Below are positions 1 through 64,000 of a DNA stretch of 64,000 nt, piece after piece. The notes beneath the pieces are model-generated. The model was not told the DNA's origin. It saw nothing but the letters and a program-made list of their open reading frames with translations, and searched no databases. Position 1 is the stretch's first letter. Each line of letters begins with the position of its first letter. The DNA comes from Liolophura sinensis (lineage: Eukaryota; Mollusca; Polyplacophora; Chitonida; Chitonidae): NCBI RefSeq assembly GCF_032854445.1, contig NC_088299.1, positions 9,481,608-9,545,607 of the forward strand. The letters run 5' to 3'. The position numbers and the translations under genes were made by a program.

Positions 1-169
1 TTGGCGAGGGACCTGACGAAGGATCTTGGTGCTTCCACCTTTAACTCATGAATAGGACATAAACCCATGCAATAAGAAATCAATAAAACAAACAGTTTAA
101 CGACAAAATGAATGAAGCTAATGAATTGTATGCCAGGACAATATCTGAGCACTTACAAATAACCCCACG

Positions 170-345
170 TGCGTGTATGTAAGGAACACGTATATGTTTA
201 TACTTTACAGAGTTCTGAAATATAAACACGTGTATGTTTATGTTAATCATTAGAGTTTTGAAATACCTCGTGTTCGCTTTTTTCTATGATTAGAGCGCAG
301 ACAGCAATGTGTATGTTTTACTTAATAGTCTGGAACGCTGAAATA
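170..345. repeat. degenerate tandem repeat, about three copies
   Basis: Three loosely similar copies of a roughly 45-75 bp segment share the pattern GTGTATGTTTA ... (A)GAGTTYTGAAATA, near 190, 228 and 308. The last copy leads straight into the better-preserved 42-bp array that follows. Divergence is high, so unit limits are approximate. The region is presumably intronic, because the next exon downstream is internal to a gene. Confidence 0.45.
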
Positions 346-358
346 CAGCCTCAATATG

Positions 359-556
359 CTTAGTTCTGTTAATAATTTTGAGCTTGAACGCCTCAACACG
401 CTTAATTCTGTTAATAATTTTGAGCTTGAACGCCACAACACGCTTAATTCTGTTAATAATTTTGAGCTTATACGCCTCAACATGCTTAATTCTGTTAATA
501 ATTTTCAGCTTATACGCCTAAACATGCTTAATTCTGTTAATAATTTTCAGCTTGAA
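359..556. repeat. 42-bp tandem repeat, about 4.7 copies
   Basis: Unit copies start at 359, 401, 443, 485 and 527. Each reads CTTARTTCTGTTAATAATTT followed by a variable TGAGCTTGAACGCC-like part. The period is a multiple of three, which alone explains the open frame across it (a repeating 14-residue peptide). There is no sign of selection for coding, and the array lies upstream of the first visible exon, probably in an intron of the TEP/CD109-like gene. Confidence 0.9.
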
Positions 557-844
557 CAGCGCTGCGTGCATTGTAGGTAAACTATAATTCGGATAATGAA
601 ACAGAGCACAATGAATCCTTTCTATTTACGTCACAGGTATACCCAGTGAATTTCGAGAAGTGTTTACAATATAATTTTGTACACTCTGAAAAAAACAAAA
701 ACGAGGTCCGAAACCAACATTTCAGAACACGTTTGAGTGTAAGTTCACAACCGGAAACATTTGCAGTGAGAAATTTCCCATGTTTTTTCTGTGTGTGTTT
801 TTTTTTCGGATTTGAGACTTCAGTGTTAAGCTATTTTTCTTCAG

Positions 845-1006
845 GACACGATTGTTGCCATGGAAGCCCTCATGGAGTTTGCTCAGGTGGATACTCACCG
901 GAACGTTTTTGACATGCTACTGTCTGTGGAATCAACTGCCAACCCAGCCTGGAAGGCCTTCAGTTACCTGTCCAAGTATAACTATACAACACTTCAGATG
1001 CACTCG
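845..1006 (+). CDS. CD109-like: TEP/CD109-like gene, internal exon (end of thioester domain)
   Basis: This exon of 54 codons lies between a CAG acceptor (ending 844) and a GTGAGT donor (1007), phase 0 at both ends. It begins DTIVAMEALMEFA, the motif alpha-2-macroglobulin family proteins carry near the end of the alpha-helical thioester domain (compare the D-T-x-x-A-L-x-A-L pattern). It ends with YNYTTLQMHS, which contains an NYT glycosylation sequon. In the family this segment packs against the thioester helices of a secreted or GPI-anchored protein that binds proteases or targets. The thioester GCGEQ motif itself would be in an exon left of the window. Family assignment is firm because all six exons join in one frame. 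CD109 rather than another TEP is an inference. Confidence 0.9.
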
Positions 1007-1259
1007 GTGAGTATCTCTTCCGCCTCGTCACCACCCCCCCCCCTCCCTCCCCTCTTCCCCAACAAAATATGCCACATCTAAGCGGAAATATCGGGGGATA
1101 TTGGATTATTCTTCTTAAAGGCCACGAAAAACCATTGGTCCATAGACGAGTCAACCATAAGTAATATACGATTCCGTTATATCTACAAGTGTTTCTAAAA
1201 CTAAACGTTATACTTTGACATGATGCACATTAAATTGCACTAACTTTTTCGTATTCCAG

Positions 1260-1322
1260 TTACCCAGTGTTTGGGGTTGGGTCAAGGTCAAGGCCCATGG
1301 GGTTGGCAGAGCCATGCTACAG
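1260..1322 (+). CDS. CD109-like: TEP/CD109-like gene, internal exon (21 codons)
   Basis: This small exon sits between a TATTCCAG acceptor (ending 1259) and a GTAAAA donor (1323), phase 0 on both sides. It encodes LPSVWGWVKVKAHGVGRAML plus Q. This matches the strand pair in alpha-2-macroglobulin proteins where a conserved V-x-A-x-G-x-G-x-A-x-x-Q pattern precedes the receptor-binding domain. Only the phase and the fit to flanking exons reveal it; it is too short to stand out as an ORF. Confidence 0.88.
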
Positions 1323-1817
1323 GTAAAACAGTCTTTTAAACTTAAGTCAAAATTTCAAATGACTTTAAAATTGTTATTTTATGGTGTAACAAGGAGGGAA
1401 TATTTCTCGCCAACGTAAATTATCCGAGGGTAAGTTACTATGCAATAAATTTCAGCTAAATGTAATGGAAAGGAACTTACGAATTTAATGAAATTTTCAC
1501 ATAAGCCTGAGATGGCTTCGTCATTTTGGGGCCTGTTATTACTGCTTTAACAGTAGGCCTAATCCAAGGGACATACACTGTATCATTATCGTACTATTAC
1601 GTGTAACTAAGATTGCAACTGTCCAATTTCCATTTTTCCAGTATCAGTATAATGTAACTGGGTGGGGTGTCATGTCATCTTCGGCGTGAAACTTCAGTAG
1701 CGGCAAAGCCCCTAAGTGCTTGCACTTACAATTGTCATAACATATAAGAAATATTTAATATGTTATTCATTATTCTGAACTTTTCTTAGTAATTGATTCA
1801 TTTCTTTCTTTACTCAG

Positions 1818-1951
1818 CTCTCTGTATCAGAGAACGTGGAATATCCATGGAAGGTAAAACCGCCGAACATCACGACCTTTGACCTGATGGTTGATCGCAT
1901 GGATTGGGGCGGTCGTAACAATTCCGTATTAGAACTGACCGTCTGTACCAG
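1818..1951 (+). CDS. CD109-like: TEP/CD109-like gene, exon entering the receptor-binding domain
   Basis: The acceptor TTTACTCAG ends at 1817 and the donor is CAG/GTACCA at 1952. The exon is 44 codons plus two bases (enters phase 0, leaves with two bases of a split codon). It reads LSVSENVEYPWKVKPPNITT at the start and NNSVLELTVCTR at the end. The VCTR with its Cys is the family signature at the start of the macroglobulin receptor-binding domain. Two Asn-X-Ser/Thr sequons (NIT and NNS) suit an extracellular glycoprotein. The split codon AG/G restores Arg when joined to the exon at 3988, giving VCTRW. Confidence 0.9.
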
Positions 1952-2110
1952 GTACCACCAATCTGCGAATCAGTATGAAAAAAAACGTAAAAATGAAGAA
2001 AACATCAGTAAAAATACCATTAATAACTGCAACTTTTTAAAAAACTTTTTCACTGAAATAAGTGTAAAATTAAGTGTGTGAATTGTGGTGTGAACTTTTT
2101 GGGCCATACA

Positions 2111-2325
2111 AATGGATGGATTCAACCCATCCAATGTTCCACTACCCCTTCTCGTAATGACGTTACTTTTCATTACATTCCGGTGTCATGACGTCACAAA
2201 AAGACAAAACAATTGTAACAAATGCGTTAGGCATCCGGTTGATCTATTTGCAACAATACTTCTTATGACTGGTCAACTCCGTGTTTTTACTTGACAATTC
2301 GGAAAGATCTATTATAGATAATATA
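2111..2325 (+). repeat. dispersed repeat, copy 1 of 2
   Basis: The segment from GGATGGATTCAACC to the TCGGAAAGATCTATT end is matched, with many substitutions, by 7752-7985. Shared blocks include TACTTTTCATT, CATCCGGTTGA, TTGCAACAATA and CGGAAAGA. The family is not identified. It is an old copy lying in an intron of the TEP/CD109-like gene. Confidence 0.6.
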
Positions 2326-2537
2326 TGTCGCCAGTGACGTCACACAACTTTTTCTACACCTTTATATTCAAGTCTGAATAAAACTCTTGTGAAAGAGTAT
2401 CTGTGAAGTAAAAGCCAGTTTGACATTAAAAACATGTCTTATTGCCAGAGTCATTATGAAACTCATTTGCAAAATATACTTTAAACAATATTGCCCATAA
2501 TGACCACCTTGCATGAATTCCAAACTTTTGCCTGCAT

Positions 2538-2705
2538 TTAATTCAGGGAAGAAACTTTTGAAAAAAGTGTAAAAGTATCGTTTTGAACTTGACCAGATTC
2601 AAACTCCAGAATCATTCCTTGAGTTGCTCCAGTAATGAGCTGTGTCGTTTCTTGTACTAATTGGTCACGAAGCTGATTAAGAGAACATTTCTTGAGTTCT
2701 CCAAT
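2538..2705 (-). other. possible antisense terminal exon or gene fragment, unidentified
   Basis: Read on the minus strand, a strong acceptor (ACTGTTTCAG, plus-strand 2706-2715) opens directly into 55 codons and a TAA. The peptide begins IGELKKCSLNQLRDQL, is hydrophilic and protein-like in composition, and ends FTLFSKVSSLN. I do not recognise it. No AATAAA is visible close behind the stop on that strand. It could be a fragment of a retroposed or transposon-borne gene, a terminal exon of an antisense gene, or chance. Confidence 0.25.
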
Positions 2706-3109
2706 CTGAAACAGTATGTTATGTAACAAGAAACCTCCTGCAATAGAGTTGGAGCTACATTTCACAAATTTTTGAACAACCGCAAAATTTATCTCTTCCG
2801 AAAAGCAATTTAGATTCGCAATTTTAAAAACTTAGATTGAAATCTTATCAAGTCTTGTCGAAATGTTATCAGCTGTAACACATTCATTTAATAGGGAGTG
2901 ATATCCCGTCTACACAAATCGGTTCCAAGCTGTGTTAAAACAGTTTCATCTCTGATGTTACACTGCACTGCTGGTGATCTACCTTTTTGCTTTACGAGAC
3001 CAGCTATACGGAAACAGTGACGTATCTAAGAGAAGAGTGAAACTGTTTACTTCGCTTGGACCGACTTCATTTAGGCCGTTTATGTTTCCCATACTAATAA
3101 TTTGATACA

Positions 3110-4027
3110 GGGGGCTACAGAAAAGCGTTCATCCTGGTCTGACACTGTTAATCTGACACAGGTGGATATTACCATAAAAAGCGCCGACTCCGGTCTGACA
3201 GACCGTTTCTTTGACACAGGTGGCTATTTTTACAGAAAATCGTGCACTATGGTCTGACAGACTGTTTCTTTGACTCAGGTGACTCTTTGCTACAGAAAAG
3301 TGTGCTCTCTGGTCTAGCAGTCTGTCTATTTGACACAGGTGGCTATAGCTACAGAAAATCGTACACTATGGTCTGACAGACTGTTTCTTTGACAAAGGTG
3401 ACTGTTGCTACAGAAAAGTGTGCACTCTGGTCTGACAGTCTGTTCATTTGACACAGGTGGCTATTGCTACAGAAAAGCGTGCACTCTGGTCTGACAGACT
3501 GTTTCTTTGACACAGGTGGCTATTGTTACAGAAAAGCATGCACTCTGGTCTGACAGTCTGTTCATTTGACTCAGGTGGCTATTGCTACAGAAAAGCATGC
3601 ACTCTGGTCTGACAGTCTGTTCATTTGACACAGGTGGCTATTGCTACAGAAGAGTATGCACTCTGGTCTGACAGTCTGTTCATTTGACTCAGGTGGCTAT
3701 TGTTACAGAAAAGCATGCACTCTGGTCTGACAGTCTGTTCATTTGACTCAGGTGGCTATTGCTACAGAAGAGCGTGCACTCTGGTCTGACAGTCTGTTCA
3801 TTTGACTCAGGTGGCTATTGTCACAGAAAAGAGTGCACTCTGGTCTGACAATCTGTTCATTTGACTCAGGTGGCTATTGCTACAGAAGAGCGTGCACTCT
3901 GGCCTGACAGTCTGTTCATTTGACTCAGGTGACTGTTGCTACAGAAAAGTGTGCACTCTGGTCTGACAGTCTGTTCATTTGACTCAGGTGGCTATTGCTA
4001 CAGAAGAGCGTGCACTCTGGTCTGGCA
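3110..4027 (+). repeat. 59-bp minisatellite built from a splice acceptor and exon start
   Basis: About 15 direct copies of a 59-bp unit occur, degenerate at the left end and nearly identical from about 3420 on. The unit holds TCTGTTCATTTGACTCAG, then GTGGCTATTGCTACAGAA, then RAGCGTGCACTCTGGTCTGA. The last copy is the functional acceptor and first 40 or so bases of the exon at 3988. So every copy repeats the intron 3' end plus the exon 5' end. The spacing is exact: for example CTCTGGTCTG recurs at 3661 and 3720. Confidence 0.95.
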
Positions 4028-4162
4028 GTAATGGAGATAGAAATCCCCACGGGCTTTGTTGTGATGAATGATACCTTGAGGTCGTACGTCCAGTCCAAGG
4101 CAATACCGACATTACGGAGGGCCGAATCCTACTACAGAAAAGTCGTGTATTACTTTGATTAC
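3988..4162 (+). CDS. CD109-like: TEP/CD109-like gene, receptor-binding domain exon
   Basis: The acceptor is TTTGACTCAG ending at 3987 and the donor is GTGAGT at 4163. The exon gives one base to complete the split Arg codon and then 58 codons. It starts WLLLQKSVHSGLAVMEIEIP and continues TGFVV, the hallmark S-G-(M/L)-A-(V/I)-(M/L)-E-(I/V) strand of the alpha-2-macroglobulin receptor-binding domain. It ends with the amphipathic helix region (RRAESYYRK) and VVYYFDY. Its first 40 bases are part of the 59-bp array, so the acceptor was chosen by phase: only this last copy keeps the frame. Use of the copy before it would meet TAA early in this exon, at the bases reading CAGTAATGG. Confidence 0.92.
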
Positions 4163-5174
4163 GTGAGTATTGTTCTTTGTTTGCCTCCCGCTTGACGCTA
4201 TTTCCAGCGTCATATCAAGAAGCTTCACTCAGACCATAAGTGCCACCAAGCGACAACGTAATGCCAATGGAAGACTCGAGAAAGACGACAAAAGTGATAT
4301 AAGATATAATTGTGACGTAATAAAGGAAAGAACACATGAGTTCACAGCTGTGGACCGTCTCGATACAGACGGGAAGGACTTCTCCATCAGTGCATGTTTG
4401 TACACCTACTCCTTACAGCTCATGCGCCGCATCACTGCCACCTCAAGCATGGCTTGTACAGAAATCTTGAACCATGTCAAGGTCCTGACGTAGATGAGGC
4501 AGGAAGCCAGAAAACGTAAAGATTCTGTCTCAATGTTTTATGGCTTCTATATGTACTCGATACACGTACATTCTCTTTATCTAAAGTATACACAACATGA
4601 ATCTGACGGACATCGAAACAGTTTTATTGATGTGTGCTGATTACAAGTCCTGCAAGGACATCAGTGGTTAGGATAAACCTAAAGAAACCTGTACGTACCT
4701 CGCACAGGCTCCAAAAGTCAAACTTGTCTCGTGGTGACAGTGATGTAATGCGAGAGTAGAGGGCGACACATGCGCTGTAAGGAGTATGGCTCCTACACTA
4801 TAATTACGAGAGGGACAATCTTCTCTACGAAGCCATGGGAGTCATGATAGTCTTTGAAACACGATCTAAACATGTTATCTGTATCGTGTTTTATAGATAC
4901 ATACTTTGGGCGGGGGAACAATTCATTTTGCACATTTAATAAAGGATGTGGTTTACAGACTGAAGATACGGTGTCAAGATCTAAGCATTGTAGGGCCGAC
5001 AGATTTTGAGGTTTACAATATTGGTTCCTACTTTTCTGTGGATATGTTTGAAATTCTTGGATTTGATGATCAATGTTACTGCTGTTCTCGACCGCTCCAT
5101 TGTGCTGTGGTTCTCAGCCGTTCCTTTTGTGGTAGTTCTCTAACGTTCCTTTAGCTGTAGTCCTCTAACGTTGC
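4163..5174. other. intron, no recognised feature
   Basis: Open frames occur here (for example 4170-4493 and 4906-5154) but show no family motif, and they are interior to an intron whose flanking exons join in phase. I see no repeat family in this kilobase. Confidence 0.55.
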
Positions 5175-5533
5175 GACCGGCCCGGATAGCACAGTTGGTA
5201 GAGCGTCCGCTTCGGGACCGGTAGATCCAGGATCAATCCTTGGTCGAGTCACACCTAAGAGTTTAAAAGAGGAAGTTGTAACTTCCTCGCTTGGCGTTCA
5301 GCATGAAGGGGATAGTGCAACGACTGGTTGACCCGTATCAGTATAATGGCTCGGGCGGGGCGGCTTACTTGCCTTCGGTAAGTCGTCTCAGTGATGCAGC
5401 ACTAAATAAAAGAGCGGTGGAAATCCGTCCTGCGACAAGGAGGCACATTACACGTACATGCACCCTAATGATTCCTTCGTCGTCATATGACTGAAAAATT
5501 GTTGAGTACGACGTTAAACCCCAAGCACTCTCA
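5175..5533 (+). mobile_element. SINE family 1, full-length copy with target duplication
   Basis: This is a tRNA-derived SINE. The head GGCCCGGATAGCACAGTTGG then TAGAGCG is a polymerase III A-box context, and a diverged B box lies around GGATCAATCCTTGG. The body follows, then the tail GTTGAGTACGACGTTAAACC with a short ACTC end. A 12-bp target site duplication, CTCTAACGTTGC, flanks it at 5163-5174 and 5534-5545. The copy at 22187-22550 differs at only about six sites, so the family was active recently. Molluscan SINE families with this design are known; I have not assigned it to a named one. Confidence 0.93.
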
Positions 5534-5767
5534 CTCTAACGTTGCTTTTGCTGTAGGCTAGTTCTCTAACGTTCCTTTCCTTCACATAGCCTTGAGACCA
5601 TACACCAGTTTTGTTTTTATGACTACCGGTATGCCTTGTATGCTAACCATATGATTTTGCAAAGAACCCTTAAATATAGGAGCCGGTAGATCGAAATTAA
5701 TACCAAACTAATAGAGATTTAGCCAAAATATCGACGAGAGGCTTAACTGCTACTCTTTTGAACAACA

Positions 5768-6000
5768 GGGCCCGGTTGTTCAGAACTGATTTAAGACTTA
5801 ATACCAGATTTAACTTTAAACTAAGTATTCAGTTTTGCGATTGACGTGAAACAAATTGTGTAATTATATTAAATATGAACTAAAACTGCTGCTGTTATTC
5901 TTTGGAGAACTGCATTATCTGAAGAGTTTGGCCTGAAATGTAAATATAACATATGACCTAATACCAGTATTAGCTAATGCAATTTCGAACAACTGGGCCC
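5768..6000. mobile_element. MITE-like element with GGGCCC terminal inverted repeats
   Basis: The left end GGGCCCGGTTGTTCAGAA is inverted at the right end as TTTCGAACAACTGGGCCC, giving about 18-bp imperfect terminal inverted repeats around 233 bp of AT-rich non-coding DNA. Internal motifs such as TTAATACCAG recur in a related element at 10462-10590. It lies in the intron just before the next TEP/CD109-like exon. No clear target duplication was seen. Confidence 0.65.
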
Positions 6001-6093
6001 GCGATTTGGAATAATGCGGAAATATCAATGCATGTACATCACAAAGTCAAAACCCCACCCCAATATTCGCTTATTTTGCCAATTGTGTTGTAG

Positions 6094-6199
6094 ATTGATA
6101 CGAGCAAGACATGTATACGATTCCGAGCAGACCGCTGGTACCCCGTGGCTAACGGTACATTACAACATCAGATGAGGATCTACGACTACTATGAGCCAG
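6094..6199 (+). CDS. CD109-like: TEP/CD109-like gene, end of receptor-binding domain
   Basis: The exon lies between an acceptor TTGTAG (ending 6093) and donor GTACAT (6200). It has 35 codons plus one base, entering in phase 0 after the preceding FDY. It reads IDTSKTCIRFRADRWYPVAN and ends MRIYDYYEP. The final Y-D-Y-Y-E is the most conserved C-terminal motif of the alpha-2-macroglobulin receptor-binding domain, and the T-C-I-R-F strand carries a Cys. An NGT sequon sits between these motifs. Confidence 0.92.
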
Positions 6200-6252
6200 G
6201 TACATGTACATCCGATAAAACGTGAGGGCGAAGCGGCGAGAAATTTGTTATA

Positions 6253-6400
6253 TTCATTTCATTATTTGATTGGTATTTTACGCAACCATGCGCAGGATGC
6301 TGGCAGAGCTTCCCACGTACGCGCAGAGAGAAAGCGGGCATGACTTGGACTTGAACTCACAGCGATCGCATTTGTAAGAGACTCCTGGATCAATTTCCTA
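6253..6400 (-). mobile_element. SINE family 2 copy with internal deletion
   Basis: In reverse orientation the tail (ATTTGATTGGTATTTTACGC) is fused directly to the mid-body (CATGCGCAGGATGCTGGCAG), so about 100 bp of the normal element are missing. The head-side bases (GGACTTGAACTCACAGCG, a reversed B-box region) follow. It lies in the last intron of the TEP/CD109-like gene. Confidence 0.75.
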
Positions 6401-6405
6401 TATAT

Positions 6406-6736
6406 AAAATATATTTTATTTATTTATTTGATTGGTGTTTTACGCAATACTCAAGAATATTTCACTTATACGATGGCGGTCAGCATTATGGTGGCTGGAA
6501 ACCGGTTGGAGCCCGGGGTAAACCCACGACCATCCGCAGGTTGCTGGAAGACCTTCCCACGTACGGGTGGAGAGGAAGCCAGCATGAGCTGGACTTGAAC
6601 TCACAGCGGCCGCATTGGTGAGTGAGTGAGTGAGTGAGTGAAAGTTTTAACGTCGCTTTCAACAATACCGCATTGATGAGAAGTTCCTGGGTCATTACGC
6701 TGCGCTAGCGCGCTAACCAACTGAGCCACGTAGGCC
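6406..6736 (-). mobile_element. SINE family 2, near full-length, with nested insertion
   Basis: From the right end inwards it reads GGGGCCTACGTGGCTCAGTT then GGTTAGCG (A box), the CGCTGTGAGTTCAAGTCC region (B box), the body, and the tail GTAAAACACCAATCAAATAA. The B-box side is interrupted by 50 bp at 6618-6667 derived from the tail of SINE family 1. Confidence 0.9.
6618..6667 (-). mobile_element. SINE family 1 tail fragment nested in SINE family 2
   Basis: Fifty bases read, on the minus strand, TATTGTTGAAAGCGACGTTA, then AAACTTTCACTCACTCACTC; this is the 3' end of SINE family 1. They are flanked by an 8-bp direct repeat CCGCATTG (6610-6617 and 6668-6675) that is single in intact copies. It is therefore a severely 5'-truncated insertion with its own target duplication. 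Confidence 0.82.
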
Positions 6737-6826
6737 CCTTCTCTACAAATAATTGTAATACTATACTACCGAATATTCAAATTTATATACTCACTCTAGT
6801 TGTCATTTTATATCTGTGTTTTTCAG

Positions 6827-7011
6827 GCCTTCACAATACCACCATGTATTTTACTCAAGACCTTGCCAGCCAGAATCTATGCTGGGCCTGTGCATCGTTC
6901 CAGTGTCCATACTGCCCTTACTTCAATGCCGCAGTAGTCATCAGAAGTGGCCTCACCATACTGTCATTGCTAACAACCTTAGTGACCAGTCTCTGTCTGT
7001 TATACATGTAG
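6827..7011 (+). CDS. CD109-like: TEP/CD109-like gene, last coding exon with GPI-like C-terminus
   Basis: The acceptor GTTTTTCAG ends at 6826. The two first bases complete a Gly codon, then 60 codons run to TAG at 7009-7011. The peptide starts LHNTTMYFTQDL, has a Cys cluster (CWAC and CPYC), and ends in the hydrophobic stretch SGLTILSLLTTLVTSLCLLY plus M. A hydrophobic end with no cytoplasmic tail fits a GPI-anchor signal, as in CD109, though a cleaved or secreted form cannot be excluded. The Cys cluster recalls the Cys-rich tails of invertebrate TEPs. No AATAAA is visible in the next 600 bp; a weaker CATAAA occurs near 7180. Confidence 0.88.
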
Positions 7012-9135
7012 TCTTGCTGTATAGTTTAATGGTCGTGTCAACAGTAACTCATGACTTAATCTCCTGTCATATCATTACTCGATGATTCACTAATGTTGCA
7101 TGCACACGATTTGAAACTTTATTTGTTTTTTTGATTTGTTTCCAAAAGCTCTACATACCTTATTGTACATGTAAACAGCCATAAAACAAATGTGGCATAT
7201 GGTTATAAGAATTTAAATAGTTTCGCACACCACTTTTTTGTCTTGATGTAGCCTCTTATCACAAGTCGATGATTTCAATCTCTTCAAGATGTCAAAAATT
7301 ATCACCAAACATTTCGCGTGCGAAGTATTTGTGGAATTCATGGGCACAGGCCACAAATCGCTTCTGCTTCGAATTAACCAGTTATGATCGTATTTCGAAG
7401 ACGATTTCCATTAATTTCTTCCCTCTTTGAAGCCATATCAAAGATTATTTTACTCCTAGAGGGGGCAGTCTGATCAAATGAGATCACGGAGGTACATGGA
7501 GGTACATGCTTGACGGTAACCATCGTAAATGTCATTTCAGAACGACAGTCAAATATTTTATCATTTAATTCATCGTCACATGAGTTCTATTCTTTATGAT
7601 GACTATCCATTTATTGTGTTAATTGTATAAGGTAATAGCGCATTATATGTAAATACACATATATTTTACATCAGCCTTTTTACTTGAGTCTTAAAGCGTT
7701 TATCCTTTGAAATCCATATCCGTTTTCGCTCTGTAAATATGCATTTGTTTATGAATGGATGGATCCACCACATTTCCCACGACCCCTTCTTGAGACAAAG
7801 CTACTTTTCATTCCATTCCCGATGCAACTGAACATTTGCACCCATTGTGTAGGACATCCGGTTGACCTACTTGCAACAATATTGATTATTCGCCATACTC
7901 AAGAGCAACAATATTGCTTACGAATGGTCAGATGCGTTTTTTTGATTGTCAGTCCGGAAAGACCGATTGTATATACATTCATTATAATGTAACAGTCTTG
8001 GTCTAACTATACATTGGATGTTTTTTATAAACACTCACAAAATATATATATGATCGTGGCTACGCGGTTATGGTTCGTCTTTCAATCTAGGTTCAGGTGT
8101 TAGTTCATTCGTATATCATAGCTTCTTAATTCTTACAAAGAATTTTCGAGATGTTCTTTCTCCAATATGCTCCCGGAGCCTTGCTGGCAATAAAAGGTTG
8201 ACGATGCTCGTAGCGTATATATAGGGTCGTGTAATATGTGGTCTTACAAGAAGTCCTTTAAAAGGAGAGTTTCGAGTTCGAACTCTTTTGTTGTTAAAAG
8301 CAAAAACAGTTCCCTTGTATCATTATGACTTGTGAAAAATGTTAGGCAACATTAAATTGCCGATCACTTGTCTCACCGTGTTCCAGAGACACAAATATCA
8401 CTTCTTTCCCTTCTCAAGTTCAAGCTCCTATTTTCTCCATCTTTTGTCTACTCTAGATAAGGTTTTGGGAAACTTTTTTTCAGACGCCCATGTTATAGTA
8501 AATGTGATCCCGCCATAGCTACCTAACAGTTTTGGCCGATCAAATAATACAGCTAATCTGGTTCCCTGTATTGCCTCAGACCCCTATTAATTTTCCATAA
8601 GCGACAATGTTGACGTTTAGCGCTGTAGGTCAGTCCCAAACATACTGTAGCCAGTAAGCTTTGGTATATACCTGGCCCAGCCTGTGAGAAAGAAGCCATA
8701 AAAATCTTGACACAGGTTGACCATTAAAATCTGGACCTTTCTATGCCGGCAGCTGGAACGGGTATCTAGCATCGCCAAGGGGACGTCACTTGCAACCTCC
8801 TCATCACCTGTCTCCTTGTGTCCTCTCGCCCAGAATCTCAAATTTTCATTATTAAAACTCATACCTGGCCAAAGCGTAGACAATTTCCATCATTCTGATA
8901 CCAAGAATGCACCACCTGTACACCAAAAATGGCAGGCTGGCAGCAAGAAATGACTTTGCATCCTAAAATACACAGAATTATATTCAATTCCCACCTGAGA
9001 AACGCAAAAGTTAATGGGGTCATGATTCCGTATTCTGCGTACTTTGAGCAGCGCCATCTGACGTCAAGGGGAGGGAACCAGCCAAATAATATAGTAGGAC
9101 TTCAATGAAACACATGAAACTGAACACCATCTAAT
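7012..9135. other. intergenic region after the TEP/CD109-like gene
   Basis: It holds the 3' UTR of the upstream gene (end not defined), the second copy of the dispersed repeat (7752-7985) and short overlapping ORFs on both strands at 8617-8953 that carry no recognised motif. Nothing else could be supported. Confidence 0.6.
7752..7985 (+). repeat. dispersed repeat, copy 2 of 2, with tiny SINE insertion
   Basis: This is the diverged partner of 2111-2325, in the same orientation (GGATGGATCCACC ... CATCCGGTTGACC ... CCGGAAAGACCGATT). It is interrupted at 7884-7904 by 21 bases reading like the reversed tail of SINE family 2 (CGCCATACTCAAGA). These are bounded by an 11-bp duplication GCAACAATATT at 7873-7883 and 7905-7915; copy 1 has the site only once. 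Confidence 0.65.
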
Positions 9136-9475
9136 AATCCCGTTCACACGGGCCAAGTTAAGCTGGCTTAAGTCCGAAAGCGGCTTTGAGCCAGTGTGAC
9201 GTCGCTCGTGTGAACGCAAAGCGGGGGCATTTAATTGGTTTATTTTGTCTCTGCTAGCGACGTGGCTTTAAGCCAGTTTCAGGCTTGAGCCAGTTTATCT
9301 GTGTCGTGTGAACGGTAACTGGATTAAATGCCCGGATACGTGAAGGTCAGGATGACGTCGTAATTTCTAAACCGGCTTAAATGTGACCGTATGAGCGGGT
9401 AAACCCCTGATTAAAAACCGGCTTGGCCACATGGTCGTGTGAACGCATGCATTGTTACAACTGGCTTCGATTTAA
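9136..9475. mobile_element. foldback element with CGTTCACACG ends
   Basis: The left end reads CGTTCACACGGGCCAAGTTA and the right end reads GGCCACATGGTCGTGTGAAC then GC, an inverted pair. Further internal copies of CGTGTGAACG-type sequence lie near 9208, 9306 and 9431. Between them the AAGCCAGTT or AACTGGCTT motif recurs in both orientations, so the element could form several alternative stems. It has no coding capacity. It resembles non-autonomous DNA transposons of foldback design, but no named family is claimed. Confidence 0.6.
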
Positions 9476-9483
9476 ACTGATTC

Positions 9484-9550
9484 AGGTGGGAGGCGCCTGG
9501 GTCATTGTGCCGTGCTGGCGTGCTAACACCATCGGTCACGGAGGCCCCTG
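9484..9550 (-). mobile_element. SINE family 2 head fragment
   Basis: The minus strand shows the head of SINE family 2, GGGGCCTCCGTGACCGATGG then the tRNA-like remainder ending with a CAATGACCCAGGCGCC match. Body and tail are absent. It abuts the foldback element. Confidence 0.65.
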
Positions 9551-10110
9551 ATCGACGTTTTTGACACGCTTATAAACAGAAGGATCGCGCATGCGACGAA
9601 TGGTGTTGAAATGACCTTGTTGTTTCCTCGATGTATTTCATATGCTTGGAATCAGGAACGTGCATGCAACAACTGGTGTTCAAATGACCTGGCTGTCTCC
9701 TCATAGTATTCCATATATATATATATATACACTTGCAGAAAATCTGCTAATGCGCATACAGCTCTAGGCACATGACGTCATATAAGTGGATTAGGCTTCA
9801 TGAATATTGGATCCTTACATTACTGAAGATCGCATATGTGACAAACGGCTTGGGTTGTGCTAAGATCGATTGGCCATGTTCTCAGCTTAGCTTCCACATT
9901 ATTTCTGAAAGATAATCTGGGAAGAATAAAACAGTTCTCAGATCTAGCGGAATAAATATACAAACCACTACATGAAATTCAGCAATAAAAATTATACTGC
10001 TGGATAGCCTCTCCGCTATCGCAAATATGTCGGAATGCGATTGTTAGCTTAATATTTAAATCTCCCTGGAGTAGTTAGCTGTGAAGAGAAATGGCATGGA
10101 AAACATATTT
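9551..10110. other. intergenic, no gene seen
   Basis: The stretch has a short AT dinucleotide run at about 9711-9729 and one perfect TGACGTCA at 9773-9780. A short segment around 9590 and 9660 (GTGTTCAAATGACC-like) appears twice in diverged form. No exon or RNA gene is visible. Confidence 0.5.
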
Positions 10111-10111
10111 G

Positions 10112-10236
10112 TAAATTATTTATTTATTTATTTGAATACTGTTTCACTCCGTACTCAAGAATATTTCACTTGTATCACGGCGGCCATCATTACGGTCGGA
10201 GGAAACAGGGGACAACCCGGACGATTTCTTCTAATT
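10112..10236 (-). mobile_element. SINE family 2, 5'-truncated copy
   Basis: In reverse orientation it has the AAATAAATAAATAA tail, GTACTCAAGAATATTTCACT (plus strand) and part of the body up to the GGAGGAAACAGGGGACAACC segment. The tRNA-like head is absent. Confidence 0.75.
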
Positions 10237-10461
10237 ACAGCTAGATGCACGTCAAGCCCGCATATCCCAATATACGTATAGGCTTACAGATCGACATATT
10301 CCAAAACCAACATTTTTTGTACTTCATGTATGTTTAACTAATTGACGGTCTCTTTTTATCATGGTCTGATGCTATAATTAGTGGGTGGGTTGGGGGTTAT
10401 TGGAGAGGTGGGGGGGGGAGGGGCAGGCCTGGGCTGGTCTCCTCAAGATGTTGAGCTAGGA

Positions 10462-10590
10462 CCAGTTGTTCAAAGTGTATTGAAGGCTTAAATCTTAATA
10501 CCAGTCTCATCCCAATACAATGCAAATGGCACTTTAGTGTGGATTAGCGTTAATACCGGGATTAAGTTCTAATACACTTATGAACATCTG
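10462..10590. mobile_element. MITE-like element related to that at 5768
   Basis: The left end CCAGTTGTTCAAAGTGTATT is inverted at the right as AATACACTTATGAACATCTG, imperfect terminal inverted repeats of about 20-30 bp. The interior has TTAATACCAG and TTAATACCGG, motifs shared with the 5768-6000 element. It is older and more diverged. Confidence 0.5.
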
Positions 10591-11400
<810 letters not shown>

Positions 11401-13369
11401 GCCCAGATGGTCCCAAATGTTCACATGGTTTAATACAAAAGCACTGTGTTCTGCGCGATATTTACGACACAATGCTGGTTGATTTTGTGAGCGATATATT
11501 AATTCAGTAGAACACGTTAACTAAAGAAATATTTTGGAGGGCTTATCCTGTAATTTAGTGTTACAAGGGTTACAAGGCCAACCAAGTCGATTTGTCGCAA
11601 AAATTAACTCCGACCGTTACTATCATGTAGTGATGTAATCGCAGTCGGTTAGATAACCAGCGGAGAAGTGGATTAAGTCTATATTAGGTAGCCAATATTA
11701 CCCATGGTATCCAAAGGGTACCCGCTTTACATCACATTTATGCACAGTTTCCCAAAGTTTTTCTTCAGGGAAACTGGGTGCATGTGCACCCGCTGAGTTT
11801 AATGATCAAAGGATGCATGCTGACGTCATGCGAATGTTGCGAAATTATATAATGACGTCAAGGTATTGCTTGCGCTCACCGTAAGTACATGAGAACTGGA
11901 AAGCGTCGAGATTATTGTCAGACAACTAAAACTTTTTACACACATCAGCTGTTTTTTTTTTTGTTTTTGTTTTTTTTTTGACAGAAAGTCTCTCTTAGTA
12001 TTATTCCTCATTGTTACGAATTGCAACATGGAATTTTACTTATCACAAGTAACATGGTGAAAACATATAAATGCATCATTGCTATTATGGTACAATTTAT
12101 AGTTCTACATTTATTTTTTTTATATAAACTGATATTTATTCTAAGTGTATAACAAAAACCAATACCAACAGAGAAATAACGAAGTATACAGGTGCAATGT
12201 GGACAATGTGAAAAGCGCCGAACACATGATGTGTGATCAACATAAACTCCAACATAAGAGTAACCGTGTAAGTTCCATGTCATCTTTCCCTCAAGCCCAT
12301 TGTTTTAAGTGAATGGACCATGTTAAGAGATTCTGGGACCAAATCTACAAATCCATTTCTGACTTATGTCAAAATTTTAAATACAATTTTAGAGATTACT
12401 TTTGTTTCCAAGAATTTAAAATTTTCACTACTTTATAAATGTTATCTTTAGTTAGTCATAAATGTCAAAATCTAAATATCTAGTACCAAAAAGATGGTTA
12501 AAATTTTAATTCTACGCCCGATAAATAGGCTCTGAAATCGAATTTCAGATTTGGACCGATGTCGGAGATGCATGCAGGCATTTTAAAAATTATCCCACAT
12601 GTCAAAAAAAAATGACTTAAATTATGTAGACAAAAACAAAATATATAGTCGAGCCTAATTTTAAAACGAATAGATGAGTCAGGTCGATAGGTTCTTTCTT
12701 ATTAATTTTTTTTACATATATAAACCTATTATAGATGAATACAGAAAAGCGTCATTCTTTACTGCAAAAGCCTAGAAATTAGATAGAAAATTACACCATA
12801 AATACACAATGTTAAATTAAAAGATGTGGTGGTGGCTCCAAATCTTAACATAGTGTATTTATTATCTGGCAAGATTCGAAACAGCTGCAAGAACGCTGAA
12901 CAGAGAATTGTTTCTTTCTACGGAAGACTTCGCTACTATTTTGTCACTAAATTGTTCGGGTATCAAGTTAAAGCAATGTTGTTGTTCGAACACAGCAACC
13001 GCCAGTAAAGGCTCACATTACACAGTGAACATTGTAACGAAAAGCTGCATCAACATGAACAATAAAAAATTGCTGGACTCGTGCACAACAATGTTGTCGA
13101 CAAGCTGTCGACGTTACAAGTCACCTGGTGACCATAGAACGTCACATTCATTCACATGGAAGGTGACGGCCTGTTTCAGCTACCTCGTATTCACACAAAA
13201 AAGACACCGAAGGAAGAACCACGCATGCATGAAGAAAGAAGAGATAACATCAATACCATGCCAGATATTCCCGCTAAGATATAGTGAACATCGACTAAGT
13301 ATTGCCATGCAATTTCATTTGAATTCTTTTTAAGTTCTCTACCTATATAGTGCAGGTTAGTACGCGGTG
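11401..13369. other. AT-rich intergenic region
   Basis: No gene is supported. It holds two perfect TGACGTCA octamers 24 bp apart (11821-11828 and 11853-11860) and a poly-T/poly-G-interrupted tract near 11950-11980. ORFs at 12826-13333 have no recognisable domain. Confidence 0.5.
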
Positions 13370-14090
13370 GCTTGAAAAAACGGATTCTTTTTCACAGAGA
13401 AAAGGATCACTTTTTAAACAAAACGTTTTTCTTCTTTTACACGACAAATTTTATTTCATAGATGAAATTATTTCTTCAAAAGAAAAAAAAATTCACCACA
13501 GTTTAAATATTTCAACCGAGACCGTATGGAGGAAATGTTTCAACTGGGAAGAAAATTATTTGCACCGCGGTGGTATTTTTCCTACCAAACATTTCCTGTA
13601 TGAAATATATACATATTTCTTTGTGAAAAAGTACTTTTTTGCGTAAAACAATATTTTGACGCTAAATATGTTGATAACCCGTTTAAAAGGTGACCATAAG
13701 ATAAGAAGTGCGGTGACCTCTAATAGTGTAATTCGAATTTTTTTACATTTTCTGCTGATTTACAATGATTCACAATTTTTACAACTAAAAACATCATTAA
13801 GAGCAAAGATTTTAAATTACATCCAACAGCGAATAAAAGTAGAAAGAAATTATACAAAATTGATAAATTCAGCAAAATCAAATTTAAAAAAAACAAAAAA
13901 AACATGGAAACTTTTCACCGCGGTGAAAACATTTTCTCTGTTTTTTTCCGCGGAAAAAACTAAACTGTGTAAATTTTTTCACCGTGACTTAAACCTTTCA
14001 TGGAGAAAACTTTCTCTGCGGAGAAAACTTTTACCTTCTACCTTTGCACCGTTGAGAAACTATCTGCAGCCCGAAGAAAAGTAAACCTTT
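13370..14090. repeat. cluster of short palindromes of TTTC...GAAA type
   Basis: At least six short inverted repeats share the form TTTC-N-GAAA. Examples are ATTTCATAGATGAAAT (13453-13468), CACCGCGGTG (13563-13572), ATTTCCTGTATGAAAT (13591-13606), the perfect 18-mers TTTTCACCGCGGTGAAAA (13912-13929) and TTTTTTCCGCGGAAAAAA (13942-13959), and TTTCTCTGCGGAGAAA (14011-14026). Two long ORFs cover the region but have no family motif. Origin unknown. Confidence 0.7.
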
Positions 14091-14263
14091 CCATCCTGGT
14101 GCATCTTGGCCAATCAACTGATATTGATCCAATACTCTATGCTTAATCATGGCGAACTAAGAATAAAATTTCTTGATGCACCTCAGATCAAATTGGATTG
14201 AAACCCTATATTGACCATTGCGTGCTAAAAACATGTTTGTTATTTAGAATAGGAATATGGACT

Positions 14264-14400
14264 GATTCATTTACTTATTTATTTGATTGGTATTTTACGC
14301 CTTACTCTCAAGAATATTTCACTTATACGACGGTGGCCAGCATTTTGGTGGGAGTAAACCGGGCAGAGTCCGGGGGAAAACCAACGACCATCGGCATGTT
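14264..14400 (-). mobile_element. SINE family 2, 5'-truncated copy
   Basis: The plus strand reads TTTACTTATTTATTTGATTG, then TACTCTCAAGAATATTTCAC, the CCAGCATTTTGGTGGGAG segment and the body up to CCATCGGCATGTTG. This is a reversed element lacking its tRNA-like head. Confidence 0.8.
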
Positions 14401-14535
14401 GATTGATTATTCTGTGGGTATTTCTAAAATGTCGGTTCTATGCACGATTTCTTCAATCGCCAAACACATGATGTGTGATCTTTTATATGCCACGCGCGCG
14501 CTGTTGGTTGGTGACGTCATCGATGCTTTCATGCT

Positions 14536-14690
14536 TTTATTTATTTTTGGTTTGGTTAATTTATTGCTGCTTTATGCCGTACTTAATAATATTTCTCTTA
14601 CACGACGGCGGACAGCATTATGGTGCATGGGAAGAAACCTAGAAGAACCAGGAAGGAAACTCACGGCCATGCGCAGGTTTCTGAAATAGA
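14536..14690 (-). mobile_element. SINE family 2, diverged truncated copy
   Basis: Reversed tail and body are recognisable from ATGCCGTACTTAATAATATT through ACGACGGCGGACAGCATTAT to CATGCGCAGGTTTCTG. The head is absent and divergence is greater than in neighbouring copies. A perfect TGACGTCA lies just outside at 14512-14519. Confidence 0.7.
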
Positions 14691-15434
<744 letters not shown>

Positions 15435-15954
15435 CATCAACTGGTGTGATGCCTACGTTAGTTTAAGTCTAATGCCACTGACTTGTTAGATTCTTTGTTA
15501 ATTTCTTAACTTTAACAGGAAGTCCATTGTCTGAGTGACACTAGAACGTATTATGTTATTAAAAACATGACAATGAGAATTACTTAAAAACAATTTTCAT
15601 GTTGAATTAATGGAGTATCTATGCTATATTTAGTAGAATACTCGTCTGCAATAACAGAATACATTCTAGAATAACTCAGTAAACAGGCTTTCTTTTAATT
15701 TCAGCTGATCATTATTCTTTTTTTTTTTTATTATTCATTTTTTTTTTTTTTGAAAGTATTCTAGGTTATATGGGAACATCAAGAATCAACGTGTGAAGAA
15801 GGGAAATACATGTAAGTTTACCGACATTTATACATCTTACCGAATGTTTTGATAGTTTATTGGTTAATTTGGCAAATATATGCTTTGATATTCAATGACC
15901 TGGTAAATTAATAATAAGTAAAACACTTCCATTTCAAGCGTTCGTAACATATGA

Positions 15955-16460
15955 GGTCAATGGTCGTGCTGGCTTTTGTTGCAGAGCCGATCGATTCTCC
16001 ACGGCCTGCACCTGCGATACACAGAAACTCAGGCGTGTGGAGAGTGTTGTCTTTGCTCGATTCTCATTGGTTCTAAATTTAGACATCGCTGAATGCTTAG
16101 CCGCATGGCGGAAAAGTTGATTATGAGGTGTTTCTTTGTCGAAGAAAACGCCTAGAAAGTCAAATTTCTGGATCGGTGGTCGGTAAAAAATAGGGTCAGC
16201 AGATAGCGTAAGTATACGGGATTTTCTCGATTAAGATTTTTGCCACACTCTGAGTGATTTATATGGGTAAAAACCCAATTATTTGTGGCGGTGTGCGAGA
16301 GGCTAAGCGGTGTGTTTATACAGATTGTTGAGTGTAGCGGGTGGCTTGCACTTTGACCCTGGTCGCTGATTTCCTACTCACACTGATTTCATGCAAACAC
16401 GTGTTTTCGATGCATCTTTCCGATTCAAACATTGAAACAAGAATCAAATCCAACTCGTTG
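15955..16460 (+). promoter_or_regulatory. CpG-rich candidate promoter and 5' non-coding exon of RERE-like gene
   Basis: About 25 CpG dinucleotides fall in 500 bp, clearly more than in the flanking kilobases, and no interspersed repeat is present. A good donor, AGC/GTAAGTATA, lies at 16208 and could join a non-coding first exon to the acceptor at 19900. The context suits a promoter of the gene whose ATG is at 19910, but no TATA box or transcript evidence is available, so this is inference. Confidence 0.4.
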
Positions 16461-18193
16461 TTGGTGTTGTGAATTATGTGCGTTATTTAAAGCTGGATGC
16501 TGAACAAGGGACAAAGAATGTGTGATTTGCCGGCACTAGGTAATGTGTGTGCATGATAGCGTATGTGTGTATAAAGGCTTGAATATAAGTAGAATGAACA
16601 CTGCTCAAACCTGATAATTACATTTTATAAAGGACTGGTTAGTGCTGTTGGATTTGTCAGCAAATGATGTGTACCAAAATGATGACATCATGTAATTTCC
16701 ATCATTCAAGAAAGCATAGTTAATGCCTAGGTACAGACTCCATTGAAATGCTGGAAGGCACCTGTAGGTAAATTACAAAAATTATGAACGATAAGGTTAT
16801 TCGGTTAATTTTTGCTAGGGATTTTGTACCGTTACTTTTTTTTTTTGCCCAGAAAATAGAGAGAATTAAGAAAACAAACATTCATTTGAGACACTGGTGA
16901 ATCATTACACAGCACAATAAGACCAGACGATGTAATGTTGAGATGAAAGAAAATTTATCTGTGTAAACTTTCATCAAAGAAGTACAATCCAGTTATCCAA
17001 GACAAAACAATATTTTAATGATATAATTAAGATTTTAGAAAAAAAATTTTATGTAAGAACAGACAAGCAACCACTTATTGTCACCAGGGATCTACGAAGC
17101 CCGGAAACCTTTGAAATTGCCTGTCAGAGAACAGCTTTGAACTCACATTGTTGGAGTTATGGTATCCTGTGACTATGTACACTTAGTTGAGTGTAAGTGT
17201 CTGCTATCAATACCAGTATCTTGATCTTACTTTGTATATTCAAGATCGCAAACATGCAAGGATTTGTTCCCAGAATAGCATCCAATGGTCATTTCCCTGT
17301 ACCTTCTGATCTTCATTATCTTTCGCCTAGTAGTCCGCTTGCCACTGCCTCAAGAGAGTGAAGTGCCCCAAAATGTGCCGTCTTGAATATTCATATAGGC
17401 TACCTCGTGTATGGGCATTATATGAGTATGGGTAGGAATGCTTGTTTACAGCCGGGTATTGTCTGTATTTTGTCATGCTCCATGGAGACGTAATACTCGC
17501 TAACACTGGTTGCCATGGTAGGTTATACCTGAGGTGTTAATGGAGTTCTTATCTCTCTGACAATCCATATGTCCAGTGAAAGCAAATAAATAGTTTAAAC
17601 CACCACTTACAGCTCCATTTCCAGGCAATCTCACGTATCACACCTTCAGATTTTGTTGAGGTCGTCATTCGGAAGAGCTCAAAATATCATTTTAAATAAT
17701 AACATTTTGGCCCTTGATACTTCTCCCGTCATTTTGTTCAGAAATGCACAGAATAGACGTTGTCAACCTTATAGTACCCTAAGAGGACTTTATTTAGGAG
17801 AAAAGCTACAAAAAGTTACCCAGAAAATCTTAATATACATGATTTTTACATGGATTCCTGTAAAACAAAGGCACAAGAATTTGTTTGGAATCTGGCAAAA
17901 TTTGGCGAAAAATGAGCCTTGCACATCTGTGTCTCTATGTATTGGTATGTATTTGGTTTAGCATACCTGATGTCAGCATTCACCTTTAAAATGTTGGGTA
18001 ACAAGTTATGTTATATTTGGTGGGTGGAGGGTGCGAGCAATGAAATGTAAACTTAATTATGTGTACGTGATCTGAAAGTACCATGACCTGTTATGTCTGC
18101 ATGCATGTCGTGAACTGTTGTTGCAGTGATGGTGGATCCCTTATAATATTGCAGATTGAGCAGTGTGGACATACATGACATATAATGAAACTG
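16461..18193. other. likely first intron of RERE-like gene, left part
   Basis: AT-rich DNA with no supported exon or repeat family. An ORF at 17653-17961 has no recognised motif. Confidence 0.45.
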
Positions 18194-18449
18194 AGGGGGT
18201 CTCCGTGGCCGAGGTGGTTAGCATAATGCAGCACAATGACCCAGAAGACTCTCACTAATGCGGTTGCTGTGAGTTAATGTCTACCTCTTGCTGGCTTCCT
18301 CACCAGTGGTGCATAGGAAAGTCTGCCAATACCCTGCGGATGGTTGTTGGTTTCCCCCAGGCTGCCCGGTTTCCTCCAACCATAATACTGGCAGCCATTG
18401 TGTAAGTGAAATATTCTTGAGAGCAGCATAAAAAGCCTATCAAATAAGA
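18194..18449 (+). mobile_element. SINE family 2, full-length diverged copy
   Basis: The head GGGGTCTCCGTGGCCGAGGT then GGTTAGCATAATGCAGC, the B-box region GCTGTGAGTTAATGTC (damaged), the body, and the tail AAGTGAAATATTCTTGAGAG ending in ATCAAATAAG are all present in order. The damaged B box suggests an old, inactive copy. Confidence 0.85.
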
Positions 18450-18837
18450 AAATATATTAAAAATTGGGTTTTGAAATTGCAGAAATGACCATGAGTGACG
18501 GTTATGGGGTAATCTGAGTGAATTCCAACCAATCACCTTAAAGAGGTGAACACATGCTCCAGCCATTTGTCGGGTGTTACAGGTAAATATATTATGTATC
18601 TTATTTGAGTTAACACATCATCCAGGCGCAGTGTGTTATAGTGCCTAGATTTATAGAAGTCAGAATTTTGACTGCAATACATTTTTTTCAACTTTTTGTT
18701 ACATTTTACTACAATTTTTCTGATACATTTACATGTATTCAGTTTGATATATTAGGTTCTGACAACAGGTGTCTGACATAGAACTCCAGTGGTTTTCACC
18801 CGTAAGTGCATTTATTGCATGACAAGAACCCTACAGT

Positions 18838-18962
18838 TGCTGAATGCGCAGTCATTGGAGGGCTCTGTCCAGTTTCCTCCCTCCATAATGCTGTCCACCC
18901 TCGTATAAGGAAATTTTTTTTGAATATGAAGCTAAACACAAATCAAATGAATAAGTAAATAG
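18838..18962 (+). mobile_element. SINE family 2, 3' part, diverged
   Basis: The body and tail are recognisable: CCAGTTTCCTCCCTCCATAA, TGCTGTCCACCCTCGTATAA and a degraded end AACACAAATCAAATGAATAA. Confidence 0.65.
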
Positions 18963-19017
18963 AGCATTGCACCTGCACAGTGGAGGACAACATTACAGTT
19001 CATTTATTCCAAAGATT

Positions 19018-19180
19018 GGGGTCCCCATCGCCTAGTGGTCACCACAGCACAATGACTGGAGCCTTTCACCAAGGCCATGGCTGTGGGTTCAAGTCCAGCT
19101 TATACTGGCTTCCTCTCTAGTCGTCTGTGGAAAGGTTCTACAGATGGCTGATGGCTTCCCCTGGGCTCTGCTCGATTTAT
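19018..19180 (+). mobile_element. SINE family 2-like head and body, diverged
   Basis: GGGGTCCCCATCGCCTAGTG then GTCACCACAGCACAATGACT, a B-box-like GTGGGTTCAAGTCCAGC, and the body through GATGGCTTCCCCTGGGCTCT are present. The tail is missing. The better B box (GGGTTCAAGTCC) may mean a distinct subfamily. Confidence 0.65.
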
Positions 19181-19900
19181 TCCAAAGCTATACAGTAGAG
19201 TCTTAAAAGCAACATATTGAATTGTTTTTTTTTGTTGCATATTCATTTTCTTTAAAAAAAATCTGGGTACTTTAATCCTTTAATTATCAGTGAGAATGGC
19301 TCTGTGTGAATCCATATAGTGTTTGATGACATGCTGAACAGCTCCCAAGTTGCAAATCATGTTGTTACATTTTGAGCATTGAACATCAATCAAATAAAAA
19401 AAAACGAATAAGTGCTCTACCAAAGAAAGTACTTTATTATCACAATTTGAGGCAGCCTCCAAAAAGCAATTTTGGAGTTCAGTTAGAATATAAAAATTTA
19501 GTATGTTGCATAGTGGCAAGTTATCATCGAAAGCTAAAACAAGACTCGGGAATCCTATATGGGTACATGAAAATTGTAGCATGCCAGAGCATACCACAAT
19601 TCCCTAAAGAGAAAAGAAGAAATGGAACAAGAGGTTCTGCTAGTTTCACATCAATTTGTTCACAACATCACTTGCATAATGATTTTAGTACAGACAATGT
19701 TGCAGTCGCATCACTCTTTTCGGAATATATTTTCTGTATGAATGACTTGTTTGTTCATTCATATTGTGGGTGTTTTACACTGTTCTTAGTGATTTTTCGT
19801 TTGATATTCTGACATTGGTATAAAAGTCAAAACCGAAACAGTGTGTTTGTGTAAGTTTACATCTAAATTGTTCACTAGTGAAAAAGATTTTTATCAACAG

Positions 19901-20255
19901 GAAGACAAAATGGTGGACCAGGCCCACTTGTCGTATGGCTTGGGATTCACAGAGCGAATGGAAAGTCCCGTTTCCATGGTGAAGGACTTCCCGATGAACA
20001 CACTGATGTCCCGTACAGAGTCTGAAGTGGACCTGTCCTGTCTTATGTCAGACAAAATCGCCGACATCACCAGGGCTATCAGTGATAGCAACTGTAGTTA
20101 TAAAGATGCAGAGGATGGTTCGATCGTGCATGTGACCTTGGCCACACCCGCTGGACGACGCAGCAGGAGGGGTCACGGTGGTGGCACTATCACACAAAGT
20201 AAAGACGAGATCTTAGCCTACACCACAATTGACAACACAGTTTACAAGAAGGGAG
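19901..20255 (+). CDS. RERE: RERE/atrophin-like corepressor, first coding exon
   Basis: The acceptor TTTTTATCAACAG ends at 19900 and the donor is GGAG/GTAAGT at 20256. The ATG at 19910 has a good Kozak context (ACAAAATGG) nine bases into the exon. It is taken as the start because the frame upstream is only intron, but an upstream in-frame coding exon cannot be ruled out. The 115 codons give an acidic, Ser-rich leader (MVDQAHLSYGLGF, SEVDLSCLMSDKIADITRAI), a basic patch (GRRSRRGHGGG) and DEILAYTTIDNTVYKKGG. The last part corresponds to the stretch just before the BAH domain in RERE (ITSYITEDDVVYRPG). RERE is a nuclear corepressor scaffold that binds histone deacetylases and methyltransferases. 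The leader itself has no recognised homology. Confidence 0.82.
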
Positions 20256-21437
20256 GTAAGTCATGGTCATCCTTGTTTCGATACAGAACTTTGTGTCTTT
20301 AATTTTTCTTAACAATAAATACCATTTGCATTCAGGTACAAAACAAATGCGTACTGTATTTCTTCTAATGTTTGGAATGTAAAAGGGCTCTTTTCAGAGG
20401 CCACTTTTAAACATACATGATACTTTTGATGCCAACACCAAGATTTTAATCTAAACTTCACAGTAAACTCTTAATTAGCCCTTTAAGATGGATGAATCAG
20501 CCAGAATGAAGCAAAATGTGTCACAAGTAAATTGCTAAACATAATACAGTATTTAATTCAGGATGATTATAACACCAGGTTTTTATTTGTCGAACATTTA
20601 AAGTTTCGAACAGCAACACACTTTATTTTCATAATTTAACAAGGAAATATTGAACATGTGATGCGTGTTCACACAAAAACGCACCCTACACTGGAGAATA
20701 AGATATGCAAAAAACTGCCCAGAAATAACTTTGAGATGTAATTGAATCGAGAGTTGACTTTGACGAGTTGAAAATTAAGTGCAACCATGGTAGGACCAAC
20801 ATGCGCCTCAGTCGTGGCAATAACATGTTTCTCTCAGGATGCATTTGTGTAAAATTGACATGTAATAAGGAAAATTAAAAACCTAACATTTAACAGTGCA
20901 TGTTTTTCCTTGAGTGTAATATTGTTTTTCTGACAGGCACTAAATGATGAAGTGCATGGTATTCTACAGGGAAAAGTGAACGATGTTGTCGTCATACTTT
21001 TCAAACTAGAGATATAAGAGTGCGACGTTCACAACATGTTTGAGCTCAGGTTGACAGGGCGAATATTTATTGGAAATATTACCAGTGCTTTTTTACCAAA
21101 GATTAGACAGAGAGAGAGAGGAAACTCAATCGAATTTGATCTGATCTGGACTGATTTTTGAACTCATCAAATTTTACTCCTGGTTTTATTCCGTCTGTGT
21201 CTGTCGGATGCTAAGTCTCTTCCAGGCTTTTGTGTATTTGATGACTTCCTTAAAAGATATAAAGAGCTATGTCACTCTCTTAAAATATGAAGAGTTCAGG
21301 CACAATAGCAGATAAACTCCATTCGTTATAAGACGTTTTAAAAATTGATTTCGTGGAATTTTTTTCGATCATTTTGCGTTTGCTCTCTCAACTTTGTCTT
21401 AATTAACATTTTTACACCTACCTTTATATGCCTGCAT
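20256..21437. other. intron of RERE-like gene, with diverged dispersed repeat
   Basis: A segment at about 20410-20560 (TGATACTTTTGATGCCAA, GATGGATGAATCAGCCAGAA, AAGCAAAATGTG) matches part of 33970-34125 and the reverse of 50180-50365. The remainder shows no feature beyond a short GA run near 21110. Confidence 0.55.
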
Positions 21438-21450
21438 TCCTAAAAATGGA

Positions 21451-21716
21451 TTTATTTATTTATTTGATTGGTGTTTTACCCCATACTCAAGAATATTTCA
21501 CTTATACGACGGCAGCCAGCATTATGGTGGGTGGAAACCTGGCACAGCCCGGGGGAAACCCACAACCATCTGCAGGTTGCTGTCGGACCTTCCCACGTAC
21601 GGGCAAAGAGGAAGCCAGCATGAGCTGGACTTGAACTCACAGCAACCGCATTGGTGAGAGACTCCTGGGTCATTACTCTGCGCTAGCGCGCTAACCAATT
21701 GAGCCACGGAGGCCCC
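21451..21716 (-). mobile_element. SINE family 2, full-length copy with 13-bp target duplication
   Basis: On the minus strand it has GGGGCCTCCGTGGCTCAATT then GGTTAGCGCGC (A box), GCTGTGAGTTCAAGTCCAGC (B box), the full body and the tail ending in AAATAAATAAATAA. TCCTAAAAATGGA flanks it at 21438-21450 and 21717-21729, so its limits are certain. A good reference copy for the family. Confidence 0.96.
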
Positions 21717-21840
21717 TCCTAAAAATGGAAGGTAAATACAAAATTTGATTTGATTCAGATTGGAAAAATTGGAATGGATTTGTCTGTTTTTGCACCTGAA
21801 TTTTTTGTATGTCACTTATTGTTCTCTGGCAACCTGCCTG

Positions 21841-21925
21841 CTTTGCTCTCACCGTAGTGTTGGCAGCTGTTGTATAAGTGAAATATTCTTGAGTGGGGCA
21901 TAAAACACCAATCAAATAAATGATA
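21841..21925 (+). mobile_element. SINE family 2 tail fragment
   Basis: It reads GTTGTATAAGTGAAATATTC, then TTGAGTGGGGCATAAAACAC and CAATCAAATAAATG. The head and most of the body are absent. Confidence 0.75.
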
Positions 21926-21937
21926 ATTGACCTACAT

Positions 21938-21990
21938 TGTATGGGTGAAATCTTGAGTACAGCGTAAAACACGAGTCAAATAAATAATAA
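21938..21990 (+). mobile_element. SINE family 2 tail fragment
   Basis: A second short tail follows directly: GGGTGAAATCTTGAGTACAG, CGTAAAACACGAGTCAAATA, then AATAATAAAAT. Confidence 0.7.
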
Positions 21991-22186
21991 AATATTATTT
22001 CCCTCTATGAATACATTGAACTTCTCCGTTTTGATACTGTGCTTTGCTGTCTGTGGCAAAATATAAATTACAATTCCTCACCAATTTTGATAGGTTAGCC
22101 CACATACAGGAATACTGGGAGTTAAGAACTGAACATCTTTTGTGTGTTAAGCATGTTCACATCAGGCAAGGGTCCTTCCCACATCA

Positions 22187-22550
22187 CCGGCCCGGATAGC
22201 ACAGTTGGTAGAGCGTCCGCTTCGGGACCGGTAGATCCAGGATCAATCCTTGGTCGAGTCACACCTAAGACTTTAAAAGAGGAAGTTGTAACTTCCTCGC
22301 TTGCCGTTCAGCATGAAGGGGATAGTGCAACGACTGGTTGACCCGTATCAGTATAATGGCTCGGGCGGGGCGGCTTACTTGCCTTCGGTAAGTCGTCTCA
22401 GTGATGCAGCACTAAATAAAAGAGCGGTGGAAATCTGTCCTGCAACAAGGAGGCACATTACACGTGCATGCACCCTAATGATTCCTTCGTCGTCATATGA
22501 CTGAAAAATTGTTGAGAACGACGTTAAACCCCAAGCACTCACTCACTCAC
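22187..22550 (+). mobile_element. SINE family 1, full-length copy with 14-bp target duplication
   Basis: Nearly identical to 5175-5533 (about six substitutions in 355 bp). It has the same tRNA-like head CCGGCCCGGATAGCACAGTT and a longer ACTC end. TCCTTCCCACATCA duplicates flank it at 22173-22186 and 22551-22564. The low divergence and intact duplication point to recent insertion. Confidence 0.96.
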
Positions 22551-22564
22551 TCCTTCCCACATCA

Positions 22565-24482
22565 TGTACAGGAATTATTAAATATGTTCAGCTGCAGCTG
22601 AAAATACTCAAGAATATTATGTATTCGCTCATTCTATTAAACAATCAATTTCCTTGTTTTAGAATTAATGTTGTCCAGCAACACATAGTGTATTTTGATG
22701 AACAGCTAATATTTGTGTTTGCAAATATTTAGATTGATCTGTTTTTACTTTGGATTATCAGTGGAGAATTTTGAGAGAAGAGTGGAATATAGATGCTGGA
22801 TTGTTTAGACATCTGTTCTTCTCAACTGCTGTGTTTGTACATATAACACTTGCTCCTAGATCTCTTTTTGGCAGCTGGGGGTGAGAAGCAGAGCTATGAG
22901 GGAGGGGATTAAGCTGGTAGATGTTTAATGGGGCCAGTTTCTAACCCCACATGTCTCAGCCCATTAACATATGTGGTTAGCATCTGTCATCAGATAGTTC
23001 ACAAGCTGAGCAGTCTGATCCTAACCCTAGCACTGCTGTTTATACTACAGCCCTCTGTTTGTTAGTGTTCCTGCTACACTGCTTGCTTGTTTTAAGTATG
23101 GAAACCTGGGGCTACATCCCTGCCTAACACACTAGCACAAACACCCATACATGTACCAGGAGTAGTGGAGTCACTTAGCTTATTTACTGCACATGTATTA
23201 TATCAGGGTATATCTGCCATTATGGATCTGTAGGGTGTTCCGTGATATGCATGTACCTTTTAACATGTGCAGTCAAAAAAAAAAAAAAACTAAAAAAATC
23301 CCCAGAAAACATGGGCTACTTGTCGTGATGAAAGCTATCAAAGGTTGTTAGTGGTATAAGTATACCTGCTTAATATGTGAGGCTAAGTCTTTAACGGATA
23401 CATGAAACGCTTAGTATTTATTTCTTAAGACTGAGTATTGAAGGTGACCTAACATATAAAACTGTGAAAAAGATTACCGGGTTTCTTCTTGGGTCATAAA
23501 AATAATGTTAAACCATGGTTTTCCTTAGGACCCAGTTCAGCCCGGAAGTTAATTGTAAAAGGAACCTTGATAACGGCCAGAACAACTTGGTGGGGGGTGT
23601 GTGGGGCAGACAGAACGGACCTTTAGCTTGACGGCTCTAAGCTGGTCCCGTGTTCCCAGTGTGTTCATCGATGACGTCATTTCCGAATACTTCCGACCAT
23701 TGACGGAAAATATGACTTATATTAGAGGGGTTATTAAGAAATATAAAATACACCTCAGAAGCAAACTTTTTTTCTGATGTTTTTTTGGAATGCAGGGGAA
23801 GGGGTGCATATCTTCATTTTCCTGAAGACCATACTCTTCGTTTTATAGTACTATTAACTCATCAAGACCTCTAGCCTTGATCAGTGAGGGGACATGGGGG
23901 AATCTATCAGCCTTCTGCTTTAGTAGCACAGTAGTCAGAGACAGACACCCTGCCTGGCCTATAGGGCCAATGTGTTTTTGCTAAAAGTGTTTTTGCCCTA
24001 GTCAGTTGGACCCAGAGGGGTTGAAGTCAGCTTTCACCGGGTGGACCTGTGGCTTTATGTCAGGCTTTTTGTCTAATAATTGAGACAGGGTGGTGTACAA
24101 GTTTGGATGTTTGTAGTTTGCTCAACTAATAAACCAGACTGTCCCTTGTGCAAGTGAACAGTTCTAGAGTACTTGTAACATAAAACACAAAAAGTAAATA
24201 AATAATTTGCCAACTGTTTTTCAAGGTCTTGTTTTTCCTGGACAACCTTATTGACCCAGTTTCCTCCTGTCGCCCGGTTTCCCAATCACCATTTTATTTC
24301 CTCCTCTCCACCCAGTTCCCCCTCTTGCAACCAGTTTGTTCTTCTTCACTCTGTTTCTCCTGTCTATGCATTGTCTTGTCAGTTGACCTAGTTTTCATGT
24401 CTCTACTCAGTTTTCTTGCAAAAGTTACAGTTAGAGAAACAGTGACAGTTACAGTTAGTATCTGTGTCTGTATAAAGTAAAT
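22565..24482. other. intron of RERE-like gene, no exon seen
   Basis: It contains a short A-run at 23276-23289, a dispersed repeat at about 23580-23870 and one TGACGTCA at 23672-23679. Pyrimidine-rich sequence at 24240-24420 gives ORFs without a motif. Confidence 0.5.
23580..23870 (+). repeat. dispersed repeat, partner of 39290-39570
   Basis: Shared blocks in the same order are GCTAAGCTGGTC-like sequence, GTGTTC, TTCATCGATGACGTCATTTC (GTCGATGATGTCATTTT in the partner), ATAAAATAYRCCTCA and ACTCTTCRTTTTATAGTA. Unidentified family of at least 280 bp. Confidence 0.65.
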
Positions 24483-24497
24483 ATACTGATTTACATG

Positions 24498-24761
24498 GGG
24501 CCTCTGTGGCTCAGTTGGTTAGCGTGCTAGCTCAGTGAAATGACCCAAAAGCCTCTCACCAATGCGGTCGCTGTGAGTTCAAGACCAGCTCATGCTGGCT
24601 TCCTCTCTGGCAGTACATGAGAAGGTCTGCCAGCAACCTGTGGATGGTCGTGGGTTTCCACCGGGCTGTTCCCAGTTTCCTCTGACCATAATGCTCGCCG
24701 CTGTCATACAAGTCAGATATTCTTGAGTACGGTGTAAATCACCAATCAAAGAAATAAGTAA
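24498..24761 (+). mobile_element. SINE family 2, full-length copy with 15-bp target duplication
   Basis: The head GGGCCTCTGTGGCTCAGTTG then GTTAGCG, B-box region GCTGTGAGTTCAAGACC, the body, and the tail GAGTACGGTGTAAATCACCA are intact. ATACTGATTTACATG is duplicated exactly at 24483-24497 and 24762-24776. It lies under 100 bp upstream of the next RERE-like exon. Confidence 0.96.
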
Positions 24762-24853
24762 ATACTGATTTACATGTACATGTGCTTTTTTTGATTTCTA
24801 AATTTTTATATCAGAAAGAATTTACAAATAACATGAATGTTTTCTGCTTTCAG

Positions 24854-24924
24854 ATTGTGTTTTTATAGAAAACAGCAGAGCAGACCAACCCTATTTTGTG
24901 GCCTCTATTCACCAGTTCCGAGTG
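24854..24924 (+). CDS. RERE: RERE/atrophin-like corepressor, BAH domain exon 1
   Basis: The acceptor TTCTGCTTTCAG ends at 24853 and the donor is GTG/GTAAGT at 24925. Two bases complete an Asp codon, followed by 23 codons, leaving in phase 0. The peptide is DCVFIENSRADQPYFVASIH then QFRV. This aligns with the opening of the RERE BAH domain (GDCVYIES...PYFICSIQDFKL), which in the family reads chromatin and mediates corepressor contacts. The exon is too short to appear as an ORF; motif, phase and both splice sites support it. Confidence 0.93.
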
Positions 24925-25082
24925 GTAAGTGTGCATGACTTTGTTTGACTTACCTGCTTTACCCCAGCATAGTGGTAAGTCCTGAACTCACCAGACATAA
25001 TTTGCATGTAAAATTTATGTAAAGTAAAATGTCAGAGGGATTTGGTATTACATGTTCTGTATCCTATACATACATGTAGTAA

Positions 25083-25137
25083 AAACATTCTTGAGTATGG
25101 CGTTGCTGTAAAACACGTAAATAAATAAATAAATAAA
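25083..25137 (+). mobile_element. SINE family 2 tail remnant
   Basis: ACATTCTTGAGTATGGCGTT, then a GCTGTAAAACACGTAAATAA segment and an AAAT run. Only the last 55 bp of an element remain. Confidence 0.65.
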
Positions 25138-26364
25138 TTTGCATTCCCCGCACAAATTACTCTTATTGATCACAATTCGGGTTGATAAACACCTGTGTAC
25201 ATATTGCAAACACTACATTTATGTTTTGAAAGTGGAAATATGTAAGTTCATGTGTGATCTCATAGTAAACACTTTGTTGATATGCCACTAACCAGTTGCC
25301 TGGGGTGAGAAGAGCATGTCACTATTCTCAGTCTATACCCAAGAAAAAGGATTGACTGTTAGGACTTATGAACTCTGCGTCTTATACAGACTAGCAGGCA
25401 GACAAAGTTATCTCCCTTAGATATACAATGTTCACCTGTTGTTGGTCTTGTAATTGTTTAGGCTAGCATGGCTTCTAGCCTTAAGGGTAAAGCTGCATTT
25501 CACACTTTCACATACAATCCCAGTTGTGCAGAAAGATGGATACTTTGAAAGGATTTAGGCCTAAAATTTTGTTAGTTATTGTGGATTAAAACCTTTTTTT
25601 GATCTAATGACAACTTTATATGTTGACAGTATACAATTAATTTTACCCTAATTCTTCAACCTTTTCCACTAACTCTCCTGCCAATATTTTGAAACATTCT
25701 GAGGGAGCTATGGGGCGTAGAGAACTAATTTTCACGGTTTTCTGAAGCTTGCATCTTTAGTGACAAAATTTTAGCATTGTTTTGATAATAGTTATATGCA
25801 TAAATGCCACTGAAAAAAGTGCATTCATGGTTGAAAAGATTGACGATATACAGTACATGTGCATGCAATAAAGTACAGTGGTATTTTTGGTTTCCCTTTT
25901 TCACACAACACTCAGCAATGGTTGTGGGTTTCCCTCAGAATAAGAGATAATATTTGCATGTCATTTATAATTGCTAAATGCATATAACCCTTTTGTATTG
26001 CTAATCTTGGTGATTAAACGAATCATGTGGGATTTGCTAACAAATTAGGGATGACTGTTTACTTTCTGGTTTGACGTCTTCTAATCATCGGTGTGAGAAC
26101 AGTGTTTAACATTGGCAGCTAGGCCTGTTGATTGGCCCAACATTACGCATTGCACTGAACACAGTTCGATTTGTAAAAGCAACCTTGCCTCATTTTGAAG
26201 CTTATTTTTTCAGTTTGAAACATTTGTGCCTTGACAAATGAAGAAATAATAAGGCTTGTTGGCTGACTTCATTAAGCTTTCAAATCTCTAGAACCCATTA
26301 CAGATAAAATGATCTTGGAGCCTGTGTAAGGTGTCAGTATCATTAACTTTTGTACTGTTACCTT

Positions 26365-26396
<32 letters not shown>

Positions 26397-26551
26397 TAAT
26401 GGTGTATGTACCGTAGACAGCATACATGTACGTAGCATTGGTTTCATACTGGAAGAACAGAATTCCTGTCTCCCAAGAAGCAGCTGTAAAAGCCACTAAA
26501 TGTGTGTCTGGTTATTGATTGGTCATTGCAAATTATTAACTGCCTGTCTTG
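25138..26551. other. intron of RERE-like gene, with dispersed repeat
   Basis: A unit-A repeat copy occupies about 25640-25860 (ACCCTAATTCTTCAACC ... CACTGAAAAAAGTGCATTC). A T run of 27 lies at about 26371-26397. No exon is seen. Confidence 0.5.
25640..25860 (+). repeat. dispersed repeat unit A
   Basis: Matches 33725-33950 in the same orientation and 49995-50175 reversed. Diagnostic blocks are CCCTAATTCTTCAACCTTTT, GAGAGAACTATGGGGTG-like sequence, AAGCTTGCATCTTTAGTGAC and CCACTGAAAAAAGTGCATTC. Unidentified; not tRNA-derived. Confidence 0.75.
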
Positions 26552-26650
26552 TATTTATTAATTTATTTGATTGGTGTTTTACGCCCGTACTCAAGAATAT
26601 TTCACTGATACGTCGGGGGCCAGCATTATGGTGAAACCCCTGAACCTCTG
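26552..26650 (-). mobile_element. SINE family 2, 3' part
   Basis: The plus strand reads TTTATTTGATTGGTGTTTTA, CGCCCGTACTCAAGAATATT, then GGCCAGCATTATGGTGAAAC and a short body remnant ending CTGCGCCTG. An internal deletion joins body segments. Confidence 0.8.
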
Positions 26651-27929
26651 CGCCTGTTTTCTAAGCCCTTCACTGAACGAGGAGCTTGGGTGTTAAGATG
26701 ATATTGACTGTCTGCTGGATGTCGCATATTTTTGCAAATTTGTGGTTGTTTAAATTTGAATATGGTTTTAATTTTATGATATCAAGCCATCAAATTTCAG
26801 TTCTAAACGTGCCCATTTTAGTTTTGGAGAAGTCTTTTTGAAGGTTAGGATTGATACCTGTTGTAGATCACTGAGAGTGCAAGGTATTATTGTACATATA
26901 TTTGTGCAAATCACACGCTGAATTCTTAAGCTAACTATATGAATTAATTGGAAGCTTTGTGTGATGAGAGAATTGTTTCGAAAAATAAAAACGGGATACC
27001 TTGGGTGTTTAAACAAAATAAATTACAGTGATGGTTTCTTCACAGCACTGATACAGGTTTTTCCACACTGAAAAAAAAACAAAAAATGGTAGGAAGAAAT
27101 GTAGTTTTTTAAAGAAGATGCTTTTTGGATAATATGTCTCCATGCACATAGCCTGTGGAGTCTTTATTCATTTTCTACATGCTCTTGTATGTACCAAGGG
27201 GACATTTCCACAGATCGATTTTTTCACCAGTCGTAATTTAAAACCTTGATATCTACACCCAGTCTGTTGTGCCGTGTATTAATGTAACAGTTCAAAGTTC
27301 CAGTTACCGGTAATGTGAAGCTTCAATGCATTTCATGTTCGTTTTGTGACAGTCCCTCTGATAGATTAGCCGGAGAGTTTTGTCACCTCGGCGTGATATT
27401 AGCTTGTGGTTCATGATGTCGAAAGACTCCTCAGATCAGTGGGCAGGATGTTCGCTGAAATGATCTCCCAAATACCCAAGGGCATATGCCTCGGGTGAGA
27501 TTATGAGTGGCTCCCCAGGGGATGCGGGCAGTATTTATTCTGCCTGCTTGGTACTGGTTCAGGCCCCAATAATTTGGACTCAGATGCTGAATCAATACAC
27601 TAGCTCCAACACCAGTGGGCTTGTGTGAACAGCGTCCTACAGTCTGCCTGGAGTTGAGCCTTAGCTGGCCAAATGGCTCCCCTTATGCTCAGTACAGCAG
27701 TAAACTTTAATGATTACATTATGCTAGTCCAGGGTCAGGAATCAATTTCTCTGCCCTAAGCAGTGTAAGGCATCCACCCAGGAAGAAATAATACTGGCCT
27801 CACCCAGATAGATTACCTGGTGGTTTCCCCAGGGACTGGTGTCCATGATTGCAGGAGGGGTGTGTATATCTACACTTTTGAGGGGCGGGGGTAAATCGTA
27901 GCATTTTAGCCAGAAAACTTTGGCCCACA
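26651..27929. other. intron of RERE-like gene, no feature seen
   Basis: No supported exon or repeat family in about 1.3 kb. Short ORFs carry no motif. Confidence 0.45.
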
Positions 27930-28197
27930 ACATGGTGCCTTCATGGCCGTGTTAGCTTGCTTGTGCAGCACAATGACAAAGTAGCCTCTCACCAATCCGG
28001 TCTGTGTGAGTTCAAGTCCAGCTCACGCTGGCTTCCTCTCTGGTTGTACGTGGGCAACCTGTGGATGGTCGTGGGCTTCCCCAAGCTCTGCCTGGTTTCC
28101 TCTGACCATAATGTATGTAGGTGTATGTATGTATGACCATGCATGTAAGTGAAATATTCTTGCTTATAGATTTAAAAACCAATCAGATAAATAAATT
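27930..28197 (+). mobile_element. SINE family 2, full-length diverged copy
   Basis: Head remnant CCTTCATGGCCGTGTTAGC, then CAGCACAATGACAAAGTAGC, B-box region TGTGTGAGTTCAAGTCCAGC, body and tail (TAAGTGAAATATTCTTGC ... CAATCAGATAAATAAAT). A GTATGTATG expansion interrupts the body near 28110. Confidence 0.82.
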
Positions 28198-29370
28198 TCA
28201 CATACAACATTTTGGAAGTGTAAAAGTGACATATACAGTGTGTGCAGATCTATCGGCTGACAGTGTTAGTGAAAAAGACACACTGGTGAAAAATAAAATA
28301 TAGAGAAGATAAGCGACCACTTATTATTGCAAAGTCTTCACAAACAACGAGAGTGAGGGAAATAAGAAGTTTGCTATCACAGCCTGAGATTATACCCACA
28401 GTTGTTGGGAGTGACACAGCCACATAGTGCACCATTTTGTTTGCGTGTCTTGGGGGGAGGATTGAAAGAAGAGCAGTAATTTTTTTTTTATTTGTGCATA
28501 TCTACCAAACCCTGTTGTATAGCTGCATGTAGCACTTCATTTTGATGTCAATCCAGCAAAATTGCATTATTTGGTGGCTTACTTCTTTCATTCACATGTT
28601 GTTGAAATCCTTTTGAACCATTGTGTCTGCCCCATTCCAGAAGGCTTCCTTTATATAGTTTATTTGTTAGGGGTCCACGCAGGTAGCCCTGTAGGACAAC
28701 TATTGTTTTCATTTCGATTATTATTATTTATTCAAGTTTGTGAGCTAGCTACAGCTTACACCAGTAGGACAGTGGACTTCATATTTTTGCAATAAAATTC
28801 ACCTACATCTGAAGTTGTTTGCTAGCTAATTCATTTTTTTCCCATGTCGCATGGTTTGGCGACCATATTGGAATTATGAAGTATATGAAGTGGTTTAAAC
28901 ATTCTCCTCAAGAACCACTGACTGATTGTTCTGAAATTTGATATGCAGGTAGACCGTTGGTAGTTACAATAAGTTTGAAGACATTGTTGACTTATAGTCA
29001 AAAAACTAAAATTAAGTTACGTAATTTCAATGACCTGCAAATCGAGAACTACGGGAGCTACAAATGTGCACTAAAGTGTAGCCCAAGACCTGTAGTTTCT
29101 GCAGGATGTGAACGGGGTTGGGGTACAATCAGTAGTTTTCTCGCTAGAAGCGTGTAAATGACAACACAGTTTTTTGTTTAGAGAAAGATTCAAATAATAT
29201 TGCTTTAACATGGAGTTAGATGGGAATTGGGCTAGGATTATGTTATTTGTATTAATGCTGTCTGCTGCACATATAGCCATGCTGACTCCTATTTGATGAC
29301 GTAGAATGATAACTACAACAACAAACGACGTGGACCCTGGCCGAAACTGCTTTGCAGTTCTAGCTTTTAT
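28198..29370. other. intron of RERE-like gene, no feature seen
   Basis: No exon, RNA gene or repeat family was recognised. Confidence 0.45.
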
Positions 29371-29470
29371 TTTATTTTTGATTTTGCCGTACTCAAAAAT
29401 ATTCCACTTTTACAATAGTGTCCGGCATAGTGATGATAGGGGACTGGGCTGAGCCCAGGCAAAACTCGTG
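29371..29470 (-). mobile_element. SINE family 2, 3' part, diverged
   Basis: Reversed tail and body: TTTTATTTTTGATTTTGCCG, TACTCAAAAATATTCCACTT, TGTCCGGCATAGTGATGATA, then GGCTGAGCCCAGGCAAAAC. The head is missing. Confidence 0.65.
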
Positions 29471-30817
29471 TATTATTCTAAAAATTCAGCCTAGCGACTA
29501 AAGTAACTCTTCAAAATACATATTTATGTGTCAAGACATTCTTCAGACAAATTGTCTCCTCACATTATGTCAAAGAATACAGCAACATGCAGCCTGTCAG
29601 ATCTATCTGTTTGAATTGTCCACATTTACAAACCAGTACTGGGAGGCGGTCAAGTCAGAATGTTTGGGATGCTTGTCTTGAGTTCAAACCCAGCCTTGGA
29701 CAAAGAACTCACAGATGCTGTGATTCACTGTGCGTTCAACAATGCTGATAGAGCCATTTTCATCGGGGATTATTTGACTAAAAATCCACTATGGTGTGCA
29801 TACGTATCTGTGTGTGACACATGTGAAAGTTTATCAGTAACTGGCCAAATGTCAGTGGTTTACACCCTTAAAACTGCCCGTTATCCTGTAAGTGATAACT
29901 TCTTAAGTGTGTTGGTGATCAACAATCAACCAGACCAATCATATATACATGAATACTACGGAGAGTGGTCATATAGAGATCAATGGGGGAATGAAGTGTG
30001 TGATGGAAGGATGTTTTTGTGTGTATTAGTGAAAGGTACATGTAGTTTCAGATCAGGTGTAAATCTGCTTGACATAGATCTGATGTGATGCCAGGTGTTT
30101 ACAACCTCCGCTATTGGCAGTGCACAGACAGCCCATGCAGGGGCAAGATTCTGCATTGGTGAAGTTGTATTTGTATATCATAATGGAGCTAGCTTATGTG
30201 TGGGGTGACTGAGAGATAAACCCGCTGTGGCATGTGAGCCTCCCCTAGTGTGTTGAGCTGATGATTCTTAGCTTGCACAGCTGATAAGAGCGACTTGAAT
30301 CCCCTCTTAGTGAGTTCTTTAGCTGATACCCCATCTTGAAGGTTGCTCTTATCTGGAGTCCAGCTAATACTGGCTGCATACCCATCTGAACTGGTCGCTA
30401 AACTTCTTCAGACCCCTACTTTACAATTAATCAAATTTCATCCCTGTTGGCTCACCGGTTAGTGATACAGGGCTATCCAAAGGGGAAAAGACCAATTTAT
30501 TGCGTAATTTGTCGTCAACTGCTCAGCTTAGGTTAGAAAGGCTTGCATATTGTATCGAGTTCACCGTTAGATTCCGGATCCACTAATAACCACAGCGTGT
30601 CAGCGATCTGGAAATGGATTTGCCAGCTAACGTTGCTGCCTGGGCCGGCAGGCCAATGTTGTGTCTCAGGCTAACTGGTGGCCAGCTAGCACATGGCTTG
30701 CGGCGCAATCAATAGTTTGATATTCTACCAGTGACTAAGTGATAAACCACTTGAGGGGGGGGTTAATGTCAGATTGAACATGATAGTTACGCCACGATTT
30801 CCACTCGTTTGTTTCAG
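29471..30817. other. intron of RERE-like gene, with tRNA-like remnant
   Basis: Around 29640-29700 a B-box-like TGAGTTCAAACCCAGCC suggests an old tRNA-derived remnant that opens an ORF of 142 codons (29660-30088) with no motif. No exon is seen before 30818. Confidence 0.4.
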
Positions 30818-30923
30818 ACAAAACGCGACACCCTGGTGGTCACGATCAAGTGGTTTTACCGGCCGTGCGAGATTCCTGAGAGTGTTTATCAATTGCTCAT
30901 CCATGATCGAAACGCTGATGATC
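30818..30923 (+). CDS. RERE: RERE/atrophin-like corepressor, BAH domain exon 2
   Basis: The acceptor TCGTTTGTTTCAG ends at 30817 and the donor is GATC/GTAAGTA at 30924. The exon enters in phase 0 and has 35 codons plus one base. The peptide starts TKRDTLVVTIKWFYRPCEIP and continues ESVYQLLIHDRNADD. This matches the RERE BAH core (SKRD....[26 protein letters not shown]), with the conserved K-W-(F/Y)-Y-R, E-(V/I)-P and D-R-(H/N) residues. The rest of the BAH domain and the expected ELM2, SANT and GATA-type finger regions would lie beyond 64000. Gene identity rests mainly on this exon and the one at 24854. Confidence 0.95.
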
Positions 30924-32155
30924 GTAAGTATTCCTTCCCTTTGACTTTCCCTAACACACAGACCGGACGTACACTGACAATTTTTCTTACAGTTGTCGAG
31001 GTGAAATATGTGCACATTTCCAGCACTTCCAGTCTATGTTATATGGTAAATATTTATTGCTGTTTTAAAATTTTCACTGTGTTTGTTTGTTTTTTTTTAT
31101 AGCTAGTTTTAAAAGCGTCCATCTTTTTTCAGTTTGGCTTTGGACATTTTTATTATCATTTCGAAAACCATAACGCCTTCCTGGTTCTAATATGTCCTCA
31201 CTACAACATGGCTGAAATACTGCCAGTATGGTGCAGACAAAAACATTCATTTATTTTGTTGATATATCCATTCCAGCAGTAGACATGTACAGTATTAAGT
31301 ATTTATCTCTACAGATTTAAAACACAAAATAATTTGTATTATTTAGCATACAATTACCTTGAAATGTGTACAAAACCGTCACATTTCAGAATCTCAAATT
31401 ACGTAATTAAGGCATAGACATCCGTAGTACATATTTTTTTAATTTCTTAAGATTTCCTGTTCTGATGCAGAGTTATATCCACAAATAAGGTAAAAATTTG
31501 TATCATCTTGTGAAAGTTCTCACCAGGCTCTGCTGTTCAGCAATAATATTTCAAGTTATCTGATTTAGTTGCATGAGATATCGAGTGGTTTTTCACACTC
31601 ATAGCACAGGATGGTTATTACTATGTGAAAAGCTTCCGGAAATCATAGTTGATTATTCTATATATTTGTTAATGTGTTTTAGTTATTAGTTTTTGTGAAG
31701 TGAACATTTTGCAAGTCCCAACATCTATGTACATGTAGAAACCAGAGCACGCCGTGTTTACATAAATTCACTTTGGGTTATGATTCACAGATGTTTACTT
31801 ACACAGTTCTAACAGGTCAGTGTGGTGCTATGACATGTTATGCCTGTCTGGACGATAAGCAAATGCCAAAAATATGTGTAACATTTACAACATAAATCTG
31901 CTCACCAATGCTGTGTGTAGGTACAGTTATCTATATTACCTCTGCCATTTGTTGTTGTGTAACGTTAAAAATGCCCTAATCGGCATCCCGCTGTATGCAT
32001 GAGAATTTGATACATGTAATGTTTATTTTCTACTCTTTATCAACACTACCAAGACTTAAAGGTCAGGTATTATAAAACATGTGTTAACACTCTAATCGCA
32101 TGCAGTCTAATGTCTTCTGATAGTCTGATGGCCCTTGGCCTGTGTCTGTGATTTG
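30924..32155. other. start of very long RERE-like intron
   Basis: No feature is recognised in the first 1.2 kb after the donor. No further coding exon could be found between here and 64000, so this intron exceeds 33 kb unless a small exon was missed. Confidence 0.5.
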
Positions 32156-32240
32156 ATTTATTTGATTGGTGCTGTACCCCGGTACCCAAGAATATTTCAC
32201 TTATACGACATGTAGTCAGCATGGTGGTGGTAGGACACTC
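32156..32240 (-). mobile_element. SINE family 2 tail fragment
   Basis: The plus strand reads GATTTATTTGATTGGTGCTG, then GGTACCCAAGAATATTTCAC, TTATACGACATGTAGTCAGC and ATGGTGGTGG. Only the 3' end is present. Confidence 0.75.
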
Positions 32241-32345
32241 ACCTGTGTTGGTGAGGTCACTGCTAGTTTTGTGGTCTCAGGTGCAGTTGCATTGAAATCA
32301 AATGTATTCCAGACTTGAAATAATTGTATAAACTTATACAAGCGC

Positions 32346-32705
32346 ATCTAGACTGCTAGTACCTTGTTTAGTGTAGCTGTCAGTGTATGAAGCACTAGTA
32401 CTTTGCAAAGTGTAGCTGTCAGTGTATGAAGCACTAGAACCTTGCTGAGTGTAGCTGTCAGTGTATGAAGCACTACAACCTTGTTTAGTGTAGCTGTCAG
32501 TGTATGAAGCATTAGTACCTTGTTTAGTGTAGCTGTCAGTGTATGAAGCATTAGTACCTTGTTTAGTGTAGCTGTCATTGTATGAAGCACTAGTACCTTG
32601 TTGAGTGTAGCTGTCATTGTATGAAGCACTAGTACCTTGTTGAGTGTAGCTCTCAGTTCATCAAATACTGATACCTTGCTGAGTGTCTTTGTCCGTTTAC
32701 CAAAC
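32346..32705. repeat. 39-bp tandem repeat, about nine copies
   Basis: The unit is GTGTAGCTGTCAGTGTATGA, AGCACTAGTACCTTGTTTA. Copies are well conserved in the middle and diverge towards 32700. The period is 13 codons, which produces an artefactual repeat ORF on the minus strand. Confidence 0.95.
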
Positions 32706-33002
32706 ACTAGTATAGTTCAGTGTGTTTAGGAGACACATGCACATGCAAACCTTGAAATAATTTTGAAACTGTTGACTCCTGTAAAGATAATATTTGGTGA
32801 AGGATATTGTAATCTGGTGATTAATTCCAGGCTTGTGCATGTGTTCATGTGAGCAGGATCCGTATGTCAATCACCGTCTTTTCAGGAAGCCTTTCACAAA
32901 CTGTACTTGGTTGCTGTAAACTGTAGCAAGTTATACCCAGGTCACATGCATCTGCAGAGTTTTTTAACGTGAAGGCTACAAAGGTAACCTTGTAGTGTCT
33001 TG

Positions 33003-33225
33003 TGATTCCAACCACACATGTTTGGTTAGGTCTTGGACGACACATTGTCTGGTTAGACCATAATGGCACATTTGTTTGGTTAGGCCTTGGATAACACATT
33101 TGTCTGGTTAGGTCTTGGATGACACATTTGTCTGGTTAGGTCTTGGATAACCCATTTGCCTGGTTAGGTCTTTTATGTCACATTTGTCTGGTTAGGTCTT
33201 CGGTGACACATTTGTCTGGATCTGT
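33003..33225. repeat. 28-bp tandem repeat, about eight copies
   Basis: The unit is ACACATTTGTCTGGTTAGGT then CTTGGATG, with variable spacing at the left end and near-exact copies from about 33065 to 33225. Confidence 0.92.
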
Positions 33226-33724
33226 CCTTTTACCAAGTGTCTCCAGCTGCTGACAGTATTAATCCCCTTTCCAAGGGGAGAGGCTCCCAACGGGTGCCGG
33301 ACAGCTAAGTGGCCAAGCCTGTTTTTTGGAGGGGCTGAATTTGGCAAGTTTCTCCGACCTCATAAGTTTAATGTTGTAGATTAGAATTTTCTTGATGATT
33401 GACACAGAGAGCATGAAGGCTGGGCACTTCGTCAATGTGTTTATTTGACATGTTGAGTGGTAGGGAGAATACAATAGTGATACCCCTTCAATAGGGCCTC
33501 GTGTAGATCTTGACATTTTGTTCGCATTAATATGTCCTGTGGTCATGATAAGTGATAGCTGTGGTATTACACTTTCCTTTCCAAGCTGAACACACTCAAG
33601 TCCAGCCAACTGACATCATTTGTAGAGATATACAGATTTGCCTTTAAAGCATTTCTTCCCCAAGTGCACCCCTTCGAGAAAACAGAAGCGACTTTTTAAT
33701 TCTTATTTACCGTATTTCACTCAA
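33226..33724. other. intron, no feature seen
   Basis: No repeat or exon recognised. Confidence 0.45.
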
Positions 33725-34130
33725 AGTCTGGTACCCTAATTATTCAACCTTTTCAACCACCTCTGCAACCAAAATTTTCAAACATTCCGAGAGAACTATG
33801 GGGTGTGGAGAAATAATTTGCACAGTTTTATGAAGCTCGCATCTTTAATAACATGAACAAATCTTTTTTAGCATCATTTTTATATAAATTCTTCACATAA
33901 ATTCTACTGAAAAAAGTGCGTTGATGGTTGAAAAGATTAAAGATTGACAGTGTATAAAAAGGCACTTTCTGATACTTTTGATGCCAAAGCTTAAGTTTCC
34001 CTGATAAGAAATTAATCAAACTTCACACAGATCTCCAAAGTTGCTCTCAAAGGTAGATGAATCAGTCAGAATCAAGCAAAATGTGCCAGCTGAAAAATGC
34101 TAAACTTTTGGTGAAATACAGTATCCTGTT
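33725..34130 (+). repeat. dispersed repeat, units A then B
   Basis: Unit A (CCCTAATTATTCAACCTTTT ... TACTGAAAAAAGTGCG) runs straight into unit B (GATACTTTTGATGCCAAAGC ... TGCTAAACTTTTGGTGAAAT). In the reversed copy at 49995-50365 the same two units occur in the order B then A. Confidence 0.75.
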
Positions 34131-34164
34131 GCACATTTTTTGGTACAAGTACATTATGTTTTGC

Positions 34165-34302
34165 GGTCTGGCAGCAACCTGCACATGGCCATGAGTTTCC
34201 ACCGTCGCCTTGCCTGGTTTCCTCCCACCATAATGCTGGCCGCCGTCATATAAGTGAAATATTCTTGTGTGCGGCGTAAAACACCAATCAAATAAATAAA
34301 TA
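34165..34302 (+). mobile_element. SINE family 2, 5'-truncated copy with 9-bp target duplication
   Basis: It starts within the body (GGTCTGGCAGCAACCTGCAC) and ends in CCAATCAAATAAATAAAT. ATGTTTTGC is duplicated at 34156-34164 and 34303-34311, which shows that it inserted already truncated, as expected for LINE-driven target-primed reverse transcription. Confidence 0.9.
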
Positions 34303-34311
34303 ATGTTTTGC

Positions 34312-36635
34312 AGTGTGACGTGCAGCTTAGAACTTCAGTTCCGCTCCTGTGGGACAGGTTATACTTATACATGTACCTGTTAATCAATACTGTGGTCAAC
34401 ATCATAAAATTTCGACTGTGATTCAGTTTCACATTTTCCTTGATTCTAAGAATTCTGTTTATCCTACAAAGATTATTTGAGGTCTATTTTGGAAGGAAGG
34501 ATGGTATCCCACTGGGAAAATGTAAGATTCAACACCATGAGTATTATTTTTTCACATTTTACATGTATTTGCTGTAAATAATGTACAGTGTGATGGCCAT
34601 AAAATACAGGTGTTGATATTAAGCTGTGGATTGTACATGTGGACACTCCCAGCTTAATGGGATAAGGTGATTTGGCTCTAGACATTTCATGCATAGCGTA
34701 GTTTGCATTATGTGAAAATGTCTACAGTTAGACGTTTAATACATATATAAGTGCTCAGATTTCAGTAAGGTAAATAAATCTTTCATTTTCAAGGTTTTCC
34801 ACTGTGGATCTGAAAAAATATTAAGGAAGAATTATATAGGGAGACTTAGTAAGTTGAGATTCGAAAGTTGTAATATAAGAAGGGAGTGACGTCCCTTTTG
34901 TGTTCATTTCAGACTTTAACCTGAGGAAATACATACAATGGCATACCTGTCATTTATTATTTTTTACACAAAATAACATCCAAATATCAAAGCATTGAAA
35001 AGAAAATAATTCACAAGGTTTTGATGCAATCATTTTTAAGCGCAGATTTAATTCAGTTAATTTTTTTTAATTCAGTTGGATGTGACCATGTAACGAGTGT
35101 AGCATACATACCCTAAATGACTCGCCTGCAAAAGTGCAGATTTAGAGGTAAATAAATGTGACAAGATTTTATCTTCAATGCTGGGAGTTAAAATTTTCAA
35201 GTAGAGTATCATACCATGTTGCAAGCAAACCTCAAAACACCTTTGTATAATCAGTAAAACTCTCAGAATCAGGAAAAAATGGGCAAGTTAGTCATGGACG
35301 AAATTTCTGGTCATCGAGGGCATTTGAAAGTGGTGTCGTGCTAGTGTATATGTGGCAGCATTTTGTTTTTGTACATAAAATCCTTATTTACATATACATT
35401 TTTCTCTCATTAAAAAAAACTGGTGGAACCATGTGGAATGTTTTTCTTTTTGTGATCATTAAATATTGCTTTACCTGTTCTGTTTATAGGATTCGTACAA
35501 GTAGCAGCTTTTGAAAAAGGGATTTTCTTTTGTAAACAAACTACCGGTACTGCTATTTCTGTCCTTACAAAGCTCCACATTGTCTCCATAGAAACAGTTT
35601 TTGTTGCGGATGCGCAGAAAAGAGATTTATTTGGAAACAAATTCCTGCTTTCTTTGCCTGGGGATGGTTTAACTGCAACTCTTGCCCTCCATCAGGCACT
35701 GCATGTGTCAGCCAATTTTTTTAGTTAGATTACTTTTGCTGTTTATTACTCCCATGTGTCTTCATTTGCGTTGGGACATCTTATTCCAGCTCTCCACGAG
35801 GGAATGACTGTCTTTCTTTAGCTGCTTTCAGGCCGGATTTTTCTTGTTTTTGCTGTTTAAAAAAGCAATATTATTTTACTTTCTAAAATCTCACATTAAC
35901 AAGCGCATATACAAAGATGACCATGGTGTTTATGGTATCAGACTGTCTTGTATCAGCGATAATAAAAACTATTTGACCTCGTCATTTAAGAAATATTGAG
36001 CGCTAGGCCCAAGCTGGCTCAGTTGACAAAGGTTTGGAGTCATTTCCTTCATAGTTCATTTCAGAATAAATTTAATGTGAAATGAGTATAAAAGAGCTCT
36101 TTGCTGACTTCCAGGTTTAAAATGTTGTCTCCCTTGCAGACCAAGGGCAGCTTGCACAAAACAATTGTGAGCCTAACTTGATTGTAAATCACTACAATCA
36201 CAGTCAACACCTTATTGCACAGAAGGATTGCAAGCTTCGTTTGACTTAACTTGCTGTAAAAAAAAATTGCTATTGACTGGAACTTGAACTATTAAAAATA
36301 TTTACACTGGACCCAGAATTAACTTTTTCAGTCATGTTGCAAAGATGTGCAATTTAATTGTCTCAAGAAAATGCAAAAGGAACATTTTCTCTGCGAATGT
36401 AGGTTTTTACTATGACCTTTGAACATTCCATATTGACGGTTGTTGTTGTAGTTGCACTAGTTATGTCATTTTTTTCTCAGTAGGAGCAAGAAATTTGTGG
36501 ATATTATGGAATGTACAAAAAAACCATGGATTTTTGTTTTGTCATGGATTAAGAGCGTGAAGCCAGAAAGCCGCTAGCAATATCGAAAAATCATTGTAGA
36601 GCAGTAAAAGTTGACCATGGGCTCTAATGTTAGGT
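34312..36635. other. intron, no gene seen
   Basis: AT-rich DNA without a recognised exon. A weak inverted pair near 36148-36250 (GCTTGCACAAAACAATTGTG with CACCTTATTGCACAG) may be a MITE remnant. Confidence 0.4.
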
Positions 36636-36718
36636 TTGATTTATTTATTTATTTGATTTGTATTTTATATCGTACTTCAGAATATTTCACGTTTACAACG
36701 ACGGCCTGTCAGGTTTGA
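36636..36718 (-). mobile_element. SINE family 2 tail fragment
   Basis: The plus strand reads TTTATTTATTTATTTGATTT, GTATTTTATATCGTACTTCA, then GAATATTTCACGTTTACAAC and GACGGCCTG. The body and head are missing. Confidence 0.7.
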
Positions 36719-36839
36719 AGCCATGTAAACATATAAGCGAATGTAGGTGTTACATTGGTTGGGTAAACATTTTCGATATATATCAGAATACACATACATC
36801 AGATGATGACATCCACATTATATGACCTTTAATTTTATG

Positions 36840-36922
36840 GTCGCTGTGAGTTCAAGTCCAACTCATGCTGGCTTCGTCTACGGTCGTGCCTGCGGAAACC
36901 TGGCATAGCCTGGGGGAACAGA
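36840..36922 (+). mobile_element. SINE family 2 middle fragment
   Basis: It holds the B-box region GTCGCTGTGAGTTCAAGTCC, then AACTCATGCTGGCTTCGTCT and GGAAACCTGGCATAGCCTGG. It is flanked by unrelated DNA at both ends. Confidence 0.65.
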
Positions 36923-37190
36923 AAGTTAGAGATGATTTGCTGTATGTGTACTCACCTGTTCAAAAACTGTACTTGCAACTTAACATTGAAGTTGAGAAAA
37001 CTGAAACTAAATGTTCTAGCTGGTTCCTCTGGATTGGATAGTACACCAGTGTTGTTTGTTTGACCTGGAGCTGTATTGTTGCCTCCTGCTAATTCGTGTG
37101 TACAGGATTAATTAGGGGTGGCCCGGATTGCTAATGTTAGCGCATCTGTGTAATAGGTGGGGATCAATACAAACATGCCACCCTTCCCCC

Positions 37191-37245
37191 TCAAATCCCC
37201 CCCCCCCCCGGACTCACCCCCCCCCACCACCACCACCCTTCCCCC
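37191..37245. repeat. C-rich low-complexity tract
   Basis: Runs of C broken by GGACTCA and ACCACCACCACC. The length is likely polymorphic. Confidence 0.85.
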
Positions 37246-37249
37246 ACGA

Positions 37250-37510
37250 GTGATCTGAACCTTGGCTGTCAGAGAAGTGATCAGAGCCCGCTGTTAATTG
37301 CTCGTGGCTTATTCGCTCTCAGTCCCCACAACATTTGCGTACAACTCCACATTTCATGCGAATGATGTGTCAACCAATGGCAGTAAAATTATTCCCTGCC
37401 GTAATTACACTAAATGGATCATGCTTTAATGACACGGCTTTGGATGCATTAATTATTGATCGTCAGTCGCCAATAAATCAAAAGTAATGGCATAAATAAT
37501 TAACTGTGTA
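37250..37510. promoter_or_regulatory. candidate intronic enhancer with clustered TAAT cores
   Basis: This repeat-free stretch has at least six homeodomain-type TAAT or ATTA sites within 260 bp (TTAATTGC, GTAATTAC, TTTAATGAC, CATTAATTATTGATC, GTAATGG, AATAATTAAC) plus CCAATAAATC. Composition and lack of repeats resemble conserved regulatory DNA; conservation itself cannot be tested here. Confidence 0.3.
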
Positions 37511-37559
37511 CATGTATGCTCACGTATGTAAGTGTTTGTTAATGCAGACCACTTATATA

Positions 37560-37650
37560 TATATACATGTGGTCTGCTTGTATATGCATGTACATTTACA
37601 TGTATAATAGTGTACATTTACATGTATATAAGTGTACATTTACATGTACT
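37560..37650. repeat. short tandem repeat, unit about 24 bp
   Basis: GTGTACATTTACATGTATAT-type units repeat three to four times. Related ACATGTACAT-rich DNA recurs at 56600-56790. Confidence 0.7.
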
Positions 37651-38756
37651 TCTTTATGTGGCAGTGTAAGAAAAGTGAATTCAAGCCATTGTGTATCTCG
37701 TGCAGTCATTATATGGTCTATAAGTAGCCAAGTGATCCAAAATTCAGTAGGGTTAATTAAAAGTACATCTGCCCTAATTCCTCAACATTTTTGCATTTGA
37801 AAGAGCAAGTTTCAAGATTATTTATGCATCTTTGTTTGCTTTTAGATACAAACTATATTGGTTGGGTTGGCAAATTTCAGGGCTTCACAAAAGTATAACA
37901 ACAACGTATATGCTTGAATATGCTTGAATGAACAACATAGTATGAACATGTGTATTTCGAAGATTGCCAGTGTACTTCCTGAACAGGCTGGCATGACATC
38001 GAAATATCTCTTTGGTTTTTATTTTAGCGGATTAGCCATGTGTATCAAATTAAAAGCATGTCGCTATCCCTGAGCTGGTTGTTCAGATTTGATTCATCAC
38101 CTAATGTGGATTATCCAGGTTTTAGATACCATGTGCACCCTTAGAACTTGAGATTATCACTGAGATGTGTTTGAGAACAGTCTTTTGAGGCTTGTGAGCC
38201 CTGAAGCCTGGACTGTCATTAGCTATATTACTAACTGTATTACTACTGTTTCTGGTGCATGTTGGCTGGCTAATTATCCACTTACAGGTATTAAAAATGC
38301 TTAATCACATGTAGCTGCAGGTATAAAACTGTGACATGCTGCGTGTAACATTCACAGATGATTACATTTACTGCTCAGTAATTTTCTCATGCATGTTCAA
38401 GAAAGCAACAGTCATTTTTTCATTAACGGTAAACGATTTTTATTGTCTGTTCATTGGAGATGGCTGATTGTCTCGGACTGAAAGTGCTGTGGAAACCTAA
38501 TGGCTACAGTTGCAATAAATCTTTTTCTTCCCGGGTAGCTGTACGTAGATATACATATACATACACAACCTTTTCACACGTTTGCAAGGTGTTTGTGCAA
38601 GCATATTCTGAAGGCAATTTTCTCTGGTAAGTGATGAAATTGTTCTTTTTGTGAAGCCCTGAAATTGGCCAATCCAACCTATGTAGTTTTGTCTCCAAAA
38701 TCAAATCAAAAGTGTCCATAAACTGCACTGAAAGCTAACTCCTTTCATATGCAAAA

Positions 38757-38942
38757 ATTCAAGTCCAGCTCATGCTGGCTTCCTCTCCGGCAATATGTGG
38801 GAAGATCTGCCGGAAACCTGCGGATAGTCATGTGTTTCCCTCAGGCTGTGCCCGGTTTCCTCCTACCATAATGCTGGCCGCCGTCGTATAAGTGAAATAT
38901 TCTTGAGTACGATGTAAAACACCAATCAAATAAACTAAATAA
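38757..38942 (+). mobile_element. SINE family 2, 5'-truncated copy
   Basis: It begins at the B-box region (ATTCAAGTCCAGCTCATGCT) and continues through body and tail, ending CACCAATCAAATAAACTAAA. The A-box half of the head is missing. Confidence 0.88.
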
Positions 38943-39104
38943 ACCCTCTGGAAAATGGTTGAGAAATTAGGGTATCCAAAAAGCTCAAAACATAATTGTA
39001 GACAAATATTAAACATATCAAGAGTAAAATTGCTAAGGTAAATAAACCATCGGTTGGAATCTGGCTGTCAGATGTTTGCTCATTTTAATAAATTAAGTAA
39101 AGTA

Positions 39105-39570
39105 TGTAAATTAGGTGTATCTGAAGGGTACGTGAAATGCTTGGGTTTTTATTCTAAATACAGAATGCACATTGATGCCAACCATATAAATGTACAAAAA
39201 AGCTATCGTCTTTGTATGTAAAAGTGGCTTTAAACTACAGTATTTGTAAGGTCCCGTTGCTCAGTCCTGATATGAAGTAGCCTGCTGTGGTTATGTCAGC
39301 GGTGATGACTGTCTAAACAACTTTATTAGAGGGAGAGCCAGAAATTGGGGGTGCTAAGCTGGTCTTGTGTTCCACCTATGTTCGTCGATGATGTCATTTT
39401 CGAATATTTACAACTTATTTCATAACTTATTATGAAATAGAGTTGTTACTTATAAATATAAAATATGCCTCAAAAGTGAAAAAAGAAAAAAATTTCAGAT
39501 TTTCTCTCACATCTTCATTTATTTTGCTTAAAGCCCTAACTCTTCATTTTATAGTACCCATACTTGTATC
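39105..39570 (+). repeat. dispersed repeat region, partner of 23580-23870
   Basis: The right part (39290-39570) parallels 23580-23870 block by block. The left part (GTACGTGAAATGC, ATTGATGCCAAC) is a diverged relative of unit B. The CpG in the partner's TGACGTCA has decayed here to TGATGTCA. Confidence 0.6.
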
Positions 39571-42500
39571 CCATAATGTTGGATTAGTGTTACGATCTAT
39601 TACCCAGTGAATGATTACAATCATAACTTATGATGAATGATTACAATCAATCCTAAACAGGCCACACTACCAGCCCCTCTCCTCGACACGCTCCCCCCCC
39701 CCCCCCCCTCCCCTTTTAAACAGCAGCTTGTTTCTGTACAGGATTTATCAGCTCATAGATTATCTTGTTTGGATACGTTATGATTAGGTTGCAGGATTGT
39801 TATTTTAACTCATATAACCGCTCAGACAAATTGGACTTACAGACTTAAGTTTTGTTTTTGTTTATCCTGTTCTTACCAAAATGCAAAATATTTCCTTACC
39901 AAGTTCTTTTATCGCTTAAAATTGTGTAAATTTACAACAGCTGTGACATTCTGCCAGAAATTTTTTTTCATTTTTCACACTGACTCGACGTTAAGTGAAT
40001 TGCCCATATTAAAAGATGGGATCATAGAAGTCAAAAATTGTAAAACATTATCTGTGCATTTGTACCCAGCTGTACCCATTTGGGTAGGCCAGCATTTTTA
40101 TGCTGCTCTAAAAGTTGCTTAGTCATTAATTCTTTTTCTTCATGACTGGAGTTACTGTGCCCTGACATCAACTTTTTAAGGAGGCAGGGGACTACAACGC
40201 TTGCAGATTTGTTCCTGTTTATTAGTAAGTTTGTCCCATTATATGCTTGGTTTGTTTGTGTGAAACACCAGTGAAATAAATATATGTACACACCACACTA
40301 TGCTTATGTATGGTGAAGCATGGTTGAGCTGGGATCAGGTGGCTCTAATAAGACGAAGTGGGGACAGACTCTGAGGGTGTGGTTATGTGAAATACAGTGT
40401 GTTCATAATGGGGTGGAATTAAATAGTGAGATCAGAGGGTAGCCCTAGGACAAAACCACCAGGCAGATGGTGTTAAGGTGTCAACAGTCTATCTGTTAGT
40501 TCCTTGTCCTGAGGGCACTCCCCTGGGGCAGCAGCGCTGTCATTCACTAAAGGAGCAGGCACCCCTCCTAAAGGCCACCTCGAAATGAGCCACTGGTGGG
40601 AAAGTCACAAAGCCTTCTCACCCTGCCACGTTGAGTCCAGGCATTGTGTGTGTGGAGAGAGAGAGAGCAGTCAAAAGGAATTGGGAAGATTCTGATGGCC
40701 ATGTACAAAATAGCTTAAGTGGATGTGTGAAGTGAAGTGGTGGGCACACAGTCTGTCTGAGTAGAGGCAAACTGGCGCTAAGATTGTGTGTGCGTATGTG
40801 TGTGAACAGCAGATGTAGTGGGCCTCATCTGACCGGAGTTAGAACCTCAATCTTTATCCACAGTACTGTACCAGTGAGATAGAACAGACTTGGGCTCCCC
40901 CCCAGCTTTGCCATGTGCGGTTGGAAGATGCAGTATAAGCAAGTCGCCTCACATGATGCAGAGCTCTCTTCCACTGTAGATAGCAGGCAACCCTGCCTAA
41001 CCCCAGATGCCAATATACAAACACCACAGTGAGCCTTCTGGACTGGGCGGTATTAGCCTTTCACTGGGATCCTTTCGGTTAAAAGCCAAACGACAAGTCA
41101 GCCAGTTGTGGTTTGCTTGCGACTAGGTGAGAGACAAGTGTGAAATCCCGGCCATACGCTCCGAAACACTTGGCCAGCAATTCACTTAGCAAACCGGACA
41201 AATCATTGAGGAGTTAAAAGTGATGAAATTTAATGTTTTATTGACAGTTGTCTAAGCTCGTGGTTGGCCTTCCAGGATTGGCGAGGGAGCGAGCAAGAGA
41301 GTGAGCGGTAGGGAGGGAGGAGGGTTGAAGGGGGGAGACGGCAGCCAGGCATATTGACATATCCATTGATCGGTGTAAATTATTCAGAAGCTCCACGAGG
41401 AGAACAATGAAGAGAGGATTTGTGTGTGCAGTGACTACTAATGCTAGCCGAGCATGACTGAAGTGGTCGTTTTGATGATCGGCCTCCTGGCTGGCAGTGT
41501 ACAGTCTTCCGCGTGAGGATTTGAAAGACAGCGTGACAGCCAAGGCAGGGATTGTCATCAGGGCTAGTTGGTGAAGTAACACAGTGTAGGGAAGAGGTTC
41601 TAACCTCAATTGCTAGAGCACAGCACAAAGCAGTTACAGACCAGCAGTCCACAGTGACTATACACAGAGACTTGAGCTGCCTGTGACAGCTTGCTTTGAT
41701 CAACCAGAGGCAGTATTCCCCTTAACACTGTGATTTCAGAGAACACTCCTCTTGCAACGGGAACAGCTCAATTATACGATTGAAGTTAATCTCCAGGCAG
41801 CAGAGGTTATACTTTTGATCATTATTTAGCCTTCTGTGAACTTGGGCCACAGTTTCCGTCACATTAAACATACGTTGTATAGATTTGACATTCTATTAGG
41901 AATGTACTTACACCTTGGATGCTTCACCACTGTTGCAAATGTGTACCCATTATTAATTCATGTGGGGGGTAACACTTGAATTTACTGAGGATTTATCGGA
42001 TATACATGTGTTATAATAATAGACTGAAAACTTTGACATCTGGTTGTGTTTGCGATTTGCAAACTGGAGAAGTACATATTTCCCCGAGGTGGATAACATT
42101 TCCTGGAGAGTTGTACTGCTTGTACAGGTGAGTGGGCTATCATTGTGCATATACCACAACAACATGCAGATATACACCCCTGTAGTGTGATCCCTACCAG
42201 AGATATTCACTGCCCGAGGCTATAAAAAAAAGATCTTGTAAAAATAGCCAGCTGCATATACACCTAGGCTGTGTGGGGTTGTGGCCTGCCATTGATTCTG
42301 GGTTATCTTTGAAGCGTGATGAGTTTTTACTCATCAGTGTTATATCTGATAGCAGTTGTACAGGTCAGAGGTCAGAGTTCGACACGGGCCCATAGCTCAC
42401 TTGTGTTCTGCTACACATAAGGACTGTAGCTTTATCCTGTAGCCAGGTCACACTGTGTGTGTGTTTTTGTGTGTGTATGTGTGTGTGGAGTGGGAAATAA

Positions 42501-43659
42501 CAGTCTATATGTGGTACTGGATTGCTCTAAACCACAACATTCACCCTAGGCCATTTTATCAATACAACCTGGTCCAGTGCTAGATAGTGGCCCGTTAACT
42601 CGAACTGTTGTTACCACTTCATTTGGTCAGATCGTCTGCCTCTCTGGTCTTCTGCTTGAACGCACCAGGTTTTTAGAACGGTGAAGGCAGATTATCTTTT
42701 CTGGCTGTAATATACATGTCACACCGTCGGACTGTTTTCCCTCCGTGGAGAGCTCGCTGCTCGTGGACAACAGTTAGTCGTGGACTTTACGTAATACGGA
42801 ATTACATGAATCCTAATCCAGAGATTTGAAACAGTGTGTAACAAAGAATTCTTGCTGTGTGCCAGAAAAAGTGTCTGTATTGCTGTTGTTGTTGCAGTGT
42901 CGTCATCAGACCAGCAGCTGCCTTCACTAAGGTTTGTTTGTGTTTTACCTTTTCTTCCCGGCACTGGCAGTTGTGTGTGTGAACTTTACCCACTCTCTGG
43001 GGTTCTTTACACTGCTAAACCCGGTCTCTGTTAACTTAGCCCCCAAGAGGCCAGAGGCAGCCCCTTTGCCCCCACTAGAGCCCCTTGTAACCCCTGCCCT
43101 CCTAATGGGCTCAGAAAAAGCCCCCCTAGTGTTGGCAGTATCTGAGTTTTGCTCTGATCTGATAAGCTCTGAGTCTATTGTAATTGTTGTCAAAGACTGA
43201 ATAGACAAGGTGAAAAAAAGGGAGATTTGTTAGGGGTTTAATACAAGGAGAACCTGGAATGCATTGTACAGCTCCAAACCACTCATTATACATATATATA
43301 TTTTTTCTTTCAGTGAAAAGATCTGCACATTTTGTGTTTCCTTCAACCATACAATTTTCACAATTGAGCAATCTTCTCGATATTAAGGTTTGCTTACTAA
43401 AGCGTGGTTTATTGGCTAATTCTCACATGAGTGCATTTTTAACTGAATGCTATCAACTTCCCCTTTTGTGTTGATATATACAGATATATAGCAGGCCGTG
43501 GGATTTGTTTAGGGCCAACTGGCAATTTGGCTGCAGTGGACTGTTTAGCCTTGCCACAGATATGCTGTTTTCTTGGTACTCTCTAGGTACACATTTGACC
43601 TTATACCTTACCTTTTTATTAAATGGTTTATCACGAAGAACAGATCTCCACTTGACACT
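39571..43659. other. intron, repeat-poor, no gene supported
   Basis: A C-run lies at about 39691-39709 and a GT-rich tract at about 42455-42487. ORFs at 41238-41703 and 42719-43208 overlap on both strands and carry no family motif; the latter includes a Pro/Ala-rich segment. Lack of SINEs over 4 kb is notable, but no function can be assigned. Confidence 0.4.
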
Positions 43660-43867
43660 AGGTCAGTCACCTCTAGTGGAAGCTTTCCCAGCCTGACCGC
43701 TGAAGTTGAGGGTTCAAATCCAGCTCCAGTTAGTTTGGCTGCCTTTAGATGCTCAGATACCAGGCAAGGTGGGGGGTTTCCTCATTGGTTTTATGCTGTT
43801 TCCTTTGCTTATAAACATAATTGCTGTCATGTAAGTGAAAAAAAATCTCGTAAACCAACAATATAAA
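43660..43867 (+). mobile_element. SINE-like element, diverged
   Basis: A clear B-box-like GAGGGTTCAAATCCAGCTCC is followed by body-like sequence (GGTGGGGGGTTTCCTCATTG) and a tail-like GTCATGTAAGTGAAAAAAAA then TCTCGTAAACCAACAATA. This matches the family 2 layout with many substitutions, or a sister family. Confidence 0.6.
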
Positions 43868-46800
43868 GGGATGGGACGTGACTTCATTACCGCGGCAGAA
43901 TAATAGCCAGTTTTGGAACCCTGTTAATATGGTCTGGTATAGTCACAGTACTCCAGTTTGGCTGCTAATGGTATTCAGCAGATCTACCATTTTTTTAGCA
44001 GATTATCAGCTACTCGGTAGGATGGTTTTGTCCATTTCAAGATTTTTCAAGCAGCGCTTTCAAGGGTTCAAAATCAGTCTTTGTTCTTGGGTGGAAGTAA
44101 TCTAGAAAATTGGCAAAAAAATACCATAGAGCTGTATCTGCCAAGATGCACATGGCTTTGTATCATGTAAGATTGATTTCAAATTATCCAAGTATCAAAT
44201 TTCATAATTTATTTGATGAAAGCATTGCATTTAGCTGCAATTATGTGTTTCAGGAGATCGATGGGTTGAACCTCATGTTATGTATCGTTTTATTGAAATT
44301 ACCAAGCTACATGTATATATGTTTTTATCACAGCATTCATATGTGAGTGTTGAATTGGAAAGAATGCGAACACGTTTGATCCCTGAATGACCAGGTGCAA
44401 TTATTGCCTTTATTTTCATAGTTTGTTTCAACAAATTGACTAATTGACTTGGGGCATATAATTTGGCTTTATCCAGTTTTTGTGCTAGCCCTGATTGTGC
44501 TAGAGCTGTGAAAAGGCACGAACAAGTGCATGGAAATGTATAGATATCAAAGAACCCGTTGGCACGGAGGATGGCAGGCAATCTGGAGGAAGCAGGGGCT
44601 TTGTGTTTCGTCTTGTAATGGGCCGTTTGCATGTAATGACAGGCCTATTGGAAATGGAGTCTGTTGTATCAATCAATACGGAAGCCTGTGTTGGAAGCGC
44701 TTATTTAGCATCCACTCGCTCGCTTGCAGGGTTGAGGAGGGATGTAAAAACTGACATGTCATCTTAAATAATTCTTCTGATCCATTTTGCCCAGCCATCC
44801 AGATCATTTCTGACTTCAGCAGCATTGATTGACTATTGATTATTGATGAGTCTAATGCCATAATCTGAAATATGCCTTCCACTTAAGGATAAGGATTACA
44901 GTTTTTTAACAAAATGAAATCTCTTTTACAAATAACCTTTTGTCTCGACAGACACGTTTTTGCTGATATTCTCTGCCAAGTTTGAATAAATGTGGAATAT
45001 TTAGGATGTTAGCCTGAGAATTTATGCAAATTAAATTATTAAGAGTTAGGTTTGCCAGAAAAATGGACATTTGCCCGACGTTCATTACAAATGGTTGTAT
45101 TTGTTGCCTCTTAGAACAAGTATCATTGAAATGATCAGCCTTTTGATTGGCACTAGACGCCGCCTGGATAAGTGCCTCACAGTGGGACCCTTTCTATGCT
45201 AATTTTTGACGGGCATGGGTACAAATTAAATTATGAGCTACTAAATGGGCATAACATCAAGCATTTGTTATCGATAATTACATCCCTTGTTAATTACGTT
45301 CTCAGACTTACCCTTGATGGGCTGGTAGGATATCGGACCTGCACATATGCCCTACAGGGAAGAGTTGAAAATCAGGTCATAACCCGGTCTGATTTGCCAT
45401 CTATTTCAAGTGAATTGCAATTTTACTTTACAAGAGGCTGTCCATCAGGGATCCAAATGTTCTTTTATCTGTGGCTTTTCTGCTTTGCAGCAGTAATTGA
45501 TGTGCTTTCTCTTGGATGGTACAAGGCACTGTTCATCTTCTGGCATGAGCAAATGATGCCGCTAGACACTTTCTTCCCTGCTCAGATTTCATTGCCATTA
45601 AAAACTTCATCATATGGTGTACAAAAAGTGTAAACCTTTTCCTGGTAGTTAAACTGAACCTTTCATGTGATGATCACTTGGAGGGTGTCTTGCTCAGAAA
45701 ACTTTTGTTCCACTGAAATACACAAGTTGTGTAACTCCGAAAAATAACAGGCTCACTTTTGCTCGATATTTCAGAACTTATTTTCCACCATCAGGAGATT
45801 TAAGACCTGTCATTTTGTTCTTTCTCAATAACATGAATCTACCTCAGTTATAAGATGGAAAGAGCACAACTTATATGTGGTAGGCTTTGACATTTGTGGA
45901 GACATTTCTATTTCCTAGAAGTATTTATCATTTGTTCAAGTCAGTTGCAAAGGCATTAAACATTCATGCTGCGTGAAACAATTTTGTGCACAATTTTGTC
46001 TGTGTTAAAAATGTCTCTGTGCAGACAGTAGTGTGTAGTGTGAATCATTTCTGTGTGCTCTCAGTTCTTGGTAAAGCTCATTCATAGCCAAGCATGTTAA
46101 TTCCTGAATGTTAACACAACAAGCACAAAACCAGTTGAGGGGCAGTGCAGTTTTATCGTGAGCTTTCACTGGGTTTTTCAAGTCTCCGTTTGTTTGGAGT
46201 TTTAATAACCTCACACGCGGAGAGGATCATATTCGACCCAAGTTATTTTGTGGAATCGTGGGATTGTCAGTGATATCGACCAATGACTCTGTAAGAGATA
46301 GAGAGAATGGGCAAAAAAACAAGCTATCCAAGGGGATGCGAAGAGACAAGTGTAAGCTAATAGCAGGTCCACACGAGTTTAGAGCTAACCAAATGAAGGG
46401 CAGACCCCACAGTGGAGTATTCGGAGATGTCAGCATGGTTTTCATTAAAGACTATCCATGACTGATCGTTCAGCCTTCTAGTGGTCGAGAAACCATGTCA
46501 GGAAAAGTTCACCGTTTGCGCATGGGAACATTTAGATCGCATGGAAGAAAAAAAAAAAATGGATCATCTTTGTTAATTAATATAACAGCACTTAGAAATT
46601 TAAAGTATGATAAAAGTGAGGGGGGCCAAGGGTTACAAGTCAACACTGCTTGCTGAGCAGGTTGTCTTTTGCATATATTTACATTATTTTTTTCAAATTT
46701 CAACGTGTGAAAAGGGGTGGGGGTGGAATGAGAGAAAATCTAAGAAAGTATTTAACTGATATCATCCACGCCTACACTACATCGTGTGTAATTGGGAATA

Positions 46801-48232
46801 TTATACAGTGATATTGTTAAAGTGTATTTGTTATCAGTTTGTGCGTTGTTAATTTACTTATCATAGAAGTACAGGTCTTGCAAACCTCAAGTCAATTTTC
46901 ACTGCAGTATTTCCACCGGTAGAAAATACATTAATTAAGCGTTTTATCATGAAATTGTAGGCCAAAATAGTGGTATATGTTCGGGTTGAAATCACATTAT
47001 TTAAAAAAATTATTTTATTTTTACTTAGATTTACTTTCCCCCCGAGTAACATACAAGGAAAGCATGTTTGTTTTGCTGTGTTTATTTTTACTTCTCAAGT
47101 TTTGACCATTTTTTTTACAAAGGGTGTAAAGACTTTGACATTTGCTGTAAAATACAGAAGAGATCATTGGGCTGTTGCTGTCCGAATGTTGATTCCCTAG
47201 GTGCTGTGGAAGATGACTCTCCTGTTCCTGTATCAGGGTAAATGGAGTTTACAATACCCAACATGAGTGTGCTTGAGAACACAGCATGTCTAACTCCTGG
47301 TTGATATGGAATTAATTGGCCACGAATTCGGGTGAAAGTGATGCTCTAGACATCACCTGATAAATTTGCTGCATATGGTGAAGATCATCAAGATTTTAAA
47401 CAGACAGTACAGTGACGAGACTTGGCACCCAAGAAAAATTCAGGTATTCACAAGCGAATACCTTTCAAAAGACCACTACAGTTTAACCATCATGATCATC
47501 TCACAGGGAAAATTGTTCAGTACCTACTAGTCAAGGGTCAGTGGTATATCCCAGGTAATTTATGTTCTCTCATCGATGGTGTAATTGAAGACATAAAAAA
47601 AAGCAATCAGTCACAATCTCAGATGTTTTCTTACTCAGTTGTGGATTATAGTGGCGTACATGTATTTTGATATTATAGCTTTACTCAACCTTCATAGTCT
47701 GTATCCCACCTAAAATCTCTGATGCTGTGTGGAAATAAATTGCACTACATGTACCAGTATATTGAGAGAAAAGTGTCTCGTGTACATTAGATGGACAGCT
47801 ATGGTAAGATACTTGTGGTGCTTTGTTGTAGGGTTCTGGTGGGACACCGGGCTCTTGTTGAAAGTAAAGTCATTATCACCAGGGAAAAAATGACAGGCAA
47901 GGGTGAAATAATGATTTCAGTGAATCCAATTTATTTCATAATTGTACATGTATGTTACACACTTCATAGCCTTGCAGTCTTGCTAATGCTTGTTGCTTTT
48001 TTTTCAAATCTGTAAATATGGGGAAACCATGCATTACCACAGAACTGACAATTTTTTTCTTTCTTTGTTATGAATTACCCTTGATGTTTTAACCTTGGGA
48101 GAGTGAGCTAATCATGCAGACCTGATTTTTTTTCTGTTATTTCTCAAGTAGATTTAGCACATTTTTCACACATCTTTCTTTGATCATAAGAAGTCTTTTG
48201 TAAGATGCCAATATAGGTTATGTCTTATTCCT
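43868..48232. other. intron, repeat-poor, possible conserved non-coding DNA
   Basis: Four kilobases show no SINE and no supported exon. The 153-codon ORF at 45172-45633 has no motif. The stretch 45000-45640 is rich in AT-type binding-site words (AAATTAAATTATTAAG, TTATCGATAATTACATC) and could be regulatory. Confidence 0.4.
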
Positions 48233-48502
48233 AAGGGGGGCCTCCGTGGCTCAGTTGGTTAGCGTGCTAGTGCAGCGTAATGACCCAGGAGTCTCTCACC
48301 AATGCGGTCGCTGTGAGTTCAAGTCGAGCTCATGCTGGCTTCTTCTCCGGCCGTATGTGGGAAGGTCTGCCAGCAACCTGCAGATGGTCATGGGTTTCCC
48401 CCGGGCTGTGCCCGGTTTCCACCCACCATAATGCTGGCCGCCTTTGTATAAGTGAAATAAGTGTATAAGTAAAACACCAATCAAATAAATAAATAAATAA
48501 AC
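48233..48502 (+). mobile_element. SINE family 2, full-length copy with 9-bp target duplication
   Basis: All parts are intact: head GGGGCCTCCGTGGCTCAGTT then GGTTAGCGTGC, B-box region GCTGTGAGTTCAAGTCGAGC, body and an AAAT tail. CTTATTCCT is duplicated at 48224-48232 and 48503-48511. A small rearrangement in the tail doubles TAAGTGAAATAAGTGTATAA. Confidence 0.94.
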
Positions 48503-48511
48503 CTTATTCCT

Positions 48512-49990
48512 GAATCATGGGTTTTTAGTACATTGTTAAAGCAAAATCAAATAATAAAATTGTCTGCATCTTGTGGCTTTGTCTCCGTACCTGTATATAT
48601 ACATCTGTAGTAATGTTCACCATGTAATAAAAGCAAACTCTCTGTTGTCCTTGTATTTAATTCTATGTGTAAGAGAAATATTGAAATGTGAACTTAATTG
48701 CCAACAGTATCAGAATTATAACATGAGTACATATGTAGTTTGAATCTAGTGCCACTTAGTCCAGAATTGTTGTTGAAATAGATTCAGATTTTGTTAAATT
48801 GAAGGTTGTGATAAAGGCAGCTGTATTTGGTTGGAATAGGCTGTGAGAAGGTTTTTTTTTTTTTATTGGAGCTCGGAATGATGTCTGAAGGATCCATTAT
48901 AGTTCTGTTGATGCTTAGGAAGATTGGTGAAAAATGTTGTCAGTTTGCCATGAGGACAGGCTAGGTTTGTTGGAGTGTCAAGTGGGACAAATTGATTTGG
49001 GTTTGGAGAAGATTCTGACAGCTTGGCGGATTGACCAATTTGATGAACTCGGCTTCACGTGGTAATCCAACATCAAAGACAACTTGTGTACATGGAACCA
49101 GTTGAAGAATTATGTGTTCCCATGACTCCGATGAGGCGACGATCTGAAGTGACCTAAATGTTGCCTGAAGGGTTCGGCCAAGCCAATGCATTAGAAGGCC
49201 CTGTCCTTGTTTGCATCCTGGCAAGCAATGTCGCATATAAATGACCAATTATGCTTGGTCTGTGCTAGCCTGGGCACGATCAATTGGGTCTGCGTATAAC
49301 ACTGTACACCTCTGATAATGATGATCGCTGGCTTCCTGCTCAGAGTGTTAGACCTTGGCTCCCTCCATCGAGCCTTGTTTCCTGCGGGCTCATATTAAGA
49401 GAGGTGGATTTAGCCAGCAATCAGTGCTGGACTTCACAACATGTAGATGTCCTTGCTGTTTAGCGTTCAATTGCTCTGTCACTTTTCCAGTCTTGTCAAA
49501 GCTGCATCCACAATTGAATAAGGTTTAATATTTATAAAGACGTGTATGTCCCCTTGATGATATTGAAATGCATCCTGTTTTGCCTATTTGATTTGTTGAA
49601 TCCATAATTAAATTAAGCTGTGCCAGTTCCTGGCGCAGTTGTAATGAGATATATTGTTACAGGATTCTCTGCTCAGATGATTTCCTGACTGTGTACAGTA
49701 GCTCTGCTAGGAGAGAGATACTCGCAAGGGACTTATCTCTAGGATGATCAGTCAGAATAATAAAGTGGACAAGAGCACAGGTTAATTGTCTTAGGATGCC
49801 CCTGGACAGTGGTCAGATTCCGTCTATCAGTGCTTAACTGTCTAATTGGTGGTCACAACAGTGTAGGTGGTCAGTTTCAGCATTTATAACAGGTCAGCAT
49901 AATTTTTTTTTCTGCAAAAGTACCGACTGTGTATAATATAATATGTGGCTGTTTAAAGCTCCTGTAAATCTTGAAACAGCCAACCTTTTT
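48512..49990. other. intron, no repeat or exon recognised
   Basis: A T-run lies at 48851-48864. The stretch from about 49100 to 49700 is repeat-free and of more even composition, a candidate for conserved non-coding DNA. Confidence 0.4.
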
Positions 49991-49994
49991 CCAG

Positions 49995-50365
49995 TCTTCA
50001 ACCTTTTCGACTTTTTTCAGTGGGATTTATGCATACAATTATTATGTAAGTGATGCTAAAATCATTTATTTATGTCACTAAAGAGCAAGCTTAAAGAAAC
50101 TGTTTAAAGTATTTCTCTCAAAATAATGGCTGCAGAGCCAGTTGAAAAGAATGGAGAATTAGGGTACATATACTACATTTCAGCTAAAGTTTAGCATTTT
50201 TCAAGACATGCACCGTGCGCGATAGATTCATCCAGCTTATACGGCCTCTTCGTTTTCTTGGAAGTTTGATTAATTTCTTATCCAAAAAACTGAAGTGTTA
50301 ATATCAAATGCACATTATTACTTACCAAACCTTCAGTGAAATGAAGTAGTTTCTCCTCATTAAGA
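49995..50365 (-). repeat. dispersed repeat, units in permuted order
   Basis: On the minus strand unit B (50365 down to about 50180) is followed by unit A (about 50175 down to 49995). At 33725-34130 the order on the plus strand is A then B. The unit joins are short. Confidence 0.7.
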
Positions 50366-51527
50366 ATTGCGATTGTATTCTCAATTACACATACATGTGG
50401 GTTATTTGGCATCAGCATCTGTTACGGTAAGGTAAACAGACTTTGATGGATGTACTTACCAGGCCAGGCCTTGGTAAAACATGCTGGCTGTTGCATGTTG
50501 ATGTGTGGTGCATAAGTAAAGCAACAAAGAGACGGAGGGGGGAAAAAAGTGAGACAGAAAATACAGTACATGGAGATGTATTAAACATTGTCGTGTTGAT
50601 GTATTACATGTGTGCATTTGCACAGCTGGGGACTCTCTGTATGCAGGAGGTTGGGACGCAGCTTATTGATTGCAGTGGATTATAGCGTCTGCACTGGGGG
50701 CTGTAGGTATACACACTGTTAGTGCAAGGTGTACATCTGTGAGGTGTGCGTGTGTCGTGTCTAATAACATCAAGCTCAGGTGAGGTAGAATAGAGTGTTA
50801 TTAGTGCGTGTGACATGGCCGCAACTTTGTCTTGTATTTAATATGTTGTGAAAATGGCAGCAGATGTTGTTGCTTGATACCATGTTTGTTTTTTCATTTT
50901 TCTGGTGATTTTCATCCATTGAATTTATGTGTACTACCTGTAGCCTGTGGTGTGCGGAATGATTTCTGACATTTAATGGTTTCCTCTGGTATACTCTCAC
51001 ATATTGTCTTCTTCGTACAGATTTTGCTTGGTTTTGAAAGTAGATATCAGACAGTAATCGACTTCTTTGTGCTGTGTAATGCAGTTGTAGATTGATGTTT
51101 TTTGGTATCACAGCCTACCTTCATTCAAGGGAAAGGACAGGCCATTATTAGTTTGGAATTCTTACAACGGCAGGAGATGCATCATGTTAGAGTAACAGGA
51201 AGCATGATGTTGTGTCACATGAACCCAACACGCATACGATTACGAAGAAAAACGTGATAAGGTTGACGTAAGCTGAAACAGCTGCACTCTTGGGTTGTAG
51301 AGATAACTTGCTCCTGAATGGTTAAAATTGATGACGTGGTGGCACTGTCAATTTTTTCAGTCTCTGCAATTTTGCTTACTTCGAACTACGATTTCTTGGT
51401 TATGCAACATGGCAAAATTAAAGCGGTATCCTTTTTAAACATCATGTGGGACACTTTACCGATGTGTACATTTGGTCTGGTGTTTCCACTTATTTTTTAA
51501 TTCATGCGGTTACAAGTGCCCTCCCTG
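50366..51527. other. intron, no feature seen
   Basis: No supported exon, RNA gene or repeat family. Confidence 0.45.
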
Positions 51528-51770
51528 GCTCAGCACGTTAAATCTCAGGCTCAGCATGACAGTCAGATTTGACCGTTGAGCTCAGGTGTCCAGCTCAGGT
51601 GTTGAGCGCAGCTATTGCGGCTTCTTGTGCAGCTTAAAATCCAGAAGTACACGTAATTAATCCAGAAGTACACGTAATTACCAAAGGATCATGGATACTG
51701 GTTAACTTTGGGCATCCTGGTTTCCTCTGCTCGAAAACCTGTCAGATACCATATAGATAAATTACTTAAT
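51528..51770 (+). mobile_element. possible degraded SINE
   Basis: GTGCCCTCCCTGGCTCAGCA resembles a SINE family 2 head, and GGCATCCTGGTTTCCTCTGC resembles its body, in the right order and at about the right spacing. Between them the 21-base segment from ATCCAGAAGTACACGTAATT is present twice in tandem (about 51649-51690). Confidence 0.4.
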
Positions 51771-54568
51771 TTGAGTTGGGATGGGGTGGGGGTGAAGAAA
51801 GGTGTTAAGAAATTTTCATTTACACATCAGAGCCTGTAAAGTACAGTCAGTAAAATGATCTGCAGTACAGAATCAATGTACAAAGTTTAATCTTCCTCTA
51901 GCAAAACATTTCAGATGTAGCTGCGTTTGAATTTTTGACTTAAGTCTTAAGACGTATGATAATTATGGGCTCTCCCAGGATCAGAGCTTGACCCTATTAA
52001 ACATCAATCCCGTAATCAAAATGGTTGAAATCATACCAGGTCATTATTGAACACTGTACATTGACCTGGAAAAAGGGAGGAAAAAGCACCCAAAGACCGT
52101 AAGAACTTTATGAGCGCTGAATTCATATTTTCAACTAATTGTTTATCTAAGAGACGCTTCAGCCGGAGGAGAGAATACTAGATTGGTGACGGTACTTACA
52201 GATAAAGTACAGCTCCTGGTGGTATTGCTGGCCCACAGTTATTGATTTACTTCCTGGACGGATCATCAACGAAGGCGCAGCTCATCGTTAGACTTGTCAC
52301 TTAATGTCTGTAAACCTTGTACACAGTGGTTCTGCCCTATTGATTTAGTGATGCGCTTTCGGCAACAAAGTAATATAACAGCTGAAACAGTACGAGAAAG
52401 TGAAACGGAGTGAATGAAGCAGGGTGCATATTACTATGTAAGCACAGTATGATGACCGGAACAAAAGGGCCAGAAATGGAGACCCAAAAAAAGTGGAGGT
52501 ATGAAAAACATTTTGTAAACTAAAAAGTGTGGATGGTGAAGATGAGAATGTAGAACTTTTTGAACTTATTTATGATATGTATAACACGTCCAAGCTGATG
52601 TCCAGTGGGCCATGCCTTTTCTGTAGCAGTGTATAAGACATACATCTAGCAAACCACAAGCCAGCATTAATAGGGACTTAGTGTTAGGATCATCCTCAGG
52701 GCCGTTTCTAGGAAAACATTACAGGTTCTGATCCCAAACTTCAGCGGTGACATTGGGACTGTGCGTAAAAAAATTTTAAAAATGCATCTCAAAGTGATGC
52801 TTTCTAAGAGCTTCTAAAAGCCTGTGAATGAAAGAAATTTATATGAAAACTTAATTTTTTTTATTTGGTAAACCATCATATTTTTGTTTAATTTTCTTGT
52901 TAGTTTTAATACAGCTTGTTTAGTTTGGGCAGCCAACAGTTTGAGAGCTTAACGGGTTTTCTAGAACCAAAGTGACTCTAGATATGCCCCTGATCTGTTA
53001 AGTAATTAAAGGCATGTTCTTGGAATTGTTGGGTAAACAAACAATAAAATATAAAAGAGAGACTTTTTTGTTGTCCAAATGCATCATGGAATTTTTCCAT
53101 TTGAACAACAGTGTAGCTGTTATGATGAAAACCTTTCTTTTCTGGATCAAGAGAATTTAGCTTGTTTCCAAGAGGTTTTCACAAAGTTGATACTTGGCAC
53201 AATTTGAAATGAAGAGATGGTATGTATCTAGAAATGTTTTAACCTCCCACTGGGTGCCTGTTATTGCTCGTGCAGGACTTAAGGACATATATGTTATGTT
53301 GTGGAGTACATGCAATGGGAAAAGATCTGACCATATTTTTCTTAAATCATTTTTTAAGCTGTGAGAGGATTTTGCACGGGCAGCATTGTTGTTGTTTTCG
53401 TTCTTAAGGGTTATGCTCACCCTTTTCTAGATTTCGACGTGTATTTTCTAACCGTGTTTGAATTGCAGATTTTGACTGAACATCAATCATTTGTTTTACT
53501 GTTCTTAATCTTATCTCTGTAGTCTTCTGCTGACCTTACTTGAGGGTGAAACATGTAATAAAGACAATAGAAGGTCTCCAACACTGTTGAACATGTCGCG
53601 GCCTGATGCCCATGTGTTTATCTGTTACTATCAAATGCTCTCCTAATGCATCCTTAAACAATACCAGGGAGCCAGTAGAGTTAAATAAATGGCCTTACAG
53701 GATTGGCAGAGGAAGAATTGCTGGAGCTCAGAAGCCCCAGTAGTTAACACTGATAGCATGCCAAGGCTGTTCTGTTTGCGTGCCCCTCTTCTATCCAACT
53801 GAATGATTTGTTTAGAGCTTGCCGTGGCTCGTGTTTGTAGACGGGCTGACTGGACACTACAGGTTTTTTGCTTTTTGTCGCCAAAACTTGCGCTGGAGCG
53901 TGCTCACAAGAGCCAGATGTGGGGGATGGCAAGTGCACTGATCTGTGTAGTCAGGAGACTGCAGTTTTGAATTTCATCAGTATAGGTCTGAGGATAGTTT
54001 TTGTTGTTTTGTATTGGGATAAATTTCCATGACTTGTCTGGGGAAACAGTGTAATATCTTTTGAATGGTTTCTTACAAAAGTTGATACGTGCAAGATTAA
54101 TTTGCTTGTGTTGGCCAGAACTAATGTGTACATAGCTACTGACCATGGTCATACCCCATCTGACAGACAATTCGGAACAAGGCTGTGTTTTGATCGATCT
54201 TTATTTCATGGAGTCGTGCAGTGAAGGTTGATTGTTCTATTAGAGGATCTCTTTCTTACATTATGAGACAAACACACCTGGAAGTATTTGTACCAGAATT
54301 CACCAGTGGAAGGTATGGTATGGATTATTACACAGTGAACACCTTTGAACAGGTCATTCTGTGTTCATAAACTTAACCATCTGATAAATATTTCCTGATT
54401 GATAATTCATGAAGTGGAAGGTACTTACGTATCTAGGTCTGGTAAGGGAGATTACATTGCTAAACAGGTATGATATAGGTCTTCGTTCCTTCCACGTCCT
54501 TCCTTGTTTGTATGTATGTCTATATTATATCTATACCCTGCCTGAAGAAAGTTGAAAGATAATTTATA
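51771..54568. other. intron, no feature seen
   Basis: No repeat family or exon was recognised in 2.8 kb. Short ORFs have no motif. Confidence 0.45.
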
Positions 54569-54835
54569 TTAAAGGAGAAGAAAATTTAAATATCAGTCAA
54601 ATACCATTGAAAAGAGTATGGATTTTCCTCCTGCCATAAAAAAATTCTGACATTTACCTCAAGTTGATAAATTATAAATAAAGTCAGCGCCAAAATCTTC
54701 TGTGGGCGACTCCATTTTGCCTAAGAACTAGTCCTGAAATCTTCTGTGTTAGGAGGAGAATTGCATTCATAAACCGACGAAGTGCAGTTCGTACATTTGC
54801 GGTAGAACTCTTCCTTCCATTTTCTTCTCCTTTAA
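54569..54835. mobile_element. MITE flanked by TTAA, perfect 13-bp inverted ends
   Basis: AGGAGAAGAAAAT at 54573-54585 is perfectly inverted as ATTTTCTTCTCCT at 54819-54831, and both ends are bordered by TTAA (54569-54572 and 54832-54835). The 259-bp interior is non-coding. TTAA duplication is the habit of piggyBac-type transposases; a TA-duplicating mariner-type with longer ends is the alternative. Confidence 0.82.
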
Positions 54836-54917
54836 CATGCAGTTACATGTACGAGTTCTTTGAGGTATCAGTCAGAGTGGCCTCCTGTAATTACATATAG
54901 AAACGTCCTATCAATTC

Positions 54918-55000
54918 CCTCCCACCATAATGTTGGTGGCTGTCACACAAGTGAAATATTCTTGAGTATGGTGTAAAACATCAAATAAATAAATAAATCA
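54918..55000 (+). mobile_element. SINE family 2, strongly truncated copy with 9-bp target duplication
   Basis: Only the last 83 bp are present (CCTCCCACCATAATGTTGGT ... CATCAAATAAATAAATAA). TATCAATTC flanks at 54909-54917 and 55001-55009 show that it inserted in this short form. Confidence 0.88.
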
Positions 55001-55138
55001 TATCAATTCAGATTTGAAAATGGTCACTATATTCAAAACAGTGCAGATACTTGCCAGTATGAACTGCTGTGAACGTTTTTTGGGGTAGCCTTACATGAAG
55101 TTGCTGTGAGATCTCTTTGCTTCTTTTACTGTGGCATG

Positions 55139-55346
55139 TCACCAATGCAGTCGCTGTGAGTTGAAGTCCAGCTCATGCTGGCTTCCTCTTCGATCATATG
55201 TTGGAAGGTCTGTCAGCAACATGCGGATGGTCGTGGGTTTCCCCCGGGCTCTGCTCGGTTTCCACCCACCAAAATGCTGGCCGCCATCGTATAGGTGAAA
55301 TATTCTTGAGTACAGCGTAAAACACCAATGAAATAAATAAATAAAT
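55139..55346 (+). mobile_element. SINE family 2, 5'-truncated copy
   Basis: It starts at CACCAATGCAGTCGCTGTGA, continues through the B-box region and body, and ends in CACCAATGAAATAAATAAAT. The A-box half is missing. Confidence 0.88.
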
Positions 55347-56599
55347 CATATGGCATATACCTCCACCTTGAACTTCGGCTGATGCATTAAGTTAGGAAAG
55401 TTTACTAGCTACCCGCGCGCTGCAGATGGTATTCTATGGGTGTTCCTTTTACACATGGTACTCGTTGCCGTTGTACAAATGAAATGTTTTTGAGAGTGAC
55501 ATTAAGCAATGATCACTTAAAAATCTTTTCTGTGCCATGTACTCTAGTACATTTATGCCCATTAATTTTTTTAAATTTTTCTTTGCTTGAAGCTGTACTT
55601 GAAAGAAACATTTTTTAAGTTATCCGAAACGTTTTCCTTAAGTAGCTTGAAGAAATATTTCTTGTTTTTAAAACCACTTGTGATTATCCTTAAAACCTCT
55701 GATGGTTTTCGTAATCTGTTGTTTATATGCACCTGTACATATCTATTAAGGCAAAGTGCAATGTTTATGTTTTTAAATCTAGTTTATTTACAAAGAGCAT
55801 TAACCTGTACACTCTGTGAACTTCTGTTCTGTTACAAATTGCCGTTTTTGATCTAGATATTTGGCTCTCGGGTACGTAAGCCAATATATGGCTTTTCAGG
55901 TGTGGGGTGAAACGTTTTAGAAACAGATCATTTGGAGAGGGGGAAGAAAGCTCAGTCTTTGTCAAGTGCTTGAATTGCCTTGCGCAGAGAATTAAGTCTG
56001 TACATATATCCACTCCTAATTTAGTTGGGAATTCGCGCTGGGGGATTTTCAAGGACAAGTGTGCTGTTTGTCAAGTCAATATTCTTTGAACTCGAACGAC
56101 TCGGCCGGTTTCCCCGTGAGCAGAAAGAAAACATGGCAATCCGGGTTTAACATGAGCTGTTGACTCGTCACTACACAGAGCCTGTGTGCTGAGAGGCGGT
56201 ATTGTGCCAGGGGAAAATGTGATAATTCTTGGGGAATGTAAGCAAATAGCTGGAAGATACACACGCAAGGTAATTCAGCCCAGTAGGTAACTTGTTAGCG
56301 GGAAATGTCATAGCTAACCTGGGGATCAGCTCGGCTGTCTGTTCTTGCTGTTTTCAAGCAGAGTATGCGTTTAATCTTGAGTACATGCTCTTACCACTCA
56401 GGGCCTGATGTAAGTCTTGTTCCGGTAAGGCTGTAGCCTGATAGGCAAGGATATTAATTGCCCAGGTGAGAATAACAACCCCTATCTCCCCAGAAGTATA
56501 AACACTAGGCTGAATCCTCCCATTGCTTCTCATGAAATATGTACTACTGTAATTCCTGTAAAAAAAAGTCCTGTAAAAAAAAAAATTAGTGTTTAGTGC
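55347..56599. other. intron, no feature seen
   Basis: No exon or repeat family recognised. A short A-rich duplication (CCTGTAAAAAAAAG-like) lies near 56557-56585. Confidence 0.45.
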
Positions 56600-56790
56600 T
56601 ACGTCTTACAATTTACGTGTACATCTTACCATTTACATGTACATCTTACAATTTACATATTAACATTTATGTGTACATCTTACAAGTTACATGTACGCCT
56701 TACAATTCACATGTACATCTTAACATTTACATATTAACATTTACATGTACATCTTACATTTTACATGTACATCTTAACATTTTCATGTAC
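56600..56790. repeat. short tandem repeat, unit about 20 bp
   Basis: Irregular units of the type ACATGTACATCTTAACATTT repeat about nine times with insertions and deletions. The palindromic ACATGT is in nearly every unit. Confidence 0.8.
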
Positions 56791-59689
56791 AGTACTGCCT
56801 GATCCTAACAATATACAATATACCCATCCTACTTGCATCTTGAGAAGGTGTGGAGTAGATCTTACACAGAAGATTTGGCTATGATGGACGGCCCATGCAC
56901 GGATGTTAGCACCATCCTGATCATATCTTGCACGCATCTTGATCGGCCTGTACATGTAGTCTTGTTTAGACCGTGTTGCGGCAGTTTAGTCTTTGTCTTC
57001 ATACTAGCTATAAACATGGCACGATGTATCATCAGTTTGCTTACCTGCATGGTAAGGCAAGGGTGGTGACGATCAAAATATTAGTGAACAGTGTATCATT
57101 CGCTTAACTCTAGCCCAGAGCATGGCTTCCGAGTTTTACCTTCCCATTTCTTGACAAAGTTTCTTAGTGTCTTAATTTGAATTGAAAATCATTAAATTCC
57201 AGGACTTCCGGAGATGACGCAAGTGCTGGCCAGAAACTGTATTAATATTATAAATTGGCCATTCCTAGTGCTTACATTATCATGCATAAGTTCTGTTATA
57301 ACTATATTTAGCACTTAAATTTACTTTCTCAGAAAATTTTTAACTAAAGAAAATCGCCTGTTGTACGTGTGGTTATGGTTTTGCATTTACGGAATAATTG
57401 CGGAAACAGTCTAAACTCGATCTGCGTAGTATCATGATTATATGTGAATTAGTAACCGTTGCAAACAAGGCCGGTGTCAAACAATGCAGCATTTGTACGT
57501 GGACAGTACACCCATCTTGGTTGTATGATTGGCTTATGATCGGCGTATGATGTGAACATCTTCCAGTGATATTTCCGCCTCCCTACGCGGATGTTCCGAC
57601 CTAAATCCATGCCAGATATGTCTTTAGGATCAAGCTGTACTTTATCTCTTAACATTTATGTGTACCTTTTAACATGTAGATGTGCATATCTACATATGTA
57701 AACATACAATCTGATATGAATACAGGCACATGAGGTACAATATCACCGGTCCAGAAAATCTGCATGCCTGTAGCATATTTCTCTCTCTCTCACTATAAGC
57801 ACAGGGAGTCTATTTTACTGACCATTAGAATGTGATCTCTTGCATGCATAATCCAATCACGTGAGCCAGATGGAAGTTTTAATACAATGTAATACCAACC
57901 ATATCATGCACAGTAAGCACCTTTATTAGATTGTAATAAATACCTGAAATTGTCTTTAAGTCTCAAGTACCTGTGACCCATCCTATGGAGCCTCGGGTAT
58001 AGTGTGCATGGATTGATTAACCCTAGGGTTGTTAAACATGTATGCGAGTAGCTTAGCCTTCAGAGCTGTGCAGGAATCAACTCATCTCTGATTTACTGGC
58101 TTTTCATTCCAGAAAGTCCCAAGTAAGTACCTCACACAGGTGATCTCTTAAGGGGATTTTTGTGTGATGGGGTTTAATAAGGGTGGGGCTGTGTTGACGC
58201 GGGTAACCACCTATGAACATGTGCGTGCTAAATATTTGTGTGTTTGTTGAAGTGCACACTGACAGTATCATTTGAACGCCCTACTACAGCACATTGTACT
58301 ATTTGTAGGCAAGAGTATGGTTAATCTCTCGACTGTAAATCACCTAAAATTTCTCCCCAACGCCTAGTTGCATATGTTGCTCGAGTCTTAAGCTCTGTGG
58401 GTCTTACGCAGGTGTGTTGAGGTGTGTTTGCAAGGCAAATTCACACTTTAGACCAATATTTTGTTAATGTTACATTTCATTTGAGTCTAATTACCTCTTT
58501 CAAAGTGTACAATCATCAAACTGTTACATTAAGTTGTATAACTTAATTTAATTGTATGGAAGATATCTTCTGAGTTTGTCTAAAACCCTGTATCCTACTC
58601 ACACGCTTGACTAGTTATATCTCTCTATCTCTTGTTTTCATCATGCACGTTCATGTATGTATAACCAGTGACATTTTGAAAATCAGTGAACACAACCTGC
58701 AGGTCTGCAGTGTATTTGTTTACCTGAGGTAAGAGATTTCCTACCTGATACGTGTCTAGATATGCTATGGATGTGATTATTAACACATATTCACATGTAC
58801 ACGTGTATAAAGGCCTAAGGGTATTGGTAATGATTGATGCCTTAGTAATATGCAGTGTGGGTAAACCAGCCTCATGCGCATATCCCCATTATAGAAGTGA
58901 CATGTTCACACAAGCGCACACAAATTTGTGTGTTTACTGTAAATTTGACCTGTCAGTGATTTCCCAGGTGAAAAGAGCTTGTGTTTATGTTTATGATCGG
59001 GCGTCTTTACCGCAAGCACAATGCGCTACTCTGTTAACCGCCTCATATAGGTGATAGGCTATTGGGGGGATTTGTTTGTGGATGATCAATGGAGACGGCC
59101 TAAAAGGCTCCCGGAGAGAGCATTGAATAGACTGATATTATTTCAGCCAGATCATAATAACATAGACTTGTCATGGGAAAATGAGACAGTAAGTGCAGTG
59201 TAAAAGGGCAGGCGTAGAGAGTATATACAGCCCAGATGAGACCTGTCAAAACTTGAACCTGCAGCAGGGGCAGAATCAAATTTCCTTTTTTTTTTTGCTT
59301 GTGGTCTCATGGTGATTTGGTTGCTCTCCTGTAGGTTGTTACTGCCTGACTTGCCTGTAAATGACTTATTAAGTGTGTTTTACAAGTCGAGCGTGAATTA
59401 CAACACTGTTGGCACAAAAGGCCAGGTGAAAAAAGCATGAATTAAAGTCTCTGTTGGCTTCTCCTCACAAAGGCAACTATTTTCTCAGGTGATTGCCTCA
59501 CGATTGAAGTAGATAAACACCTGGGGCCTGACATCTGACAGGGTCCCACTAACATTCTTCAGGCCTGATACACACATCACATGCTGGCTTCTTGATAGGT
59601 AAGGGCTTATAGCTGCCTTTACCTGTCCCACCCAACCATTGTGACAATACGTCAACTGAGCTCTTAACTTAAGTCTATGTCCTACGATT
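56791..59689. other. intron, no feature seen
   Basis: A CT run lies at about 57779-57791. No exon or repeat family recognised in nearly 3 kb. Confidence 0.45.
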
Positions 59690-60830
59690 TCCATGGCTTT
59701 ATGTATGCATAACTGTGTGCTACTACCTCTGTGATTTTGTGTACACACACCTTTAAGTCTATCTATTATCTCCATGATTTTATGTGCACATAATTTTGTA
59801 AGTCTCTAACAAACTACCTGGAGCCATGATATTATGTACACATAACTTTGTAAGTCAGGGTGCCAGCATGGCCGTGTGTTCCTCTCGGGCCCTGCCACCA
59901 AAATGTTGGCCGCCATCATATAAGTGAGATATTCTTAAGTACTGTGTAAAACACCAATAAAATAAATCAATAAATAAGTCTGTAACCTGCTCTCACAATG
60001 ACTTTGTGTGTACATAACTTTATAAATATATATCTACTATCACCATGATTTTATGTACACATATTTCTTTTCTTTGTACCTCAATAACTATTATGTACAC
60101 ACACCTTTATACAGGCGTATCAGTCATGTATGGAGGTTTGCGTGTTATCAGAGAGACTCGTGCTCACATGTTAGCCCGATCATTTTGAATTCTATTCACT
60201 GTGATAAAACGAGATTTCACATTACATGAACAGTATCCCTTTATAAGTCTATAACCTACTGTCACCATGATTTTATGTACACATAAATTTGAGCTGACTT
60301 TATGTACACACACCTTTATAAGTCTATAACCTACTGTCACCATGATTTTATGTACACATAAATTTGAGCTTAACTTACCATCTCCATGACTTTATATACA
60401 CACATCTTTATAAGTCTATAACCTACTGTCACCATGATTTTATGTACACATAAATTTGAGCTTAACTTACCATCTCCATGACTTTATATACACACATCTT
60501 TATAAGTCTATAACCTACTGTCACCATGATTTTATGTACACATGAATTTGAGCTTAACTTACCATCTCCATGACTTTATGTACACACACCTTTATAAGTC
60601 TATAACCTACTGTCACCATGATTTTATGTACACATGAATTTGAGCTTAACTTACCATCTCCATGACTTTATGTACACACACCTTTATAAGTCTATAACCT
60701 ACTATCACCATGATTTTATGTACACATGAATTTGAGCTTAACTTACCATCTCCATGTCTTTATGTACACACAACTTTATAAGTCTATAACCTACCATCTC
60801 CATGGTTTTATGTACTCATAACTTTATAAG
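59690..60830. repeat. 92-bp higher-order tandem repeat of two 46-bp subunits
   Basis: The best part (about 60240-60790) has exact 92-bp spacing: TTTATAAGTC starts at 60407 and 60499. Each unit holds two related halves, one with CACCATGATTTTATGTACAC and one with CTCCATGACTTTATRTACAC, each followed by a variable ATAA or ACAC end. The left part is degenerate single-subunit sequence, interrupted by a SINE fragment at 59868-59975 and by unrelated DNA at about 60120-60240. Confidence 0.92.
59868..59975 (+). mobile_element. SINE family 2 fragment inside tandem array
   Basis: It holds part of the body (TTCCTCTCGGGCCCTGCCAC, ATGTTGGCCGCCATCATATA) and the tail (AGTACTGTGTAAAACACCAA). TAAGTC occurs on both sides, a possible short target duplication. 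Confidence 0.8.
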
Positions 60831-61309
60831 CTTGACTTTCTCCATTATTTTTCGTTTAAGCTATAGTACATGTGTATTTGGTTGTGGTAAAGATACTGTA
60901 GGTCTGTGGCAATACATGTATGTCAGATTGTTCTTGTGCAACTTTCATATTAAGTTGTGGTAAGGAATTTGGGAATACACATTTCCTTAATGATAACAAC
61001 ATCTTGTTGGTTTTAAACCCACAACTTCCTCCTTTTAATGCTGCCTGCATATTATCCTGATGTGACATGTGTTAGATGTCCTGGTCATAGCTTCCTGCAA
61101 ACATTCCCGCGCAGACCTGTGAACCTTCCCACACAAACCTGCTAATTGTACCACACTGACCTGTAAACAGCTGCTGTGAGAGGGCTCAGCCTTGACTGAC
61201 CACTGATCAGGCCATGCTGACCGCTGATCTCCAGGTCACGTCCTCATCACTTGGTTGACCAGTGTTTAATTACTTAGGATGAATGTATACATGTACATTA
61301 AGAGCCAAC
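60831..61309. other. spacer between two tandem arrays
   Basis: No feature recognised. Confidence 0.45.
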
Positions 61310-62430
61310 TGTGACAAAAATTATGATAATACATACACATAAGGCATAAAGCGATCAGTGATACATGTAGCGGTTTGCTAATACATGTACATACTGTAAG
61401 CCATAAAACCAACAGTGATACATGTAGCGGTTTGCTAACACATGTACATACTGTAAGGCATAAAACGATCAGTGATACATGTAGCTGTTTGCTAAAATGT
61501 ACATACTGTAAGGCATAAAACGATCAGTGATACATGTAGCGGTTTGCTAATACATGTACACACTGTAAGACAAAACGATCAGTGATACATGTAGCAGTTT
61601 GCTAATACTTGTACACACTGTAAGACATAAAACGATCAGTGATACATATAGCGGTTTTTTAAAACATGTATATACTGTCAGACATAAAACGATCAGTGAT
61701 ACATATAGCAGTTTGCTAATACGTGTACATACTGTAAGGCATAAAATGATCAGTGATGCATGTAGCGGTTTGCTAATACATTTGCACACTGTATGGCATA
61801 AAACAATCAGTGATACATGTAGCAGTTTGCTAATACTTGTACATACTGTATGGCATAAAACGATCAGTGATACATGTAGCAGTTTGCTAATACTTGTACA
61901 TACTGTATGGCATAAAACAATCAGTGATACATGTAGCAGTTTACTAATACTTGTACATACTGTATGGCATAAAACGATCAGTGATACATGTAGCAGTTTG
62001 CTAATACATGTACATACTGTAAGGCATAAAATGATTAGTGATACATGTAGCAGTTTGCTAATACATGTACATACTGTAAGGCATAAAACAATCAGTGATA
62101 CATGTAGCAGTTTACTAATACTTGTACATACTGTAAGACATAAAACGATCGGTGATACACATAGCAGTTTACTAAAACATGTACATTCTGTAAGGCATGA
62201 AACGATCAGTGATAAATGTAGCGGTTTGCTAATACGTGTACATACTGTAAGGCATAAAACGATCAGTGATACATGTAGCGGTTTGCTAATACTTGTAGGT
62301 ACTGTAAGACAAAACGATCAGTGATACACGTAGCAGTTTGCTAAAACATGTACATACTGTACGGCATGAAACAATCAGTCATACATGCAGCGGTTTGCTA
62401 AAACATGTACATACTGTAAGGCATGTACTT
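61310..62430. repeat. 57-bp tandem repeat, about 19 copies
   Basis: The unit is GCATAAAACGATCAGTGATA, CATGTAGCGGTTTGCTAATA, CATGTACATACTGTAAG. Some copies are a few bases shorter. Because 57 is 19 codons, the array reads open for 241 codons; this is an artefact of the period and not a gene. Confidence 0.96.
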
Positions 62431-64000
62431 ACAACATTTTATACACCGTCTAAAGGCTTAATAGTTTAATATACCCAGTTTCCAAAAAAAAAAAAAAATT
62501 GTTCACACAGGAAAGATTTTTTTCCTATTTTTTGCAAAGTGATAGATTTGCTAGACTTATTTATTTTATTTTTTTAAATTTATTTAAGGGTTTTTTTTTC
62601 CTGGCCTGTTGTATTTTAGGTTGATAACATTGCACATGATAAGAATGTCGAACATAAAGGTGCAGCTTAACACCTCCTGTTGAAATTGTTCAGGGTACGC
62701 TTCATTAATGTACGTTCAATATCTGCTGTACAAGCCCTGATAGATAGGAAATCAGGAGGAATATGTATATGTGCTAATGATATATACGAAAGACATTTGG
62801 TAACTCAGCGCAATGGATCTGATGAATGTATGAATTTACATACAAGTTCAGTAGTTCATATTATTAGCATATTTTATAATATTAGCATGCTTTATTCACC
62901 TATTTATTTGACCGCTGCACACATCTAAATGCATCGTTATGCAAGTCGTAGATACATGTATACAAATATTTGTTGTCGTGCATCGATTTACAAAGTTAAA
63001 GGCAACCTTGATTGATGTGTGGGATTTGCTTTTCTGAACACTTTGTGAATGGTGAGGAAGCCCTCGTGGTCTTCTATCAGGCTTTGGATGTACAAATACT
63101 GACTGAGAGCTGTCGTGTCTTTTTTTTTTTCATATACTGGTGGTGATTTCCGGAGTCGTTAATGTATTTTACACTATTATACTGTGATAAAACTGATAGT
63201 CCTGACCCCTTGCTTTAGTCACACAGCTATTTCAGCCAGTATGAAAAGATTATGAAAGGCGGGTATAAGTATGAAGGTAAATATTTGCGGGTTATTTGAC
63301 GTGGGCTGGCTTGTATGATAATAGACATAGTCTGGAATACTCAGTCTCTACACAGTACCCCCTGACCTGTAACCCGTGGGGGGTGAAGCATTAAGCGCTG
63401 ATATATCAACCCAACATCAGATAATATTGTTGGAGACATTGCCGACCCCTTTCATAGGGTAGCTCACTTTAATAGGGCAGCAGGCTTTTAGAATGGCCCT
63501 CTAGTGGGCAGGTGTGGGACTAGACAGCAGATGTTTGACATAGATGTCCAAGAATACACCTGTTTCAGACTGAAATCTGTTCCGTGGTACACATGTTGTA
63601 CAGTTATAGCTGTTAACTAGTTAGCTTTGTGAAGGCTTTTATACTTTCATATATTTTGGGGCTGTCATTGTCTCATGGAATACAAGGCTGTAAGCCTGGA
63701 AAAAGTGCCAGGTATGGGACAGACGATTAATTGAAGCAACATGGGAACTTTGGTCAAAGTATACGGCTACCTGCTCAATTTTGTCGAGAGCCGCTGGCTG
63801 CTCAGTGACGAGGAAAGTTGCACAATGCATCATGCATGGATTGAAGAATATGATCATTAGAGAAAGATTGTCTTATTTTACTCCAGTTGCTGCTAATTTG
63901 TATTAACTGTAGCTTATCTCCACCATCAATTTGTCATTATTCTTTTAACACTGTATTCATGATTTATAGAGAGGAGGTTGTGGCAGAAAAGCTAAGACAC
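62431..64000. other. intron to window end, no gene seen
   Basis: A-runs and T-runs lie at about 62486-62499 and 63120-63130. No exon of the RERE-like gene was recognised. Confidence 0.45.

Follow-up and report, generated by a model that had tools for sequence, protein, structure and literature searches.

A minisatellite of repeated splice acceptors at an exon start of an A2M-superfamily (CD109-like) gene in Liolophura sinensis

The gene and its acceptor array

The window, by which we mean the whole 64,000-nucleotide stretch of Liolophura sinensis DNA that was analysed (C5:9481608-9545607 of a 609 Mb assembly in 632 contigs), holds the 3′ end of an A2M-superfamily gene between 845 and 7011 on the plus strand, the gene start lying upstream of the window. 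Joined in order, the exons of Table 1 keep the frame open through 3988. Pfam assigns an A2M receptor-binding domain to the spliced product (A2M_recep, PF07677, E 6.3e-19), whose nearest solved structures are CD109 and then mosquito TEP1, which agrees with the immune-type gene named in a preliminary description of this DNA. A paralog on C9 could be matched to the window gene over 18 coding blocks in the same order.

Table 1 Features of the window gene and its acceptor array, in window positions
Feature	Position	Strand	Basis
Exon of the A2M-superfamily (CD109-like) gene	845..1006	+	Open frame, AG/GT borders; same borders in the homologous exon of the C9 paralog
Exon	1260..1322	+	Open-frame exon model, C9 paralog match
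Exon directly 5′ of the array intron	1818..1951	+	Ends ...LTVCTR, split codon; C9 paralog match
Intron tail, outermost copy (strongly diverged)	3092..3110	+	tactaataatttgatacag; unit alignment, 78% to consensus, 74.5% to last copy
Splice-acceptor minisatellite ('mirage' type)	3111..4029	+	15 decoy copies, then the real one; TRF and unit alignment
15 upstream acceptor copies	3111..3987	+	Starts 3111, 3162, 3220, 3279, 3339, 3398, 3457, 3516, 3575, 3634, 3693, 3752, 3811, 3870, 3929
Candidate branch point of the true acceptor	3963..3967	+	CTGAC, with the A 22 nt upstream of the exon; within exon-derived text of the preceding copy
True-acceptor exon, where the A2M receptor-binding domain starts	3988..4162	+	Codes WLLLQKSVHSGLAVMEIEIPTGF...; Pfam A2M_recep, TEP1 alignment, paralog exon
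Exon	6094..6199	+	Open-frame exon model, C9 paralog match
Last coding exon	6827..7011	+	Cys-rich, then hydrophobic tail, TAG stop; open frame, paralog match

A string search for the thioester motif GCGEQ in the frames of regions L006 (C5:9471608-9481607), L007 and L008 found neither CGEQ nor GCGE. At the place that looks equivalent to the thioester sequence PYGCGEQN, the window gene (L006 5549-5743) and the C9 paralog alike read PYGSAEQNMFNFA (PYGSAEQN), and the thioester appears to have been lost in both. Due to the missing motif we call the gene A2M-superfamily, CD109-like, rather than a thioester TEP. Away from any junction, a 42-bp minisatellite of 5 copies (348-557) lies in an upstream intron of the gene. 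Two dispersed-repeat-like stretches were noted at 5170-5530, with a head that looks tRNA-like by eye, and at 6415-6730; the repeat type of the latter matches several places in the C9 paralog region.

The minisatellite that runs into the exon at 3988 was reported by TRF at 3114-4029 with a period of 59, 15.6 copies, 86% matches and a score of 1291. Cut at the acceptor, it falls into 16 copies with exon-like starts from 3111 to 3988, spaced by 59 in 12 of 15 intervals and by 51, 58 and 60 in the remaining three. Each unit spans the exon-intron boundary, taking in ~19 nt from the intron tail and about the first 40 nt of the exon, so that the preliminary reading of the unit as a copied splice acceptor plus exon start is borne out by the alignment of all 16 copies. 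The AG is kept in 16/16 copies and, as had also been described, is followed by G in every one (AG/GGGG in the first copy, AG/GTG in the other 15). At its coding edge the authentic boundary continues into the real exon, as the paralog and TEP1 alignments show, while the diverged tail at the opposite end probably survives from the original 5′ edge. The array sequence was placed only once in the 609 Mb assembly, where repeat counts are lower bounds. The acceptor array is confirmed as a real observation.

When every AG from 3111 to 3970 was used as an acceptor, all 61 of 61 gave a stop after 1 to 52 codons. For the 15 upstream copies this stop always lies within the array (13 TGA, 1 TAA, 1 TAG), and the copies at 3279, 3398 and 3929 meet a TGA immediately. 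With the frame open through 3988 and every upstream AG leading to an early stop, the earlier statement that the last acceptor alone gives a working protein stands. Its account of the stops holds in part: shifted frames do meet TGA in the repeat, but the TAA of the true exon is never reached because the stops come within the array. In-frame AGs within the true exon were found at 4009, 4081, 4120 and 4138.

Origin of the array and choice of the last acceptor

Divergence from the consensus is highest in the two outermost copies, which match it at 78%, and lowest from 3457 onwards, where the copies reach 93-98% apart from a single one at 90%. The divergence between copies rises with their separation from 0.13 for neighbours to ~0.26. 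Of all copies, the one four units upstream resembles the real exon start most closely (0.017), a sign that recent turnover may have included the coding end of the array. Without a gap, the true exon start aligns to TEP1 as VCTR-WLLLQKSVHSGLAVMEIEIPTGF, and CD109 has a 3-residue gap there. In the C9 paralog, alignment puts the acceptor at this very position; the paralog exon, ~72% identical and with the same start, codes WTYLEKSLRSGLAVMEVDIPTGF, and the corresponding intron contains no comparable array. Since the exon start is conserved and the paralog is without the array, the exon start would be ancestral and the array would have been made from it in the window gene, a reading that assumes that the paralog never had an array.

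We propose that the array began with a tandem duplication of ~59 bp over the intron end and exon start and grew by slippage or unequal exchange. The homology of the units, a divergence that peaks at the 5′ end and the unduplicated junction in the paralog all point to such an origin. The exon-proximal copy would have stayed the real acceptor as the carrier of the coding text, and the other 15 would have become intron. Judging from the sequence, we consider it very likely that the array is a splice-junction minisatellite of the kind termed 'mirage' in amphioxus, with 15 copies that are now intron and for which a regulatory role is improbable. It is probably a harmless genome scar and not a new type of switch.

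Conservation of columns gave no sign of function, the AG columns not being special: 28 of 59 columns are invariant among 15 copies, and two given columns would be invariant by chance with P ~0.22. A run around TTTGAC.CAGGTG, spotted post hoc, looks slightly less variable than the remaining columns. We count against the explanation as a scar that the AG has been retained in all 16 copies, for neutral decay would slowly erode it.

Acceptor strength was scored with a position matrix from 32 real acceptors of both genes, the two array-borne true sites being omitted when arrays were scored. The true site reaches 6.9, and so do 5 of the 15 copies, the other ten scoring 1.2 to 6.7; scored with each left out in turn, the 32 real acceptors range from 0.1 to 17.7 (median 8.2), and all 15 copies exceed the weakest of them, so that each one looks usable as an acceptor. 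Local acceptor strength is therefore ruled out as the chooser. Because a third of the copies (5/15) equal the true site, local sequence cannot single out the last one, and we infer that its position relative to the downstream donor can. A branch-point-like CTGAC stands 20-22 nt upstream in 14/16 copies; within the units this word belongs to exon-derived text, and the real exon has CTGGC.

That the last acceptor is chosen we infer from the open frame. By exon definition, the donor at 4163 would pair with the nearest good acceptor, which would give an exon of 175 nt; the next copies upstream would yield exons of 234, 293 nt and more. Transcripts spliced to the upstream acceptors would contain premature stops, and mRNA decay would be expected to remove them. 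An influence of the array on splicing is not far-fetched, since minisatellites in introns of C. elegans have been linked to alternative splicing in the available excerpts of one study (PMC4039745).

Known systems and alternative explanations

The preliminary description knew of no system of this form, a view that the 'mirages' of amphioxus overturn, as their reported anatomy is the same (PMC3087553, PMC3902484). According to the accessible parts of these two papers, mirages occur in the globin genes BflGb6 (acceptor side) and BflGb9 (3′ boundary of exon 2) and in Adh3, troponin C and PGBD5. Like the window array, they are minisatellite-like tandem duplications over an exon-intron border, many units of which keep splice signals; they are found at both 5′ and 3′ boundaries, with units of 10-160 bp (10-72 bp in Adh3; PMC3087553). 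BflGb6 in particular shares the anatomy described here, the 3′ intron end and the 5′ part of exon 2 being repeated, with 6 and 3 units in two haplotypes (PMC3087553). The window array differs in having 16 acceptor copies, in belonging to a mollusc and in lying in an A2M-superfamily gene. Excerpts of the same work report that RT-PCR suggests regular splicing of the globin mirages, that mirages show length and somatic instability, and that a model of intron gain was proposed from them (PMC3087553); the Adh and TnC mirages are stated to generate no aberrant mRNAs (PMC3902484).

Further comparisons likewise draw on partial texts. In human CBS, the 844ins68 insertion offers two sites only, of which the distal one is chosen, against 16 in the window array (PMC2630376), and the 31-bp VNTR of 16-21 units at the exon 13/intron 13 border involves an exon end, whereas the window array involves an exon start (PMC5188458). 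Minisatellite-type repeats at exon-intron borders that changed intron structure are described in human segmental duplications; unlike the window array, these vary among recent paralogs, and most of the intron cases also have transcripts that keep the repeat (PMC2812944). The mutually exclusive exons of molluscan TEP genes are tandem exon copies within the same superfamily; however, they are whole alternative exons of a variable region (in BgTEP2, 12 over 30 kb), while the window array consists of exon starts without donors (PMC7016707). In the open-licence literature searched, as far as its accessible text goes, mirages in this sense were found for lancelets only, and the excerpts on earthworm (PMC12783039) and nematode (PMC4039745) minisatellites report none that span splice junctions.

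The array could also tune the gene by leakage. Some transcripts would then use decoys, copy number would lower the output, and alleles of different length would differ in expression. The 5 of 15 copies that score the same as the true site fit this, as does human CBS, where more 31-bp units at the exon 13/intron 13 border are reported to lower enzyme activity (PMC5188458). A single copy of the locus was found in the assembly, which speaks against it, and we regard such tuning as unlikely; it could coexist with the array being a junction minisatellite of the mirage kind.

A regulatory poison device, which the preliminary description had offered, would use the upstream acceptors deliberately under some condition, so that early stops shut the gene down. 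The early stops from all 61 AGs, the near match of the copies to the true site in strength and the immune-related family, whose TEP members in snails are known to be alternatively spliced (PMC7016707, in part), would suit such a device. However, a duplication that shifts the reading frame would usually create stops in any case, the C9 paralog does without the array, and a second array in the window gene (see below) has lost the AG in 2/8 copies. In addition, the acceptor columns are no quieter than chance, the alternative splicing of snail TEP concerns a central variable region elsewhere (PMC7016707, in part), and lancelet mirages are reported to be harmless to splicing, with no aberrant mRNA (PMC3902484). 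We see no positive support for the poison switch and consider it very improbable.

An assembly artefact, in which the array or most of its copies would be absent from the DNA of the animal, has a minimal probability: tandem repeats are prone to such errors, and one amphioxus mirage was aberrantly assembled in a genome draft according to the accessible text (PMC3087553), but here the copies differ in an orderly manner, a 19.5 Mb contig suggests long reads, which would span 0.9 kb, and similar arrays stand at other junctions. Recursive splicing, in which an acceptor touching a weak donor (CAG/GTGG or similar) would remove the intron stepwise without an added exon, has AG/GTG in 15/16 copies in its favour but can be practically dismissed, as AG/GT is simply the exon start here, the paralog intron has no array, and GTGGCT and GTGACT look weak as donors next to real ones such as gtaagg, gtgagt and gtaaaa (an unscored impression).

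Junction arrays elsewhere in the genome

A second acceptor array of the window gene lies in region L006 at 4591-4914 and adjoins the exon that starts ...TTGTTGTTACAG/TATGATGGTATTACTAAC. Seven extra copies of acceptor and exon start precede this exon, which makes 8 copies with the true one, at spacings of 40, 43 and 44; the AG is kept in 6/8, and 9 of the 9 upstream AGs examined lead to an early stop. Within the exon text ATTACTAAC of this array stands TACTAAC, a word that resembles a branch point. When the sequence of the corresponding intron of the C9 paralog was read, no copies of this array were found. The paralog, a minus-strand gene in region L007, has a donor array of its own at C9:19911927-19912501, with ~28 copies of a 21-bp unit, CACACAG/GTAAAAACATGT (CAG/GTA), after the exon ending ...GTCTCCACACAG/GTAAAACC; the window gene is without it.

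A donor array was also found in a myosin gene, at 4042-4233 of region L029 (C1:26640500-26650499), where a 31-bp unit of exon end and intron start is present in 6.2 copies next to the myosin head exon that ends ...ATTCCAGCTGTTGTTG/GTAAGTCAG. At 2744-3329 of L009 (C5:339564-349563), a 75-bp unit holding the last part of a putative signal-peptide exon together with the donor is repeated 7.8 times; this locus from a 200 kb sample is a probable junction array, in a gene recognised by its frame alone. In total, 3 arrays lie at junctions of the 18 homologous blocks of the two paralogs, whose gene regions contain 6 minisatellites by the criterion given below for the background, and in myosin 1 array lies at 17 exon matches (three regions, 17 of 81 matches); these tallies were met while looking and are not planned sampling. 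Three further candidates were set aside. The 92-bp unit at window 60295-60825 (5.8 copies, 96% alike) has GTAAGT on the minus strand, with no adjoining exon recognised by eye in the translations; for window 32356-32657, contact with an exon was not established by the same inspection; and L027 1-1405, which stops ~20 bp short of an acceptor-like site, was left out of the count.

Minisatellites (unit ≥20 bp, ≥4 copies, score ≥150) are common in the background: 20 regions of 10 kb along C5 contain 19 of them, covering 9186 of 200,000 bases (4.6%), and the window contains 7. Arrays being so frequent, some will touch exons by chance, and their recurrence alone is no proof of a preference for junctions. 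Genome-wide, three CAGGTAA words at gaps of 8-38 were matched 2087 + 2107 times, compared with 431 + 540 for the same word read backwards, 866 + 1015 for CAGTGAA and 803 + 475 for its reverse; these matches are not arrays, and long arrays are counted many times. Outside tandem repeats, 324 kb contained 61 CAGGTAA, 45 of the backward word, 75 CAGTGAA and 37 of its reverse. Normalised by these counts, which include the studied gene regions, the donor word CAGGTAA stands 2.0 to 3.2 times over its three control words. On C1 up to 4.61 Mb, at least 16-17 separate CAGGTAA arrays were counted by hand among the matches listed, against at least 8 of CAGTGAA. The excess of donor-word repeats, which are known as words and are not tied to exons, is suggestive, three control words being a small number for comparison.

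Several junctions in two paralogs and one in myosin suggest that boundary-spanning minisatellites are not peculiar to lancelets. The genome of Liolophura sinensis apparently harbours several such arrays and perhaps many; a wide distribution of them in a mollusc may be new, adding a new phylum as far as our search reached. We speculate, with some doubt, that exon-intron junctions are birth places of minisatellites throughout this genome, with perhaps thousands of donor and acceptor arrays, and that splicing always takes the exon-proximal site. If true, the genome would be a natural experiment on how the spliceosome tells identical sites apart, and it would keep supplying new introns and length-dependent leakiness. 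With its 16 near-identical acceptors, the window array offers a direct test of what favours the exon-proximal site, and loci of this kind can be used to test whether introns are gained through tandem duplication of AG/GT junctions. Such loci are also a warning to annotation pipelines, as they may produce false alternative exon starts.

A separate observation concerns C8:37880506-37891931, where eight haemocyanin beta-sandwich domains (PF14830) lie in open frames of 429-529 residues within one cluster of 11 kb, a layout which we presume to be that of the eight-unit molluscan hemocyanin gene.
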